From Serpentinimonas barnesii (GTDB lineage: Bacteria > Pseudomonadota > Gammaproteobacteria > Burkholderiales > Burkholderiaceae_C), in the NCBI RefSeq assembly GCF_000696225.1, contig NZ_BAWN01000021.1, forward strand, positions 62,001 to 126,000: a DNA stretch of 64,000 nucleotides. Reading direction: 5' to 3'. Under the pieces are notes generated by a model. That model did not search any database. It was not told where the DNA came from and was given only the letters and a program-made list of their open reading frames with translations. Position numbers and translations under genes: made by a program. Shown here one piece after another: positions 1 through 64,000 of the stretch (position 1 is the stretch's first letter; the number at the start of each line of letters is the position of its first letter).

Positions 1-2289
1 GCCGCACAGCACGTTGGCAATCAGGCTGGCGATGTGGAAATCGTGCTGGCTGATGAAGCCGCCGTCGCGCATGTTCAGGAGTGAACCCAGAATGGTCGCC
101 TTGGCCGAGCGCCCCGCCACCGGGAACAGGCTCTTGTGCGGCGGCCGGTAACCGGCGCGTTGCAGCGCCTGCGCTTGGCCGATGGCCACATACAACAGCT
201 CGTCTTTGTGCGCCACGAGGGTGTCGCTGGGCAGCAGGTAGCCGAGCTTGCGGCTTTCCAGCGCGCTGGTGCCCACGCTGGCCATGGCGGCGGCCTTGAA
301 GCCTTCGCCGAGGAAGGGCAGCAAGTCGGTGCCGGTGCTGGCGCGGGCATTTTCGGCGGCGCGGCGGGCGATGTAGGTCAGGCCGCCGGCGCCGGGGATC
401 AGGCCCACGCCCACTTCCACCAGCCCTATGTAGCTTTCCAGGTGCACCACCCGGTGCGCGCAGTGAACCAGCAGCTCGCAGCCGCCACCCAGCGCCATGC
501 CGCGCACGGCGGCCACCACCGGCACCTGGGCATAGCGCAGCTTGAGCATGACGCGCTGCAATTCGGCTTCCACATCGTCTATGGCCGACACGCCTGCAGC
601 CAAGAAGGCCGGCATCACGGCCTGCAGATCGGCCCCGACGCTAAAGGGCTCGTCGCCCGACCACAGCACCAGGCCTTGGTAGTCGCTCTCGGCCAGATCG
701 ACGGCGCGGCTCAGGCCCTCGGTGACACCGGGGCCAATGGCGTGCATCTTGCTCTTGATGCTGGCGATCAGCACCCCGGCCTGCTCGGGCTGCTCCAGCG
801 TCCAGAGCCGGATGTCGGCGTCTTCAAACACGGTGCGGCCGGCGCGCTCGAAGCGCGTGGCACCCTCGCCGAGCAGGGTTTCGCGGAAAATCTGGCGCCC
901 ATACACCGGCAGCTCGCGCCGGGGCTGGAAGCGGCCCTCGGCCGGGTTCCACGAGCCTTCGGGCTGGTGCACCCCGCCGCGCTCGGCCACCGGGCCATGA
1001 AACACCCAGTCGGGCAGCGGCGTGCGGCACAGGGCGTGGCCGGCGTCGATGTCGGCTTGCACCATCTGCGCCACTTCGAGCCAGCCGGCCTCTTGCCAGA
1101 GCTCGAACGGGCCTTGCTGCATGCCAAAGCCCCAGCGCATGGCCTGGTCCACGTCGCGCGCGCAGTCGGCAATCGTGGCCAGGTGCAGCGCGGCGTAGTG
1201 AAAGGCGTTGCGCAAAATGGCCCACAAAAAGCGCCCTTGCGGCCCTTCGGCGTTGCGCAGCAGCTTGAGGCGCTCGGGCGCAGGCTTTTTCAGCATGCGG
1301 CCATAGACTTCGTCGGCCTTCTGGCCCTTGCCGTCGGCGCAGGGCACGTAGTCGCGGCTGGCGAGCTCGAAGCGGTAAATGTCGCGCCCAACCTTCTTAA
1401 AGAATCCGGCCTTGCTCTTTTGCCCCAGATGCCCCAGCTCCAGCAGCGCCTTGAGCACCTCGGGGGTCTGGAAGCTGGCGTAGAAGGGGTCGGTGGCGGG
1501 GCTGAGCGTGTCTTGCAGCGTCTTGATGACGTGCGCCATGGTGTCCAGTCCCACCACGTCGGCGGTGCGGAAGGTGCCGCTGCTGGCGCGCCCCAGGCGC
1601 TTGCCGGTGAGGTCATCGACCACATCAAAACCCAGGCCATAGCGCTCGGCCTCGTGCATGGTCGAGAGCATGCCGGCGATGCCGATGCGGTTGGCAATGA
1701 AGTTGGGCGTGTCTTTGGCGCGCACCACGCTTTTGCCCAGCACGCGGGTGACGAAGGTTTCGAGCTGGTCCAGCACCTGCGGGCCAGTGGCCGGGGTGGA
1801 AATGAGCTCGACCAGCGGCATGTAGCGCGGCGGGTTGAAGAAGTGGATGCCGCAAAAGCGTGCGCGCAACTGCGCTGGCAGCGCATCCGAGAGCGCACCG
1901 ATCGACAGGCCCGAGGTGTTGGAAGCCAGCAACGCGCCTTCGGCCACAAAGGGCGCGATCTTGGCGTAGAGCTCGCGCTTCCAGTCCATGCGCTCGGCAA
2001 TCGCCTCGATGATCAGGTCGCAGCCGCGCAGGCGCTCCAGGTGCTGGGCGTAGTTGGCGGGCTCGATCAGATCGGCCTCATCGGCCAGGCCCAGCGGGGC
2101 CGGCTTGAGCTTTTTGAGGTTGGCGATGGCGCGCTGGGCGATGCCGCTTTGATCGGCTGCACCGGTTTTGTTTTCCGGCAGGTCGAACAAAATAACGGGC
2201 ACTTTGCAGTTGACCAGGTGCGCCGCAATCTGCGCCCCCATCACCCCGGCGCCGAGCACGGCGACTTGTTTGACTTGAAATCGGCTCAC
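1..2289 (-). CDS. 3-hydroxyacyl-CoA dehydrogenase / enoyl-CoA hydratase, 3' end cut by window edge
   Basis: This is a bifunctional beta-oxidation enzyme that hydrates 2-enoyl-CoA and oxidises the 3-hydroxyacyl-CoA. The visible 763 codons run to base 1 without a stop. The N-terminus has the NAD-binding motif GAGVMGAQIAAH, followed by SNTSGLSIG and the GIHFFNPP active-site region of 3-hydroxyacyl-CoA dehydrogenases. The C-terminal part has crotonase motifs ALGGGCELL and GLIPGAGGL. This dehydrogenase-first order matches the roughly 800-residue stand-alone form common in Burkholderiales, not E. coli FadB. The start is GTG at 2289, preceded by an AAGGAAC ribosome-binding site. It lies 30 bases after the DUF2147 gene and is the last visible member of a TetR, acyl-CoA dehydrogenase, DUF2147 operon. 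Confidence 0.93.
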   Translation of the reverse strand, partial: MSRFQVKQVAVLGAGVMGAQIAAHLVNCKVPVILFDLPENKTGAADQSGIAQRAIANLKKLKPAPLGLADEADLIEPANYAQHLERLRGCDLIIEAIAERMDWKRELYAKIAPFVAEGALLASNTSGLSIGALSDALPAQLRARFCGIHFFNPPRYMPLVELISTPATGPQVLDQLETFVTRVLGKSVVRAKDTPNFIANRIGIAGMLSTMHEAERYGLGFDVVDDLTGKRLGRASSGTFRTADVVGLDTMAHVIKTLQDTLSPATDPFYASFQTPEVLKALLELGHLGQKSKAGFFKKVGRDIYRFELASRDYVPCADGKGQKADEVYGRMLKKPAPERLKLLRNAEGPQGRFLWAILRNAFHYAALHLATIADCARDVDQAMRWGFGMQQGPFELWQEAGWLEVAQMVQADIDAGHALCRTPLPDWVFHGPVAERGGVHQPEGSWNPAEGRFQPRRELPVYGRQIFRETLLGEGATRFERAGRTVFEDADIRLWTLEQPEQAGVLIASIKSKMHAIGPGVTEGLSRAVDLAESDYQGLVLWSGDEPFSVGADLQAVMPAFLAAGVSAIDDVEAELQRVMLKLRYAQVPVVAAVRGMALGGGCELLVHCAHRVVHLESYIGLVEVGVGLIPGAGGLTYIARRAAENARASTGTDLLPFLGEGFKAAAMASVGTSALESRKLGYLLPSDTLVAHKDELLYVAIGQAQALQRAGYRPPHKSLFPVAGRSAKATILGSLLNMRDGGFISQHDFHIASLIANVLCG

Positions 2290-2319
2290 GGATGTTCCTT
2301 GCTTGAATGCGGGGCAGCG

Positions 2320-2763
2320 TTACTGCACGCGAACCCAGGTCTGGGTGCGGCCAAAGGGGCCGATGGAGCCGCGCACTTGCAGCTTGCGCCCTGCTTCGAT
2401 CGGCGTCAGGCGCAGGGTGTAGGTGCGTCCATCTTCGGGGTCGAGGATGCGGCCGCTCTCCCACACCGTGCGCCCTTCGGCCTGGCGGGCACCGCGAATG
2501 ATCTCCAGCCCGACCATGGGTTGGTCTTTGCGGTCGTCGGTGCAGGCGGTGCAGCGCGCGGCCGGATCGGCCCCGGGGCGCAGCAGGCGCGTGATGCGGC
2601 CGGTGAGCACGCCAGCGTTGTCGCTGATCACCACTTCGGTGCGCGGCTGGTTGGTCTGTTCATCGATGGTATGCCAGGTGCCGACCGGGCTCATCTGGGC
2701 CCAGGCCGAGCCGGCCAGCAGCAGGCCAGCGGCCAGCAGGGTGCTACGCAGTGCGTTTTTCAT
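2320..2763 (-). CDS. Exported DUF2147 family protein
   Basis: This 147-residue protein begins with a clear signal peptide: MKNALRS, a hydrophobic core, then GSAWAQ as the likely cleavage site. The mature part starts SPVGTWHTIDE and contains VVISDNAGVLTGRI, typical of the DUF2147 family (about 120-residue exported beta-rich domain, function unknown). The ATG at 2763 is preferred over an in-frame codon at 2787 because it follows GGAGCAACCCG and places the signal peptide at the N-terminus. It contains a CTAC pair of cysteines. It lies between two beta-oxidation genes with gaps of about 30 bases, so it is probably cotranscribed with them. Why an envelope protein sits in a fatty-acid operon is unclear. 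Confidence 0.85.
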   Translation of the reverse strand: MKNALRSTLLAAGLLLAGSAWAQMSPVGTWHTIDEQTNQPRTEVVISDNAGVLTGRITRLLRPGADPAARCTACTDDRKDQPMVGLEIIRGARQAEGRTVWESGRILDPEDGRTYTLRLTPIEAGRKLQVRGSIGPFGRTQTWVRVQ

Positions 2764-2794
2764 CGGGTTGCTCCGTAAAGGGTTCAAATGAAGA

Positions 2795-4591
2795 TCAAGC
2801 CAGCGCGGCTTCGGTGTCCATCAGGCTGGCGCCGCCGGCGCGCGCGGTGCGCATCAGCATAGCGGTTTCGGGCAGCAGCTTGGCAAAGTAAAAACGCGCC
2901 GTTTGCAGCTTGGCGGTGTAGAACGGGTCTTGGCTGCCGGTTGCAATCTGCTTGAGCGCCACCGAGGCCATGCGGGCAAAAAAGTAGGCAAACACCAAGT
3001 GTCCGGCCACGCGCAGGTAATCCACCGCGGCTGCGCCCACTTCGTCGGGGTTTTGCATGCCCTTGAAGCCGATTTCGGTGGTGAACTTGTTCATCTGCTC
3101 GCCCAGGTAGGCCAGCGGGTTGATGAACTCGGCCATCTTTTCGTTGACGCCCTCTTGCTCCACCAGCGCCGCCACCAGCTTGCCAAACTTTTTCAGCGAA
3201 GCGCCGTTGTTGCCCAGCACCTTGCGGCCCAGCAAGTCCAAGCTCTGCACCGTGTTGGTGCCTTCGTAGATCATGTTGATGCGGGCATCGCGCACGTACT
3301 GCTCCATGCCCCACTCTTTGATGTAGCCGTGGCCGCCAAAGACCTGCTGGCACATCACGGTGGCGGTCCAGGCGTTGTCCGAGACGAAGGCTTTGGCGAT
3401 GGGGGTGAGCAGTGCCAGCAGCTCGGCGCTGTCTTTGCGCACCTTCTCGTCCGGGTGGTTGATTTCTTGGTCAAGCAACAAGGCGCAGTAGCTCATCAGT
3501 GCGCGCCCACCTTCGGCGTAGGCCTTGGCAGTCAGCAGCATCTTGCGCACATCCGGGTGCACGATGATCGGGTCGGCCGGCTTGTCTTTGGCCTTGGCGC
3601 CCGAGAGGCTGCGCATCTGGAGGCGGTCTTTGGCGTAGGCGAGCGCGTTCTGGTAGGCCACCTCGGTCAGGCCCAGCGACTGGTTGCCCACCCCCAAGCG
3701 CGCTGCGTTCATCATCACGAACATGGCTTGCAGGCCCTTGTTGGGCTGGCCCACCAGCGTGCCGGTGGCGCCATCGAGCATCAGTTGGGCGGTGGCGTTG
3801 CCGTGGATGCCCATCTTGTGCTCGAGTCCAGAGCAGAAAATGGGGTTGCGCGCACCCAGCGAGCCGTCGGCTTGCACGTGGTACTTGGGCACCAAAAACA
3901 GGCTGATGCCTTTGCTGCCGGCCGGGGCGTCGGGCAGGCGCGCCAGCACCAGATGCAGGATGTTTTCGGTCAGGTCGTGCTCACCGGCGCTGATGAAAAT
4001 CTTTTGCCCGGTGATCTTGTAGCTGCCGTCGGCTTGCGGTTCGGCCTTGCTGCGCAGCAGCCCGAGGTCGGTGCCGCAATGCGGCTCGGTCAGGCACATG
4101 GTGCCGGTCCACTCGCCGCTCACCAGCTTGGCCAAGTAGGTTTTTTTCTGCTCCGGCGTGCCGTGGGCGTGCAGGCACTCGTAGGCGCCGTGGCTCAGGC
4201 CAGGGTACATGGTCCAGGCTTGGTTGGCGCTGTTGAGCATTTCGTAAAAGCACTGGTTGACCACGAAGGGCAGGCCCTGGCCGCCGTATTCGGGGTCGCA
4301 GCTCAGGGCAGGCCAGCCGCCGGCCACGTACTGCTGGTAAGCCGCCTTGAAGCCGCTCGGCGCTTGCACCTCGTGGGTGGCTTTGTCGAGCGTGCAGCCC
4401 TCGTGGTCGCCGCTGATGTTGAGCGGGAACGCCACCTCGGCGGCAAATTTGCCCCCTTCTTCGAGCACCGCGTTGAGGGTCTCGATATCGGCATCGGCGT
4501 GGGCCGGGCAGGCCTTGAGCGCATCAACGGCGTGCAACACTTCGTGCAACACAAATTGCATGTCGCGCAGCGGCGGGGTGTAAGCGGGCAT
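2795..4591 (-). CDS. Acyl-CoA dehydrogenase (FadE-like, with C-terminal extension)
   Basis: A 598-residue flavoprotein predicted to catalyse the first, FAD-dependent step of beta-oxidation. Family features are the central MCLTEPHCGTDLGLL (flavin/substrate motif), GAKAKDKPADPIIVHPDVR, VFGGHGYIKEWGMEQ and RDARINMIYEGTNTVQSLDL, which carries the usual catalytic-loop glutamate region. The extra residues after about 470 match the C-terminal domain of the 600-residue class of bacterial acyl-CoA dehydrogenases. The ATG at 4591 is preceded by GGAG at good spacing. It lies 42 bases after the TetR gene and 31 bases before DUF2147, so it is the first enzyme gene of this beta-oxidation operon. Confidence 0.95.
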   Translation of the reverse strand: MPAYTPPLRDMQFVLHEVLHAVDALKACPAHADADIETLNAVLEEGGKFAAEVAFPLNISGDHEGCTLDKATHEVQAPSGFKAAYQQYVAGGWPALSCDPEYGGQGLPFVVNQCFYEMLNSANQAWTMYPGLSHGAYECLHAHGTPEQKKTYLAKLVSGEWTGTMCLTEPHCGTDLGLLRSKAEPQADGSYKITGQKIFISAGEHDLTENILHLVLARLPDAPAGSKGISLFLVPKYHVQADGSLGARNPIFCSGLEHKMGIHGNATAQLMLDGATGTLVGQPNKGLQAMFVMMNAARLGVGNQSLGLTEVAYQNALAYAKDRLQMRSLSGAKAKDKPADPIIVHPDVRKMLLTAKAYAEGGRALMSYCALLLDQEINHPDEKVRKDSAELLALLTPIAKAFVSDNAWTATVMCQQVFGGHGYIKEWGMEQYVRDARINMIYEGTNTVQSLDLLGRKVLGNNGASLKKFGKLVAALVEQEGVNEKMAEFINPLAYLGEQMNKFTTEIGFKGMQNPDEVGAAAVDYLRVAGHLVFAYFFARMASVALKQIATGSQDPFYTAKLQTARFYFAKLLPETAMLMRTARAGGASLMDTEAALA

Positions 4592-4633
4592 GGGACGGGT
4601 CTCCAGTTGAAAAGGACGGTGAAACGAAACGGG

Positions 4634-5314
4634 TTAGCAAAGGTGGCGCGCCAGCAGATTCTCAAAACCCTGGCGGGCGTGCTGCAGCCCCTGCGGGTTG
4701 CGCAAAAAACGGGCGTCGTAGTGCAAGGCCAAAATCAAGCCATGAATTTCAAAGGCAATCTGGTGCGGGTCGGCCTCGGGCCGCAGATGGCCTTGCGCGA
4801 CCGCGGCCTGGACCGCGCGCCGCATGGCCGCCTGCCAGGTGTTGACGGTCTGCACCAGCTCGTCGCGCACCGGGCCGGGGCGGTCGTCGAATTCGACCGC
4901 GCCGCTGATGTAGACGCAACCCGAATCGATTTCGAGCGCGGTCTGGTGCATCCACAGATCGAACAAGGCGCGCAAGCGCGGCAGCCCGCGCGGCTGCTGG
5001 AGCGCCGGATAGAACACGTCGCGCTCGAAGCGCCGGTGGTATTCCCGCACCACCGCTATCTGCAAGTCTTCGCGCGAACCGAAATGGGCAAACACGCCCG
5101 ACTTGCTCATGCCCAAGACCTCGGCAATGGCCCCAATGCTCAGACCCTCAAGCCCAACCGGCGCCGCCAAGGAGAGCGCCGCATCCAAAATGGCGGCGCG
5201 CGTTTGCTGGCCTTTTTGCAAGGCCCGCACGGCGCGCGTGCCCGCATTGGGCGCCACACGGGTGCGGCGCCTTTCCTCGGGCGGGACAGGCTGGGTGGAG
5301 TGGGCAAGCGTCAT
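4634..5314 (-). CDS. TetR/AcrR family regulator, probable beta-oxidation repressor
   Basis: A 226-residue one-component regulator. The N-terminal helix-turn-helix is visible at about residues 38-85 (TRAAILDAAL, then LEGLSIGAIAEVLGMSKSG and VFAHFGSREDLQ). The C-terminal ligand domain is not diagnostic. It heads an operon of acyl-CoA dehydrogenase, DUF2147 and hydroxyacyl-CoA dehydrogenase, so acyl-CoA or fatty acid is the likely effector. An inverted repeat ACGA-N4-TCGT sits between its promoter and the ATG, and a near-identical site lies at the acyl-CoA-binding protein promoter around 36.0 kb. Autoregulation and control of both loci are inferred. Beta-proteobacterial fatty-acid repressors of this family (FadP-type) are known, but I cannot prove orthology here. 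Confidence 0.87.
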   Translation of the reverse strand: MTLAHSTQPVPPEERRRTRVAPNAGTRAVRALQKGQQTRAAILDAALSLAAPVGLEGLSIGAIAEVLGMSKSGVFAHFGSREDLQIAVVREYHRRFERDVFYPALQQPRGLPRLRALFDLWMHQTALEIDSGCVYISGAVEFDDRPGPVRDELVQTVNTWQAAMRRAVQAAVAQGHLRPEADPHQIAFEIHGLILALHYDARFLRNPQGLQHARQGFENLLARHLC

Positions 5315-5324
5315 GGCAAAAAAT

Positions 5325-5367
5325 ACGAACGATCGTGCTATTTTATGCCGATGCGGCGGCCTGTCAA
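5325..5367 (-). promoter_or_regulatory. Promoter and TetR-type operator of the beta-oxidation operon
   Basis: Read on the minus strand, a -35 TTGACA (5367-5362), 16 bases of spacer and a -10 TAAAAT (5345-5340) are followed by the inverted repeat ACGA-N4-TCGT (5336-5325), which covers the expected transcription start just before the ATG at 5314. On the plus strand the site reads ACGAACGATCGTGCTATT. The acyl-CoA-binding protein promoter has ACGAACGGTCGTACTATT, two differences in 18 bases. A repressor bound here would block its own operon. The promoter is seen directly; the identity of the binding protein is inferred. Confidence 0.7.
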
Positions 5368-5443
5368 GTCGCCGAGTGCGCCCCGCGACATCGGGGTTTA
5401 CCCTGATTCGAGCCGCCCGGTCAGCCCCTTGCGGGGCCAGGGT

Positions 5444-6346
5444 TCAATCGACGCAGATCGTGGTGCCGCAGGCTTGCTGACCCAGAGCTTCGAGCAGCAT
5501 CGCATGCGGCACCCGGCCATCGATGATGTGCACCGCCTTGACACCACTTTTGGCGGCTTCCAGCGCCCCCGCAATTTTGGGGATCATGCCGCCGCTGATG
5601 GTGCCGTCGAGCACCAAAGCCTCGATTTGCGCCATGCTCAGGCGCGCCAGCAACTGGCCTTGGCGGTCGAGCACGCCGGGGATGTTGGTGAGCATGAGCA
5701 GCTTATCGGCCTGCAAAGTGGTGGCCAAGCGGGCCGCCACCACGTCGGCGTTGATGTTGAAGCTCTGATTGCCCGCGCCACAACCGATCGGACTCACCAC
5801 CGGGATGTAGCCCTGGGCCTGCACGGTGTGCAGCAAGGCCGGGTCAATGGCCACGATGTCGCCCACCTGGCCGATGTCGTGCAGCACCGAGGGGTCGGAG
5901 GCGTCGGGCAGGCGCAGGGCCTGGGCCCGGATCAGGCCGCCGTCGCGCCCCGTCAGCCCCAGCGCACGGCCGCCGGCTTGGTTGATCAGGCCCACGATTT
6001 CTTGCTGCACCTGACCGGCCAGCACCCATTCCACCACCTGCATGGTTTCGGCGTCGGTGACGCGCATGCCCTGCACGAAGCGGCCCTGCTTGCCCAGGCG
6101 CTGCAACAGGCTCTCGATCTGCGGCCCGCCCCCGTGCACCACCACCGGGCGCAGGCCCAGCAGTTGCAGCAGCACCACGTCTTGGGCAAAAGCCTGCTGC
6201 AACGTGGGGTCGGTCATGGCGTTGCCGCCGTACTTGATGACCAGCGTTTGGCCTTGTTGCTGGCGCAGACTGGGCAACAAGCTGGCCAGCACGGCGGCGC
6301 GATCGGCGCTGGTGATCGGATGGGATGTGGATGCGCTGGGATTCAT
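5444..6346 (-). CDS. argB: Acetylglutamate kinase
   Basis: A 300-residue enzyme that phosphorylates N-acetyl-L-glutamate, the second step of arginine biosynthesis. Motifs include VIKYGGNAM near residue 38 (ATP-binding lysine and glycines), [11 protein letters not shown], the NINADVVA segment and [10 protein letters not shown] near the C-terminus, all standard for ArgB. The length matches the hexameric, arginine-sensitive type. The ATG at 6346 leaves an N-terminal extension of about 30 residues that is normal in Burkholderiales. It is divergent from the CYTH-CHAD gene and 129 bases beyond the TetR start; no other arginine genes are nearby. Confidence 0.97.
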
Positions 6347-6523
6347 GGTGGATGGGACGGCGGCTACAAAGGGCTACAGGGGGCAACAGTGCGTTGTCAT
6401 TGTGCCGCAATTGCCCCTTGCGCCGCGGTCGGTAGCGACCCATAATGGGCGCGCTGAGTCGGGGCGGCGGTTTTTTTCTGATCCCGAGCAGGAACCCGCA
6501 ACCTTGACCGGATTCACATTGCC

Positions 6524-8095
6524 ATGCGCGCTCCTCAAGAAATCGAACTCAAGCTGCTGGTGCCGGGCCTGTCGGCCGAAGCCGCCTTGCAAATCATGCG
6601 CCGCTCGCCCAGCTTGGCTCGGCGCAAGCTGCGCCAGCAGCAACTGGTGAGCCGCTACTTCGACACGCCCGAGGGCTTGCTGCAACAGCAGCGCTGCGCC
6701 TTGCGCGTGCGCCACTGCAGCGATGCGCTGGCGCCCACCGACGCCGAAGGGCCCCAAGGGTGGATTCAAACCCTCAAAACCGCTGGCCAGTCGCGCGGCG
6801 GCTTGAGCCAGCGCGGCGAGTGGGAGTGCAGCGTGGCCGGTGACCGCCCCGAGCGCGAGGGGCTGCGCGGCACCGCCTGGGACGCACTCGACCCGGTTGA
6901 CGCGCTGTTCGAGCGCTTGCAGCCCTGCCACGAGACGCGCTGCCTGCGCAGCAGTTGGCTCATCACGCGCCGCGACGGCACGCTGCTCGAGGTCACGCTC
7001 GATGCCGGCCATGTGCTCGCCAACGGGCAGTCGCAGGCGCTGCTTGAAATCGAGCTCGAGCTGCTGGCCGGCTCACCGCAGGCCCTGTTTGACTTGGCCG
7101 ACGAACTGGCGCAGCGCCTGCCCTGCCTGCCTTCCAACGTGAGCAAAGCCGAGCGCGCCGCCTTGTTGGCGGCACAGCGGCTGCACCTGCCCGTGCGGGC
7201 GCGCCAGACCGAACGCCAGCCCGGCGAAGGGTTGCATGCCCTGGCGCTGCGCGTGCTGGGTGAGATGCTCGACCAATTCATGCGCAACCTTGAGGGCCTG
7301 CTGCACAGCGACGCCCCCGAATGGGTGCATCAGGCGCGGGTGGGCTGGCGCCGCTGGCGCAGCCTGCAGCGCCTGTTGCGCCCCTTGATGGGCCCGGGCC
7401 CCGATTTCGCGGCCCTGCGCCCCCTGCTCGATGCGCTGGGTCAGCAGCGCAACCTCGACGTGGCCTGCACCGAAACCCTGCCCGCCTGGGCCGGTGCTTG
7501 GGCTTGTGCACAGGCCGGTGCAGCCGCCAACGCGGCCAGCGCGACGGCGCAGCCGGTCCAAGCCGAGGCCCCGCCCAACGCCTGGGAACAGGCCGAACAG
7601 CGGCTGCAAGCGGCGCGCACGGCGCAGCGCGAGCAGTTGCGTCAAACCTTGCTCAAGCCAGCCACGGGGCAAGCCCTGCTGGTGCTGGCGCGCCATCTGT
7701 GGCAACTGGGCCAACAGCCCGTGGCCATCAAAAAAAGCTGGGCCGGTGGGCGGCTGGCGCGCTGGCACCGCCGCCTGCACACCCTGTTGCAGGGCGAGCA
7801 GGCCCAGTTGCTCGATGTGGCCACGCTGCACGAAGCGCGCTTGTTGGCCAAACGTTTGCGCTACGGCAGCGAGGCCCTAGCCAGCGCCCTGCCCGCCAAA
7901 CGGCTGCGCCAAAGCCAGCAATGGGTCAAAGACGCCACCCTGTGGCAAACCCGCATCGGCCAAGCGCGCGACGCCTGGCAACTGGCCCTGCTGCTGCAAG
8001 AACACACCGACGCACCGGCTGCCTTGTTTGGGTTCATGCAGGGTGTGGCCGCGGCCATGGAGCGCGCCGCCCAAGAGGCGGCCAGCCCGGGCTAA
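6524..8095 (+). CDS. CYTH and CHAD domain protein (inorganic triphosphatase-like)
   Basis: A 523-residue protein with an N-terminal CYTH domain (about residues 4-210), recognised by the opening EIELKLLV signature and the [10 protein letters not shown] and LEIELELL strands of the triphosphate tunnel, and a C-terminal CHAD domain (about 235-515) with histidine-containing helices such as [15 protein letters not shown] and [22 protein letters not shown] proteins of this type hydrolyse inorganic triphosphate; CHAD domains bind polyphosphate. It stands alone between argB (divergent) and miaB. Its frame ends 62 bases before the miaB ATG, so cotranscription with miaB is possible. Confidence 0.9.
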
Positions 8096-8156
8096 AATCC
8101 GCAACCCTGACCCCCCAGCCAGCCTCTGGATCTACACCACGAACCGCTGCGTCCCC

Positions 8157-9509
8157 ATGAGCAAAAAAGTCTTTATCAAAACCTTCGGCTGCCAGATGAA
8201 CGAGTACGACTCGGACAAAATGGCCGATGTGCTGGCCGCCGCCCAAGGCTACGAACCCACCACCGACGTGGAGCAGGCCGACCTGATTTTGTTCAACACC
8301 TGCTCGGTGCGCGAAAAAGCGCAAGAAAAGGTGTTCTCCGACCTCGGGCGCGTGCGGCACCTGAAAAAAAAGGGCGTGCTGATCGGCGTCGGCGGCTGCG
8401 TGGCCAGCCAAGAGGGCGAGGAAATCATCCGCCGCGCGCCCTACGTCGATCTGGTGTTTGGCCCGCAGACCCTGCACCGCCTGCCCGAGCTGCTGAATGC
8501 GCGCGCGGCGCAGCAGCGGCCGCAGGTGGACATCAGCTTTCCCGAAATCGAAAAGTTCGACCACCTGCCACCGGCCAAGGTTGAAGGGGTGAGCGCCTTT
8601 GTGAGCATCATGGAAGGCTGCAGCAAGTATTGCAGCTACTGCGTGGTGCCCTACACCCGCGGCGAGGAGTTCAGCCGCCCGCTCGACGAGGTGCTGCTAG
8701 AAGTTGCCACGCTGGCCGAACAGGGCGTGAAAGAAGTCACGCTGCTGGGCCAAAACGTCAACGCCTACCAAGCCCGCATGGGGCCAGACGGCGAGCTGGC
8801 CGACTTTGCCCTGCTGCTTGAATGCGTGCACGAAATTCCCGGCATCGAACGCATCCGCTACACCACCAGCCACCCCAAAGAGTTCACGCCGCGCCTGATC
8901 GAGGCCTACGCGCGCCTGCCCAAACTCGTGAGCCACCTGCACCTGCCGGTGCAGCACGGCAGCGACCGCATCTTGGCGGCCATGAAACGCGGCTACACCG
9001 CGCTCGAATACAAAAGCACGGTGCGCAAGCTGCGCGCAGTGCGGCCGGGGCTGTCGCTGTCGAGCGATTTCATCGTCGGCTTCCCCGGCGAGACCGAGGC
9101 CGACTTTGCCCAACTCATGAAGCTGGTGCAAGACTTGGGTTTTGACAACAGCTTCAGCTTTGTCTTCAGCCCGCGCCCCGGCACCCCAGCCGCCAACTTG
9201 GCCGACGACACGCCCGCCCCGCTCAAACTGCAACGCCTGCACGCGCTGCAAGCGCTGCTCGATGCGCAGGTGCAGGCCATCGCCGAGCGCTTGGTGGGCA
9301 GCGTGCAGCGCATACTGGTCGAAGGCCCGTCGCGCAAACACGCGCACGAACTCACCGGCCGCACCGAGTGCAACCGCAGCGTCAACTTCGACGCCGGTGC
9401 ACAAGGCGCGCGCCTGATCGGGCAGATGCTGGAGCTGCGCATCACCGAGGCGCGCTCGCATTCGCTGCGCGGCGAGCTGTGCCTGAACGAGGCGGTGCTG
9501 GCAGCCTGA
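8157..9509 (+). CDS. miaB: tRNA-2-methylthio-N6-dimethylallyladenosine synthase
   Basis: A 450-residue radical SAM methylthiotransferase that adds the 2-methylthio group to i6A37 in tRNAs. The UPF0004 domain begins [18 protein letters not shown] and has further cysteines in FNTCSVRE and GVGGCVASQ. The radical SAM motif CSKYCSYC follows near residue 155, and a C-terminal TRAM domain ends the protein. The reading frame is open upstream, but the ATG at 8157 matches the family start exactly. It is followed after 32 bases by a convergent histidine kinase gene. Confidence 0.97.
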
Positions 9510-9541
9510 TCCGCGGCCCGCAGCGGGGTCTTATAGCCCCG

Positions 9542-10549
9542 TCATCCCCAGCGCAAGGGCAGCCGCACCAGCACCACGTGCTCGCGGTCGGTGTGGTAGC
9601 GCTTGATCTGCGCGTCGGCGTCGAAATGCAGTTGCAGGCGCTCGCGGATATTGCCCAGCGCCATGTGGTTGCCCCCTGACGGTGCAGGGGCTGCTGCGCC
9701 ATGCGGGACCAGCGAGTTGCGCACAAACAGGCGCAGCTCGGCACCCTCCAGATACGCCTCCAGCGACACATCCGCCCCCTCGGGCGCGGGCTCGACCCCG
9801 TAGCGCACCGCATTCTCCAGCAGCGGCTGCAGCAGCAGCGGCGGCACCAGCGCGTGCAGCGGCGCGTGCTCGGTGCGCCACTGCATGCGCAGCCGCTGCG
9901 GCCCTAGGCGCACGGTTTCGATCTCGATGTAAGCGCGCGCCAGCGCCAGCTCCTGCGCCAGCGGCACCAGGGTGCGCGCATCGCTGAGCAGCGCCCGGTA
10001 CAAATCGGCCAGATCCTGCAGCACCGCCTCGGCCTGCTGCGGCTGGGTGCGCAGCAAGGCCAGCACGCTGTTGAGGCTGTTGAACAAAAAATGCGGCCGT
10101 ATGCGCGCCTGCAAGGCCGCCAGCCGCGCATCGGCCAGCGCGGGTGACAGGCGCTGCTGGCGCCAGTCAAAATAAAACAGCAGCGCCCCCGCCAGCAGCA
10201 GCGCCACGCTGGCGCTGTGCGCCACCGAACCCGCCAGCGCCAGCCCCAAGCCCTGCTCCACCGCCACGTGCCAGAGCGCCGCCACCAGCGCCGCCAGACA
10301 CAGCACCAGCACCAGCCCGCGCCGGTAGCGGGTGCGCGCCAGCAGCGGCTGCAGCAGGTACAGCAGCAACACCGTGGCCAGCAAGGGCGGATCAAAACGC
10401 ACCGACTGCTGCACCAGTTGCTCCCACCAGGGCTGGGCGCTGGGCCAGTCGAGCACGGCATGCACCAGCCGCAGCGCCTGCGCCAGCAGCAACACCCGCA
10501 ACCACACCCCCAGGTTGCGAAAGTCGGGCAAGGTGGAGGCGGTCGTCAT
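9542..10549 (-). CDS. LytS/AlgZ-type sensor histidine kinase without adjacent response regulator
   Basis: A 335-residue membrane histidine kinase. The N-terminal 130 residues contain about four hydrophobic segments (for example LLATVLLLYLLQPLL and LVLVLCLAALVAALW). The His_kinase domain starts at LQARIRPHFLFNSLN with the phosphoacceptor His at about residue 153, followed by an HATPase domain with LLLQPLLENAVRYGVEP and GNIRERLQ. The ATG at 10549 is chosen over upstream non-ATG codons because it precedes the first membrane segment. Such kinases usually sit beside a LytTR response regulator (AlgZ/AlgR type), but here the flanking genes are miaB and xthA, both on the other strand, so any partner is encoded elsewhere. 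Confidence 0.85.
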   Translation of the reverse strand: MTTASTLPDFRNLGVWLRVLLLAQALRLVHAVLDWPSAQPWWEQLVQQSVRFDPPLLATVLLLYLLQPLLARTRYRRGLVLVLCLAALVAALWHVAVEQGLGLALAGSVAHSASVALLLAGALLFYFDWRQQRLSPALADARLAALQARIRPHFLFNSLNSVLALLRTQPQQAEAVLQDLADLYRALLSDARTLVPLAQELALARAYIEIETVRLGPQRLRMQWRTEHAPLHALVPPLLLQPLLENAVRYGVEPAPEGADVSLEAYLEGAELRLFVRNSLVPHGAAAPAPSGGNHMALGNIRERLQLHFDADAQIKRYHTDREHVVLVRLPLRWG

Positions 10550-10643
10550 GCGTGTCGATGGGTGGGTCGGGCTCCATTGTGGCGCATGGCGCGCATAGGG
10601 CTGTGCGCCGCGCCAGATCCGGGGTGCCCTACACTTGGCATCC

Positions 10644-11444
10644 ATGAAAATCGCCACTTGGAACGTGAACTCGCTCACCGTGCGGCTGCCGCAGGTGCTG
10701 GACTGGCTGGGGGCGCAAGAGGCGGCCGGGGCGCCGGTGGATGTGCTGGCGCTGCAGGAGCTCAAGCTCAGCGACGACAAATTCCCCGCCGCTGCGCTGG
10801 AGCAGGCCGGTTACCACGCGGTCTGGCTGGGCCAAAAAACCTACAACGGGGTGGCGCTGCTGGCACGCCAGCCAGCGGCCGAGGTGCAGCGCAACCTGCC
10901 CGGCTTGGCCGACGAGCAAGCGCGCCTGATCGCCGCCACCTACCTCACCGGCGGCACCGAGCCCCAACCGGTGCGCGTGGTGGGCGCCTACTTCCCCAAC
11001 GGGCAGGCGCTGGGCAGCGACAAGTTTGCTTACAAGCTTCGCTGGCTGGAGGCGCTGCGCACCTGGCTGGCGGCCGAGCTGGCGCGCCACCCACGGCTGC
11101 TGCTGCTGGGCGACTTCAACATCACCTTCGACGACGCCGACGTCTGGGACCCGGTGGGCCTGCACGAGTCCATCCACTGCAGCAGCGTGGAGCGCGCGCA
11201 CCTGCAAGCGCTGCTGGAGCTGGGCCTGCACGACGCGCACCGGCTGTTTCCGCAGCCGCCCAAGAGCTACACGTGGTGGGACTACCGCCAGCTTGGCTTT
11301 CAAAAAAACCGCGGCCTGCGCATCGACCACATCCTGCTCAGCGACGCGCTCAAGACCCGTGCCCGCGCCTGCCAGATCGACCGCGCCCCGCGCAAAAACC
11401 CCCAGCCCAGCGACCACGCGCCGCTGTGGGTGGAGTTGGGGTGA
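10644..11444 (+). CDS. xthA: Exodeoxyribonuclease III (AP endonuclease)
   Basis: A 266-residue enzyme of the EEP/ExoIII family that cleaves abasic sites and removes 3'-blocking groups in base excision repair. It opens MKIATWNVNSL, then has LALQELKLSDDKFP (metal-binding Glu), VVGAYFPNG, LLLGDFNITFDDADV, YTWWDYR and GLRIDHILLS, with catalytic Asp/His near SDHAPLWVEL at the C-terminus. The ATG at 10644 matches the family start; an in-frame TTG 9 bases upstream is unlikely. Its stop codon lies within the first copy of a 35-base direct repeat shared with the next gene. Confidence 0.96.
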   Translation: MKIATWNVNSLTVRLPQVLDWLGAQEAAGAPVDVLALQELKLSDDKFPAAALEQAGYHAVWLGQKTYNGVALLARQPAAEVQRNLPGLADEQARLIAATYLTGGTEPQPVRVVGAYFPNGQALGSDKFAYKLRWLEALRTWLAAELARHPRLLLLGDFNITFDDADVWDPVGLHESIHCSSVERAHLQALLELGLHDAHRLFPQPPKSYTWWDYRQLGFQKNRGLRIDHILLSDALKTRARACQIDRAPRKNPQPSDHAPLWVELG

Positions 11445-11472
11445 GGAATCGACAACGTGTGACTGACGAACC
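11438..11472. repeat. Direct repeat copy 1 (end of xthA)
   Basis: A 35-base segment that begins with GGGGTGAGGAATCG and ends with GTGTGACTGACGAACC. It overlaps the TGA stop of xthA and is repeated 101 bases away with only one substitution and one missing base. It could be a REP-like element linked to the neighbouring transposase-like gene, or a local duplication; no inverted symmetry is obvious within it. Confidence 0.8.
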
Positions 11473-11511
11473 TAGGCTCTGGCCGGTATCAGGCGCCCGA
11501 GCCACCCCCAA

Positions 11512-12270
11512 CTAGGAAGGCTGGGGCCGGGCGGGGCCGGGGTGAGGAATCGGAACGTGTGACTGACGAACCCCGGCACCGCCCGGCTCCAGCCGAGGCC
11601 GCCCGCGCGACGCCGGCTGCAGCCGCCGCGCCGTTTGCTGTTGCAACTGGGCCACAAAATCCGGGCTGCCCAGCGCCCAGCCCTTGAGCGCGGCCTGCTC
11701 CAGCCGCTGCTGCGCCGCCTCGCTCAGGCCCCGCGCCGCCAGCGCCGCGTAGGCGGCCTCGCGCTCAAACGGGGTGTTGCCCAATTGCCAATAGACCGCC
11801 GGAACGCTCAAAGCCGGCTCGTGGCGCAGGCCGGCGTAATGGCCATGGCTGCTCCAGGCGTACTCGGCGGTCGTGCGCGCCAAGCCCAGCCGCACCGGCT
11901 GCGTGTCCAGGCTCAGCAGCGCCGGCAACAGCTCGGTTTCGGGCTGCAACACCGTGCCCCGAAAACGCCCCTCCCACAGCGTGCCCACTTGGCCGTGGCG
12001 CAGGTTGTAGCGGCGCACATAACTGCGCCCGAGTGCTTGCATGGCACGCGAAACAGCCCCCTCGGCCAGCGGCGTCAGCAGCAGGCGCACCTGCTGCGCT
12101 AGCAGCACGTAGCCGTGCCAGTGCAGCGGCTGCAGGCGCACGGCTTCGGTCAGCAGCTCCAAAAACGCCAAGCGGTCGCTGGCATCGGCAAACAGCTCGC
12201 CCCCGTGGTGAGCACGCCAGATCAGCAGGTGCGGCAAGCCTGGTACGCTCAGTCGGGGCAGTCGCGCCAT
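11512..12270 (-). CDS. Degenerate REP-associated (Y1) transposase-like protein lacking catalytic residues
   Basis: This 252-residue protein clearly belongs to the Y1_Tnp/RAYT family: the opening MARLPRLSVPG, ALGRSYVRRYN, GTLWEGRFRGTVLQ, EYAWSSHGHYAG and LGNTPFEREAAY match family blocks. The HUH site, normally DNHFHLLLTP in this family, reads AQQVRLLLTP with Gln60 and Arg62 replacing both histidines. The nucleophile block YIDLNPVRAGL reads SLDTQPVRLGL, with Ser120 in place of the expected Tyr. Single-strand nicking is therefore unlikely, yet the frame is intact. The last 22 residues lie beyond the usual end and are partly encoded by a direct repeat. It lies 11 bases after dgt on the same strand. 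Confidence 0.85.
   Translation of the reverse strand: MARLPRLSVPGLPHLLIWRAHHGGELFADASDRLAFLELLTEAVRLQPLHWHGYVLLAQQVRLLLTPLAEGAVSRAMQALGRSYVRRYNLRHGQVGTLWEGRFRGTVLQPETELLPALLSLDTQPVRLGLARTTAEYAWSSHGHYAGLRHEPALSVPAVYWQLGNTPFEREAAYAALAARGLSEAAQQRLEQAALKGWALGSPDFVAQLQQQTARRLQPASRGRPRLEPGGAGVRQSHVPIPHPGPARPQPS
11539..11572. repeat. Direct repeat copy 2 (3' end of transposase-like gene)
   Basis: A 34-base segment nearly identical to the one at 11438-11472. It lies inside the 3' part of the transposase-like gene and encodes part of its extra C-terminal tail, which suggests that a duplication or insertion displaced the original stop codon. Confidence 0.8.
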
Positions 12271-12281
12271 CGGTCAGTGGC

Positions 12282-13478
12282 TCAGGCGTCGAACAGGCTC
12301 TGGCCGGTCAGCCGCTGGTGCTCGCGCAGGGCGTAGCGGTCGGTCATGCCGGCAATGTGATCGGCCACGCGGCGGCGCAGGCTCAGGGGCGTGGCACCCT
12401 CTGCCAGCGCGGGCAGCTCAGCCGGTCGCTCGTGGTAGATCAGGTACAACTCGGTCACCACCTGGCGCGCGCGCCCGGTTTGCTCCAGCACCTGCGGGTG
12501 GCGGTACAGGTTGTGCATCAGAAAGCGCTTGAGGGCGCTGGCTTGCTCGCGCATCGGGGCCGAAAACCGCAACAGCACCGGGCTGCACCGCACCTCGTCG
12601 ACCGACTGCACACCGGCCAGCAGGATGGCGCTGCGGCTGGCCTCGATCACATCGTAGACCTGCTCCGTGAGCATGCGCCGGATCGACTCGTAGAGCAGGC
12701 GCTTGCCGCGCAGCGCCGGGTAGGCCCGCAGCACGTCGCGGCGCTGGCGCTCAAACAGCTCCAGCGCTTCGAGCTGCTCCAGGCGCAAAAGGCCAGAGCG
12801 CACGCCGTCGTCGATGTCGTGCGCGTTGTAGGCAATCTCGTCGGCCAGGTTGGCCAGTTGCGCCTCCAGCGAGGGCGATCGACCCAGCAAGAAGCGCGCC
12901 CCCACGCCGCCCGGCTCGCGCCCTTCGAGCCACAGCGCATTGGCGCGCGAGCAGTGCTTGAGTATGCCCTCGCGGGTCTCGAAACACAGGTTGATGCCGT
13001 CGTGCTCGGGGTAGCGCTGCTCCAGCTCATCGACCACGCGCAGGCTTTGCAGGTTGTGCTCAAAGCCGCCATCGGGCTCGTTGGGGGTGGGCGCATCGTG
13101 TGACGGCCCGGGATCGGGCGGCAGTTGGTGCAGGCAGGCGTTGAGCGCGTCTTGTCCGGCGTGGCCGAAGGGGGTGTGGCCCAGGTCGTGCGCGAGCGCG
13201 ATCGCCTCCACCAAGTCCTCGTGCAGCCCCAAGCTGCGCGCAATGCTGCGCCCCAATTGCGCCACTTCCAGCGAGTGTGTCAGGCGGGTGCGAAACAAAT
13301 CGCCCTCGTGATTCAGGAACACCTGCGTTTTATAGACTAGGCGCCGGAAGGCGCTGCTGTGGATGACGCGGTCGCGGTCGCGCTGGAATTCGTTGCGCGT
13401 GGGGGCCGCGGCTTGCGGGTGGCGGCGGCCCCGGCTGCGCTCGGGCCAGCAGGCATAGGGCTGCAAGGGGCTAATCAT
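12282..13478 (-). CDS. dgt: dGTP triphosphohydrolase-like protein
   Basis: A 398-residue HD-domain enzyme predicted to hydrolyse dNTPs to deoxynucleoside and triphosphate. It has the dGTPase family blocks RNEFQRDRDRVIHSSAFRRL, THSLEVAQLGRSIA and the HD motif AHDLGHTPFGHAGQDAL, with further helices at NLADEIAYNAHDIDDGV. The length matches the short (type 2) dGTPase-like class of proteobacteria. The ATG at 13478 is the first in frame. It follows aroB by 44 bases on the same strand, an arrangement (aroK-aroB-dgt) common in betaproteobacteria, so it is probably cotranscribed. Confidence 0.94.
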   Translation of the reverse strand: MISPLQPYACWPERSRGRRHPQAAAPTRNEFQRDRDRVIHSSAFRRLVYKTQVFLNHEGDLFRTRLTHSLEVAQLGRSIARSLGLHEDLVEAIALAHDLGHTPFGHAGQDALNACLHQLPPDPGPSHDAPTPNEPDGGFEHNLQSLRVVDELEQRYPEHDGINLCFETREGILKHCSRANALWLEGREPGGVGARFLLGRSPSLEAQLANLADEIAYNAHDIDDGVRSGLLRLEQLEALELFERQRRDVLRAYPALRGKRLLYESIRRMLTEQVYDVIEASRSAILLAGVQSVDEVRCSPVLLRFSAPMREQASALKRFLMHNLYRHPQVLEQTGRARQVVTELYLIYHERPAELPALAEGATPLSLRRRVADHIAGMTDRYALREHQRLTGQSLFDA

Positions 13479-13522
13479 GGCAGATTCGGTTCTTGGAAAG
13501 CCACGGCGCTGGAGTGGCGCAC

Positions 13523-14623
13523 TTAGGCACAGCCCGCCGCTATCACTTCGCGCACCAAGGCATCGGGCACCGGCTGCAGGTGGGGCGCTCCGGCGTCATC
13601 GACCAGCACAAAACGAAGCTGGCCCGCGTCGGATTTTTTGTCGATGCGCATCAAATCGAGGTAGCGGCTGGCATTGGCAAGCGGGTCAGGCTCCAGCATG
13701 GGGGCGCGCACGGGGAGACCGGCTCGGCCAATCAGGTCGCTTAAGCGCTGCGCCCGCTGCGCCGACAAAAGGCCCAGCCGCTGCGACAGCCGCGCCGCCA
13801 GCACCATGCCGCAGCCCACGGCCTCGCCGTGCAACCACTGGCCGTAGCCCAGCCCGGCCTCGATGGCGTGACCAAAGGTGTGGCCAAAATTGAGGATGGC
13901 GCGCAGCCCCGTTTCACGCTCGTCTTGCCCCACCACAGCGGCCTTGATTTCGCAACTGCGCCGCACCGCGTAGGCCAGGACGGCGGGGTCGAGCTGGCGC
14001 AGCGCCTTCAAGTTGGCGTCGATCCAGTCGAGAAAAGCCAAGTCGCAAATCGGGCCGTATTTGATGACTTCGGCCAGCCCGGCACTGACCTCGCGCGCCG
14101 GCAGGGTGCGCAAGGTGTCGAGGTCGCAAACCACGCGCAGGGGCTGGTAAAAGGCCCCGATCATGTTTTTGCCCAGCGGATGGTTGATGGCGGTTTTGCC
14201 GCCCACCGACGAATCCACCTGCGCCAGCAAGGTGGTGGGCACTTGCACGAAGGGCACGCCGCGCATGTAGCAGGCGGCCGCAAAACCGGTCAGGTCGCCC
14301 ACCACGCCGCCGCCCAAAGCGAACAACACGGTTTTGCGGTCGCAGGCGCGGCCGAGCAAGGCATCAAAAACCTGGTTCAGCGAATCCCAGCTTTTATAGC
14401 CCTCGCCATCGGGCAGTTGCAGCACGTGGACCTGGCCAAAACGCCCGGCCAAGGACTGCTGCAGCCGGGCGGCATACAGCGGCGCCACCGTGGTGTTGGT
14501 CACGATCAGTGCCTGCGTGGCGGCAGGCAGACCATCCCACGAGGCGCCGTCGTCGAGCAAGCCGGTGCCGATCAGGATCGGGTAGCTGCGTGCACCGAGT
14601 TCAATTTGTAGGGAGATGGTCAC
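13523..14623 (-). CDS. aroB: 3-dehydroquinate synthase
   Basis: A 366-residue NAD- and metal-dependent enzyme making 3-dehydroquinate from DAHP in the shikimate pathway. Motifs are [43 protein letters not shown] (split by function into nucleotide and metal regions), GLAEVIKYG and the metal histidines in [12 protein letters not shown] and [10 protein letters not shown]. The start codon is GTG at 14623, overlapping the aroK stop by four bases (GTGA), which implies translational coupling. Confidence 0.97.
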
Positions 14624-15165
14624 AGCGAAGCCTCGGATGTGTGTATGGGCTTGGGGGGGGAGCGTTGCAACTCCAGTTGGGCGGCAATCCAGTTGACCAG
14701 CGACGCCACCGAGGGCCGGCCGGTCTCGACCACGTGGTGCGCGGTCTCGCGGTAGAGCGGGTCGCGTTGGGCGTACAGCTCGCGCAATTTTTGCAGCGGG
14801 TCGGCCACTTGCAGCAGCGGCCGGCTGCGGTCGTGCTGCACCCGGCGAAACACCTCTTCGGGGCTGGAGCGCAAATAAAAGACGCGGCCGCGCTCACGCA
14901 GGCACTGCCGGTTGGCAGGCCGCAGCACCGCACCCCCACCGGTGGACAGCACGCACGGGGCGGCCTGCGTCAACTCATCGATCAGCGCCTGCTCCTCGTC
15001 CCGGAAGCGGGCCTCGCCCTCGCGCTCGAAAAACTCGCGGATGCTGCAACCCAAGCGCTGCTCGATGGCGCTGTCGGAATCCACAAAAGGCAGTTGCAAG
15101 CGCCGCGCCAGCAAGCGCCCGACCGTGGACTTTCCCGATCCGGGCAGGCCGATGAGGATGATCAA
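14620..15165 (-). CDS. aroK: Shikimate kinase
   Basis: A 181-residue P-loop kinase that phosphorylates shikimate. It opens [20 protein letters not shown] (Walker A), has the shikimate-binding [12 protein letters not shown] and [13 protein letters not shown], and the GGGAVLRP loop with the substrate-binding glycines. It lies 5 bases after pilQ and overlaps aroB by four bases, so it belongs to the pil-aro transcription unit. Confidence 0.97.
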
Positions 15166-15170
15166 AGGCC

Positions 15171-17288
15171 TTACCTTCTGGGCCCCAAGGCAGTGATCTC
15201 GGTCAGCACGCGGGGCGTAATAAACACCAGCAGCTCGGTGCGCCGGGTTGTGTTCTGGTTGCTGCGGAACAAATTGCCCAGCACCGGCAGCTCACCCAAG
15301 ACCGGCACCCGAGCCTGGTTGTTGGTTTCCTCTTGGGTGTAGATGCCACCGATCACCACCGTGCCGCCGTTTTCCACCAGCACCTGGGTTTGCACGCTCT
15401 TGGTCTGCACCGCCGTTTGGCCGTTGAAAACGATCGGGGTGTCGTTGTTGACGCGCAACTGCATGATCACGTCGCCGTCCGGGGTGATTTGGGGCGTGAC
15501 CACGAGCTTGAGCGAGGCGTCGATGAACTCGATCGTGGTGTTGCCATCGGCGTCGCGGCGCAGGAAGGGGATTTTGCGCCCGTCTTCGATGGTGGCCTCG
15601 CGCTGGTCGGCCGTCACCACGCGTGGGCTGGCGATGGTCTTGAGGCGTCGATCGGATTCGCTGGCCTCGATTTCGAGATTCAGCAGCCGCGTCACGCTGG
15701 GGTTAAAGAGCGAGAAGGCAAACGTGCCGGAGCCGATGGTGGGCGCGGGGATATTGGTCACGTTGCTGTTACCCGCGCCGGTGGCTCCGATGGAGCCAAA
15801 GCCGAGGGTGGTCTGCAACTCGTTGCCGCGATGACGCGCCAGCATCACCGGGTCGGCGATGCGCCCGCCAAAGCGCACCCCGAGGTTGCGTCCGAAGCTG
15901 TCTTCGGCTTCCACGATGCGCGCCTCGATCAACACCTGGCGCATCGGCACATCCAGGGCCTGGATCAGGGTCTGGATTTCTTCCAGTTTGGACGCAATAT
16001 CGGTGACGAACAACTGGTTGGTGCGCGGCTCGGCAAACACCGAACCCTGAGAACTCAGAATGCGCACCTCGTTCTCACCCGAGCCCACGGCGGTCGTCAG
16101 GTGTTCGGCCACCTCTTGGGCGCGGGCAAAGTTGAGCCTGAAGCTCTGGGTTCGCACCGGCTCCAAGCCACGGATGGCCTGCTCGGCTTCGAGCACTTCG
16201 CGCTCCTTGGCCAAAATTTCGGCCTGAGGCGCAATCCAGATCACGTTGCCGGTGCGCCGCATGCCCAGATTTTTGGCTTGCAACACGATGTCCAACGCTT
16301 GGTCCCATGGCACATCGCGCAGGCGCAGGGTGAGGCTGCCCGTCACGGTGTCAGAGGTGATGATGTTGAAATTGCTGAAATCGGCGATCACCTGCAGCAA
16401 GGCGCGCACTTCGATATTTTGAAAGTTGAGCGAAATCTTATCGCCCGTGTAGCTGGGCTCTTGCGTCAAGCGGTTTTGGTCTTGGCGCACTTCGCGCACT
16501 TCGAGCACAAACTGGTTATCGGTCTGGAACGCGCTGTGTTCCCAGTTGCCGGTGGGTTCGACCAGCAAGCGCACGCGGTCGCCGACCTGGGTGGCGGTGA
16601 CGGTTTGCACCGGCGTACCAAAGTCGCTCACATCGAGGCGGCGGCGCAGGCCTTCGGGCAACGAGCTTTGCTGAAACTCCACCACCAGGTTGCGCCCTTG
16701 TTGCCGCACATCAACCCCCACTTGGCTATTGGGCAGCTCCACCAGCACCCGCCCCGCGTTTTGCGCACCGCGGCGAAAATCGATGTCGGCCAGCGCTTGC
16801 GTGCGCACAGGACTGGCGGCCGGTGCAAAGGCCGCCCCCAGCGCACCACCAGCAACCGGCGCCGCCTGCGTGCTTGGCTGCAACTGCACCAGCAAGGTAT
16901 TGCCTTCGATGCGCATCTCGTACCCAACCGATTGGTTGAGATTGAGCACGATGCGGGTGCGGTCCCCCGCCTGCACCACGTTGGCGGAACGCACATTGCC
17001 AAGGTTGAGGGCCAACAGATTCTGGCCGGTGGCGTTGCTCGCCCCCGCAATGTCGAGCGCGATGCGCGCCGGTGCCTGCATGCTAAAGCCGGCCGGCAAC
17101 TGGCGCAGCGGTTCGCTGGTCTGGATGCGTATGAGCTCGCCACCCCCTTGTGCCGCCACCGTCAAAGACTGAATGGCCAATTGCGCTTGCGCCCACCCGG
17201 CCAGCACAAAGGTGCTGGCCAGCAAGGCGTAGCGGCTAAAGCGCGACAAGGTGTGTAGGGATGGGGTGGTGTGTGGGGTCGGATTCAT
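15171..17288 (-). CDS. pilQ: Type IV pilus secretin PilQ
   Basis: A 705-residue outer-membrane secretin through which the type IV pilus passes. A long signal peptide ends at about GWAQAQ. AMIN domains follow (for example RIALDIAGASNATGQNLL and residues 160-280), then the STN domain ISLNFQNIEVRALLQVIADF, a secretin N domain with LDVPMRQVLIEARIVEAEDSFGR, and the secretin channel with VVTPQITPDGDVIMQL and NGGTVVIGGIYTQEE. It overlaps pilP by four bases. Confidence 0.96.
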   Translation of the reverse strand: MNPTPHTTPSLHTLSRFSRYALLASTFVLAGWAQAQLAIQSLTVAAQGGGELIRIQTSEPLRQLPAGFSMQAPARIALDIAGASNATGQNLLALNLGNVRSANVVQAGDRTRIVLNLNQSVGYEMRIEGNTLLVQLQPSTQAAPVAGGALGAAFAPAASPVRTQALADIDFRRGAQNAGRVLVELPNSQVGVDVRQQGRNLVVEFQQSSLPEGLRRRLDVSDFGTPVQTVTATQVGDRVRLLVEPTGNWEHSAFQTDNQFVLEVREVRQDQNRLTQEPSYTGDKISLNFQNIEVRALLQVIADFSNFNIITSDTVTGSLTLRLRDVPWDQALDIVLQAKNLGMRRTGNVIWIAPQAEILAKEREVLEAEQAIRGLEPVRTQSFRLNFARAQEVAEHLTTAVGSGENEVRILSSQGSVFAEPRTNQLFVTDIASKLEEIQTLIQALDVPMRQVLIEARIVEAEDSFGRNLGVRFGGRIADPVMLARHRGNELQTTLGFGSIGATGAGNSNVTNIPAPTIGSGTFAFSLFNPSVTRLLNLEIEASESDRRLKTIASPRVVTADQREATIEDGRKIPFLRRDADGNTTIEFIDASLKLVVTPQITPDGDVIMQLRVNNDTPIVFNGQTAVQTKSVQTQVLVENGGTVVIGGIYTQEETNNQARVPVLGELPVLGNLFRSNQNTTRRTELLVFITPRVLTEITALGPRR

Positions 17289-17833
17289 TGGCCGGTGCCT
17301 TCCTGCAACTGCAATGTGGTGGTGCGCTCGACCCAGTCACCGATCGGGTCTTGCGCGATTTCGCGCAGGGTGATCTGGGTTTCACTGATGGCGGTGATGC
17401 GGCCATAGTTCTGGCCTAGGTGGTTGCCCCGCCGCACCTGGTGGACCAAGCCCTCGGATCGAACCAGCGCCACCGTCTCGTTGCCGCGCTGCAACAAGCC
17501 CACCATGGTGATGGTGTCGAGCGGCACCGCCTCCAGTGGCTCTTTGCGGCGGCGCAATTCGGCCGCCAACAAACCCGACACCATGGGCGAAGCGGCCTCG
17601 GCGCGCAGCAGCACCGTGAGTTTGTCGGCGCTGAAGGGCGAGACTGCACCCAAGCCTTGGTAGGCTTGGGGAACATGGGGTTGCGGCGCTTGCACCGGGG
17701 TCACGCGGGGTTGTGCAGCCGCCCGCTGCTGCTCCATCCACGCCGACAGATCGTCACCCCCGTCGGCGCAGGCTGTCAGCGCTAAGGCCGCTGCCAGCAG
17801 CAGGCCCGCTGTTGAAATGCCGGATTTCTTCAT
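17285..17833 (-). CDS. pilP: Type IV pilus assembly lipoprotein PilP
   Basis: A 182-residue inner-membrane lipoprotein that connects the PilMNO platform with the PilQ secretin. The N-terminus MKKSGISTAGLLL leads to the lipobox LTAC, giving a mature N-terminal cysteine. A proline-rich linker precedes the HR-type beta domain (LDTITMVGLLQRGNETVALVR, then GQNYGRITAISETQITLREI). Four-base overlaps with pilO upstream and pilQ downstream indicate tight coupling. Confidence 0.93.
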   Translation of the reverse strand: MKKSGISTAGLLLAAALALTACADGGDDLSAWMEQQRAAAQPRVTPVQAPQPHVPQAYQGLGAVSPFSADKLTVLLRAEAASPMVSGLLAAELRRRKEPLEAVPLDTITMVGLLQRGNETVALVRSEGLVHQVRRGNHLGQNYGRITAISETQITLREIAQDPIGDWVERTTTLQLQEGTGQ

Positions 17834-18525
17834 CGCTGCCCCCCGGCTGCCCGCTGCTGTTGTTGTTGCTCGCGCTGACGCTGCAAAACCTCTTCGGGAT
17901 CGAGGTAGCGAAAGGTTTTGGCGGTGGTATCCAAGGTCAGAATGTCGGGCCGGTTGGCCGCAGGCGCAAGGGACAGGTTGTTTAAGGTCACGATGCGCGA
18001 CAAATGCGCCACGTCGGAGACAAACATGCCAATGTCGTGGTAGCTGCCACTCACGCGCACCGCAATCGGCAGCTCGGCGTAGTGGTCGCGCAACTCGACT
18101 TCGCCGGGGCGAAACAGCTCAAACTGCAAGCCACGACCGATACCGGCTTGGTTGATGTCGGACAACAAGGCGTCCATTTCAGCCCGACTGGGCAACTGGC
18201 GCTCGAGCTGCGTGACGTACTGGCGCACCTGCTCGAGTTGCGCCCGCAGCGCCTCCAAATTGACCGCCTGCGCCACCTTGCTGGTGTACTCGGTGCGCAA
18301 CTGCGCCTCGCGCTGGCGCTCGGTCTCTAACTGGGTGCGCATGCCGCTGAGCACCGCATACCACAGGCCCGCCAGCACCGCCAGCGCCACCACCAGCAGC
18401 AGCAACTGGCGCGGCAAAGCGGGCCAGCGCGAGGGGTCGTTGGGGTCGAGCCCACTGAACTGGGCCCGCGCATCTTGTTGCCAGCGGGCAAAGTCAAAAG
18501 ATGCGGCTTTGGTTTTTTTAGACAT
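17830..18525 (-). CDS. pilO: Type IV pilus alignment protein PilO
   Basis: A 231-residue bitopic inner-membrane protein. A single membrane segment (about residues 37-57, LLLLVVALAVLAGLWYAVL) is followed by a coiled-coil region and a ferredoxin-like periplasmic domain with GRGLQFELFRPGEVE and VRVSGSYHDIGMFVSDVA, typical of PilO. The ATG at 18525 is chosen over an upstream in-frame codon because the upstream stretch has no family similarity. The C-terminus is Gln-rich. Confidence 0.93.
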   Translation of the reverse strand: MSKKTKAASFDFARWQQDARAQFSGLDPNDPSRWPALPRQLLLLVVALAVLAGLWYAVLSGMRTQLETERQREAQLRTEYTSKVAQAVNLEALRAQLEQVRQYVTQLERQLPSRAEMDALLSDINQAGIGRGLQFELFRPGEVELRDHYAELPIAVRVSGSYHDIGMFVSDVAHLSRIVTLNNLSLAPAANRPDILTLDTTAKTFRYLDPEEVLQRQREQQQQQRAAGGQR

Positions 18526-18556
18526 GATCAGGTCAGGCCCCCGAATGTACTGGCAC

Positions 18557-19207
18557 TCAAACCCGGCCACCCGCTGCGGGCGCCGCCGGTTGCGCAGCCG
18601 GTTGCGCTGCGGGCTGGGCTGGCGCTGGGCCTTGCGGGTTGGGAGTAGGGCTAGGCGCAAGGGTCACGCGCACAGAAAAATTGAATACGCGGCGCTGATC
18701 GCGCGGCCCCAGCGTCAGCGTGGCGGCGGTGATCTCGACCAGATGCGGTTGCGTCAGCCAAGGGCTGCGGTTGCCAAGGTTGCGCAGCAACTCCGACACC
18801 CGCTCTTGCGACTGCGCTACGCCAGTGAGCGTGATGGCCTTGTCTTCTTGGCGCAGCGCCGTCAGGTGCACCCCCTCGGGCAACTGGCGCACCATTTCGT
18901 CTAGCAAATGCACCGGCAGGTTGCGCCCAGCTTGCAAGCTCTCGACCGCCGCCTGGCGCGACTTGAGGGCATCGAGCTCTTGCTGCAAGGTCGCGACATC
19001 GCGAATCTGGATGTCAAGCTTTTGAATCTCGGCTTGGATGAACTGGTTGCGCCCCTGCTGGGCCTCGATCTGCACCTGGTAAAAACCGTAGACCAGCGCC
19101 GCCGCCAACAGGCCCACCCCCACCGCAAGCCCGAGGTTGACGAAAAACTGCTCGCGCTTTTTCTTGCGTGCGATTTCGCGGTGTGGCAATAAATTGATGG
19201 CAATCAT
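18557..19207 (-). CDS. pilN: Type IV pilus assembly protein PilN
   Basis: A 216-residue inner-membrane protein. The conserved cytoplasmic start MIAINLLPHREIARKKKRE binds PilM. It is followed by a membrane helix at about residues 24-44, a coiled coil rich in Gln and Leu, and the Fimbrial_assembly domain (VHLTALRQEDKAITLTGVAQ). The C-terminus has a short Pro/Gln/Ala repeat. Overlap with pilM is four bases. Confidence 0.94.
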   Translation of the reverse strand: MIAINLLPHREIARKKKREQFFVNLGLAVGVGLLAAALVYGFYQVQIEAQQGRNQFIQAEIQKLDIQIRDVATLQQELDALKSRQAAVESLQAGRNLPVHLLDEMVRQLPEGVHLTALRQEDKAITLTGVAQSQERVSELLRNLGNRSPWLTQPHLVEITAATLTLGPRDQRRVFNFSVRVTLAPSPTPNPQGPAPAQPAAQPAAQPAAPAAGGRV

Positions 19208-20283
19208 AGGGAGTACCTGCGCATGGCCAAACCGGTCGCCACCAAGAACGAGGTGCCGCTGTCGGCCCCCTTGATCGACGCCACCGAGGACGACATGGCC
19301 ATGCCCTCAAACGGGTTGACCACCTTGCACGGAAAGGAGGTTTGACTCATCACCGCCACCTCCAAGCCCGGCAGCGCAGCCGCCCCACCTGAGAGCAGCA
19401 CATGATCGACCTTGTTGTGCGGAGTGCTGGTAAAAAAGAACTGCAAGGCGCGACCGATATCTTGCCCCAGATGGCTCAAGTAGGGCGTCAGCACGGCCTC
19501 GCGGTAGTCGGCCGCCAGCGTGCCGGCTTTTTTCTTGCTTTCAGCCTCTTCGAGGGACAGCGAGTAATGGCGCGCCACCAAAGCGGTGAGCTGGCTGCCA
19601 CCAAAGTTTTGGTCGCGCTCGTAGACCATTTCCTCGTTGCGGATCACCTGCAAGGTCGAGTTTTTAGAGCCCAGCTCGAACAAGGCGATGAGCATGTTGC
19701 GACCGCGGTTGGGCAGCGCCTCGATGACCCGCGCCGCCGCCAGCCTGGATGCGAAGGATTCCACATCGAGCACCACCGGCTGCAAACCGGCTGCTTCGGC
19801 CAAGCCCTGCCGGTCCGAGACTTTCTCTTTGCGCGAGGCCACCAGCAACACCTCGACAAAATCGGGCAGGTTGGGCGCCGGGCCGACGACGCAAAAATCG
19901 AGGCTCACTTCGGCCAAAGGAAAGGGGATGTACTGCGCCGCCTCGGACTCGACTTGCAGCTCGAGCTCGGCCTCGCTCAAGCCGGCTGGAAGGTTGATCT
20001 TCTTGGTGATCACGGCCGAACTGGGCAAGGCCAAGGCGACGTTGCGGGTTTTGCTGCCGGTTTTCTTCACCAAACGCCTAAGGGCTGCGGCCAACTCATC
20101 GAACTGCTCGAGGTTGCCGTCCTTGATCCAACCCGGCTCCAACGGCTCCATGGCGCAGTGCAGCAGCCCCCACTGACCCGCGCGGTCGCGTTGCAACTCG
20201 ACCAGCTTGAGCGAAGTGGTGCTGACGTCGATGCCCAGCAAAGGAGCCGGTTCCCGACGAAGTAGCGTTGCTAGAGAGACCAA
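19204..20283 (-). CDS. pilM: Type IV pilus actin-like ATPase PilM
   Basis: A cytoplasmic actin-fold protein, 359 residues from the preferred start, forming the base of the pilus platform with PilN. The phosphate-1 motif LLGIDVSTTSLKLVEL lies near the N-terminus. Other actin-fold blocks are FELGSKNSTLQVIRN and LLSGGAAALPGLEVAV. The start is uncertain: I choose TTG at 20283, just after GGGGGTAA, because it gives the usual family length and start; the frame stays open for another 45 codons upstream. It is first of pilMNOPQ and divergent from mrcA. Confidence 0.92.
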   Translation of the reverse strand: MVSLATLLRREPAPLLGIDVSTTSLKLVELQRDRAGQWGLLHCAMEPLEPGWIKDGNLEQFDELAAALRRLVKKTGSKTRNVALALPSSAVITKKINLPAGLSEAELELQVESEAAQYIPFPLAEVSLDFCVVGPAPNLPDFVEVLLVASRKEKVSDRQGLAEAAGLQPVVLDVESFASRLAAARVIEALPNRGRNMLIALFELGSKNSTLQVIRNEEMVYERDQNFGGSQLTALVARHYSLSLEEAESKKKAGTLAADYREAVLTPYLSHLGQDIGRALQFFFTSTPHNKVDHVLLSGGAAALPGLEVAVMSQTSFPCKVVNPFEGMAMSSSVASIKGADSGTSFLVATGLAMRRYSL

Positions 20284-20475
20284 ATTACCCCCATATGCAG
20301 TTGAAGTTGGGCGCAAGGAACTTGCGCGTATCAATCCTATCAGCAAGTAGCCGCTTTGGCCAGCCTGCGGGGGCGGCTGAGCAAAATATTGTGTGATTTC
20401 ATCCCCCACGCGCAACAAGTTTACAAACTTTCACAGACTCTTGCGCAGCCGGCTGCACGATCGGGGCCCTTTTTT

Positions 20476-20481
20476 TATAAT
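20476..20481 (+). promoter_or_regulatory. Probable -10 element of mrcA
   Basis: A perfect TATAAT sits 25 bases before the mrcA start codon, after a run of seven T residues; no strong -35 lies at ideal spacing. The mrcA ribosome-binding site AAAGGA follows. Assignment rests on position and match only. Confidence 0.5.
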
Positions 20482-20505
20482 CGTTGCGCTGTTGCAAAGG
20501 AATTC

Positions 20506-22920
20506 ATGTCCGCCTCCACGCCTCGCGCCCCTGCGACCGGCCCCGGTCAGGGCGCCTCCACCGGCTCCAAGCCACCCACTTTGTCACACCGTCTGAAGTC
20601 GATCGCCTTCACCGCCTTCATCGCTGCGGCGGTGGCTGCGCTGGTGGGCGCTTTGTTGCTCGGCGTTGCCATTGCCTTGGCCTACCCCAAGCTGCCCGAT
20701 GTCACCAGCCTGAGCGACTACCGCCCCAAATTGCCCTTGCGCGTCTATGCCCAAGGCGGCGAACTGATCGGGGAGTTTGGCGAGGAGCGGCGCAACCTCA
20801 CGCCCTACGCCAACATCCCGCCGCTGATGATCCACGCCGTGCTGGCGATCGAAGATGAGCGCTTCTTTGAACACGGCGGGGTGGACTTTCGCGGGGTGGC
20901 GCGCGCCGCGCTGGCCAATGTGTTCGATCCGCTCAGCCAAGGGGCCTCGACCATCACCATGCAGGTGGCGCGCAACATGTTCCTGACCAAGGACCGCACG
21001 TTTTTGCGCAAGTTCTACGAGGTGCTGCTCACCTTTAAGCTCGAGCGGCTGCTGAGCAAGGAAGAAATTCTGGAAATCTACATGAACCAGATCTTCCTTG
21101 GGCACCGCTCCTACGGTTTTGCAGCGGCGGCGCAAACCTATTTTGGCAAGTCACTGGCCCAGCTCACGGTGGCCGAAGCCGCCATGCTGGCCGGTCTGCC
21201 CAAAGCGCCCTCGGCCTTCAACCCGATCAGCAACCCGCGCCGCGCCCGCATTCGCCAACTGCACATCATCGACCAGATGTTGGCCAATGGCTTTATCAGC
21301 GCCGAGCAGGCACAAGCTGCACGCGACGAGCCGCTGCAATTGCGCCGCATCGACCCGGAGCAGTTCATCAACGCCAACCACGTCGCCGAAATGGTGCGCC
21401 AGCAGGTGTTTGCCCAATATGGGGAAGCCGCTTACGCGCGCGGGCTGCGGGTGCACACCACCATCGATGCCAATCAGCAACGCGCAGCGGTGCGCGCCGT
21501 GCGCCAAGGCGTGATCAATTTTGAGCGGCGCCAGCACTACCGCGGCCCCGAGCGCTTCATCGAACTCCCTGCCGATGCCGCTGCCCGCGAAACCGCCATC
21601 GATGCCGCGCTCACCGCCATCCCCGACGACAACGGTTTTGTTACCGCCGTGGTGCTCGAAGCCAGCCCACGTCGCGTGCTGCTCAGCCGCGGCGAGATAG
21701 AACCGATCGAGATCACCGGTACTGGCTTGGACTCCGTGCGCTCGGGGCTGGCTGCGAATGCACCGCCCCACTTGGCCTTGCGCCCGGGCGCCGTGGTGCG
21801 GCTGGTGCGCGACGCCCAGCAGCGCTGGGCCATCACCCAAAAACCCGTGGTTGAAGCCGCTTTTGTGGCCATGGACCCGCGCAATGGGGAAATCCGGGCC
21901 TTGGTCGGTGGTTTTGATTTTGAACGCAACCAATTCAACCGCGTTATCCAGGCACAGCGCCAGCCTGGCTCCAGCCTCAAGCCCTTCATTTACTCGGCCG
22001 CGCTGGAGCACGGCGTCATGGCCTCGACCCTGGTCAACGACGCGCCCTTGTTTTTCAGCGCCGCCGCAACCGGGGGGCGCCCTTGGGAGCCGCGCAACTA
22101 CGATGGCCAGTTTGAAGGCCCCATGTCCGTGCGCACGGCCTTGGCGCGTTCGCGCAACATGCCCTCCATCAACGTGCTCAAGGCAGTGGGCCCCAGCAAC
22201 GCCCAGCAGTGGTTGACCCGCTTTGGCTTTGAGGCCGAAAAACATCCGCCTTTTCTGGCCATGGCGCTGGGAGCCGGCACCGTCACGCCGCTGCAACTGG
22301 CCAGCGCCTATGGCGTGTTTGCCAACGGCGGTTTTTACACCCCGCCGCAACTCATCACGCGCATCACCGACCACGATGGCCGGGTGCTGATGCAAGCAGC
22401 GCCGCAATCGCTGGCCACGGCGCAACGCGTGATACCTGAACGCAACGCCTTTATCATGACGCAGTTGATGGGCGAAATCACCCGCAGCGGCACCGCGGCA
22501 AGGGTGCAATCCACCCTGCGCCGCCCCGACCTCTACGGCAAAACCGGCACCACCAACGACGCGGTGGACGTGTGGTTCGCTGGCTTTCACCCCACCCTAT
22601 CGGCGGTGGCTTGGATGGGGCACGACAACCCGCGCAACCTGGGTCGCAACGCCACCGGCGGCTCGCTGGCACTGCCGATCTGGATCGACTTCATGCGCGA
22701 GGCGCTCAACGGTGTGCCGGTGCAACAGCCCAGCGCGCCCGCCGGCGTGATGTTGACCGGGGGCGAGTGGTACTACGAGGAATTTGGCCCGGGTCAGGGT
22801 GTGGCAACCTTGGGCATGGCCAGCGAAGAAGTCGCCGCAGACGGATCAACCGAAGTGGCGCCGCCCATGGCCACCGAGGACCGACGCAACATCCTCGACT
22901 TGTTCACCCGGCCAAACTAA
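20506..22920 (+). CDS. mrcA: Penicillin-binding protein 1A
   Basis: An 804-residue class A PBP combining peptidoglycan glycosyltransferase and transpeptidase activities. An N-terminal membrane helix (about residues 40-60) precedes the GT51 domain with [32 protein letters not shown] and [16 protein letters not shown]. The transpeptidase has the nucleophile motif PGSSLKPF, the ARSRNMPS motif and [13 protein letters not shown]. The insertion after about residue 310 carries an OB-like domain typical of PBP1A. The ATG at 20506 with AAAGGA is preferred to the open upstream frame. The 3' end overlaps convergent cyaY by 17 bases. Confidence 0.96.
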
Positions 22921-23239
22921 AACGCAGCCCGGCCCGCGCCTGCGCGCTGGCCTCCTGCGAGAGACGCTCAAAAAACTCCCCCGCCCCCTTGGTGTCGAGC
23001 CACTGCTGGCCGTCAAAGCGGTAGTGGGTGCCACCGCTGCGCGCCGCCATCCAAACCTCGTGCAAGGGTTTTTGCAGGTTGATGACGATCTGGCTGCCAT
23101 CACGAAACACCAGCGTCACCATCGAGCCGACGCGCTGGTTGTCGATGTCCACCTCGGATTCGTCGTTGATGCGGTCGCAGCTGCGCTCGACCGCTTGCAG
23201 CAGCGCCTCGGCGCGGTTCAAATACTCGGTATCGTTCAT
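22904..23239 (-). CDS. cyaY: Iron-sulfur cluster assembly protein CyaY (frataxin)
   Basis: A 111-residue frataxin-like iron-binding protein that modulates iron-sulfur cluster assembly. It starts [18 protein letters not shown], followed by the acidic ridge [33 protein letters not shown], and the Trp-containing [19 protein letters not shown]. The ATG at 23239 is the conserved start; an upstream ATG adds six atypical residues. It converges on mrcA with a 17-base overlap and is divergent from lptM-lysA, a placement common in beta- and gammaproteobacteria. Confidence 0.95.
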
Positions 23240-23350
23240 TACAATCGGGCCATGCATGATTCAGATGGCATTGTAGGCCTGAGGCCGCTTTCCCGCGTGG
23301 GGGTGCCTCATCCTGCCTCATGGGCTTCATGGGGGGCCGCTAAAGCTGGT

Positions 23351-23467
23351 GTGCGCGTTCTGGGTCTGTCCCTTTGCCTGTGCATGGTGTTGCTGAGCCT
23401 GGCGGGTTGTGGTCAAAAAGGCCCCCTGTTCTTGCCCAGCTCCACCGTTGCGGGCACCAGCACCTAA
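23351..23467 (+). CDS. lptM: LPS-assembly lipoprotein LptM (YifL-like)
   Basis: A very small lipoprotein, 38 residues if it starts at GTG 23351. A hydrophobic signal (VLGLSLCLCMVLLSL) ends in the lipobox LAGC, followed at once by the family signature GQKGPLFLP. LptM assists LptD maturation in the outer membrane. The ATG at 23252 would give 71 residues but would start 12 bases from the divergent cyaY start and put about 33 extra residues before the signal peptide, so the GTG is preferred. It lies directly before lysA, the usual neighbour. Confidence 0.85.
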   Translation: MRVLGLSLCLCMVLLSLAGCGQKGPLFLPSSTVAGTST

Positions 23468-23506
23468 GCGCGCCCAGTGCAACCCTTTTCATACGACAAC
23501 CCCTTT

Positions 23507-24805
23507 ATGTCAGCCCCCTGCCCTGCGGCACCCTTGGTGCCGGGACACCCGTTTTTCCACTATGCCGACGGTCACCTGATGGTCGAAGGCTTGGCGCTGA
23601 CCGATTTGGCACGGCAGCACGGCACGCCCCTGTTTGTCTATTCCCAAGCCGCCCTGCTCGATGCGCTGGCGGCCTACCAGCGTGGCCTAGCCGGACGCAA
23701 CGCCTTGATCTGCTACGCCATGAAGGCCAATTCCACCTTGGCGCTGCTGCAAACCTTGGTGCAGGCTGGTTGCGGTCTCGACATCGTTTCGGGCGGTGAA
23801 CTGGTGCGCGCGCTGCGCAGCGGCGTCGATCCGAACCACATCGTTTTTTCGGGCGTGGGCAAAACCCGGCTTGAGATGCGTCAGGCCATGCAGGCGGGCA
23901 TCGGCTGCTTCAACGTAGAAAGCCTGGCCGAACTCGAGGTCTTGAACCACGAGGCACTGGCCCTAGGGCGGCAGGCGCCGGTGAGCCTGCGCGTGAACCC
24001 GGATGTGGACGCGCGCACCCACCCCTATATTTCCACCGGCCTCAAGGCCAATAAATTTGGCATTGCGCACGAGCAGGCACTGGCCGCCTACCGCCGTGCG
24101 GTGGCGCTGCCGGGGCTCAAGGTGCTGGGCATCGACTGCCACATCGGCTCGCAGATCACCGACAGCGCTCCCTACCTCGACGCGCTGGAGCGGGTGCTCG
24201 ACCTGGTGCAGGCGCTGGCGCAAGAAGGCATTGCGCTGGAGCACATCGACCTCGGCGGTGGCTTAGGGATCACCTACCAAGACGAAACCCCGCCGGCCGC
24301 CGATCATCTGCTGGCCCAGGTGCTGCAAAGGCTCGATGCGCGTGGCTTTGGAGCGCACCGGCTGCTGCTCGAACCCGGGCGCTCGCTGGTGGGCAACGCC
24401 GGGGTCTGCCTGACCGAGGTGCTGTACCGCAAGCCAGGCACCGAGAAGAATTTTCTGATCGTCGATGCGGCTATGAATGACTTGCCGCGCCCAGCCCTCT
24501 ACGAAGCCTGGCAAGCCATCGTGCCGCTGCAAGGGCACAGCGACGCCGCACCCGAGCCTTACGAGGTGGTGGGCCCGGTGTGCGAGAGCGGCGACTGGCT
24601 GGGCCGCGCGCGCACGCTGGCGGTGCGCGAAGGCGACTATTTGGCGGTGTGCTCGGCCGGCGCCTACTGCATGAGCATGGCCAGCAACTACAACAGCCGT
24701 GGCCGCGCTGCCGAGGTGCTGGTAACGGGCCAGAGCGCGCAACTGATCCGACAGCGCGAAAACCCGGACGATGCGCTCCAGCTGGAGCGCGACCTGACCC
24801 TTTGA
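23507..24805 (+). CDS. lysA: Diaminopimelate decarboxylase
   Basis: A 432-residue fold-III PLP enzyme converting meso-diaminopimelate to lysine. The PLP lysine is in ICYAMKANSTLALL near residue 70. Other blocks are VSGGELVRAL, VGKTRLEMRQA, FGIAHEQAL, CHIGSQITD, DLGGGLGITYQDE, EPGRSLVGNAG and the active-site cysteine motif GPVCESGDWLG. The ATG at 23507 gives the normal N-terminus; 30 bases of open frame lie upstream. It is 39 bases after lptM. Confidence 0.97.
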   Translation: MSAPCPAAPLVPGHPFFHYADGHLMVEGLALTDLARQHGTPLFVYSQAALLDALAAYQRGLAGRNALICYAMKANSTLALLQTLVQAGCGLDIVSGGELVRALRSGVDPNHIVFSGVGKTRLEMRQAMQAGIGCFNVESLAELEVLNHEALALGRQAPVSLRVNPDVDARTHPYISTGLKANKFGIAHEQALAAYRRAVALPGLKVLGIDCHIGSQITDSAPYLDALERVLDLVQALAQEGIALEHIDLGGGLGITYQDETPPAADHLLAQVLQRLDARGFGAHRLLLEPGRSLVGNAGVCLTEVLYRKPGTEKNFLIVDAAMNDLPRPALYEAWQAIVPLQGHSDAAPEPYEVVGPVCESGDWLGRARTLAVREGDYLAVCSAGAYCMSMASNYNSRGRAAEVLVTGQSAQLIRQRENPDDALQLERDLTL

Positions 24806-24807
24806 TT

Positions 24808-24830
24808 GCTTGGGTTGGTTTAACCCAAGC
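24808..24830. terminator. Hairpin between convergent lysA and ccsB
   Basis: A 9-bp perfect inverted repeat, GCTTGGGTT and AACCCAAGC around a GGTTT loop, begins 3 bases after the lysA stop. There is no strong U-tract, so it may act as a weak bidirectional terminator or a 3'-end stabiliser for the two convergent units. Confidence 0.55.
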
Positions 24831-24892
24831 TGGACCGAAGCGCACGCGTGGCTGGGAGGTGGCCTTGCGCCACCCCCTTGTCCGAACGGGTT

Positions 24893-26290
24893 TTACAGCG
24901 CCCCGTAGCTGTGCAAGCCGCTCAGGAAGATGTTGACGCCCAAGAAGGTGAAGGTGGTCACCACCAAGCCGCCTATCGCCCACCAGGCCGCCACGGTGCC
25001 ACGCAGGCCATTGACCAAGCGCATGTGCAGCCAAGCGGCGTAGGTGAGCCAAGAAATGAGCGACCAAGTTTCTTTCGGGTCCCAGCTCCAGTAGGCGCCC
25101 CAAGCCTCGGCCGCCCACAACGCACCCAAAATGGTGGCGATGGTAAAGAACACCAGCCCGATGGCGATGTTCTTGTACATGATGTCGTCGAGCACTTCGA
25201 GCGAGGGCATTTTGTCCACAATGCGGTCGCGCACGGCGATGATGCCGCCGATGATCAGGATCGCCACGCCCACATAAACCGCCCAGAAGTCGCTCATGCC
25301 GGCGGCGGCGGCGTAGTTGGTCTCGCCGGGCGCCACGGTGTAGACGCCAAACAGGTAGGGCTCCAGCAAAAACAGCACCCCCAGCAGCCACACCGGGGCC
25401 AGCGTGTACCAGCGCAGGGTAAAGGTGCTTTGCTTGAGCAGGTAGGCAAACGCCAGCATGGCGGCGATGGTCCAGGTGCCATAGCTGACAAAGTTGGCTG
25501 GCACGTGCAGCTTCATCCACCAGCTTTGCAGCGCGGGAATCAGGGGCTGGATTTCGTGCGCCTCGCGCGAGACCATGTACCAGAGCAAAAACACCACCGA
25601 AGCGCTCACCACCAGCATGGCAAACGCGCCGATGCGCCGCGTCTGGTAGCGGTCTTCGTAGTAGAGGATGTAGAGCGTGGTCATCCACGCAAACATGATG
25701 AACACCTCGAACAGGTTGCTGATCGGGATGTAGCCCATGCCGGTGTTGTGCAGGTAGGTTTCGTACCAGCGCACGCAAAACGCCACCAGCCCCATGGTGA
25801 CCGCGGCCCAAGCCAGCTTGGCACCGACGGTCTCAAAGCCTGCGGCCCCAGACTGGCTGCGTGTGAGCATACCGACCCAGTAAAAGAAGGTGCTCAGGAG
25901 CAGCAGCAGCGACATGTGCAGCACCGCCGTCTGGCTCGACAGCAGGTACTTGAGCAGGAACACCTCCTCGGCCCGCATGTAGTTGCCCACCCCATCAACC
26001 TGATACAGCCAAATACCCGTGAGCGAGAGCGCCGCCACCACCACACTCAGGTAGCCAAACGGGCGCCAAAACCAAGCCAGCGCAATCCAGCTCGGAGCAG
26101 TCAGGATCAGGACAAACAACTCGTATTGATCGAGGTGCTCGGCAAACAAAAAGTAGTTGTAGGTCAGACCCCCCAACACCATGGCGGCGAAGATCCAGTC
26201 CCACGCGTTGCGCGCCGCCCAGATACCGGGCTTCATGCGCATCGAGGAATCGGCCTTTTTCAGGTCGATGGTGTGCGTGCTAGCGTTCAT
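24893..26290 (-). CDS. ccsB: System II cytochrome c biogenesis protein CcsB (CcsA/ResC-type heme channel)
   Basis: A 465-residue polytopic membrane protein that with ResB carries heme across the membrane and attaches it to apocytochromes c. The tryptophan-rich heme-binding motif appears as EAWGAYWSWDPKETWSL near the C-terminus, with several hydrophobic segments and conserved His residues (for example AAWLHMRLVNG and VLHMSLLLLL). The name CcsB is used in betaproteobacteria for the CcsA homologue. The ATG overlaps the resB stop by four bases, so the two are translationally coupled. Confidence 0.94.
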   Translation of the reverse strand: MNASTHTIDLKKADSSMRMKPGIWAARNAWDWIFAAMVLGGLTYNYFLFAEHLDQYELFVLILTAPSWIALAWFWRPFGYLSVVVAALSLTGIWLYQVDGVGNYMRAEEVFLLKYLLSSQTAVLHMSLLLLLSTFFYWVGMLTRSQSGAAGFETVGAKLAWAAVTMGLVAFCVRWYETYLHNTGMGYIPISNLFEVFIMFAWMTTLYILYYEDRYQTRRIGAFAMLVVSASVVFLLWYMVSREAHEIQPLIPALQSWWMKLHVPANFVSYGTWTIAAMLAFAYLLKQSTFTLRWYTLAPVWLLGVLFLLEPYLFGVYTVAPGETNYAAAAGMSDFWAVYVGVAILIIGGIIAVRDRIVDKMPSLEVLDDIMYKNIAIGLVFFTIATILGALWAAEAWGAYWSWDPKETWSLISWLTYAAWLHMRLVNGLRGTVAAWWAIGGLVVTTFTFLGVNIFLSGLHSYGAL

Positions 26291-28443
26291 GAGTTCGCCT
26301 TTGGAGGTTGGAGGAGCAGGTGCTGGCGCAGCAGCACAAAGTCGCGATCATTGTCAGAAATTTTACGGTTGGACGACATCGCCATGGTGGCATCCAGACC
26401 ATCGCCCTCGGGTTTAGGGGCCAGCCAGACCCAGACCCGGCGCTCGCGCACGTAGAGCATGGCGATCATGCCCAGCGTGAGCAAGAAACAGCCAAAGTAA
26501 ACGATGTTGCGCCCCGGAGCGCGCGCCACCTGGAACACGCTGGCCTCGACCTGCTCGAAGTCGCTCATCATGAAGGTCAGGGGGGCTGGGTAGAAGAAGG
26601 AGTCGCTCAGGCTGAGCACCGACTGCGTCATGAAAGTGGCGGTTTGCTCGTTGCGCGGAGCCGGCGCCAAGTTGGCCTGCTCGCGGCTGAGTTGGTAGAG
26701 CTCGAACAGGCCGCCGTTGAGGATGCGCAGCAGCACCTCACCGGCGCGCTCACGCTCGGCCTCGGGCACGTTGACTTCCATAAAGGCCGATACCGCCTGC
26801 AAGCCCGCCAGCACCGGCATGTCGCGCTGGGGCAGGTTGGGGATTTCTGGGTCTTGACCGGCGAACAGATCGAGCGCGCGCTGCGCCGACACCGCGAGCG
26901 CCTGCTGCAACTCGGGGCGCTGGCCGGCGGCGGCTTCGGCCACGTAGCGGCGCACGGCCTCGCGCCGCATGGCCGGGTCCGCCAGCGCGGCGCGCAGGCG
27001 CAAAAAGCCATCTACTTGGTCTTGGTCATCGACCGGGATGCGCAGGTAGCGAAAATCTTCGGCCTGGGTCTCGCGCACCCCCAGCACAAACACGCGCTGG
27101 CCGTCGAGCTCGACCGGGAACATAAAGTTGTGAAACTCGCGCGCCTGACCGGCCGCGTCGCGCAGCTTATAGGTGACGCTGGGGCCGACGTTGCGCATAT
27201 CGGTCTCGGACACGGTGCGGTGCGCCGAACCTAGGCGACGCTGGATTTCGCTGCCCAAGTTGAAGCCCTCACCCCCCTCAACCGCCGCCGTGGCATCGGG
27301 GGTGTTGGCAAAATTCTCGACGTTGTAAAGGTTGAAGTCGGTGAACTCGAGTGTGAAGGTCTCGCCGCCGCGGGTTAAGGTGGTGGACTGGCCAATGCGC
27401 CCCGAAATATCAAAGGGTGCCGCACCGTCGCCCATGGGCAGGCCGCGCAGGCGCACCAGCGAGCCGCCGTCGTCGTAGCTAGCCTGGAAGATGGTGACGC
27501 CACGGTGATAAGCCGGGTGGTTGACCATCACGCGCTTGGGGATCACCTCGCCGGTGTAAAGGTCGTGGATCAGGATCTCGCTGGCAAAGAGCTTGGGTTG
27601 GCCGGTCTCGTAGTATTCAACGATGAAATCTTTGAGTTCGATGCGAAACGGCAGCTCTTGCAGCAGCACACCGCCCGGCTGCGGCAGGATGGCAGTGCCA
27701 GTGGTGGCCCCTTCGGTGACCAAGATGCTGCCGCGAAAGCTCGGGTTCCAGTCGCTCAGGCGGTGCTCATCGGGCACCTCAGAGATCAGGCCGCCGCCCT
27801 CGAAGGTGGTTTTGCCCAGAAACAGGGTCTGCACCTGAACCATCAGGCGCCCGTCGAGCAGGGCGCCGGCGCAAATCACGACTATGGCCGAGTGGGTCAG
27901 GATGTAGCCCAGTTTGTTCCAGGCGCCAGCCTTGGCGGCCACCATCCAGCCTTGGCCGGTTGGGGTTTCGCGGCGCTGCAAGCGCACCTTCCAGCCCGAG
28001 GCCACCAAGGTCTGACCCATGCGCTGGGCCGCCGCCTCAGCCCCTTCGGCGAGCACAGCTTGCGCCCGCAGCGGAAAGGCCTTGAGGCTTTGTTCGCGCA
28101 CGTTTTCTTTGAACTGGCGAATGTCGGCCAGCATTTTGGGCGAAGTGCGCACCACGCACAGGGTGGTGCTGAGCACCAGGAAGGCCAGCATGAGCGCAAA
28201 CCACCAGGCGCTGAACACGGTGTAGAGGCCCATGACCTCGAACACGCGGTACCAAAACGGGCCAAACTGGTTGATGTAGCTGTTGATGGCCTCGTTTTGC
28301 AGGATCACGGTGCCGATTACCGAGGCGATGCTGATGATGGTCAGCAAGGCGATGGCAAAGCGCATCGAAGACAACAACTCAACCAACTGTCGCACCGCCT
28401 CAGAGCCACGCTGAAGCTGAATACCTGCAGTAGAAACACTCAT
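26287..28443 (-). CDS. resB: System II cytochrome c biogenesis protein ResB
   Basis: A 718-residue membrane protein, partner of CcsB in heme delivery. Near the N-terminus, SSMRFAIALLTIISIASVIGTV is the first membrane helix, followed by others at about residues 70-90 and 160-180. A large periplasmic region (about 220-640) precedes a last helix GRNIVYFGCFLLTLGMIAMLYV. The ATG at 28443 is preferred over an open frame that extends 31 codons upstream. It forms a two-gene operon with ccsB and lies downstream of a terminator that ends the cytochrome c gene. Confidence 0.94.
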   Translation of the reverse strand: MSVSTAGIQLQRGSEAVRQLVELLSSMRFAIALLTIISIASVIGTVILQNEAINSYINQFGPFWYRVFEVMGLYTVFSAWWFALMLAFLVLSTTLCVVRTSPKMLADIRQFKENVREQSLKAFPLRAQAVLAEGAEAAAQRMGQTLVASGWKVRLQRRETPTGQGWMVAAKAGAWNKLGYILTHSAIVVICAGALLDGRLMVQVQTLFLGKTTFEGGGLISEVPDEHRLSDWNPSFRGSILVTEGATTGTAILPQPGGVLLQELPFRIELKDFIVEYYETGQPKLFASEILIHDLYTGEVIPKRVMVNHPAYHRGVTIFQASYDDGGSLVRLRGLPMGDGAAPFDISGRIGQSTTLTRGGETFTLEFTDFNLYNVENFANTPDATAAVEGGEGFNLGSEIQRRLGSAHRTVSETDMRNVGPSVTYKLRDAAGQAREFHNFMFPVELDGQRVFVLGVRETQAEDFRYLRIPVDDQDQVDGFLRLRAALADPAMRREAVRRYVAEAAAGQRPELQQALAVSAQRALDLFAGQDPEIPNLPQRDMPVLAGLQAVSAFMEVNVPEAERERAGEVLLRILNGGLFELYQLSREQANLAPAPRNEQTATFMTQSVLSLSDSFFYPAPLTFMMSDFEQVEASVFQVARAPGRNIVYFGCFLLTLGMIAMLYVRERRVWVWLAPKPEGDGLDATMAMSSNRKISDNDRDFVLLRQHLLLQPPKANS

Positions 28444-28562
28444 CTGTTGTGCGCCAATTGTGTGATGTGACCAAGCTTGGCCTTTGGAGCGCCCAACCGC
28501 TGCCAGGTTCCCAAACCGGTTGAGATTGTCCGGCAAATATCAGGATTCGCTAATATTTTTGC

Positions 28563-28583
28563 AAAAACCACTCACCTGAGTGG
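28563..28583 (-). terminator. Rho-independent terminator of the c-type cytochrome gene
   Basis: On the minus strand a 6-bp stem CCACTC/GAGTGG with loop AGGT is followed by TTTTTGC. It begins 26 bases after the cytochrome stop codon and separates it from resB. The short stem suggests incomplete termination. Confidence 0.65.
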
Positions 28584-28608
28584 GGTCTCGGGCGCAAGGC
28601 GGCTGGGC

Positions 28609-29235
28609 TCAACGCAAGCCAGCGATGAAATCGGCCACGGCCTCGATCTCGCGGTCGGTCATGTGGCGGGCGATGCGGTGCATTTCGGGGCTGTTGCCTC
28701 GGGCACCGGTGCGGAACTGCTTCATCTGGTCCACCGTGTAGCGCGCGTGCTGGCCCGCCAAGCGCGGATACAGGGCCGGCATGCCGCGCCCAGCGGGGCC
28801 GTGGCAGGCCATGCAGGAAGCGATGTTGCGATCGGCCAAGCCACCGCGCCAAATGCGCTCACCGGCGCGCACCAGTTCGGGGTCGCGGGCAAAGTTGGGG
28901 GCCGGAGTCTGGGCTGCCAGCCAGTGCGAGACATCGATCTTGTCTTGGTCGGTGAGCGCGGCCGAAAACCCCGTCATGATGGCGTTTTGGCGCTTGCCCG
29001 ACTTGTAGTCGCGCAACTGCTTGACGAGGTACTCGGGCAACTGACCCGCCAACGAGGGGTTCTCGGGCATGGTCGAGTTGCCCAGCGCGCCGTGGCAGGC
29101 CATGCACATCTGCATGTAAACCTGCTCCCCGCGCGCCTTGTTGGGAACCGTGTCGGTGCGGGTCGTTTGAGCGTGCACCAGCATAGAGGAAGAAGCCAGT
29201 GCAAGGGCAGCGATGAGCGTGGCGATGGGTTTCAT
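28609..29235 (-). CDS. Diheme cytochrome c (c4/c553 type)
   Basis: A 208-residue periplasmic diheme cytochrome. A signal peptide starts MKPIATLIAALALASS and ends near VHAQ. The two heme sites read CMACHGALG (about residue 44) and CMACHGPAG (about residue 139), each followed by a likely axial Met region (TMPENPSLAGQ, GMPALYPRLAGQ). The twofold domain repeat is typical of cytochrome c4, an electron donor to terminal oxidases. The ATG at 29235 is selected for the signal peptide. Downstream are resB and ccsB, which would mature it. Confidence 0.94.
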   Translation of the reverse strand: MKPIATLIAALALASSSMLVHAQTTRTDTVPNKARGEQVYMQMCMACHGALGNSTMPENPSLAGQLPEYLVKQLRDYKSGKRQNAIMTGFSAALTDQDKIDVSHWLAAQTPAPNFARDPELVRAGERIWRGGLADRNIASCMACHGPAGRGMPALYPRLAGQHARYTVDQMKQFRTGARGNSPEMHRIARHMTDREIEAVADFIAGLR

Positions 29236-29368
29236 GTCGAGTGCGAGGGACTGTGGAATCAACTGCGAAGCCAAAGCCACGCCCGCCGTGTGCGGGAGCG
29301 GCCCAAAGAACTTTGCTGATTCTACAATGCGGCCTTAAACTTGACCAAATAACCCCGGGGCCCACTCT

Positions 29369-30088
29369 TTGACCGAATCCACCGACCCCGCTCAGGCCGC
29401 CATGGCCTGGCTGCACACCGCCCGCTTCTTGACCGAAGCGCCGCAGCTGCAGCATTTGCCTGACCACGACCTGCCCGAAATCGCCTTCGTGGGCCGCTCC
29501 AACGCCGGCAAATCCACCTGCATCAACACCCTGACGCAGCAAAAACGCCTGGCCTTTGCCTCCAAAACCCCGGGGCGCACGCAGAGCATCAACCTGTTTG
29601 CGCTCGGCCGCCAGGGCCAGACCGACGCCATCTTGGCCGACCTGCCCGGCTACGGCTACGCGGCGGTGCCACAGCAAGCCAAGCGGCGCTGGCAAGAGGT
29701 GATGGCCAACTACCTAGTGAGCCGCCCCAACCTGCGCGGGGTGGTGCTGCTGTGCGACCCGCGCCTAGGGCTGACCGATCTCGATGACGCGCTGCTGGAG
29801 CTGATCCGGCCCCGGGTGCAACAGGGGCTGCACTTTTTGCTGCTGCTGACCAAGGCCGACAAGCTCAACCGCCAAGAGGCCCAGAAGGCGCTCTCAATTG
29901 CGCGCCTGAACAGCGCCGGCGGCACGGCGCTGCTGTTTTCGGCGCTCAAGCGCCAGGGCATAGAGGACGTGGCGCTGACCCTGCGCCGCTGGGCCTACCC
30001 CGAGGAGGCTGTACCGGAGGCCGCTGCACCGGAGGCCGCCGAGCCCGCCGAGCCGCCCCCCGCACCCTCCCCACGCGGCCCTTTGTAG
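29369..30088 (+). CDS. engB: Ribosome biogenesis GTPase EngB (YihA/YsxC)
   Basis: A 239-residue GTPase needed for assembly of the large ribosomal subunit. G motifs are GRSNAGKST (G1), KTPGRTQ (G2), DLPGYG (G3) and TKADK (G4), with SALKRQG as G5. The start is uncertain: TTG at 29369 or ATG at 29402 (MAWLHTARFL), and neither has a strong ribosome-binding site. The last 30 residues are a Glu/Ala/Pro-rich tail not usual in the family, encoded in the region that overlaps the convergent acyltransferase by 94 bases. Confidence 0.93.
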   Translation: MTESTDPAQAAMAWLHTARFLTEAPQLQHLPDHDLPEIAFVGRSNAGKSTCINTLTQQKRLAFASKTPGRTQSINLFALGRQGQTDAILADLPGYGYAAVPQQAKRRWQEVMANYLVSRPNLRGVVLLCDPRLGLTDLDDALLELIRPRVQQGLHFLLLLTKADKLNRQEAQKALSIARLNSAGGTALLFSALKRQGIEDVALTLRRWAYPEEAVPEAAAPEAAEPAEPPPAPSPRGPL

Positions 30089-30924
30089 CGCGCATAGCCC
30101 CACAGGTACTGGGCTGGGCAGTGCCCAATCACCGCCTGCATGGCTTGGTTGATCTGCGCTGCGGCGGCCAGCGGCTCGGGCGCCAGCGGCGCATCCACCA
30201 GATCCAGCCATGGGCGCACGCGCACCACGTAACCCCGGCCCCAACTGAGCCGTTCCGCCCAGATCAGCAGCACCTGGGTGCCCGGCACCTGCGCCAGCCG
30301 CGCCGCCAGCGTCATGGTGTAGGCGCTGCGGCCAAAAAAAGGCGCCCACACCCCCATGCCAGCGGGCGGCACCTGGTCGGGCAGCAGGCCCACCGCCTGC
30401 CCTTGTTTGAGCGCCTTGAGCAACAGACGCACGCCGCTCAGATCGGTGGGCGCCGTGCGCAGGCCGGGGCGCTGGCGCGCCGCTTGCAGCACCGGGTGCA
30501 GCGCGGCCACACGCGGAGGGCGGTAGAGCGCCGTCAGCGGCTGGGCCGGGGAGCCGTCGGCTAGCGCCTGCGAACCAAAACGCTGCGCATAGGCCTGCGC
30601 CGTGAGCTCGAAGCAGCCCAGGTGCGGGGTTAAAAACAACAGCCCGTGGCGCTGGCGCAACACCGCCTCGATGTGCTCGGCCCCGTCCCAGCGCAGCGGC
30701 ACCGGCGCGCCAAACCAGATGCGCGCCAGCTCGGCCATTTGCTGCCCGGCCGCGCCCACCGAGGCCCAGCGCGCCCTCGGCCCGAGTTGCGCCTGCGCCG
30801 TGTGCTCGCGCCAGCGCCGGCGGTAGGTGGCGCCCAGCAGCCAAATCAGCCAGCCCAGGCCCCAGCCCAGAGCATGCAGCAGCGGCAGCGGCAGCCGCCC
30901 CATGAGCTTAAAAAAGGTCAACAT
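29995..30924 (-). CDS. LpxL/HtrB-family lipid A acyltransferase-like protein
   Basis: A 309-residue member of the lysophospholipid/lipid A late acyltransferase family. The catalytic HX4E motif is in FLTPHLGCFELTAQ, and the phosphate-binding region is ALYRPPRVAAL. An N-terminal hydrophobic stretch LPLLHALGWGLGWLIWLLG anchors it to the inner membrane. I choose the ATG at 30924 (MLTFFKLMGRLP); frame remains open 14 codons upstream. The Gly/Ala/Ser tail after YARYKGPRGEG overlaps engB on the other strand by 94 bases. It is divergent from metK, a common position for such genes in Burkholderiales. Acyl donor and exact lipid target are not predictable. Confidence 0.9.
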   Translation of the reverse strand: MLTFFKLMGRLPLPLLHALGWGLGWLIWLLGATYRRRWREHTAQAQLGPRARWASVGAAGQQMAELARIWFGAPVPLRWDGAEHIEAVLRQRHGLLFLTPHLGCFELTAQAYAQRFGSQALADGSPAQPLTALYRPPRVAALHPVLQAARQRPGLRTAPTDLSGVRLLLKALKQGQAVGLLPDQVPPAGMGVWAPFFGRSAYTMTLAARLAQVPGTQVLLIWAERLSWGRGYVVRVRPWLDLVDAPLAPEPLAAAAQINQAMQAVIGHCPAQYLWGYARYKGPRGEGAGGGSAGSAASGAAASGTASSG

Positions 30925-30995
30925 CTTCAGATTACAATGCCGTTCCATCGCCGAGTTACTGAACAACTTGCGGGCGATTCATAAATCCTGCTAAA

Positions 30996-31064
30996 GCGTT
31001 CGCCGCAGCACTCCAAGCGCCGGGCGAAACGCCCTTAGCTCAACCCTTGGAGTGTAGGCAACAA
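30996..31064 (+). promoter_or_regulatory. Structured metK leader with Shine-Dalgarno-sequestering stem (candidate riboregulator)
   Basis: A 9-bp stem pairs CACTCCAAG (31009-31017) with CTTGGAGTG (31046-31054). The second strand contains the GGAG that would be the metK ribosome-binding site, 12 bases before the ATG. Inside lies a hairpin GGGCG-AAA-CGCCC (31022-31034). An alternative helix can form between GCGTTCGCC (30996-31004) and GGCGAAACGC (31023-31032, one bulge), which would disrupt the inner hairpin. Two mutually exclusive folds upstream of S-adenosylmethionine synthetase suggest a regulatory RNA. I do not recognise it as a known SAM or SAH riboswitch. Confidence 0.5.
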
Positions 31065-32246
31065 ATGTCAAACGACTTTCTCTTTACTTCCGAATCGGTC
31101 TCCGAAGGCCACCCCGACAAGGTCGCCGACCAAATCTCGGACGCCATCCTCGACGCCATTTTTGAGCAAGACTCGCGCTCACGCGTGGCCGCCGAGACGC
31201 TGTGCAACACCGGTCTGGTGGTGCTGGCCGGTGAGATCACCACCAACGCGCATGTGGATTACATCCAGGTGGCGCGCGACACCATCCGCCGCATCGGCTA
31301 CGACAACACCGAGTACGGCATCGACTACAAGGGCTGCGCCGTCATGGTCTGCTACGACAAGCAGAGCAACGACATCGCCCAGGGCGTGGATCACGCCAGC
31401 GACGACTACCTCAACACCGGCGCTGGCGACCAGGGCCTGATGTTTGGCTACGCCTGCGACGAAACGCCCGAGCTCATGCCGGCCCCGATCTACTACGCGC
31501 ACCGCATTGTCGAGCGCCAAGCGCAACTGCGCAAAGACGGCCGCCTGCCCTTTTTGCGCCCCGACGCCAAAAGCCAAGTCACCATGCGCTACGTCGATGG
31601 CCGCCCGCACAGCATCGACACCATCGTGCTCTCGAGCCAGCACGCGCCCGAGATGAGCGACGGCAAGCACATGCTGCCCGCCTTCGTCGAAGCCTGCGTA
31701 GAAGAGATCATCAAGCCGGTGCTGCCGCGCGAGTGGCTGCAAAACACGCGCTACCTGATCAACCCGACCGGGCGCTTCGTGATCGGCGGCCCGCAAGGTG
31801 ACTGCGGCCTGACCGGGCGCAAGATCATTGTGGACACCTACGGCGGCGCCTGCCCGCACGGCGGCGGCGCCTTCAGCGGCAAGGACCCAACCAAGGTCGA
31901 TCGCTCGGCCGCCTACGCCGCGCGCTACGTGGCCAAAAACATCGTCGCCGCCGGGCTGGCGCGCCAGTGCCAAATCCAAGTGGCCTACGCCATCGGGGTG
32001 GCGCGGCCCATGAACGTAACCGTCTATACCGAAGGCACCGGCGTGCTGCCGGACGACAAGCTGGCCCACATCATCGGCGAGGTGTTTGACCTGCGCCCGC
32101 GCGGCATCATCCAGATGCTGGACCTGCTGCGCCCCATCTACACCAAAACCGCCGCCTACGGCCACTTCGGCCGCGACGAGCCCGAGTTCACTTGGGAGCG
32201 CACCGACAAGGTGCAGGTGCTGCGCGAGCTGGCGGGTTTGAAGTAA
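31065..32246 (+). CDS. metK: S-adenosylmethionine synthetase
   Basis: A 393-residue enzyme making S-adenosylmethionine from methionine and ATP. Signatures include [35 protein letters not shown] (methionine and adenosine binding loop) and [19 protein letters not shown]. The length is standard. The ATG at 31065 gives the conserved [12 protein letters not shown] start. The 5' leader can fold so that the ribosome-binding site is paired. Confidence 0.98.
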
Positions 32247-32264
32247 GCGCGCTGCCGCCGGCCC

Positions 32265-32834
32265 TCAGGCAAAGCCATCCGCCTGCGCCAGCAGCGGGGC
32301 GGCGGCGTCTTTGGCGGCCAGCAGGGGCTGCGCCACCCCGGCCTGGGCCAACGGCCAGACTATGCCCAGCGCCGGGTCGTTCCAGAGCAGGCAGCGCTCG
32401 TGCGCGGGGCTGTAGTAGTCGGTGGTTTTGTAGAGGAACTCGGCCGACTCGCTTAGGGTAAGAAAGCCGTGCGCAAAGCCGGGCGGCACCCAGAGTTGGC
32501 GGCAGTTGCTGGCCGACAGCTCCACCCCCTCCCAGCGCCCGAAGGTGGGCGAGCTGCGGCGCATATCGACCACCACGTCGAACACGGCACCGTGGCTGAC
32601 GCGCACCAGCTTGCCCTGGGCCTTGGGTGGCATTTGATAGTGCAGGCCGCGCAGCACGCCTTGGGCGGAGCGGCTGTGGTTGTCTTGCACAAACTGCAAG
32701 CCGGCGAGGCCGGTGGCGGCTTCGAAGTCGAGCTGGTTGAAGCTCTCGTAAAAAAAGCCGCGCGCGTCGCCAAATACCTTGGGGGTGAGCACGAGCACGC
32801 CGGGCAAGGCGGTGGGGGTGACGGTGTAAGGCAT
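32265..32834 (-). CDS. rfbC: dTDP-4-dehydrorhamnose 3,5-epimerase
   Basis: A 189-residue cupin-fold epimerase, third enzyme of dTDP-L-rhamnose synthesis. Family motifs are GVLVLTPKVFGDARGFFYESF, FVQDNHSRSAQGVLRGLHYQ (catalytic His), VFDVVVDMRRSSPTFGRWEG and VPPGFAHGFLTLSE, with the active-site Tyr in FLYKTTDYYSPAHE. It is the last gene of rfbBDAC, 66 bases after rfbA. The final 20 residues are an Ala-rich tail. Confidence 0.96.
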   Translation of the reverse strand: MPYTVTPTALPGVLVLTPKVFGDARGFFYESFNQLDFEAATGLAGLQFVQDNHSRSAQGVLRGLHYQMPPKAQGKLVRVSHGAVFDVVVDMRRSSPTFGRWEGVELSASNCRQLWVPPGFAHGFLTLSESAEFLYKTTDYYSPAHERCLLWNDPALGIVWPLAQAGVAQPLLAAKDAAAPLLAQADGFA

Positions 32835-32900
32835 GGGGCTTTTGCTGGCTGGCTTGGGGCTGGGGCGGGCTGCGGGCTGCTTGGCTTTGGGCGGGCGGTT

Positions 32901-33769
<869 letters not shown>

Positions 33770-33773
<4 letters not shown>

Positions 33774-34723
33774 GGGGTGGGTGTGGGTTGGGTTGGAAGC
33801 TCGGCCAGCATGCGCTCCACCCCGTGCTGCCACGGCGGCAGGCGCAGGCCAAAGGTGCTTTGCAGCAGGCTGCAAGCCAGGCGCGAGTTGTGTGGGCGCT
33901 GCGCCGGGCTGGGGAAGGCGCTGCTGGGCACGGCGGCTATGGCTTGCACGCGCCAGTCCAGCGCCGGCTGCATTTGGCGCGCGCGCTCGATCACGTGGCG
34001 GGCGTAGCCGTGCCAGGTGGTTTCGCCGGCGGCGGCGAGGTGGTAGGTGCCGGGCTCGGCGGCGCCGCGCAGCACCTGGGCCAGGGCGTGCGCGCTCACG
34101 TCGGCAATCAGCTCGGCGCCGGTGGGGGCACCGTACTGGTCATCGACCACGCTCAGGTGCTCGCGCTGCTGCGCCAGCCGCAGCATGGTCTTGGCAAAGT
34201 TGCCGCCGCGCGCGGCATAGACCCAACTGGTGCGAAAAATCAGATGCTGGCGCCCGGCCGCGACAATGGCCGCCTCCCCCGCCAGCTTGCTGTGGCCATA
34301 GGCGTTGAGCGGGCCAACTGGGTCGCCCTCGTGCCAGGGCCGGTGACCGCTGCCGTTGAACACGTAATCGGTGCTGTAGTGCAGCAGCCAGGCCCCGCTC
34401 TGGTGCGCCAGTTGCGCCAGCAGGCCCGGCGCGTCGGCGTTGATGCGCTGCGCCAGCGCGGGCTCGCTCTCGGCTTTGTCCACTGCGGTGTAGGCGGCGG
34501 CGTTGACGATCACCTGTGGGCGCAGTTGCTGCACCGTGCGCGCCAAGCCGGCTAGGTCGGCTAGGTCGCCGCACAGGGGCGGGGCGTGGGGGTTGCAGGG
34601 GTCGGGGCTGGGGTGGCGATCGAGCGCGATCAGCTCGCCCAGCGGGGCCAGGCTGCGTTGCAGCTCCCAACCCACTTGGCCGTTTTTGCCCAGCAGCAAA
34701 ATGCGCGGTGTGGTGTGGCTCAT
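33770..34723 (-). CDS. rfbD: dTDP-4-dehydrorhamnose reductase
   Basis: A 317-residue short-chain dehydrogenase reducing dTDP-4-keto-rhamnose to dTDP-L-rhamnose. The N-terminal motif [14 protein letters not shown] binds NAD(P)[29 protein letters not shown] and [13 protein letters not shown] contain the Ser/Tyr/Lys catalytic set. The ATG at 34723 fits the family start and overlaps rfbB by four bases. Confidence 0.96.
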
Positions 34724-35853
34724 GTGGACCCTTGTGCTTGCATGGCTGTGGCTGGCGTGGCTGCGGTGGCTGGCGTGGCACCGGCTGTGGCCCCATCCCC
34801 GTAGTGCTGGCTGAGCCACTCGCGGTAGCTGCCGCTTTGCACATGCGCCACCCAATCGGGGTGCGCCAGATACCACTGCACGGTTTTGCGGATGCCGCTC
34901 TCGAAGGTTTCGGCCGGCCGCCAGCCGAGTTCGCGCTCGATTTTGCTGGCGTCGATGGCGTAGCGGCGGTCGTGGCCGGGGCGGTCTTGCACGTGGGTGA
35001 TTTGCGCCTTGTAGCTGTGGCCGTCGGCACGCGGGCGCAGCTCGTCGAGCAGGGCGCACACGGTGTGCACGATGTCGAGGTTGGGTTTTTCGTTCCAGCC
35101 GCCCACGTTATAGACCTCGCCCACTTGCCCGGCTGCCAGCACGCGGCGGATGGCGCTGCAATGATCCTGCACATAGAGCCAGTCGCGGATTTGCTGCCCA
35201 TCGCCGTACACGGGCAGCGGCTTGCCGGCCAGTGCGTTGACGATCATCAGCGGGATCAGCTTTTCGGGGAAGTGGTAGGGGCCGTAGTTGTTGGAGCAGT
35301 TGGTGGTGAGCACCGGCAGGCCGTAGCTGTGGTGCCAGGCGCGCACCAGGTGGTCGCTGGCGGCTTTGCTGGCGCTGTAGGGGCTGTTGGGCTGGTAGGG
35401 GTGCTGCTCGGTGAAGGCGGGCGCGCCGGGCTTTAGGCTGCCATAGACTTCGTCGGTGCTGACGTGCAGGAAGCGAAATGCTGCCCGTTCGGAAGCGGGC
35501 AGCGCCGCCCAGTGGCCGCGCACGGCTTCGAGAAGTTCGTAGGTGCCCAGCACATTGGTCTGGATGAAGGCACCGGGGCCGTGCAGGGAGCGATCTACAT
35601 GGCTTTCGGCGGCGAAGTTGAGCACCGCGCGCGGCCGGTGCTCGGCCAGCAGGCGCTGCACCAAGGCCCGATCGGCTATGCTGCCGTGCACGAAGCGGTG
35701 CCGCGCATCGCCTTCCAGGCTGGCGAGGTTTTCTAGGTTGCCGGCGTAGGTGAGCAGATCGAGGTTGATGACCGGCTCATCTGTCTGGGCCAACCAGTCG
35801 AGCACGAAGTTGCTGCCGATGAAGCCGGCGCCGCCGGTGACGAGGATGGACAT
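34720..35853 (-). CDS. rfbB: dTDP-glucose 4,6-dehydratase
   Basis: A 377-residue extended short-chain dehydrogenase converting dTDP-glucose to the 4-keto-6-deoxy sugar. Motifs are [44 protein letters not shown] and [15 protein letters not shown] with the catalytic Tyr and Lys. The ATG at 35853 gives the conserved start. The last 22 residues after WLSQHYGDG form an Ala/Thr/Pro tail encoded by imperfect repeats of GGCTGGCGTGGCTG-like units, absent from typical RfbB. It is first of the rfbBDAC operon for rhamnose-containing O-antigen or exopolysaccharide. Confidence 0.96.
34742..34791. repeat. Imperfect short tandem repeat at the rfbB 3' end
   Basis: About 50 bases of imperfect units based on TGGCTGTGGC/TGGCGTGGC sit at the end of rfbB, encoding its Ala-Thr-Pro tail ([15 protein letters not shown]). 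The repeat is a candidate for strain-to-strain length variation. Confidence 0.6.
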
Positions 35854-36003
35854 GGTACTTTCAACGATAAGATGTAGCGGCAAATCATAGCGGCAAAGCC
35901 CCCCGCGCCAAGCGCTTCATGGCTTGGATTTGACGGCCCGATTTGGCCCGGCCACGGGGCTGCGACCTTGGCCCATGGAGCCCGGTTTTTTGTCCCCACC
36001 GCG

Positions 36004-36033
36004 TTGACAAAAAGCACGAACGGTCGTACTATT
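36004..36033 (+). promoter_or_regulatory. Promoter and TetR-type operator of the acyl-CoA-binding protein gene
   Basis: A perfect -35 TTGACA (36004-36009) and a -10 TACTAT (36027-36032) are separated by exactly 17 bases. The spacer carries the inverted repeat ACGA-N4-TCGT (36016-36027), within ACGAACGGTCGTACTATT, two differences from the sequence at the TetR promoter near 5.3 kb. Repressor binding here would occlude RNA polymerase. Confidence 0.75.
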
Positions 36034-36039
36034 AAGGGC

Positions 36040-36297
36040 ATGAACACCTCCCTGCAATCCGCCTTCGAAGCCGCCGTAGCCGCCAGCAAAGAGCTGACGC
36101 AACGGCCCGACAACGCCACTTTGCTCAAGCTCTACGCGCTCTACAAGCAGGGCAGCGAGGGCGACAACGGCACCGTCAAGCCCGGCTTTGCCGATCTGGT
36201 GGGCCGCGCCAAATGGGACGCTTGGGCAGCGCTCAAGGGCACCGACCCTGAAGAGGCCAAGCAGCGCTACATCGAGCTGATCGAGAGCTTGGAATAA
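36040..36297 (+). CDS. Acyl-CoA-binding protein
   Basis: An 85-residue four-helix acyl-CoA-binding protein that buffers long-chain acyl-CoA esters in the cytoplasm. Family blocks are LQSAFEAAVAASKEL, LLKLYALYKQGSEGD, the lysine in NGTVKPG and RAKWDAWAALKG with the acyl-CoA-binding Trp/Lys. The ATG at 36040 follows AAGGGC. It stands alone and is preceded by an operator matching the one at the beta-oxidation TetR gene, so it probably belongs to the same regulon. Confidence 0.95.
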   Translation: MNTSLQSAFEAAVAASKELTQRPDNATLLKLYALYKQGSEGDNGTVKPGFADLVGRAKWDAWAALKGTDPEEAKQRYIELIESLE

Positions 36298-36442
36298 ACC
36301 CCGCAGCCTAGGGCAGGCACCCAAGCCCTGCGCCGCCATGGCAAGCGCGACACTGCGGCACGAAGGCCGAGCAACACGGCGGCGGCACGGTGGGTTCGGA
36401 TTGGCTACCATAGGCCCATTGTGTAAAGCCCGAAGGCAGGCC

Positions 36443-37681
36443 ATGAGCAAACTCCACCCCTACATACTTGCCCGCGCAGCAGAACTGAGCGCCTTGCGCC
36501 GGGATCTGCACGCCCACCCCGAGCTGTGTTTTGCCGAGCACCGCAGCGCCGACGTGGTGGCCGACTGCCTGCAGCAGTGGGGCATCGCGGTGCACCGCGG
36601 TTTGGGGCGCACTGGCGTGGTGGGGGTGCTGCATGGGCGCGATGGCGGGGCTTGTGGCCGCGCCGTGGGCCTGCGCGCCGACCTCGACGCGCTGCCCATG
36701 ACCGAGCTCAACACCTTTGCCCACACCAGCGTGTACCCGGGCAAGATGCACGCCTGCGGGCACGACGGCCACACCGCCATGCTGCTGGCCGCGGCCCAGT
36801 GCCTGGCGGCCGAGCCCGACTTCGAGGGCACGGTGGTGTTCATCTTTCAGCCAGCCGAAGAAGGTGGCGGCGGCGCACGCGAGATGATCGCCGACGGACT
36901 GTTTGAGCGCTTCCCGGTGCAGGCGGTGTTTGGGCTGCACAACTGGCCCGGCTTGCCGGTGGGCACGCTGGCGCTGAGCCCGGGGCCGGTGATGGCCTCG
37001 TCCAACGAATTCAAGATCACCGTGCACGGCAAGGGTTGCCACGCCGCCATGCCGCACTTGGGCACCGACCCGGTGCTGCTGGCGTGCCAGTTGGTGCAGG
37101 GTTTTCAGAGCATCGTGGCACGCAACCTCAAACCGGTGCAGGCCGGGGTGATCAGCGTGACCATGATCAATGCCGGCGAGGCCACCAACGTGATCCCGGA
37201 CCACTGCGTGCTGCAGGGCACGGTGCGCACCTTCAGCCTCGAGGTGCTGGACCTGATCGAGCGCCGCATGCGCGAGCTCTGCACCCACACCGCAGCGGCT
37301 TTTGGCGCGCGCACCGATTTCGAGTTCCACCGCAACTACCCGCCCACCGTCAACAACCCAGACGAAGCGGCTTTTGCCCGCAGCGTGATGCAAGACCTGG
37401 TGGGCGCCGATCAGGTGCTGGACCAAGAGCCCACCATGGGCGCCGAAGATTTTGCCTACATGCTGCAAGCCAAACCCGGCGCCTATGCCTTCATAGGCAA
37501 CGGCGACGGCGCGCACCGGGGCCAACACGACGCCGGCGGCGGCCTTGCCGGCAGCCACGACGTGGGGCCCTGCACCCTGCACAACCCGCGCTACGACTTC
37601 AACGACGCGCTGATTCCGCTCGGCGGCAGCTATTGGGTGGAGTTGGCCAAACGCTGGCTGGCGCGCTCGGCCAGCCGGTGA
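36443..37681 (+). CDS. M20 family amidohydrolase (hippurate hydrolase-like)
   Basis: A 412-residue metallo-amidohydrolase of the M20D/IAP family. The start [30 protein letters not shown] is typical. The metal-binding blocks are [22 protein letters not shown] (HxxDxxH region), [16 protein letters not shown] and FGLHNWPG, with [10 protein letters not shown] near the C-terminus. Substrates in the family include N-acyl and N-aroyl amino acids and indole-amino acid conjugates; the exact one cannot be told. Its 3' end overlaps convergent coaX by 52 bases. Confidence 0.92.
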
Positions 37682-38430
37682 TGCGCGATGGCCAATAGGC
37701 CATCAAAAATGAGCGTATCCACCAGCTCGAAGGGCACCGTCATGCTGGGGGCCATTTTCCAAGCCGCGCCACCGGTCATCAGGCAGACCGGCTCTTGGCC
37801 GCTGTGCTGGCGCAACTGATCGACCATGCGCTGCACCGCCCCGGCGATGGCAAAGGTGCCGCCGCTGGTGAGGGCGTCGCTGGTGTTGGTGGGAAAGGGC
37901 CGCACCACGCCGGTGGGCACGTGCAGACCGGCGGTGCCGGATTCGAGCGCGCGCAGCATGATGCCGTGCCCGGGCAAGATGCAGCCGCCCAAAAAATGCC
38001 CTTCGGCATCGATGGCCTCGACCGTGACCGCCGTGCCGACCATCACCACCACGCAGGGCTGCCGTTGCTGGCGCGCCAGCAGGCGCTGGCGAGCACCGAT
38101 CATGGCCACCCAGCGATCGGCCCCTAGGCGCGCCGGGTGGTCGTAGCCGTTGACCAAGCCGGCTTCGGCGGCGCTCGCCACCACCCACTCGGGGGCGGCG
38201 TCCCAGATTTCGAGTTGCGCCTCGACCCGGCGCTTGATGGCGTCGGAGGCCACCACGCTGCCCAGCACCATGCGCGGCGGGCGCAGGTTGATCCAATCGC
38301 CTTCGGTGAGCTTGTCGATGTTTTCCAGAAACTGCACCCCGTGCGCGACCATGCGCGCACCCATGGCAGGGCGCTCGTACAGCGCCCACTTTAGGCGGGT
38401 GTTTCCTACATCGAGTGCCAGCAAGCTCAT
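37630..38430 (-). CDS. coaX: Type III pantothenate kinase
   Basis: A 266-residue ASKHA-fold kinase for the first step of coenzyme A synthesis. Motifs are [15 protein letters not shown] (phosphate-1), [12 protein letters not shown] (pantothenate-binding), [14 protein letters not shown] (phosphate-2) and [17 protein letters not shown], followed by [10 protein letters not shown] and [12 protein letters not shown] use the ATG at 38430; one six bases upstream is also possible. It lies 35 bases after ugpQ on the same strand and may be the distal gene of the ugp transcript. Confidence 0.94.
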
Positions 38431-38465
38431 GCGCATCGATGATACGCCAATGCGCTCACTGCCCC

Positions 38466-39221
38466 TCAAGGCGCCGCCGTGGCCCAGCCCATGGCGTCGG
38501 TGATGATGCCATCGACCCCCAGCGCGCGCAGGCGCTGCACGTCGGCAGCGCTGTTGGCGGTGTAGCACAGCACGCGCCAGCCTTGGGCGCGCGCCTGCTG
38601 CATCAGATCGGCGTCGAGCCGGCGCTGCTGGAACACGATGGCCACGCACTGCAACTCGGCCGCCACAGTGGCCCAACCCGCCCAAGGGGTTTCGAGCAGC
38701 AGCGCGCGCGGCAACTCGGGCGCGGCCTGCTGCGCCGCTTGCAGGGCGGCGGGCTGGAAGGAGCTAAGCAATGGCGGCACAGCCTGGCCCTGCCAGAGCT
38801 GGCGCGCCGCCAGCGCCACAGCGTGCCCGGTGGCGGCGTCTTGGCCCGGCATGGGCTTGATTTCGATGTTGAGCGCCGCGCCCTGTTGCTGGCAATAGGA
38901 AGCGATGGTGGCCAGCGTGGGCAGCGGTTCGCCCGCGCAGGCGTCTGAGTGCCAGCCACCGGCGTCGAGCTGCGCCAGTTCGGCCCAAGCCAGTGCATCG
39001 GCTGGGCCGCGGCCTCTGGTGGTGCGGTCCAGCGTGTCGTCGTGCAGCAAAAAGGGCACGCCGTCGGCGCTGAGCTTGACGTCGCACTCAAACATGGCAT
39101 AGCCGCAGGCGCTGCCGTGCTCGAAAGCAATCAGCGTGTTTTCGGGCCGCTCCTTGCCCGCGCCGCGGTGCGCGATCCAGAACGGGTAGGGCCAAGCGGG
39201 AGTGGCGGGGGTGGGGTTCAT
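38466..39221 (-). CDS. ugpQ: Glycerophosphodiester phosphodiesterase
   Basis: A 251-residue cytoplasmic GDPD that releases glycerol-3-phosphate from imported glycerophosphodiesters. The GDPD signature [21 protein letters not shown] holds the catalytic His and metal Glu, with [20 protein letters not shown] and [12 protein letters not shown] completing the site. It has no signal peptide. It follows ugpC by 31 bases, completing ugpBAECQ. Confidence 0.96.
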
Positions 39222-39252
39222 GGCTTGGGCTGGTGCGGTTGCAAATGCAGCT

Positions 39253-40260
<1,008 letters not shown>

Positions 40261-40279
40261 ATGAATTGCATTTTTAAGG

Positions 40280-41140
40280 TTATTTTTCGCTGTCCACCAG
40301 CCCTTTGACGAACCACTTCTGCATCAGCAGCACCACCAGCGCGGGCGGCAGCAGCGCCATCAAGGTGGTGGCCATGACCACGTTCCAGTCGGTGGCGGCG
40401 TCGCCGCTGCCGATCTGCTTGGCGATGCCGACCACGATGGTGTCGAGGTTTTGGTCGGTGACGATGAGCAGCGGCCACAGGTACTGGTTCCAGCCATAAA
40501 CGAACATGATCACAAACAGGGCCGCGAGCTGGGTGCGCGTGAGCGGCAGCACCACGTCCCAGAAAAAGCGCAGCGGCCCGGCGCCGTCCATCTTGGCCGC
40601 CTCTACCAGCTCGTCGGGCAGGGTGAGGAAGAACTGGCGCAGCAGCAAGGTGGCGGTAGCCGAGGCGATCAGAGGCAGCGTCAGGCCGGCGTAGGTGTTG
40701 AGCAGGCCCAGATTGGTGACAACTTCGTAGGTGGGCAAAATGCGCACCTCCACCGGCAGCATGAGCGTGATAAAAATCAGCCAGAAGCAAAAGGTGCGCC
40801 CAGGGAAGCGGAAAAACACCACGGCGTAGGCAGAAATGAGCGAGACCGCGATCTTGCCGACCGCGATCACCAGCGCCATGATCAGGCTGTTGAGCAACAT
40901 CACCCACACCGGCGGCGAGAGGAAATTGCCCTGCATGCCCTCGATCAGCACGCGGCTGTAGTTCTCCCAAGCCTGGTCGCCGGGCAGCATGGGCATGGGG
41001 GCTTGGGCGATTTCGGGGTTGCTGAGGGTGGAGGCCACGAAAGCGATGTAGAGCGGCAAGGCCGTGATGGCCAAGCCGATCCAGATCACGGCATGGGCCA
41101 GAAACTGGCCCGGCATAGCGTGCGAGGGGCTGTGGTTCAT
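40280..41140 (-). CDS. ugpE: sn-Glycerol-3-phosphate ABC transporter permease UgpE
   Basis: A 286-residue inner-membrane permease with six predicted helices. The cytoplasmic EAA loop reads [23 protein letters not shown]. Adjacent [16 protein letters not shown] and [17 protein letters not shown] match UgpE. It lies between ugpA (9-base gap) and ugpC. Confidence 0.95.
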
Positions 41141-41149
41141 GCTCGGCTT

Positions 41150-42034
41150 TTAGGAGTAGTGCACCCGGCGCTCAAGGAAGCGAAACTGCAGCAGCGTCAG
41201 GCCGATCACCATGAGCATGAGCAGCACCGACTGCGCCGCCGAACCGCCGAGGTCGAGCGCGATCATGCCGTCGGTATAGACCTTATAGACCAGTGTTTCG
41301 GTGGCCGCCGCCGGGCCGCCCTGCGTGACGGCGTGGATCACGCCAAAGGTGTCGAAAAAGGCATACACGAGGCCGACCACGAGCAAAAAGAAGGTGGTGG
41401 GCGAGAGCAGCGGGAACACGATGGTGCGAAAGCGCCGCCACGGCCCGGCGCCGTCGATGGCGGCGGCCTCCAGCAGCGATTTTGGAATCGACTGCAAACC
41501 GGCCAAAAAGAACAAGAAGTTGTAGGCCACCTGCTTCCAAGCCGAGGCCAGGATGACCAGCAGCATGGCGTCGCTGCCGTCGAGCGTGGGGTTCCAGTCC
41601 ACCCCCAGCGCCTGCACCCAGTAGGCCACCACGCCGATGGCCGGGTTGAACATGAACAACCACAGCACCCCGGCGATGGCCGGCGCAATGGCGTAGGGAA
41701 TCATGAGCGCGGTGGTGTAGGTGGCGCGCGCGCGCAGCAGGGCGTCGGCGGCCAAGGCCAGCAGCAGCGCGGGCACCATGGCCAGCAGCGTCACGGCGCT
41801 GGCAAACAGCAGCGTGCGCCAGAGCGACTCGTAATAGGCCGGATCGGTGAGCACGGTGTGAAAGTTGTCGAACCCGACAAAACGCACCGACAGGCCGAAG
41901 GGGTCCTGCTCCTGAAAGGCCATCAACAGCGCCTGCAGGCTGGGCCAGATAAAGAAGATCAGCGTGACGACCAGTTGCGGGGCCAGCAAGGCGTAGGGCA
42001 ACCAGCGGTTGGGAAATATGACTTTTCTTTGCAT
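41150..42034 (-). CDS. ugpA: sn-Glycerol-3-phosphate ABC transporter permease UgpA
   Basis: A 294-residue permease with six predicted helices; the EAA loop is [24 protein letters not shown] use the ATG at 42034 ([14 protein letters not shown]), not an in-frame TTG six bases earlier. Its ribosome-binding site GGAGG (42050-42046) lies in the 3' arm of a strong hairpin between ugpB and ugpA, so its translation is probably reduced relative to ugpB. Confidence 0.95.
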
Positions 42035-42039
42035 AAGCA

Positions 42040-42066
42040 AACCCGCCTCCGTAAAGGAGGCGGGTT
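42040..42066 (-). promoter_or_regulatory. Intercistronic hairpin between ugpB and ugpA that encloses the ugpA ribosome-binding site
   Basis: An 11-bp perfect stem (AACCCGCCTCC/GGAGGCGGGTT, 5-base loop TTTAC) begins 26 bases after the ugpB stop and ends 5 bases before the ugpA ATG. The GGAGG in its second arm is the only good Shine-Dalgarno sequence for ugpA. Such elements commonly keep binding protein in excess over permease, by protecting the upstream mRNA end and limiting downstream expression. Confidence 0.75.
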
Positions 42067-42092
42067 ATCAGGTGGCAACCCGGAAAGGGCTA

Positions 42093-43445
42093 TTAGTTGA
42101 CCGAGCGCTCAAAGGCGCGCAGTTGGGCGTTGCCACGGCGCTCGAAGTTCATCAGCGCCTGGGCGGCGGTCTGGCGGCCTTGCAGCGCGCGCTCGACTTC
42201 TTCGTGGTAGATGTCGCGGATCTCGGTCCAGCGGCCAAAGCGGTAGCCTTGGGTGAACTGGCCTTGGCGCGCTTCGATGAGCGAGAGGATGGGCACGTCG
42301 CGGCCCGGGTTCTGGGTGAAGAACCCCGCCTGCTGCATGGCGCGGAAGGAGCTGTTGGTGGCGGGCAGGAAGCCGGTGGTGCGCGCCCATTCGGTCATCA
42401 CGCGGTCGGAGCGCAGGAAGTCGAGGAACATGGCCACGCCGCGCAGCTCGTTGGCGCTGCGGTTGGGGGCGTTGAACACCCACAGCGAGGCGCCGCCGAT
42501 GGTGGTGGCAAAGGGTGCGCCCTGCACATCGGGCCAATGCGGCAACTGGGCGGTGGCGAGCTGGAAGCGGCCGTCGCGCTGGATCGCGGCCAAACCGCCG
42601 GAGGACTGCAACAGCATGGCGCACTGGCCGCTGATGAACTTGGCCGCTGCGTCATTCGAGCGCCCGCCGTAGGAGAAGGCGCGTGTGGCTTGCAAGTCCA
42701 CCAGGGTCTGGATCATGCGCTGGTTGAGCGGGTTGTTGACCGTCAGGCTGGCGCCTGCACCGGCGCGGCCGTTGTCAAGCGTGCCGATCTGCTGGTTGTG
42801 GCGGGCGTTGAACTGCTCCAGCATGATCCAGGCCAGCCAGGTGGTGGTGAAGCCGCATTCGGCGGCGCCGCTGCTGCGAATCTGGTTGGCGGCAGCGATC
42901 ATTTCGGGCCAGGTGCGCGGTGGCCGGTTCGGGTCAAGGCCGGCGCGGCGGAAGGCGTCTTGGTTGTAGAACAGCACCGCAGTCGAGACGTTGAAGGGCA
43001 TCGAGAGCAGGTTGCCGTTGGGCAGGCCGTAGTAGCCACGCGCCGGCGGGATGAAGTCGGCCGGATTGAAGGCAATGCCAGCGCGCTGGAACACCTCGGA
43101 AACCGGAATGATGGCGCCACGCGACTGGACCATGTCGCCCGAACCGGCGTCGAACATCTGCATGATGTGGGGCGGGTTGCCGGCGCGGAAAGCGGCCATG
43201 GCAGCGGCGCGCTGCTCGGGGTACTGGCCACGGAACGAGACCACCACGCGGTACTCGGTCTGGCTGCGGTTGAAGTCTTCACCAAAGCGGCTTAACAACT
43301 CGCCGTTGGGGCCGGTCAGGCCCATCCACATCTGGATTTCGGTGCGCGCCGGTGCTGCTGCAGGTGCCTGCGCTTGCGCAACCACGGCGCTGGAGGCCGC
43401 GGCAAAGGCCAGCGTCAGCGCCAGCAGGTTTTTTTTGAAGGCCAT
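42093..43445 (-). CDS. ugpB: sn-Glycerol-3-phosphate ABC transporter substrate-binding protein
   Basis: A 450-residue periplasmic binding protein for glycerol-3-phosphate and glycerophosphodiesters. A signal peptide (MAFKKNLLALTLAFAAASSA, cleavage near AQAQA) precedes the mature protein. UgpB-type blocks include EIQMWMGLTGPNGELLSRFG, FRAGNPPHIMQMFDAGSGDM, GYYGLPNGNLLSMPFNVST and TTWLAWIMLEQFNARHNQ. The ATG at 43445 follows CAGGAG at good spacing. Three Pho-box-like 7-base repeats lie about 85-110 bases upstream, so phosphate control is likely. Confidence 0.96.
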   Translation of the reverse strand: MAFKKNLLALTLAFAAASSAVVAQAQAPAAAPARTEIQMWMGLTGPNGELLSRFGEDFNRSQTEYRVVVSFRGQYPEQRAAAMAAFRAGNPPHIMQMFDAGSGDMVQSRGAIIPVSEVFQRAGIAFNPADFIPPARGYYGLPNGNLLSMPFNVSTAVLFYNQDAFRRAGLDPNRPPRTWPEMIAAANQIRSSGAAECGFTTTWLAWIMLEQFNARHNQQIGTLDNGRAGAGASLTVNNPLNQRMIQTLVDLQATRAFSYGGRSNDAAAKFISGQCAMLLQSSGGLAAIQRDGRFQLATAQLPHWPDVQGAPFATTIGGASLWVFNAPNRSANELRGVAMFLDFLRSDRVMTEWARTTGFLPATNSSFRAMQQAGFFTQNPGRDVPILSLIEARQGQFTQGYRFGRWTEIRDIYHEEVERALQGRQTAAQALMNFERRGNAQLRAFERSVN

Positions 43446-43523
43446 GCGGATGTGCTCCTGTAACAAGGACGGTATGAACGCAGCCGATCCCAACGACCGG
43501 CTTGTTCTTCGAATTCTGCCAGC

Positions 43524-43557
43524 CCAATATGGCAATCTGATGACTCTAGCATGACAC
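43524..43557 (-). promoter_or_regulatory. Pho box-like promoter of ugpB
   Basis: On the minus strand three 7-mers at 11-base steps read GTGTCAT, GAGTCAT and TTGCCAT (starting at 43557, 43546 and 43535), matching the PhoB half-site CTGTCAT at 6, 5 and 5 of 7 positions. A candidate -10 TATTGG (43529-43524) begins 10 bases after the second repeat, the spacing seen in PhoB-dependent promoters that lack a normal -35. The transcript would have a leader of about 70 bases. Confidence 0.7.
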
Positions 43558-43593
43558 TTGCTTTGCCGCACTTGTCGCAAACCCGTAGCCAAC

Positions 43594-43633
43594 CCTTCAC
43601 AGCTTCTTCATGAATTTGTCACGCCGATGTTAT
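43594..43633 (+). promoter_or_regulatory. Pho box-like array before the glycosyltransferase gene
   Basis: Four 7-mers at exact 11-base steps, CCTTCAC, TCTTCAT, TTGTCAC and ATGTTAT (43594, 43605, 43616, 43627), match CTGTCAT/C at 5, 4, 6 and 5 positions, and TTGTCGC at 43572 fits the same phase. The array ends only 14 bases before the proposed start codon, so the leader must be short or the upstream repeats must be the ones used. Confidence 0.65.
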
Positions 43634-43647
43634 GCAGGCGTTCGATC

Positions 43648-44862
43648 ATGGGAGGCATGAACGCCCTGGACCCCTTCCCGCTTCTGATCGACGACTTTCC
43701 GCGCACCCCGCGCTCGTTGCGGGTGGCGCTGGTGAGCGAAACCTACCCGCCCGAAATCAACGGCGTGGCGCTGACCATGGAGCGGCTGGTGCTGGGCTTG
43801 CAAGCGCGCCAGCACGACCTGCAAGTGGTGCGCCCACGCCAAGCCCGATCTGAACAACCTGCTGCACAAACGGGCCTGGAGCAGGTGCTGATGCGCAGCC
43901 TGCCAATTCCCAACTACCCCCAGATCCGCTTTGGGCTGCCCGCCAAGAGCGCCCTGCTGCGGCTGTGGTCGCTGCGTCGGCCCGACTTGGTGCACATTGC
44001 CACCGAGGGGCCGCTGGGCTGGTCGGCGCTGCAGGCGGCGCGCAAGCTCAAGCTGCCGGTCAGCACCGACTTTCACACCAACTTTCACGCCTACAGCCGC
44101 CACTACGGCGTGGGCTGGCTGCAAAAGCCGATTGCGGCCTATTTGCGCAAGTTCCACAACTCTGCCGACTGCACCCTGGTGCCCACCACCGAACTGCAAG
44201 CGCAACTGCAAGCGCTGGGTTTTGAGCGCCTGCTGGTGATCGGGCGCGGCGTCGAGACGCAGCGCTTTCATCCGGCCAAACGCAGCGCGGCCTTGCGCGC
44301 CCAGTGGGGCGTGGGCGAGCGCGACTGCGTGGCCCTGTTCGTGAGCCGCTTGGCCCCCGAAAAAAACCTGGTCTTGCTGGCGCAGGCCCATGCGGCCATG
44401 CAGCAGGCCCAGCCCGCTTGCAAATTGGTGGTGGTGGGCGACGGGCCGGCGCGCGGCCAGTTGCAGGCGCTGGCCCCGGCGGCGCTGCTGTGCGGCATGC
44501 AAACCGGCGAGGAACTGGCCACCCACTATGCCAGCGCCGACGTGTTCTTGTTCCCCAGCCAGACCGAAACCTATGGCAACGTCATCCCCGAGGCCATGGC
44601 CAGCGGACTGGCGGTGCTGGCCTACCGCTACGCCGCCCCGGCCGAGCTGATCGATTCGGGCCACAACGGCGTGCTGGTTCCCTTTGGCGACACGGCCGTT
44701 TTCATCGAACAGGCGCGGCAACTGGCGGCGCAGCCCGAGCGCGTGCAGGCCTTGCGGCTGGCGGCGCGCGAACGGGCCAAGGCCCTCGACTGGGGCCAGA
44801 TCGTGCAGCAAACCGAGGCCTTGTGGCTGCAAATGGTCAGCACGGGCCCGGGCAGCGCCTAA
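43648..44862 (+). CDS. GT4-family glycosyltransferase, probable diacylglycerol glycosyltransferase (lipid remodelling)
   Basis: A GT-B fold glycosyltransferase of about 404 residues. Near the N-terminus LRVALVSETYPPEINGVALTME is typical of GT4 lipid and sulfolipid glycosyltransferases. VHIATEGPLGWSAL, STDFHTNFHAYSRHYG and the donor-site motif FPSQTETYGNVIPEAMASGL (EX7E) follow. The start is ambiguous: ATG 43648 or ATG 43657, the latter with GGAGG only one base away. Position between a Pho box and olsB plus a PlcP-like gene suggests it glycosylates diacylglycerol during phosphate starvation, like Agt enzymes of alphaproteobacteria. A mannosyl- or sulfoquinovosyltransferase role is possible. 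Confidence 0.8.
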   Translation: MGGMNALDPFPLLIDDFPRTPRSLRVALVSETYPPEINGVALTMERLVLGLQARQHDLQVVRPRQARSEQPAAQTGLEQVLMRSLPIPNYPQIRFGLPAKSALLRLWSLRRPDLVHIATEGPLGWSALQAARKLKLPVSTDFHTNFHAYSRHYGVGWLQKPIAAYLRKFHNSADCTLVPTTELQAQLQALGFERLLVIGRGVETQRFHPAKRSAALRAQWGVGERDCVALFVSRLAPEKNLVLLAQAHAAMQQAQPACKLVVVGDGPARGQLQALAPAALLCGMQTGEELATHYASADVFLFPSQTETYGNVIPEAMASGLAVLAYRYAAPAELIDSGHNGVLVPFGDTAVFIEQARQLAAQPERVQALRLAARERAKALDWGQIVQQTEALWLQMVSTGPGSA

Positions 44863-44926
44863 GCGCGCTGCGCCGCCAAACTTTAAGCGCTACATCCCGT
44901 CGGTTGCGCCGTGCGATGCCGCTTAG

Positions 44927-44944
44927 GCAGCGCACCGGCGCTGC
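44927..44944 (+). terminator. Weak hairpin after the glycosyltransferase gene
   Basis: A 7-bp stem GCAGCGC/GCGCTGC with loop ACCG lies 64 bases after the stop and before the olsB promoter. There is no U-tract, so termination would be weak or factor-assisted. Confidence 0.35.
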
Positions 44945-44985
44945 TGTAAGCCAATGAAAGATTGATGGATTCTGATTTTGTGCGC

Positions 44986-45014
44986 TTGTCACGATTTATT
45001 CATGCGACTGCCAT
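44986..45014 (+). promoter_or_regulatory. Pho box-like array before olsB
   Basis: Three 7-mers at 11-base steps, TTGTCAC (44986), TATTCAT (44997) and CTGCCAT (45008), match the PhoB half-site at 6, 4 and 6 of 7 positions. They lie 50-80 bases before the olsB start. No convincing -10 is visible at the expected place. Confidence 0.6.
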
Positions 45015-45064
45015 TGGGGGGACACACAGCGAGCGAAAAATCGAGCCACGAAGGAGCTACACCC

Positions 45065-45877
45065 ATGACCGATTTGTCTGTGCTGGAAAAACTGCGTCAG
45101 CCCCAGGGGCTTGGCCTACAGCCGGTGGCGCCGCGCTCTGCGGCTTGCCTGCCTGCCCCCATCAGCGTGGGCTGGGCCCGCCACACCGACGAGGTGCGCG
45201 CCGCGCAGCGCTTGCGCTACCTGGTTTTTGCCGAAGAAATGGGCGCCCGCCTGCCGCAGACCCTACCCGGCCACGACATCGATTTGTTCGACGATTTTTG
45301 CGAACACCTGCTGGTGCGCGACGCCGCCAGCGAGCAGGTGATCGGCACCTACCGCGTGCTCACCCCCACCCAAGCCCAGCGCGTGGGCGGTTTTTACAGC
45401 GAGACCGAATTCGACCTGACGCGGCTGCGCCTGCTGCGCGAGCAGATGGTGGAGCTGGGCCGCAGTTGCGTGCACCCGCAGCACCGCCACGGCGGCGTGA
45501 TTTTGGCGCTGTGGGGCGCGCTGGCCGAGTTCATGACGCGCAACCGCCTGCACACCATGATCGGCTGCGCCAGCATCCCCATGAACCCCGAGTCCGGCGG
45601 CGGCCACGCCGCAGCCAGCATCTGGCGCCAGTTGAGCGCCAAGCACCTGGCTTCGGTCGAATTTCATGTGCGCCCGCGCCTGCCGCTGCCGATCGAGCAG
45701 CTTGATGCCTCGCTGCAAGTCGAACCGCCGGCGCTCATCAAAGGCTACCTGCGCCTGGGCACCAAGGTGCTGGGTCCGCCAGCTTGGGACCCAGACTTCA
45801 ATTCCGCCGATCTGCCCATGATGATGCGCCTAGCCGACCTACCACCGCGCTACCGCAAGCACTGGCTGGGGGCCTGA
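45065..45877 (+). CDS. olsB: L-ornithine N-alpha-acyltransferase (OlsB-like GNAT)
   Basis: A 270-residue GNAT-fold acyltransferase that would attach a 3-hydroxyacyl chain from ACP to ornithine, giving lyso-ornithine lipid. Family blocks are RAAQRLRYLVFAEEMGA, DIDLFDDFCEHLLVRD, VIGTYRVLTP, FDLTRLRLLREQMVELGRSC and the LWGALAEFM/IGCASIPM region. The ATG at 45065 follows AGGAG at ideal spacing. It overlaps the metallophosphoesterase start (TGATG) and has a Pho box-like array upstream, as expected for phosphate-free ornithine lipids. No OlsA O-acyltransferase gene lies beside it. Confidence 0.85.
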   Translation: MTDLSVLEKLRQPQGLGLQPVAPRSAACLPAPISVGWARHTDEVRAAQRLRYLVFAEEMGARLPQTLPGHDIDLFDDFCEHLLVRDAASEQVIGTYRVLTPTQAQRVGGFYSETEFDLTRLRLLREQMVELGRSCVHPQHRHGGVILALWGALAEFMTRNRLHTMIGCASIPMNPESGGGHAAASIWRQLSAKHLASVEFHVRPRLPLPIEQLDASLQVEPPALIKGYLRLGTKVLGPPAWDPDFNSADLPMMMRLADLPPRYRKHWLGA

Positions 45878-46827
45878 TGCGCAGCGGCTTTGCCCCCGAC
45901 ACCCACCTGCAAGGGCTGTTGGCGGCCGGGGTGGCCACGGCTCCGGCTGCGGCTGCACCGGACGACCCGCGTTCCACCGACGACGACGGCGACGGCGACG
46001 ACGCGCTGCATGCCTCGGGGCGGCGCTTGCGCACGGTGTTCATCTCTGATATCCATCTGGGCACGGCGGGCTGCCAGGCCAAGGCGCTGCTGGCTTTTTT
46101 GAAGGCGCACCCGAGCGAGAAGCTGTATCTGGTGGGCGACATCATCGACGGCTGGCAGTTGCGCCGCAAGTGGTTCTGGCCGCAGAGCCACAACGACGTG
46201 GTGCAAAAAATTCTGCGCCGCGCCCGCAAGGGCTGCAAGGTGATTTACGTGCCGGGCAACCACGACGAGTTTGCGCGCCATTTCATCGGCCACCAGTTTG
46301 GCGGCGTGGAGGTGGTGGAAGACGCCCTGCACCTGACGGCCGACGGCAAAAAGCTGTGGGTCATCCATGGCGACCACTTCGACGGCGTGATCCAGTACGC
46401 CAAGTGGCTGGCCTACCTGGCCGACAACCTGTACGAGCTGGCGCTGCGCCTGAATACGCGCTTCAACTCGCTGCGCGCGCGGCTGGGGCTGCCGTACTGG
46501 TCGTTGTCGCAGTATTTGAAGTACAGCGTCAAGGGCGCGGTCAAATACATTCAGCAGTTCGAGCGCGCCGTGGCCCACGAGGCGCGCAAACGCGGCTTCG
46601 ACGGCGTGATCTGCGGCCACATCCACCACGCCGAAATCCGCGACATCGACGGCATCTTGTACTGCAACGACGGCGACTGGGTCGAGAGCCTGACGGCGCT
46701 GGTCGAGCACCACGACGGGCGGCTGGAGATCGTGCACTGGCCCAGCGGGCACAAAACCCTTGGCACGGCGGAGAAGGCGCGCAGCAACGCCAACGCCCGC
46801 GCCACCAACCACGCCGTCAGCGGATGA
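45877..46827 (+). CDS. Calcineurin-like metallophosphoesterase, PlcP/LpxH-like
   Basis: A 316-residue metallophosphoesterase with all metal motifs: FISDIHLG (Asp58, His60), VGDIIDGW, VPGNHDE, VIHGDHFD and ICGHIHHAEI. The first 50 residues are a low-complexity acidic extension (DDDGDGDD). Proteins of this type are usually annotated as UDP-2,3-diacylglucosamine hydrolases, but a clade named PlcP is a phospholipase C that makes diacylglycerol during phosphate starvation and is paired with a glycosyltransferase. Its start overlaps olsB (TGATG) and a lipid-type glycosyltransferase is two genes upstream, so PlcP is the better guess; LpxH2-like activity cannot be excluded. It overlaps the convergent aldehyde dehydrogenase by 11 bases. 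Confidence 0.78.
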   Translation: MRSGFAPDTHLQGLLAAGVATAPAAAAPDDPRSTDDDGDGDDALHASGRRLRTVFISDIHLGTAGCQAKALLAFLKAHPSEKLYLVGDIIDGWQLRRKWFWPQSHNDVVQKILRRARKGCKVIYVPGNHDEFARHFIGHQFGGVEVVEDALHLTADGKKLWVIHGDHFDGVIQYAKWLAYLADNLYELALRLNTRFNSLRARLGLPYWSLSQYLKYSVKGAVKYIQQFERAVAHEARKRGFDGVICGHIHHAEIRDIDGILYCNDGDWVESLTALVEHHDGRLEIVHWPSGHKTLGTAEKARSNANARATNHAVSG

Positions 46828-48250
46828 ACCTGCGCAGCAACTGCCGCAGCAGCCAGCCGCCGCCCGCAGGCGCGTAGGGCGGATAGACCAGCTCGCCGCT
46901 GTTGAAGCGCCCCTTGGCGTGCACGCCCTTGGCCTTGGAGAAGGTGAGGAAGCCCTCGTGGCCGTGGTACTGCCCCATGCCGGAGGCGCCCACGCCGCCA
47001 AAAGGCAGCTCGTCTTGCGCCACGTGCATGAGGGTGTCGTTGATGGTCACGCCGCCGCTGTGGGTGCGCTCCAGCACCTGCTGCTGCACCCGGCGGTCGT
47101 GGCTAAACAGGTACAGCGCCAGCGGGCGCGGGCCGCGCCGGATCTGCGCCATGGCCTCCTCTAGGCTGGTGTAGCCCAGCACCGGCAGCAGCGGGCCAAA
47201 GATTTCTTCTTCCAGCACGGTGGCCCCCTCGGGCACCCCGAGCAGCAGGTGCAGCGGCATTTTGCGCGTGCCCTCGAACGATTCACCGGCCGGGTTGCAG
47301 GCGATCACCTCGGCCCCGCCGGCGCGCGCCTGCTCCAGCCAGGCTTGCAGGCGCTGGTGCTGGCGCTCGTTGACGATGGCGCTGTAATCGGGGTTGTCGC
47401 GCAAAGTGGGGTAGAGCTGCGCCACCGCGGCTTGCATGGCTCGCGCAAAGGCTTGCTCCTGCCCGGCGGGCAGCAGCACGTAGTCGGGCGCGATGCAGGT
47501 TTGGCCGGCGTTGAGCAGCTTGCCAAAGGCAATGCGGCGCGCGGCCACGGCCAGATCGGCATCCGGGGCCACGAGCGCGGGGGACTTGCCACCCAGCTCC
47601 AGCGTGACCGGCGTCAGGTGGCGCGCCGCCGCCGCCATCACGATCTTGCCCACAGCGGTGGAGCCGGTGAACAGCAGGTGGTCCCAAGGTTGCTGGGCAA
47701 AGGCGCTGGAAATGTCCAGCGCGCCTTCCACCACCGCCACCGTGTCGTCCTCAAAGGCCTCGGCCAGCAAGGTGCGCAGGGCCTGGTTGGTGGCCGGGGT
47801 GAACTCCGAGAGCTTGAGCACGACCCGATTGCCCGCCGCCAGCGCCCCCACCAGCGGCAGCAAGGCGAGCTGGATGGGGTAGTTCCACGGCACCATCACC
47901 CCCACCACGCCGAGCGGCTGAAAATAGACCCGGTTGCTGGCCGGCGCAAACAGCACGTTTACGCCGCGCCGCTGCGGCTTCATCCAGCCGCGCAAGTGGC
48001 GCGCCGTGTGCGCAATGCCTTGCAAGGTGGTGAGGATTTCGGCCAGCAGGGTTTCGTGGCGCGAACGGGCCGAAAAATCGGCGTTCACGGCCGCAATCAG
48101 CGCCTCTTGATGCCGCACGAGGGCGCTGCGCAGCGCGTGCAGGCCGGCCAGACGCTGCTGCAAGGTGGGCATGGGGGCGCGCTCGAAGGCGGCGCGCTGC
48201 AGGGCAAACAGGGCCTGCAGGTGTTCGACAGAAGACGAATCGGGGTTCAT
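46817..48250 (-). CDS. Aldehyde dehydrogenase (coniferyl aldehyde dehydrogenase-like)
   Basis: A 477-residue NAD(P)-dependent aldehyde dehydrogenase. Key motifs are VMVPWNYPIQLALLPLVGAL, LFTGSTAVGKIVM, TLELGGKSPALV (catalytic Glu) and LNAGQTCIAPDYVL (catalytic Cys), then EEEIFGPLLPVLGY. The shortened C-terminus and FGGVGASGMGQYHG resemble the CalB/fatty-aldehyde group. The ATG at 48250 gives the family start; frame continues open upstream. Substrate is uncertain (aromatic or medium-chain aldehydes). Confidence 0.9.
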   Translation of the reverse strand: MNPDSSSVEHLQALFALQRAAFERAPMPTLQQRLAGLHALRSALVRHQEALIAAVNADFSARSRHETLLAEILTTLQGIAHTARHLRGWMKPQRRGVNVLFAPASNRVYFQPLGVVGVMVPWNYPIQLALLPLVGALAAGNRVVLKLSEFTPATNQALRTLLAEAFEDDTVAVVEGALDISSAFAQQPWDHLLFTGSTAVGKIVMAAAARHLTPVTLELGGKSPALVAPDADLAVAARRIAFGKLLNAGQTCIAPDYVLLPAGQEQAFARAMQAAVAQLYPTLRDNPDYSAIVNERQHQRLQAWLEQARAGGAEVIACNPAGESFEGTRKMPLHLLLGVPEGATVLEEEIFGPLLPVLGYTSLEEAMAQIRRGPRPLALYLFSHDRRVQQQVLERTHSGGVTINDTLMHVAQDELPFGGVGASGMGQYHGHEGFLTFSKAKGVHAKGRFNSGELVYPPYAPAGGGWLLRQLLRRFIR

Positions 48251-48311
48251 GGGGTGCGGGGCTGAATGGGCTCGGAGGCCCGATTGTCCCAGCAAAGGCG
48301 CGGCACGGGCA

Positions 48312-49520
48312 TTAAGGCGGCAGCAGGCGCAGCAACTGGCCGTTGCGCTCGTCGGTGAGCACATAGAGCAGGCCGTCGGGGCCTTCGCGCACATCGCGAA
48401 TGCGCTGCTGCAGGCCTTCGAGCAGGCGCTGCTGACCCACCACGCGCGCGCCTTCGAGCTGCAGGCGCAGCAGGTGCTGGCCGCGCAGCGCACCCACGAA
48501 CAAATTGCCCTGCCACTGCGGCCCGTAGCGCTGGCTGCGCAAAAACGCCATGCCCGACGGGGCGATGGAGGGCGTCCAGTGCAGCAGCGGCTGCTCCATG
48601 CCGGCGCGTTCGGTGATGCCCTCGCCGATGCGGGTGCCGATGTAGTTGACCCCGTGCGTGATCACCGGCCAGCCGTAGTTGCGCCCGGGCAGCACGCGGT
48701 TGATCTCGTCGCCGCCGCGCGGGCCATGGTCGTGGATCCAGAGCTGACCGTCCGGGCCCCAGGCCGCGCCTTGGGGGTTGCGGTGGCCCCAGCTCCAGAT
48801 CTCGGGCAAGGCCCCGGCGCGGCCGACCAGCGGGTTGTCGCGCGGCGCCGCGCCGTCTTTGGCCACGCGCACCACCTTGCCGTGGTGGTTGTCCAGCGTT
48901 TGCGCGTCGTCCATGCGGCTGAAACGGTCGCCTAGCGTCAGGAACAGGTGCCCATCGGGCGCCTCGACGATGCGGCAGCCAAAATGGTGCCGGCTGCCCA
49001 CCTTGGGGCTTTGGCGAAAAATCACGCGCACCTGCTCGATGCGGCGCGCGTCGGCCGCCAGGCGCGCGCTGGCCAGCGCGGTGGAGTTGCCGCCGCCCGC
49101 GGGTGCAGGTTCAGAAAAGCAAAAATAAATGGTGCGGTTGCTGGCAAAGGCGCTGTCGGTGATGAGGTCGAGCAAACCGCCCTGCCCGCCTTCGTCGATC
49201 TCGGGCAAGCCCGCCAGCGGCGCGCTCACGCGGCCATCGGCCTGCACCACGCGCAAGCGCCCGGCGCGTTCGGTCACCAGCATCTGGCCGCCGTCGATAA
49301 AGGCCAGCGCCCACGGGTGCTCCAGCCCCTGCGCCAGCACCTCGGTGCGCACTTGGCTGGCTTGGGCGGTGGCACTGCCCAGCAGCAGGGCCCACACACC
49401 CAAGCAGAGCCCCACCACCGCCCCGGGCCACCGCAAGCGGGTTAGCCCACGCATGCATCCTGCCGCAGCCGCCTTGGGCGCCACGGCTGCGCGCACGGTC
49501 GCCCATTGAACGTCAAACAT
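48312..49520 (-). CDS. PQQ-dependent sugar dehydrogenase-like protein (aldose sugar dehydrogenase family)
   Basis: A 402-residue periplasmic six-bladed beta-propeller of the soluble glucose/aldose dehydrogenase family. EHPWALAFIDGGQMLVTERAG, GGQGGLLDLI, HHFGCRIVEAPDGHLFLTLGD and GRNYGWPVITHGVNY are hallmark blocks. The ATG at 49520 is supported by AGGAG eight bases upstream; the signal peptide (GAVVGLCLGVWALLLGSATAQAS) then has a long N-region, and a second ATG at 49454 would shorten it. It probably oxidises an unidentified sugar in the periplasm if PQQ is available. Confidence 0.88.
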   Translation of the reverse strand: MFDVQWATVRAAVAPKAAAAGCMRGLTRLRWPGAVVGLCLGVWALLLGSATAQASQVRTEVLAQGLEHPWALAFIDGGQMLVTERAGRLRVVQADGRVSAPLAGLPEIDEGGQGGLLDLITDSAFASNRTIYFCFSEPAPAGGGNSTALASARLAADARRIEQVRVIFRQSPKVGSRHHFGCRIVEAPDGHLFLTLGDRFSRMDDAQTLDNHHGKVVRVAKDGAAPRDNPLVGRAGALPEIWSWGHRNPQGAAWGPDGQLWIHDHGPRGGDEINRVLPGRNYGWPVITHGVNYIGTRIGEGITERAGMEQPLLHWTPSIAPSGMAFLRSQRYGPQWQGNLFVGALRGQHLLRLQLEGARVVGQQRLLEGLQQRIRDVREGPDGLLYVLTDERNGQLLRLLPP

Positions 49521-49656
49521 GTGCATCACTCCTGCGGTTTCAAATTTCGACTGCCCATAGGCACTGCAGCCTAAACCGGGCTTGGTTGCGCTGCATCAAA
49601 TGGCCCAACGCTTTGCGTAGAATAATCCAAAGCCAGACCTTCGGAGGACGCGCACC

Positions 49657-50193
49657 ATGATTTCCCCTCGCACCCAAATCGATCTGTTTGATTTTCTGGA
49701 TGAGACGCACCGCCAGTTGCAACGCCACTTGGTGCTGCTGCGCGCGGTCGTGGAGGCAAGCCAAGTCGGCGACCTCGACGCGTCGGGTCGCAAGCAAGCG
49801 CGCCAAGTGCTGGATTTTTTTAACGGCGAAGCGCGTCAGCACCACCTCGACGAAGAAAACCACATCTTCCCGGTGCTGGCGGCCAGCAGCGACGAAGCGC
49901 TGGTGGCTGCCGCGCGTCGCCTGCGCCAAGACCACGGCTGGCTGGAAGAAAACTGGCTGCACATTGAGCCTGCCGTGGCCGCCATGAGCGCGGGCAACCA
50001 GTGGTTCGATAGCGCCGAATTGCAGCACGCGCTGGAGGTGTTCGAGGCGCTCTACCTCGATCACCTGCTGCTCGAAGAATCGCTGGCCTACCCAGAAGCC
50101 CATAAGCGCCTACAAGCCTACGACCGGGCCGGCATGGGCCGTGAAATGGCGCAACGCCGCTCGGCGCGCCACGCCACCGCGTCGCCGACTTGA
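49657..50193 (+). CDS. Hemerythrin HHE domain protein
   Basis: A 178-residue protein with a four-helix hemerythrin-like domain. Candidate diiron ligands are His in DETHRQLQRHL, HHLDEENHIF, RQDHGWLEENW and the His/Glu of LYLDHLLLEE. Such single-domain proteins bind O2 or NO or take part in iron and oxidative stress handling; the role here is unknown. The start follows GGAGG. It is divergent from the sugar dehydrogenase and precedes rpoH by 139 bases. Confidence 0.88.
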   Translation: MISPRTQIDLFDFLDETHRQLQRHLVLLRAVVEASQVGDLDASGRKQARQVLDFFNGEARQHHLDEENHIFPVLAASSDEALVAAARRLRQDHGWLEENWLHIEPAVAAMSAGNQWFDSAELQHALEVFEALYLDHLLLEESLAYPEAHKRLQAYDRAGMGREMAQRRSARHATASPT

Positions 50194-50267
50194 AAACCGC
50201 TCGCGCTGGTGCGGGCCGTGCCTGCCCGGTGAGCGCCTGCCTCGCCGCCGCGCCTTTGGCCACCGTC

Positions 50268-50297
50268 TTGGCACTCAAGCCCACAGAGTGCTAATAT
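50268..50297 (+). promoter_or_regulatory. CIRCE element (HrcA operator) within the rpoH promoter
   Basis: TTGGCACTC (50268-50276), nine bases, then GAGTGCTAA (50286-50294): 17 of 18 arm positions match the CIRCE consensus TTAGCACTC-N9-GAGTGCTAA. A -35-like TTGGCA and a -10 TAATAT (50292-50297) separated by 18 bases overlap the two arms, so HrcA binding would block the promoter. The rpoH ATG is 36 bases further on. Confidence 0.88.
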
Positions 50298-50332
50298 AGT
50301 GGCAATGAATCATGCTTTGTGAGGAGGTACCC

Positions 50333-51298
50333 ATGAGCACCACCGCGCTTGCCCCTTTGCCCTCTTTTCAGTTTGCCCCCTCGGCCCCGGTGGGCTGGAG
50401 CGGCGCGTCCGCCTTGGTGCTGCCGCCGCTGGGCAACTTGGACGCCTACATCAGCGCCGTCAACCGGCTGCCGCTGCTCACCCCCGAAGAGGAGCGCGAC
50501 TACGCCGAGCGCCTGCAACAGCACAACGACCTCGAAGCCGCTGGCCGGCTGGTGATGTCGCACCTGCGGCTGGTGGTCTCGGTCTCGCGCCAATACCTGG
50601 GCTACGGCCTGCCGCACGCCGACCTGATCCAAGAGGGCAACATCGGGCTGATGAAGGCCGTCAAGCGCTTCGACCCGCAGCAAGGGGTGCGCTTGGTGAG
50701 CTACGCGCTGCACTGGATCAAGGCCGAAATCCACGACTACATCCTAAAAAACTGGCGCATGGTGCGCGTGGCCACCACCAAGGCGCAGCGCAAGCTGTTT
50801 TTCAATCTGCGCAGCATGAAGCAGGCCTTCAAGGCCGACGCGCCCGACTCCGACACGCACCGCGAGCAGTTGAGCGAACTTGAGGTGGAGCGCATGGCGC
50901 GCGAGCTCAATGTGCGGCGCGAAGACGTGCTGGAGATGCAGACCCGGCTCGCCGGTGGCGATGTGGTGCTGGACCCCAGCCCCGGCGACGACGGCGAGGA
51001 GGCCTATGGCCCGATCGCCTACTTGGCCGACAGCAGCCAAGAGCCCACCGCGCTGCTGCAGGCGCGCCAGCGCGAGCACATGGCCAGCGTGGGCGTGCAG
51101 CAGGCGCTGGAGCAGCTCGACGAGCGCGCGCGCCGCATCGTGAGCGAGCGCTGGCTGGCGGTGAACGACGACGGCAGCGGCGGCATGACGCTGCACCAGC
51201 TTGCGGCCGAATACGGCGTGAGCGCCGAGCGCATTCGGCAAATCGAAAGCGCGGCGCTCAAGAAAATGCGCTTGGCGCTTAGCCAAACATCGGCCTGA
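50333..51298 (+). CDS. rpoH: RNA polymerase heat-shock sigma factor RpoH (sigma-32)
   Basis: A 321-residue group 3 sigma factor. Region 1.2/2 contains LGNLDAYISAVNRLPLLTPEEE, HLRLVVSVSRQYLGYGLPHADLIQEGNIGLMKAVKRFDP (core and -10 binding) and the diagnostic RpoH box QRKLFFNLRSMK. Region 4 ends with LHQLAAEYGVSAERIRQIE. The ATG at 50333 follows GAGGAGG. A CIRCE element in the promoter implies that HrcA adds repression to the usual RpoH control. Confidence 0.97.
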   Translation: MSTTALAPLPSFQFAPSAPVGWSGASALVLPPLGNLDAYISAVNRLPLLTPEEERDYAERLQQHNDLEAAGRLVMSHLRLVVSVSRQYLGYGLPHADLIQEGNIGLMKAVKRFDPQQGVRLVSYALHWIKAEIHDYILKNWRMVRVATTKAQRKLFFNLRSMKQAFKADAPDSDTHREQLSELEVERMARELNVRREDVLEMQTRLAGGDVVLDPSPGDDGEEAYGPIAYLADSSQEPTALLQARQREHMASVGVQQALEQLDERARRIVSERWLAVNDDGSGGMTLHQLAAEYGVSAERIRQIESAALKKMRLALSQTSA

Positions 51299-51313
51299 TT
51301 TGCCCGGCCCGGT

Positions 51314-52852
51314 TCAGCCCTCGCGGCGCAGCGCCGGGAACAAAATCACATCGCGGATGCTGGGGCTGTCGGTGAGCAGCATCAGCAGCCGGTCGATGCC
51401 GATGCCGCAGCCGCCCGCGGGCGGCATGCCGTATTCGAGCGCGCGCACAAAGTCGGCATCGAAGTACATGGCTTCGTCGTCGCCGCTGTCTTTGTGGTCC
51501 ACTTGGGCGGCAAAGCGCGCGGCCTGGTCTTCGGCGTCGTTGAGCTCGCTAAAGCCGTTGGCCACTTCGCGCCCGCTGATGTAGAGCTCGAAGCGCTCGG
51601 TGATGGACGGGTCGGCGTCGGAGGCACGCGCCAGCGGCGAGATCTCGGTCGGGTGGTTGCAAATGAAGGTCGGGTTCCAGAGCCGGTGCTCCACCGTTTC
51701 CTCGAAATACAGCACCTGCAAGGCGGCCAAGCTGCGCGTGGGCAAGCGCTCTTTCACCGGGTCAAGCCCGAGCTTTTGCAGTTGCGCGATCAGCCACTCG
51801 GGCTCATCGACCCGTGGCCCGGCTTCGGTGTGCTTGAGGATGGCTTCGCGGATGGTCAGGCGCTCGAATGGCGCTTGCAAGTCCACATCGCGGCCCTGGT
51901 AGCTGAGCCGGGTGCCGCCGCAGACGCGCTGCGCCACGTGGCGGATCATCTGCTCGGTAAACACCATCAGGTCGAGGTGGTTCCAGTAGCCCGCGTAGAA
52001 CTCCATCATGGTGAACTCGGGGTTGTGGCGCACGCTGATGCCTTCGTTGCGGAAGTTGCGGTTGATTTCGAACACGCGCTCGAAACCGCCCACCAGCAGC
52101 CGCTTGAGGTAAAGCTCGGGCGCGATGCGCAGGTACATCTGCTGCTCCAGCGCGTTGTGGTGCGTGACGAACGGCCGCGCATTGGCCCCGCCCGGTATCG
52201 GGTGCAGCATCGGGGTTTCGACTTCCAAAAATTCGTGCGCCACCATGAACTCGCGCAAGCTGGTCACGGCCAGGCTGCGCGCCAGAAAGCGGCGCCGCGC
52301 CTGGGCGTCGGTCATCAGGTCCACATAGCGCTGGCGGTACTTGAGCTCCTGGTCGTGCACGCCGTGAAACTTGTCGGGCAGCGGGCGCAGGCTTTTGGTG
52401 ACCAGCCGCAGCCTATCGACCAGCACCGTGAGTTCGCCGGTTTTGGTCTTGAACAGCACCCCCTCGGCGGCCACGATGTCGCCCAGGTCCCAGTGTTTGA
52501 AGGCGCCGTGCAGCTCAGGCCCCACGCTGGCGTCGTTGAGGTAGATCTGGATGCGGCCCTCGGAGGGGCCAAAGGAGGCGTCTTGCAGCGTGGCAAAGCT
52601 GGCCTTGCCCATCACGCGCTTGAGCATCATGCGCCCGGCCACGCTGGCGCGCACCTGCAGCGGCTCCAGCATCTCTTTGCTCAGGCCGCCGTACTCGGCG
52701 TGCAAGCCTTCGGCGCGCTGCTGCGGCTTGATGTCGTTCGGGAAGGCCACCGGCCCACCCGCCGCCTGCGCTTGGCGCAGCGCCTGCAGCTTGGCGCGCC
52801 GCTCGGCGATCAGGTGGTTTTCGTCGGCGGGCAGGGGCGTGTGGTCGGCCAT
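51314..52852 (-). CDS. lysS: Lysyl-tRNA synthetase (class II)
   Basis: A 512-residue class II aminoacyl-tRNA synthetase. The N-terminal OB anticodon-binding domain carries [21 protein letters not shown]. Class II motifs are [21 protein letters not shown] (motif 1), [20 protein letters not shown] (motif 2) and [15 protein letters not shown] (motif 3). Length is standard. It converges on rpoH with a 15-base gap. Confidence 0.98.
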
Positions 52853-52955
52853 GGTGAGCAGGGGTAAAACTTAAAACCTTTCATTTTACCCTTGGCCATG
52901 CCGTGTTGCGCACCCTTGGTCCGCCCCTAGCCACCCACACCCCTACAGTCGCCGC

Positions 52956-54449
52956 CTACTTGCCCCGGCTGCGCCAGCGCTTCCACCACGGCGTGCTCAC
53001 CAGCAGGCTAAAGCCCAGGGCCAGCAGCAAGATGACGGAAATCGGCGAGGTGAAGAACTCGGTGAAGAACAGCACCGGGTCTTCGCCCGTCATCAGGATC
53101 GACTGGCGGTAACTGCGCTCAAGCAAGGGCCCGAGCACGATCCCCAAGATGATCGGCGCCACCGGAAAGCCGTAAATCTTCATCAGATAGCCGAGCACGC
53201 CAAAGCCCAGCATCCAATAGACATCGACCGGGTTGTTGTTGATGGCGTAGGCCCCGACGGCCGACAGGATCAGGATCACCGGCAGCAAAAAGGCTTTGGG
53301 GGTTTCGACCACCTTGGCAAAAATGCGGATGCCGGTCAGGCCAAAGATGAGCAGGAAGATGTTGGCCAGCACCAGCGAGCCGACGATGAACCAGAACAAA
53401 TCCGGGGTTTCGGTCATCAGCAGCGGGCCGGGGCGCAGGCCGTGGATGAACATGGCGCCGATGATCACCGCCGTCACGGCGTCGCCCGGTATGCCCAGCG
53501 TCATCATGGGAATGTAGGCCCCACCCACCGAGGCGTTGTTGGCGCTCTCGGGCGCCACCACCCCTTCGTAAGCGCCTTGGCCAAAGGGGCGCGAGGGGTT
53601 CTTGGTCGAGCGCCGTGCGTGGTCGTAGGCCATCAGGGCCGCAATGTCACCGCCTGCACCCGGCAGCGCCCCAATGCCCACCCCAATTGCGGAGGAACGC
53701 ATGGAAAGCGGCAGGTGCTGCTTGACCAGCGCCCACGATGGAACGATTTTGCTCACGTTTTGCTTGACCGCCTTGACGTGCAGATAGTGCATCTGCGCCA
53801 GCACCTCGGCCACGCCAAAGAGCCCGATCATGGCGGCAATGAAGTTGATGCCGGCCGACAGTTGCAGCGAATCGAAGGTCAGGCGCGCCTCGGCCGTGAG
53901 CGGGTCCAGCCCCACGGTCGAGATCAAGACCCCGAGGGCAGCGGCAAAAACCCCCTTGGCCATCGAGTCGCCCGTGAGCCCGCCCACCAGCAGCAGGCCC
54001 ATCACGGCCAGCAGAAGGTAGTCGCGCGGGCTGAACATCAGGGCCAGCTCAGAGACCATCGGCGCCGCGACGGCCAACACCGCAATGCCGACAAAGCCGC
54101 CAATCACCGACATCACGGTGGACAGGCCGATCACCTGCCCAGCCAGACCCATTTTGGCCAGCGGGTAGCCGTCGAGGGTGGTGGCCACCGCCGCCGGTGC
54201 GCCAGGGATATTGAGCAAAATGGCGCTGCGCGAGCCGCCATAGACGCCGCCCAAAAAGATGCCGGAAATCAGCACCAGCGCATCCTGAATCGGCCACTTG
54301 AAGGTAAAGGAGACCAAGATCGACACCGCCATGGTGACCGACAAGCCCGGAATGGCGCCGATGTAAATGCCGGCAAAGGTGCCGATGGCGGCCAGCAGCA
54401 GCAGCCATGGGTCGATCCAGGAGGCAAAAAATGGGGTCAAAATTTCCAT
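52956..54449 (-). CDS. tctA: Tripartite tricarboxylate transporter permease TctA
   Basis: A 497-residue large membrane subunit with about 12 helices. Family blocks are GIYIGAIPGLSVTMAVSI near the N-terminus, GGVYGGSRSAILLNIPGAPAAVATTLDGYPLA, SAIGVGIGALPGAGGDIAAL and EGVVAPESANNASVGGAYIPMMTLGIPGDAVTAV. The ATG at 54449 overlaps the tctB stop (TGATG). Neighbouring shikimate-catabolism genes suggest the substrate is shikimate, quinate or a related aromatic acid rather than citrate. Confidence 0.96.
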   Translation of the reverse strand: MEILTPFFASWIDPWLLLLAAIGTFAGIYIGAIPGLSVTMAVSILVSFTFKWPIQDALVLISGIFLGGVYGGSRSAILLNIPGAPAAVATTLDGYPLAKMGLAGQVIGLSTVMSVIGGFVGIAVLAVAAPMVSELALMFSPRDYLLLAVMGLLLVGGLTGDSMAKGVFAAALGVLISTVGLDPLTAEARLTFDSLQLSAGINFIAAMIGLFGVAEVLAQMHYLHVKAVKQNVSKIVPSWALVKQHLPLSMRSSAIGVGIGALPGAGGDIAALMAYDHARRSTKNPSRPFGQGAYEGVVAPESANNASVGGAYIPMMTLGIPGDAVTAVIIGAMFIHGLRPGPLLMTETPDLFWFIVGSLVLANIFLLIFGLTGIRIFAKVVETPKAFLLPVILILSAVGAYAINNNPVDVYWMLGFGVLGYLMKIYGFPVAPIILGIVLGPLLERSYRQSILMTGEDPVLFFTEFFTSPISVILLLALGFSLLVSTPWWKRWRSRGK

Positions 54450-54943
54450 CACTGAAACACCCCTTGCCACAGCAAACCGGCCGGCAGCACGACCGAAAAC
54501 AACTCTTCAAACACGATGTAGATCACACCCAGCGTACCCACACTGACCACCAGGTTCATAACCCAGCGGTAGCTGCCGAGCACGAACATCGACGCCAGCA
54601 AAAACAAAAAAGAGACCAACAAAAACCCGATCTGCTCCAGCAGCACCACGTACAGCACGATCAGCACCAGCATCACCAGCAAGGCCGGCGGGGTGACTTG
54701 CACCATCAGCCGGCGCAAGGTGCTGGCCTCGGTCGTGTCGGGCGGGCGGCGCAGCGTCTGCACCAGAATCGCCAAGGCACAAACCGCCATCAGGCCCGCA
54801 GCGGCCATGGGCACCGCCCCCGCCGACGCAAACGACTCAAAGCCCGATATGGTGTAGGCCGACCACAACAAAAACAGACTCACGGCCAGCAGCAGCAGCA
54901 CAAAAAAGACTTCGCCTACGAGCCTGGGTTTGGGTTCCGACAT
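54449..54943 (-). CDS. tctB: Tripartite tricarboxylate transporter small permease TctB
   Basis: A 164-residue subunit with four hydrophobic helices (VGEVFFVLLLLAVSLFLLWSAYT, PMAAAGLMAVCALAILVQTL, LLVMLVLIVLYVVLLEQIGF, NLVVSVGTLGVIYIVFEELF). The end motif YIVFEELFSVVLPAGLL is family-typical. The ATG at 54943 lies just after a hairpin with a U-tract that separates it from tctC. Confidence 0.93.
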   Translation of the reverse strand: MSEPKPRLVGEVFFVLLLLAVSLFLLWSAYTISGFESFASAGAVPMAAAGLMAVCALAILVQTLRRPPDTTEASTLRRLMVQVTPPALLVMLVLIVLYVVLLEQIGFLLVSFLFLLASMFVLGSYRWVMNLVVSVGTLGVIYIVFEELFSVVLPAGLLWQGVFQ

Positions 54944-54960
54944 GGCAGCACCTGCTACGA

Positions 54961-54992
54961 AAATAAAAAGGGCGCGCAACCGCTGCGCGCCC
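54961..54992 (-). terminator. Rho-independent terminator/attenuator between tctC and tctB
   Basis: On the minus strand a 9-bp GC-only-like stem (GGGCGCGCA/TGCGCGCCC, 5-base loop) is followed by TTTTTATTT. It begins 15 bases after the tctC stop and ends 17 bases before the tctB ATG. All the marks of an intrinsic terminator are present, so most transcripts would stop after the binding protein gene. Confidence 0.85.
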
Positions 54993-55007
54993 GCTTCAAA
55001 TAAGGCT

Positions 55008-56027
55008 TTAGCGGGGCCGCGGAATGCCCAGTGTTTCTGGGTTCACACGGGCCTGACCGGCGTCTTGGTAGAGCCAAGCCGTGGTCGAGACCCAGCGGTT
55101 GATGAAGCGCTGCGCCTCGTCGCCGCCTAGGTTGAGCATGGTGTTGCCACGCCCTTCCATCATGCGCCGGTACTCGGGGTTGTTGCCGGCTTCACGGAAA
55201 GCCGCCACCAGCCGCGCCTTGGCGGCATCGGGCACCTCGCGCCGCACAAACACGCCAAACCAGGCGCCCCAAGGCAAAAAGCGCGGCAAGCGCGCCAGCG
55301 AAGGCGCATTGGTCATGGGGGCAATGCCCTGGAAGGGCTGGTCGCTCAGCACCCCCAAGGCCTTGAGCCGGCCAGCGCGCACGTGCTCGATGGCGGCCGC
55401 CGAGGTGAGGAAACCGATGTCAATATGCCCCCCTTGCAGCGCGGCAATGGCCGGGCCGTCGCCGTCGAAAGGCACCATCAGGGTTTCGAAGCGCGTCAGC
55501 GTCGAGATCATCAGGTTGACGGTAAAGGGCACCGTGCCCACCCCGGACAGGTACTGGCGCACCCGGCGCGGGTTGGCCTGCACGAAGCTCAGAATGTCTT
55601 GCATGGTGTTCCACGGCGCGTCGGGGCGCGTCACCAGCAAGATGGTGTTGGCCATGGCGGCGATGTTGACCGGGAAAAACTCGTTGTAGTCAAAATCGGC
55701 CACGCCCATGACGCGAAACAGCGACTGCGGCTCGGCCCCCATGAGCAGGGTGTAGCCATCAGCGGGCTGCTGGCGCACGAAATTGGCCGCCAGTGCACCC
55801 GCCGCGCCCGGGCGGTTGGACAGCACGATGTTGCGCCCGAGCAGGCGTTCGGCGTGCGGCGCATAGCCGCGCATGCTGATGTCGGTGCCGCCACCGGCGC
55901 CAAACTGGATGACGCCGTTGATGTCGCGCGTCGGGAAAGGCGCTTGAGCCAGAGCGAGCTTGCTCATCGAGGCGCTGGCCAGCGCGGCGAGCGAAGCGCC
56001 CATGAATTGGCGTTTGTCTAGGGTCAT
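55008..56027 (-). CDS. tctC: Tripartite tricarboxylate transporter receptor (TctC/Bug family)
   Basis: A 339-residue periplasmic solute receptor. A signal peptide (MTLDKRQFMGASLAALASAS, cleavage near ALAQA) precedes the mature Bug fold, with VIQFGAGGGTDISMRGYAPH, NRPGAAGALAANFVRQQPADGYTLLMG (split motif of the first lobe) and HIDIGFLTSAAAIEHVRAGRLKALGVL. The ATG at 56027 follows AGGAGACAG. It is transcribed away from the shikimate dehydrogenase-like gene, and the shared upstream region has candidate IclR sites. Confidence 0.95.
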   Translation of the reverse strand: MTLDKRQFMGASLAALASASMSKLALAQAPFPTRDINGVIQFGAGGGTDISMRGYAPHAERLLGRNIVLSNRPGAAGALAANFVRQQPADGYTLLMGAEPQSLFRVMGVADFDYNEFFPVNIAAMANTILLVTRPDAPWNTMQDILSFVQANPRRVRQYLSGVGTVPFTVNLMISTLTRFETLMVPFDGDGPAIAALQGGHIDIGFLTSAAAIEHVRAGRLKALGVLSDQPFQGIAPMTNAPSLARLPRFLPWGAWFGVFVRREVPDAAKARLVAAFREAGNNPEYRRMMEGRGNTMLNLGGDEAQRFINRWVSTTAWLYQDAGQARVNPETLGIPRPR

Positions 56028-56200
56028 GATGACTGTCTCCTGAGAAGTTGGTACGAAAAAAACCGACAACGGACACGGCTTGCGAGACCTGCCGGCACCC
56101 ACGCAATGGCTTGCCCCAAGTCCTGTAGGGTACTCTATGCGAAGCCGCATGGCCCAAGAAGATCCACCCCGCACCGCTCGATCGACCAACAAACATCGAC

Positions 56201-56215
56201 GAACGATCATCGATC
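56201..56215 (-). promoter_or_regulatory. Candidate IclR operator upstream of tctC
   Basis: On the minus strand the site reads GATCGATGATCGTTC. The only other close match I see is GGTCGATGATCGCTC in the promoter of the IclR/VOC gene pair at 59.2 kb (two differences in 15). From memory it also resembles the PcaR/PcaU operator type GTTCGATAATCGCAC, at 11 of 15 positions. Confidence 0.5.
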
Positions 56216-56306
56216 AAATTAATGGAATACCCTAGGATTTTCCCGCACGCAAGGGACCTGGCAGCGCACTAAAAATGCCACAAAAATCAGGGTAAACGCG
56301 GATTTT

Positions 56307-56349
56307 GTTCGATTATCAACCCAACGCGAGCGGCATTCGATTGATAGCC
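56307..56349 (+). promoter_or_regulatory. Two candidate IclR half-sites before the shikimate dehydrogenase-like gene
   Basis: GTTCGATTATCAACC and ATTCGATTGATAGCC start 28 bases apart and share TTCGATT-(A/G)AT. The first matches the remembered PcaR-type operator at 11 of 15 positions. They lie 65-108 bases before the start codon, suitable for activation by an IclR-family regulator of aromatic catabolism. Confidence 0.45.
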
Positions 56350-56414
56350 TGCCATGACACCCCTGGGGCTGCGTGGGCGTGCATAGAATGAAATGCCCGA
56401 GGAGAACCCCTGTC

Positions 56415-57248
56415 ATGATCAACGGCCACACAGAAATCATTGCCCACATCGGCTACCCGACGCACAGCTTCAAGTCGCCGCAGATCTACAACCCCTATTT
56501 CCGCTCGATCGGCGAGAACTCGGTGGTGGTGCCCTTGGCCTGCGAAGCGCAAGACTACCCCCAGTTCCTGCGCGCCATTTTTGCGCTGCGCAACATCCGC
56601 GGCGCCTTGGTGACCATGCCGCACAAGATGACCACGCTCAATCTGGTCGATGTCGCCAGCCCGGCCGCCATGGTGGCCGGGGCCTGCAACGCGGTCAAAA
56701 AAGGGCCCGACGGGCGCCTGCTGGGCGATATGTTCGACGGCGAGGGCTTCAGCCGCGCCTTGCTGCGCAAAGGCCACCCGATTGAGGGCAGCAAGGTGCT
56801 GATCGTGGGCTGTGGCGGTGTCGGCAGCGCCATTGCAGCCGCGCTGGCGGCGCACCGGCCCGCTGTGCTGCACTTGCACGACCGCCAGAGCGCGAGCGCG
56901 CACGCGCTGGCGCAGCGCCTGCAAACCTATTTCCCGGCCACGCGGGTTGAAATCAGCAACCCGGACCCGAGCGGCATGCACACCGTCATCAACGCCAGCC
57001 CGCTGGGCATGAACCCAGACGACCCGTTGCCGCTGGACGTGCAGCGCCTGGCGCCGCAGACGCTGGTGGGCGACGTGGTGATGGCGCAAACCCTGACGCC
57101 GCTGCTGGCGGCCGCCCAGCAACGCGGCTGCCCGATCCAGATCGGCACCGACATGCTGTTTGAGCAAATTCCGGTTTATCTGGCGTATTTTGGCTATCCC
57201 ACGACAGACGCCCAAACCCTGCGCCAACTGGCGCAACTTGAAGGTTGA
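56415..57248 (+). CDS. Shikimate dehydrogenase family protein (catabolic AroE-like)
   Basis: A 277-residue AroE-fold dehydrogenase. The substrate domain has HIGYPTHSFKSPQIYNPYF and the catalytic lysine in ALVTMPHKMTTLNLVD, with the partner Asp in GDMFDGEGFSRAL. The nucleotide domain has VLIVGCGGVGSAIAAALA and INASPLGMNPDDPLPLDV. Biosynthetic AroE usually has the NTD triad at that Asp; here MFD is present, which fits the divergent shikimate/quinate dehydrogenase-like subgroup. Adjacent dehydratase, transporter and IclR genes point to catabolism, oxidising imported shikimate or quinate. Its stop directly abuts the convergent TIM-barrel gene. Confidence 0.85.
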   Translation: MINGHTEIIAHIGYPTHSFKSPQIYNPYFRSIGENSVVVPLACEAQDYPQFLRAIFALRNIRGALVTMPHKMTTLNLVDVASPAAMVAGACNAVKKGPDGRLLGDMFDGEGFSRALLRKGHPIEGSKVLIVGCGGVGSAIAAALAAHRPAVLHLHDRQSASAHALAQRLQTYFPATRVEISNPDPSGMHTVINASPLGMNPDDPLPLDVQRLAPQTLVGDVVMAQTLTPLLAAAQQRGCPIQIGTDMLFEQIPVYLAYFGYPTTDAQTLRQLAQLEG

Positions 57249-58151
57249 TCAGGCGCGCAGGCGCAGGCTGTTGGGAAACGGCACCGAGCTGCGCAAGACA
57301 TCGTCGGCCAGCCAGAGCGCCGAGCGTTTGGCCTGTTGCACCACATTGGGCAAGGGCATTTGCAGATAGTCTTCGTTGAAGACCTCGAAGCTGTAGTCGC
57401 CGGTGTAGCGCAAGGCATGCAGGCGCAGCACCAGATCGACCAGCTGCTGGCTGTGCACCCCCTCGCCCGGAAAGACCCGGAAGGTGCGCGCGGTGGCAAT
57501 GCGCTCGGCAAAGGTTTTGGTCTCTTGCCACATGAAATCGGACAACTGCACCAACAGGATTTTTTCGGGGTCGATGTAGTCGATTTCCTCGATCGGCGTA
57601 CCGGCTGCGAAAATGTGGAAGGAGTCGATGCCCAGCCCCAAATTGGGCGCATCGGCGCGGCACACCACGTCCCAGGCGGTGGTGAACTGGTTCACCACCC
57701 GCCCCCAAGACAGCGCTTCGTACGCAATCTTGATGCCCAAGGGCAGCGCCAGCATCGCGAGCTTGCGCAAATCGGCCGCCAAGTGGTCGAGGTCGCTGCT
57801 GGCGTGCACCGAGGTGGAGGAGCACACCAGCAGCAAGCCGCTCTCGAGCGTGGCGCACAGTTCGAGCATGCTTTTGGCCACCTCGACCTTGTAATCGTGC
57901 AAATGGCCCGACAGGCCCTCGAAGTCGCGCAGCACCTGAAACCCGGTCACGCGCAGGCCACTGGCCTTGACCGCCCGCACCGCCGCCTCGACCCCACCCG
58001 GATGCCCCACCAAGTCGTTGGCCTTGAGCATCACCTGGCCAAAACCGGCGCGCTGCATGGCTTCAAGCTTGGCCTCCAGCGTACCCGGCAGGGTGATGGT
58101 GTCCATGCCAAAGGCGGCTGGCACCAGCCGCGCCGCAAGGGCCGCGCTCAT
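57249..58151 (-). CDS. Sugar phosphate isomerase/epimerase family TIM barrel, probable 3-dehydroshikimate dehydratase
   Basis: A 300-residue AP-endonuclease-2-like TIM barrel. The metal set E-D-Q-E of 3-dehydroshikimate dehydratases (QuiC/AsbF type) is visible as Glu145 (AYEALSWGR), Asp176 with His179 (GLGIDSFHI), Gln202 (LVQLSDFMW) and Glu255 (YSFEVFNEDY), with Arg225 in RVFPGEG. Such enzymes make protocatechuate from 3-dehydroshikimate. In QuiC1 proteins this barrel is fused to an HPPD-like domain; here that domain is encoded by the preceding, four-base overlapping gene. An inositol-type isomerase is the alternative but context disfavours it. Confidence 0.83.
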   Translation of the reverse strand: MSAALAARLVPAAFGMDTITLPGTLEAKLEAMQRAGFGQVMLKANDLVGHPGGVEAAVRAVKASGLRVTGFQVLRDFEGLSGHLHDYKVEVAKSMLELCATLESGLLLVCSSTSVHASSDLDHLAADLRKLAMLALPLGIKIAYEALSWGRVVNQFTTAWDVVCRADAPNLGLGIDSFHIFAAGTPIEEIDYIDPEKILLVQLSDFMWQETKTFAERIATARTFRVFPGEGVHSQQLVDLVLRLHALRYTGDYSFEVFNEDYLQMPLPNVVQQAKRSALWLADDVLRSSVPFPNSLRLRA

Positions 58152-59077
58152 GGCTGCGCCCCCGGCGTGCTTTTGACCAGCTCAAACACCACCGCACCCA
58201 AGTAGGTTTTGCTGATGGCCCCGCGCGCTTCGCTGTGCGCGGCCTCGGTTTCCACGAATTCGACCCCATTGCGGCGCAACTGCTGCACCGCCAGCAGCAC
58301 ATCGGGAACGCCCAAGCCGATGCGTTGCAGGCGCTCGTCGGAATCGATCACATTGGGCTCGGGCTCGATCAGTTGCAACAAAAATTCGGCCCCGGCGTGG
58401 ATGGCGGGCAGGCGCATCAGCTTGCCTTTGGGCAAAATGCCAAAGCGCTGCTCGTCGGGAATCAGGCTGGCCCCGAGCAGCACCGAGTAAAACTCGATCC
58501 AGTCGTTGCTGCGCTCGGGCCCGATGTACTGGACGATGCCAAAGAAATGCAGGCCGGCGCTCGCCGGCGGGTGCTGCTCGACCCCGGGAACGGGGATGAA
58601 GTCGACGTCGTAGATAGAAAATTCCCGATACCGATCGACGAAGTAGATGCGGCTGCCGCCCACACCGTGGATGGCCGGGATGTTGAGCTCCATCACCTCG
58701 GCGTGCGTGGGCACCGGCCAAGCCCCCTTGTCTTGCACGTAGCGGTAGGCGGCGCGCGCATCGCGCACCCGCAGGGCGATGGCCGACAGGCTGGCGGCAC
58801 CCGAGGGGTCGGGCATGCGGCCGTCTCGGCCCTGCGCCATGTGCGCATTGACCACCACATTGAGCCCGCCCTGGCGGTACAGCAGCACCTCGCGCGAGCG
58901 GTGGCGTGCCACGGGCTTGAAACCCATCATCTCCAGCACCTGCCCCAAGGCCTGGGGTTTGCTGGTGGTGTATTCGATGAACTCGACCCCATCGAGCCCG
59001 ATCGGGTTGGCTTCGTCGCTGCAAGAGGCCAACAAGGGTTCGCGCATGGCCGAGGCCAAGCTGCTGATTGGATTCAT
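58148..59077 (-). CDS. HPPD-like VOC protein, separate counterpart of the QuiC1 C-terminal domain
   Basis: A 309-residue protein with two vicinal-oxygen-chelate halves resembling 4-hydroxyphenylpyruvate dioxygenase: GLDGVEFIEYTTSKPQALGQ starts the first, GLHFFGIVQYIGPERSNDW the second. Of the HPPD iron ligands, His177 and Glu299 (VVFELVKS) are present, but the second His (QHIAL in HPPD) is Arg252 in LQRIGLGV. A dioxygenase reaction is therefore doubtful. It overlaps the TIM-barrel gene by four bases, which suggests a split QuiC1. The ATG at 59077 is preferred; an open frame extends upstream into the promoter. Confidence 0.8.
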   Translation of the reverse strand: MNPISSLASAMREPLLASCSDEANPIGLDGVEFIEYTTSKPQALGQVLEMMGFKPVARHRSREVLLYRQGGLNVVVNAHMAQGRDGRMPDPSGAASLSAIALRVRDARAAYRYVQDKGAWPVPTHAEVMELNIPAIHGVGGSRIYFVDRYREFSIYDVDFIPVPGVEQHPPASAGLHFFGIVQYIGPERSNDWIEFYSVLLGASLIPDEQRFGILPKGKLMRLPAIHAGAEFLLQLIEPEPNVIDSDERLQRIGLGVPDVLLAVQQLRRNGVEFVETEAAHSEARGAISKTYLGAVVFELVKSTPGAQP

Positions 59078-59172
59078 GGGCAGTGCTCCTCTGTGTTTTT
59101 GGCACTGTACGCCACTTTGTGGGCATGGTGACACAATGGGGCGCACGCGACTAGCGGCTATCGCGCATAATC

Positions 59173-59187
59173 GAGCGATCATCGACC
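59173..59187 (-). promoter_or_regulatory. Candidate IclR operator between the VOC and IclR genes
   Basis: Minus strand GGTCGATGATCGCTC, two differences from the site upstream of tctC and 12 of 15 matches to the remembered PcaR-type operator. It lies 31 bases before the IclR ATG and 96 bases before the VOC gene. A perfect CTAGGC-N8-GCCTAG inverted repeat (59192-59211) follows. Confidence 0.5.
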
Positions 59188-59217
59188 AATTCTAGGCATA
59201 CCCACGCCTAGCCTGCC

Positions 59218-59997
59218 ATGCAAACCACGCCCCAAGCGCCTGCGCTCGAACGCCGGGATTGGATCGCGGGCCTGGAAAAAGGCCTGTCGATCATGCAGGT
59301 GTTCGACTCCGATCACCCGCGCCTGACGGCCAGCCAAGCGGGCCAGCGCTGCGGCCTGACGCGCACCGCCGCCCGCCGCCACCTGCTCACGCTGGCGCAC
59401 CTGGGCTATGTGGCCAGCGACGGCAAGCTGTTTTGGCTCACGCCGCGCGTGCTGCGCCTGTCGCACGCCTACCTCGATTCGGCCCGGCTGCCGCGCGCGG
59501 TGCAGCCCTATTTGCAGCGCGTCACGGCGGGCACCGGCGAGTCGTCCTACGTGGCGGTGCTGGATGAAAACGATGTGGTCTATCTGGCGCGCAGCGGCAC
59601 CCTGCGCCATACCCACTCGGGCTACACCTTGGGCTCACGGGTGCAGGCGCACGTAACGGCGGCCGGCATCGTCATCTTGGGCATGCTCGGGCCCACGCAC
59701 TGGAATCCGTGGCTGGAGCGGCAATCCCTGCGCCCCTACACCGTACACACCCTGACCGACAAGGAGCGGCTGCGCGCCTGTTTTGAGCAGGCGCGCCTGC
59801 AGGGTTGGTTCATTTCGGATCAGCAGCTCGAAGTAAACTTTCGCGGCGTATCGGTGGCGCTGTACGACCACAAAGACCAACTGCTGGGCGCCTTGAGCGT
59901 GACCATGCCGATCAACAACGAAAGCCAAGAGACCGCCGTCAAGCGCGTGCTGCCGGTGCTGCAGGAAACGGCGCGCAGCATGCGGCTGCTGCTGTAG
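59218..59997 (+). CDS. IclR family transcriptional regulator (PcaR/PobR type)
   Basis: A 259-residue regulator. The N-terminal winged helix contains RDWIAGLEKGLSIMQVFD, LTASQAGQRCGLTRTAARRHLLTLAHLGYV. The C-terminal effector domain has SSYVAVLDENDVVYLARSGT, GSRVQAHVTAAGIVILGML and SVALYDHKDQLLGALSVT. The opening is typical of PcaR, PcaU and PobR, which respond to protocatechuate, quinate or related acids. It is divergent from the VOC/dehydratase operon and probably controls it and the tct genes. Confidence 0.92.
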   Translation: MQTTPQAPALERRDWIAGLEKGLSIMQVFDSDHPRLTASQAGQRCGLTRTAARRHLLTLAHLGYVASDGKLFWLTPRVLRLSHAYLDSARLPRAVQPYLQRVTAGTGESSYVAVLDENDVVYLARSGTLRHTHSGYTLGSRVQAHVTAAGIVILGMLGPTHWNPWLERQSLRPYTVHTLTDKERLRACFEQARLQGWFISDQQLEVNFRGVSVALYDHKDQLLGALSVTMPINNESQETAVKRVLPVLQETARSMRLLL

Positions 59998-60017
59998 GAC
60001 GCAGAATCTGGCAAGGC

Positions 60018-61379
60018 TTAGGGCTTCGGCGGCTCGGGCGGTGTGTATTGGGCCGGCGCAGCCGCCGCATTGCGCTGGCGCAGCTCGCGCAGTTTGTCGC
60101 CGATGCGGATTTCCAGCCCGCGCGGCACCGGCTCGTAAAAGGGCGGTGGGCGCAGGCCGTCGGGGAAGTAGGTCTCGCCCGCGGCGAAGGCCTCGGGTTC
60201 GTCGTGCGCGTAGCGGTAGCCCTTGCCGTGTTCGAGCGTGCGCATGAGCGCCGTGGGGGCGTTGCGCAGGTGCAGCGGCACCGGCCGGCTTGGGTCGCGC
60301 TGCACCAAGGCGCGCACGCTTTTGTAGGCCTTGTAAACGGCGTTGCTCTTGGGTGCCACGGCCAGATAAACCAGCGCCTCGGCCAAGGCCAGCTCGCCTT
60401 CCGGGCTGCCCAGGCGCTCATAGACTTCGGCGGCATCCAGCGCCAGCCGCAGCGCGCGCGGGTCGGCCAGGCCGATGTCTTCGCTGGCCATGCGGATCAT
60501 GCGCCGGGCCAGGTAGCGCGGGTCGGCCCCGCCGTCGAGCATGCGCGCGAACCAATACAGGGCGGCGTCGGGGTCGGAGCCGCGCACGCTCTTGTGCAGG
60601 GCGCTGATGCTGTCGTAGAAGGCGTCGCCGCCCTTGTCGTAGCGGCGCAGTTGCTGGCCCAGCAGGTGCAGCAGCCAGTCGGCATCGATGGCGGCCAGGT
60701 TTTGCGCCCGAGCGGCCACGGCCAGCGTCTCCAAGCTGTTGAGCAGGCGCCGGGCGTCGCCGTCGGCGTGGCCGATGAGGAGCTGGCGCGCCGCCGGCTC
60801 GATGTCGGGCAGCCCCGCCTGCGCCTGCGCGCGCTGCAGCAACTGCTCCAGATCGGCCTCGCTCAGGGGCTGCAACACGTACACCGTGGCGCGTGAGAGC
60901 AGCGCCGAATTGACCTCGAAACTCGGGTTTTCGGTGCTGGCCCCGATGAAGGTAAAAAGCCCGCTTTCCACGTGCGGCAAGAAGGCATCTTGCTGGCTTT
61001 TGTTGAAGCGGTGCACCTCATCGACGAACACCAGCGTGGCGCGTGGCGGCTGGCTGGCCCGCGCCTGCTGAGCGCGCTCGACCGCCTCGCGGATGTCGCG
61101 CACGCCGCCGAGCACGGCGCTGATGGCGATGAAATCGGCCTCGAAGGCGTGCGCCATCAGCCGCGCCAGTGTGGTTTTTCCCACGCCGGGCGGCCCCCAC
61201 AGGATGCAACTGTGCGGCTGCCCGGTCTCAAAGGCCACGCGCAGCGGCTTGCCCGGCCCGAGCAGGTGCGCCTGCCCGATCACCTCGGCCAGCGTTTGCG
61301 GGCGCAGCCGTTCGGCCAGGGGGCGGGTGGCGGCTTGCATGGGGTTCAAGGCGGTTGCGGGGTCAATCAGGGGGGGCAT
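60018..61379 (-). CDS. rarA: Replication-associated recombination protein A (MgsA/RarA)
   Basis: A 453-residue AAA+ ATPase acting at stalled replication forks. The domain order is LAERLRPQTLAEVIGQAHLLGPG, Walker A GPPGVGKTTLARLMA, Walker B LVFVDEVHRFNKSQQDAFLPHVE, sensor GASTENPSFEVNSALLSR, then the tetramerisation domain with RMIRMASEDIGLADPRAL. Start could be ATG 61379 or ATG 61340; neither has a strong ribosome-binding site. It follows lolA by 18 bases. Confidence 0.96.
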   Translation of the reverse strand: MPPLIDPATALNPMQAATRPLAERLRPQTLAEVIGQAHLLGPGKPLRVAFETGQPHSCILWGPPGVGKTTLARLMAHAFEADFIAISAVLGGVRDIREAVERAQQARASQPPRATLVFVDEVHRFNKSQQDAFLPHVESGLFTFIGASTENPSFEVNSALLSRATVYVLQPLSEADLEQLLQRAQAQAGLPDIEPAARQLLIGHADGDARRLLNSLETLAVAARAQNLAAIDADWLLHLLGQQLRRYDKGGDAFYDSISALHKSVRGSDPDAALYWFARMLDGGADPRYLARRMIRMASEDIGLADPRALRLALDAAEVYERLGSPEGELALAEALVYLAVAPKSNAVYKAYKSVRALVQRDPSRPVPLHLRNAPTALMRTLEHGKGYRYAHDEPEAFAAGETYFPDGLRPPPFYEPVPRGLEIRIGDKLRELRQRNAAAAPAQYTPPEPPKP

Positions 61380-61397
61380 TCCGGGCTGTGTTGGGGC

Positions 61398-62240
61398 TCA
61401 TTCGGGCCGGATCACGGCCGCGCCGGGCGGCACGCTGAAGCCAAAGTGGCCGGGCCGAAAGGCGCTCTGGGTGTCGAGCCGCTCAAAGGCAATGTGCGAG
61501 CGCTGGCCGAAGCGGTCCAAAATTTCGAGCACGGCCAGTTGCCCGCTGCGAAAGCCGATGCGCACCGCTTGCAGCGGCGCGTCCTCGGCCTTGGGGACAG
61601 CCTGCACCCAGCGCAGGCCGTCGGCGTCGGGGGCGTTGCTCAAGGCAAACGCCTGTTGCAGGGTGCGCAGATCGGCCCCGGAAGCCAGCAGCGCCGCCGG
61701 GGTCTGGCCCAGCACCTCGCGCTGCGGGCGCGCCGTGACCTGCGCCAGATCGGGGTCGTAGAGCCACAGGGTCTGGCCGTCGGCAACGATGAGTTGCTCG
61801 AAGGGGCGCTGGTAGTGGAAGCGAAAGCGGTTCGGGCGCTGGAACTCGAACACGCCGTGGCTGGTTTGAACCCGGGGTGCAGCCGGGGTGGCTGTTGGCG
61901 TGGCGGCCGTGTTGGCGGCGTTGGCTGCGGCCGCACGCGGGGCAGCACTGGGGCGCGGGCCGGTCACGGTCTGGGTGAAGGCGGCGCGGCCCTGCTGGGT
62001 TTGCTGCAAAAAGGCTTGCAGGTCGGCCAAGGCGGTGCCGGGGGCGGGGGCGGTGCTTGGGCTAGTCGTGGCGGGAGTGGGTGTGGCGGCAATGGCGACA
62101 GCCGGGGTGACAGAAACCAAAGCCGCCACCACAGCGAGCGGGGTCGCCCAAGCGGCTGTCGCATGGGCCAGTGCCAAAAAAGCGGCCAAGGCACTGGCCA
62201 AGGCGGGGAGCAAAAGGGTTCGTCGGTGCATCATGTGCAT
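61398..62240 (-). CDS. lolA: Outer-membrane lipoprotein carrier protein LolA, with unusual insertion
   Basis: A periplasmic chaperone carrying lipoproteins from LolCDE to LolB. LolA blocks are LADLQAFLQQTQQGRAAFTQTV, GVFEFQRPNRFRFHYQRPFEQLIVADGQTLWLYDPDLAQVT (several strands) and the C-terminal FGFSVPPGAAVI. At 280 residues it is longer than the usual 200-210: a long Ala/Thr/Pro region follows the signal peptide, and about 30 Ala/Thr/Pro residues are inserted between FTQTVTGPRP and VQTSHGVFEF. The start may be any of three nearby ATGs (62240-62231). It lies between ftsK and rarA, the standard place. Confidence 0.92.
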   Translation of the reverse strand: MHMMHRRTLLLPALASALAAFLALAHATAAWATPLAVVAALVSVTPAVAIAATPTPATTSPSTAPAPGTALADLQAFLQQTQQGRAAFTQTVTGPRPSAAPRAAAANAANTAATPTATPAAPRVQTSHGVFEFQRPNRFRFHYQRPFEQLIVADGQTLWLYDPDLAQVTARPQREVLGQTPAALLASGADLRTLQQAFALSNAPDADGLRWVQAVPKAEDAPLQAVRIGFRSGQLAVLEILDRFGQRSHIAFERLDTQSAFRPGHFGFSVPPGAAVIRPE

Positions 62241-62349
62241 TGTGAATCAAAGCTGGTGCGCGGGTTGCAGGTGCTGGCGGCGCAGGTGTAAGGAGTTGTG
62301 GCCGCCGCCTCGCACCCACACGCCTCACCCCACCTCCCCCACTCGCCCC

Positions 62350-64000
62350 CTACTCCGCGCCGCGCCCACCCACCAGAATGTCGCGCTGGCCGCTGCTGGT
62401 CAGGGCGCTCACTAGGCCGGCGCGCTCCATGTCTTCGAGCAGGCGGGCGGCGCGGTTGTAGCCGATCTTGAGCTTGCGCTGCACGTAGCTGATGCTGGCC
62501 TTGCGGTCTTGCAGCACGATCGCCACCGCCTGGTCGTAGAGCGGGTCTTTCTCGCCGCCGCCTGCCGCCCCACCTTCGTCCCCCTCGGCCGCACCCTCGG
62601 CATCGGCCGGGCCTTCGAGCACGCCCTCGATGTAATCGGGCTCGCCGCACTGGGCTTTGAGCCAGGCCACCACGCGGTGCACCTCGTCGTCGCTCACAAA
62701 GGCGCCGTGGATGCGGCTCGGGTAGCCGCTGCCGCTGGGCATGTAGAGCATGTCGCCCATGCCCAGCAGCGCTTCGGCCCCCATCTGGTCCAAAATGGTG
62801 CGGCTGTCGATCTTGCTGCTGACCTGAAAGCTGATGCGGGTCGGGATGTTGGCCTTGATCAGGCCGGTGATCACGTCCACGCTCGGGCGCTGGGTGGCCA
62901 AAATCAGGTGCACCCCGGCGGCGCGCGCCTTTTGTGCCAGCCGGGCAATCAGTTCCTCGATTTTTTTGCCCACCACCATCATCAGGTCGGCCAGCTCGTC
63001 GATCACCACCACGATGTGCGGCAGCCGCTGCAGGGGCTCGGGCTGCTCGGGCGTGAGGCTGAAGGGGTTGCCGATGGGCTCGCCACGCGCCGCCGCCTCG
63101 GCGATCTTGGCGTTGTAGCCCGCCAGGTTGCGCACCCCGAGCTTGCTTAGCAGGCGGTAGCGCTTGTCCATTTCGGCCACGCACCAGTTGAGCGCGTTGG
63201 CGGCCTGCTTCATGTCCGTCACCACCGGGGCCAGCAGGTGCGCGATGCCCTCATAGACGCTGAGCTCCAGCATCTTGGGGTCGATCAGCAGCAGCCGCAC
63301 GTCGCGCGGGTCGGCCTTGTAGAGCAGCGACAAAATCATGGCGTTGATGCCCACCGACTTGCCCGAACCGGTGGTGCCCGCCACTAGGCAGTGCGGCATT
63401 TTGGCCAGATCGACCACCACCGGGTGCCCGCCGATGTCCTTGCCCAGCCCCATGGTGAGCAGGCTTTTGGCATCGTGATAGACCTGCGAGCCTAGGATTT
63501 CGCTCAGGCGGATGGTCTGGCGCCGGGCGTTGGGCAGCTCCAGCGCCATCAGGTTCTTGCCCGGTATGGTTTCGATCACGCGGATGCTCACCAGCGAGAG
63601 CGAGCGCGCCAGATCGCGCGCCAGATTCACCACCTGCGCCCCCTTGACGCCGGTGGCGGGCTCGATTTCGTAGCGCGTGATCACCGGCCCGGGCAGCGCC
63701 GCCACCACCGTCACCTGCACGCCAAAATCGCCCAGTTTTTTCTCGATCAGGCGGCTGGTCATCTCCAGCGTTTCGGGGGCCACGCTGGCGGACTGGCGCG
63801 TGGCGGCGTCGAGCAGGTCGATCTGCGGCAGCTTGGTGTCGCTCAAATCGTGGAACAGCGGCTGCTGGCGCTCTTTGATCACGCGGCTGCTGGGCGGCAC
63901 TTCGGTGAGCACGGGCTCGATTTGCAGCGTTTTGGCCTGGGATTTGGCCTGGGATTTGGCACCCGCACTGGCCGCCGGCTGGTGGCGTGCGACACCGTGC
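62350..64000 (-). CDS. ftsK: DNA translocase FtsK, 5' end outside the window
   Basis: The C-terminal 549 residues of the septal DNA translocase that moves chromosome termini during division. Visible are the alpha/beta motor domain with [21 protein letters not shown], Walker [20 protein letters not shown], Walker [20 protein letters not shown] and [21 protein letters not shown], and the DNA-reading gamma winged helix ([34 protein letters not shown]). The reading frame continues open to the window edge through a KSQA-repeat linker, so the N-terminal membrane domain lies outside. Confidence 0.96.
63931..63960. repeat. 12-base tandem repeat in the ftsK linker
   Basis: Two and a half copies of TTTGGCCTGGGA encode [10 protein letters not shown] in the FtsK linker. 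Linker length variation between strains is plausible. Confidence 0.6.

Follow-up and report, generated by a model that had tools for sequence, protein, structure and literature searches.

A predicted PhoB-controlled membrane-remodelling locus beside the ugp operon in Serpentinimonas

Why a glycosyltransferase gene, an olsB-like gene and a phosphoesterase gene should face a ugp operon is the question raised by this locus of Serpentinimonas barnesii, whose genus comes from hyperalkaline springs in serpentinite. Analysis of the window (the whole 64-kb stretch of DNA) indicates that it is very likely a PhoB-controlled membrane-remodelling locus. The arrangement described by a sequence-only reading, with three plus-strand genes (43657-46827) facing ugpBAECQ (38466-43445), was present (Table 1), and the TGATG overlap between olsB and plcP was also seen, the TGA of olsB (45875-45877) and the ATG of plcP (45877-45879) having one base in common. 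The divergent ugpB and gt4 genes are separated by 211 bp, and gt4 and olsB by 202 bp. Because of the latter gap and the presence of a separate Pho-box-like array for each gene, gt4, olsB-plcP and ugpBAECQ are predicted to be probably three transcription units; a single gt4-olsB-plcP operon is unlikely, since the gap holds its own array. The enzymes are of known kinds, and their grouping at this locus looks like a new variation.

Table 1. Features of the Serpentinimonas locus, in window coordinates
Feature	Position	Strand	Assignment and support
ugpQ	38466..39221	-	glycerophosphodiester phosphodiesterase; NF006989, 322.7 bits (above cut-off 264)
ugpC	39253..40260	-	ABC ATPase; NF008653, 506.4 bits (above cut-off 432)
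ugpE	40280..41140	-	permease; NF008210, 413.2 bits (above cut-off 297)
ugpA	41150..42040	-	permease; NF007852, 379.1 bits (above cut-off 335)
ugpB	42093..43445	-	sn-glycerol-3-phosphate binding protein; NF008211, 397.1 bits (slightly below cut-off 411)
Pho-box-like array before ugpB	43529..43557	-	16/21, joint best of window
Pho-box-like array before gt4	43594..43633	+	two overlapping triples (from 43594 and 43605), both 15/21, third and fourth in window
gt4	43657..44862	+	predicted Agt2-type GT4 diacylglycerol glycosyltransferase; Pfam GT4 domains
Pho-box-like array before olsB	44986..45014	+	16/21, joint best of window
olsB	45065..45877	+	OlsB-like N-acyltransferase (GNAT); PF13444, 126.6 bits
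olsB/plcP stop/start overlap TGATG	45875..45879	+	sequence
plcP	45877..46827	+	metal-dependent phospholipase C, PlcP family (predicted activity)

The phosphoesterase belongs to the PlcP family and is a predicted phospholipase C. It was compared with the protein of the P. aeruginosa plcP-agt1 locus and with that of an S. meliloti gene adjoining AHL synthase and LuxR genes, which are probably PA3219 and SMc00171, judging by their neighbourhoods; identities were 55.7% and 55.8%, respectively. A PlcP-like identity had been proposed earlier, and phylogenetic placement bears it out: in a tree which, like the Agt tree below, carries the tool's long-branch warning, the window protein groups with both references, apart from the LpxH proteins of E. 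coli and of this genome. The metal motifs of calcineurin-type enzymes (DxH, GDxxD, GNHD and GHxH) are all found (SDIHL, GDIID, GNHDEF and GHIHHA), of which GNHDEF and GHIHHA contrast with GNRDFL and GHTHRP in LpxH; the GNRD motif is absent from the window protein. Both LpxH models scored it below their cut-offs (49.0 bits, cut-off 134; 40.0-40.4 bits, cut-off 190.35), whereas a separate LpxH gene in the genome reached 190.1 bits, slightly under the second cut-off.

The gt4 product is 50.7% identical over 369 aa to a plcR-plcH-linked glycosyltransferase of a P. aeruginosa record, presumably PA0842 (Agt2), given its gene position, and 35.1% identical to Agt1. In the tree a 100/100 split separates the first two from Agt1, by which an Agt1 identity was rejected; gt4 is, as judged from sequence, an orthologue of Agt2, with scores below the NCBIfam cut-offs. 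The lipid-type glycosyltransferase proposed earlier was thus correct as to a diacylglycerol-using type, but the enzyme is of the Agt2 type and not of the Agt1 type that lies directly 3' of plcP in many relatives. Around gt4 orthologues (one locus per genome in 46 genomes with a match of at least 300 bits, plus Tepidicella, with second copies in G103, G032 and G048 left out), a PAP2 phosphatase was found within 6 kb in 16/47 loci and a diacylglycerol kinase in 9/47, and dgkA, olsB and olsA were also present in 4 of the 16 PAP2 loci. A DUF962 label given in this survey found no support (no Pfam match at 1e-5).

The ornithine N-acyltransferase call also agrees with the data, in that the GNAT protein is OlsB-like and its two best NCBIfam models are both OlsB; the qualified name is used because the scores (155.1 and 150.3 bits) do not reach the curated cut-offs (350 and 320, respectively). 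It shares 35% identity with the S. meliloti protein, and a PDB sequence search with it gave nothing useful. As noted previously, no olsA adjoins the locus. Three PF01553 proteins were found in the genome, one of which, the C80 protein on another contig, is the candidate OlsA: its two best models are for OlsA, at 152.4 and 117.6 bits (cut-off 300). Upstream of its gene no Pho box was detected (best triple 14).

Were the phosphoesterase an LpxH-type lipid A enzyme, the glycosyltransferase and acyltransferase would be envelope polysaccharide or lipid A genes; public annotation does name such proteins UDP-2,3-diacylglucosamine diphosphatase, the LpxH models match weakly (40-49 bits), and a sequence search for relatives of solved structure found LpxH only. 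With LpxH encoded separately, 26-27% identity to LpxH over 121-127 aa vs 56% to PlcP, a different motif and tree position, and a glycosyltransferase that groups with Agt2, this assignment was rejected, being largely refuted and extremely improbable. PA0842/Agt2 is described as making glucuronosyl-diacylglycerol and accepting UDP-glucose too (PMC8528852), and as its orthologue gt4 could make the same acidic lipid, with UDP-glucuronate from an unrecognised route; ugd adjoins gt4 in Tepidicella and, as a damaged copy, in the genus member G001, and lies within 6 kb of gt4 in 6/47 loci overall. However, no PF03721 protein was found in the genus genomes G000 or G002, whereas the family is present in 13/14 control genomes, the one TIGR03026 match in G000 scored 20.8 bits (cut-off 189.8), and the ugd of G001 has lost a 40-residue stretch of the NAD domain by internal deletion. 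An acidic product is accordingly improbable. Since no UDP-glucose dehydrogenase (ugd) was found, gt4 is not classed as a glucuronosyltransferase and a neutral glycolipid is predicted, the donor probably being UDP-glucose or another neutral nucleotide sugar. For the acyltransferase, synthesis of another acyl-amino-acid lipid, such as the glutamine lipid described in marine bacteria (PMC6298996), would leave the rest of the reading unchanged. The low identity to the S. meliloti protein and the scores below the OlsB cut-offs leave room for it, but both best curated models are OlsB, the S. meliloti comparison protein is itself OlsB by model (511.5 bits), and an OlsA-type acyltransferase adjoins the olsB orthologue in several betaproteobacterial loci, so that ornithine lipid is preferred and a different amino acid seems unlikely.

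The proposed link to phosphate starvation found support in the Pho-box-like arrays that precede all three units. Arrays were scored as three 7-mers with an 11-bp period, counting matches out of 21 to CTGTCAY repeats. Only four triples in the window scored at least 15, all of them inside the two intergenic regions, before ugpB, gt4 and olsB; pair-only scores of these gaps were weak (P 0.05 and 0.18). The pattern TTCAT..TGTCAC..TGTTAY before gt4 is kept in 3 genus genomes, and the 11-bp-spaced GTCAY..TCAT..TGCCAT before olsB in 5 genomes. Among relatives, 80 loci were collected, of which 78 were mapped for neighbourhood and 47 (same-strand pairs, olsB match of at least 200 aa, enough upstream DNA) entered the Pho-box test: olsB upstreams scored at least 16 in 19/47 and less in 28/47. 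Of 40 sets of shuffled upstreams, none had more than 1 scoring at least 16; the shuffles are the controls cited, as random-locus controls were mostly coding. When periods of 7-15 were compared on these upstreams, 11 bp alone stood out. PhoB is encoded in the genome (322.9 bits, cut-off 296.2) beside pstSCAB, and in P. putida PlcP and OlsAB are described as PhoBR-dependent (PMC5082522). PhoB binding and induction at the Serpentinimonas locus are predicted from these patterns.

The layout is kept in all three Serpentinimonas genomes searched (glycosyltransferase identity 80-94%) and is therefore no accident of one assembly. Of the 49 same-strand olsB/plcP pairs examined in relatives, 35 have the exact 1-nt overlap. 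The ugp junction proved narrow and the olsB-plcP coupling far wider. With distances visible within single contigs and many genomes being drafts, ugpB and plcP lay no more than 20 kb apart on one contig in 3/53 genomes having both, all three Serpentinimonas; the UgpB cut-off of this survey was loose, with matches of at least 63% identity in 7/73 genomes and of 36-46%, perhaps not orthologues, in the rest. Six of these seven have plcP, and three of the six are Serpentinimonas. Tepidicella has a looser layout, in which ugpB lies about 8 kb from plcP with four genes between ugpB and gt4, and no Pho box stands out clearly upstream of its ugpB (P 0.087) or its gt4 (P 0.967). Neighbour labels for pst, ppk1, sixA-like, ppx, psd, aminotransferase, ugd, MFS and ppk2 genes were supported by models.

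In the preferred reading, low phosphate would bring PhoB to the 11-bp-repeat Pho boxes before ugpBAECQ, gt4 and olsB-plcP. PlcP, working from the cytoplasmic side, would split phospholipids into diacylglycerol and a phosphorylated head group. The Agt2-type enzyme would add a sugar to the diacylglycerol to form a glycolipid, and OlsB would take the first step towards an acyl-amino-acid lipid (ornithine lipid being the likeliest), to be completed by an OlsA encoded elsewhere. Ugp would supply phosphorus independently, by taking up external glycerol-3-phosphate and glycerophosphodiesters. Ugp is an importer of external solutes, while PlcP has been described as an intracellular enzyme (PMC5082522), and the earlier idea of a single loop that degrades phospholipid and recovers glycerophosphate finds no support in that form; on this topology recycling of PlcP products by Ugp was judged unlikely, and shared regulation is the more likely link.

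It is also conceivable that the ugp neighbourhood is a chance product of gene loss and rearrangement, gt4 and olsB-plcP being one functional unit and ugp another, with adjacency functionless beyond their own Pho boxes. The rarity of the junction, the separate array of each unit, the opposite membrane sides of PlcP products and Ugp substrates, and the fact that loss of the four Tepidicella genes between ugpB and gt4 could create the junction agree with this. Conservation throughout the genus genomes searched, at 80-94% glycosyltransferase identity, and the single control region common to ugpB and gt4 argue against it, as does the looser Tepidicella linkage, which implies that the linkage predates the genus. 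We consider chance a serious contender, a little short of even.

Compared with the P. aeruginosa PlcP-Agt1/Agt2 system (PA3219-PA3218, PA0842; PMC8528852), the PlcP family, the Agt2 orthologue, Pho boxes and the phosphate-starvation logic are shared; in the P. aeruginosa records agt2 adjoins plcR-plcH and plcP is followed by agt1, whereas in the genome studied here no Agt1-type glycosyltransferase or ugd was detected and the Agt2-type gene adjoins olsB-plcP and ugp. Marine plcP-agt and plcP-btaAB loci likewise place plcP beside a surrogate-lipid gene and a Pho box (PMC4796936); the main text of that study names glycolipid and betaine-lipid genes and not olsB, whereas the Serpentinimonas plcP is overlapped by olsB. 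A Comamonadaceae locus seen in our analysis, olsB-plcP-agt1-ppk1-sixA, has the same overlap and Pho-box-like arrays, but the Serpentinimonas pair lies away from polyphosphate genes, with no Agt1-type gene found and an Agt2-type gene adjoining. The OlsB-type acyltransferase is shared with the S. meliloti OlsBA pathway, although olsA does not adjoin olsB here. Four genes of the Ugp uptake operon exceed curated cut-offs, ugpB falling slightly under; unlike in the known operon, the control region is common with a lipid glycosyltransferase gene.

With regard to habitat, phospholipids make up ~1% of intact polar lipids in Samail serpentinite fluids, ornithine-type lipids occur in all fluids, though the authors see archaea and sulfate reducers as the source of the dominant diether glycolipids (PMC10667739). 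According to a 2022 study, how phosphorus is used in alkaline serpentinizing systems had not been addressed before (PMC9426474), our literature search found no phosphate value for The Cedars in the sources consulted, and Serpentinimonas relatives reportedly dominate a variety of terrestrial serpentinizing sites (PMC8513617). For a cultured genus, the locus puts names to genes by which such a bacterium could live with little lipid phosphorus, and it yields a sharp prediction of a neutral, not acidic, glycolipid. Tentatively, and with rather more doubt than belief, Betaproteobacteria may carry an old dual surrogate-lipid module (an Agt2-type glycolipid synthase plus ornithine-lipid genes) with diacylglycerol from a PAP2 phosphatase (dgkA-gt4-PAP2-olsB-olsA) or from PlcP; Serpentinimonas would have the PlcP version beside ugp, with glucuronate supply lost and a membrane of neutral glycolipid and zwitterionic aminolipid that would suit water of pH 11 with little phosphate. 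The olsB-plcP coupling and Pho-box-like arrays themselves occur across many Burkholderiales.

The cluster predicted from sequence, in which three plus-strand genes face the ugp operon across one intergenic region, is real: 211 bp separates the divergent ugp genes from gt4, a convergent aldehyde dehydrogenase gene lies downstream of plcP, and the proposed TGATG coupling is a one-base overlap of the olsB stop and the plcP start. Its contig, C74, belongs to a genome of 2.49 Mb, and the layout is conserved in the three surveyed genomes of the genus Serpentinimonas, hyperalkaliphiles of The Cedars springs. The cluster is very probably a Pho-controlled lipid-remodelling locus, for which we infer the enzyme activities and induction.

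Features of the 38466-46827 stretch and the ugd gene of a second Serpentinimonas genome
Feature	Position	Strand	Remark
ugpQ, ugpC, ugpE, ugpA, ugpB	38466-43445	minus	
Pho-box-like array	43529-43557		before ugpB
Pho-box-like array	43594-43633		before gt4
gt4	43657-44862	plus	divergent from ugp genes
Pho-box-like array	44986-45014		before olsB
olsB	45065-45877	plus	divergent from ugp genes
plcP	45877-46827	plus	divergent from ugp genes
ugd of Serpentinimonas G001	L142 9602-10864		40-residue gap in NAD-binding domain

The phosphoesterase, called PlcP-like in the sequence-only reading, is a PlcP by sequence, and its placement relative to LpxH agrees with that call. It is 55.7% identical to a P. 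aeruginosa protein whose gene precedes a glycosyltransferase gene and 55.8% identical to an S. meliloti protein, presumably SMc00171 (a name for which the literature search found no paper), whose gene adjoins AHL synthase and LuxR genes. Identity to E. coli LpxH is 25.6% over 121 aa, and to the LpxH encoded as a separate gene in its own genome 26.8% over 127 aa. The motifs also differ (GNHDEF/GHIHHA versus GNRDFL/GHTHRP in LpxH), and the tree splits the two LpxH from the 21 other sequences with support of 100/100, under a long-branch warning from the tool.

The glycosyltransferase is of the Agt2 type by sequence. Its closest relative in the plasmid collection was a P. aeruginosa glycosyltransferase adjoining plcR and plcH (50.7% identity), which we take to be the PA0842 neighbourhood. 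A 100/100 split, again with a long-branch warning, placed gt4, its orthologues and this P. aeruginosa protein on one side, and Agt1 with ten sampled Burkholderiales glycosyltransferases encoded directly after plcP on the other; this support applies to the split, not to the position of Agt2 inside its side. Elsewhere, Agt1-type genes match gt4 at 142-166 bits, whereas the second-best gt4 match within the window genome reached 41.6 bits, so this genome probably lacks an Agt1-type gene. In the available text of PMC8528852, P. aeruginosa Agt2 converts UDP-glucuronate to glucuronosyl-diacylglycerol and takes UDP-glucose to some extent, and plcP-agt1 is the published gene order. Two P. aeruginosa records (L199 and L201), which contain agt2 with plcR-plcH, and plcP-agt1, bear plasmid labels (847 kb and 96 kb); given these labels, the genes may be carried on plasmids.

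The UDP-glucose dehydrogenase gene ugd sits between gt4 and olsB in Tepidicella and in Serpentinimonas G001. No PF03721 protein was found in the window genome or in G002, a further Serpentinimonas, the family being present in 13 of 14 control genomes, and TIGR03026 gave a single match in the window genome (20.8 bits, far below cut-off). The G001 Ugd is probably non-functional because it is without 40 residues of the NAD-binding domain that both proteins aligned with it have. As ugd was thus not found in two genomes and is damaged in the third, we infer UDP-glucose or another neutral nucleotide sugar as the gt4 donor, and the supply of UDP-glucuronate appears to have been lost stepwise within Serpentinimonas.

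Concerning the acceptor, 47 gt4 loci (one each from 46 genomes, plus Tepidicella) were examined within 6 kb, and contained genes for PAP2 (16), DgkA (9), OlsB (15), OlsA (8), PlcP (18), phosphatidylserine decarboxylase (21), class III aminotransferase (25) and Ugd (6). The recurrence of diacylglycerol-making or -using enzymes beside gt4 supports diacylglycerol as the predicted acceptor, independently of Agt2 orthology. Four of the 47 loci (L155, L156, L157 and L159) contain dgkA, PAP2, olsB and olsA together, and in L155 olsA-olsB-dgkA-gt4-PAP2 lie on a single strand. Elsewhere in the order, further families have dgkA-gt4-PAP2, frequently accompanied by pfkB, clustered with olsB-olsA (L155 8026-11950, L154, L156-L159, L172, L173), which looks like a dual and possibly older glycolipid/ornithine-lipid module with PAP2 replacing PlcP.

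The assignment of olsB held in part: both top NCBIfam matches of the GNAT protein are OlsB models, but each scores below its cut-off, and identity to S. meliloti OlsB is 35%. OlsA is missing from the cluster, as had been noted; among three PF01553 proteins of the genome, one on contig C80 scores best on OlsA models (152.4 bits, cut-off 300) and shares 32-46% identity with acyltransferases adjoining olsB in five other loci.

Pho-box-like arrays, scored on both strands of the whole window as three CTGTCAY 7-mers with an 11-bp period (maximum 21; pair consensus from the available text of PMC8528852), reached at least 15 at only four positions: before ugpB, before gt4 (two overlapping) and before olsB, all within the two gaps of the cluster (413 of 64,000 bases). 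Shuffles of each gap equalled the observed triple score in 0.3% of cases; pair-only scoring of the same gaps was weak (P 0.05 and 0.18). The region upstream of pstS in the same genome served as positive control. Among relatives, the olsB upstream stretch scored at least 16 in 19 of 47, versus at most one in 40 shuffled sets; of periods 7-15, only 11 stood out (mean 14.85 versus 12.3-12.9 across these 47), and five aligned olsB upstreams preserve the core of the three half-sites. The same scoring gave no clear box upstream of Tepidicella ugpB or gt4, or of the candidate olsA. PhoB is encoded in the window genome, adjoining pstSCAB. In P. putida, PlcP and OlsAB depend on PhoBR (PMC5082522, available text).

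According to the accessible portions of the literature, plcP neighbourhoods contain agt or btaAB in marine bacteria (PMC4796936) and methanotrophs (PMC9239053), and plcP precedes agt1 in P. aeruginosa, whereas in Serpentinimonas plcP is overlapped by olsB with an Agt2-type gt4 nearby. No description of the olsB-plcP overlap or of Serpentinimonas lipid remodelling was found among the titles and abstract openings listed from a largely open-access library. The components are already known; the novelty lies in the combination of an Agt2-type gene with olsB, plcP and ugp, in how widely olsB-plcP coupling with Pho-box-like arrays occurs, and in the apparent loss of glucuronate supply.

Conservation of the neighbourhood differed between its parts: olsB-plcP coupling is common in relatives, and close ugp linkage was seen, among the surveyed genomes, only in Serpentinimonas. 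Of the best 80 of 487 relatives' loci, 50 had olsB no more than 1.5 kb from plcP; in 49 the two genes share a strand, and 35 of those pairs show the exact one-base overlap. In the same 80 loci, a glycosyltransferase 28-36% identical to gt4 came directly after plcP in 37. Across 149 whole genomes, plcP occurred in 93 and with olsB in 84, the two being adjacent on one strand in 30 (29 of 63 genomes of the window genome's family); a gt4 orthologue of at least 300 bits occurred in 46, of which 20 had it no more than 10 kb from plcP. Only three of 53 genomes with both genes, all Serpentinimonas, had ugpB within 20 kb of plcP on the same contig, many of the 53 UgpB matches being just 36-46% identical; with a UgpB match of at least 63%, six genomes had both, three of them Serpentinimonas. 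In Tepidicella (not among the 149), ugpB lies about 4.5 kb from gt4, across ppk2, psd, an aminotransferase gene and one unassigned gene, and 8 kb from plcP, so the ugp linkage is narrow yet older than the genus.

In the same best 80 loci, ppk1 was mapped in 40, in 38 of them within 3 kb. The window genome groups ppk1, sixA and ppx elsewhere, in a 12-kb stretch where neither olsB, plcP nor agt was matched, and on a 3.9-kb contig of genome G059 ugd is followed by olsB-plcP and then ppk1, leaving no space for a glycosyltransferase between plcP and ppk1; together these suggest that the olsB-plcP pair was relocated from the polyphosphate locus. In Comamonadaceae, olsB-plcP-agt1 often stands alongside ppk1, a sixA-like gene and ppx, followed in some by pst genes (L013, L017, L064 and others), a locus bringing together membrane remodelling, polyphosphate and phosphate uptake. 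Burkholderiales gt4 often adjoins genes for a phosphatidylserine decarboxylase paralogue, a class III aminotransferase, an unassigned protein that matches no Pfam family, and an MFS transporter; this grouping (L002 2759-6161, L160, L161, L164, L167 and others) possibly serves another lipid head group.
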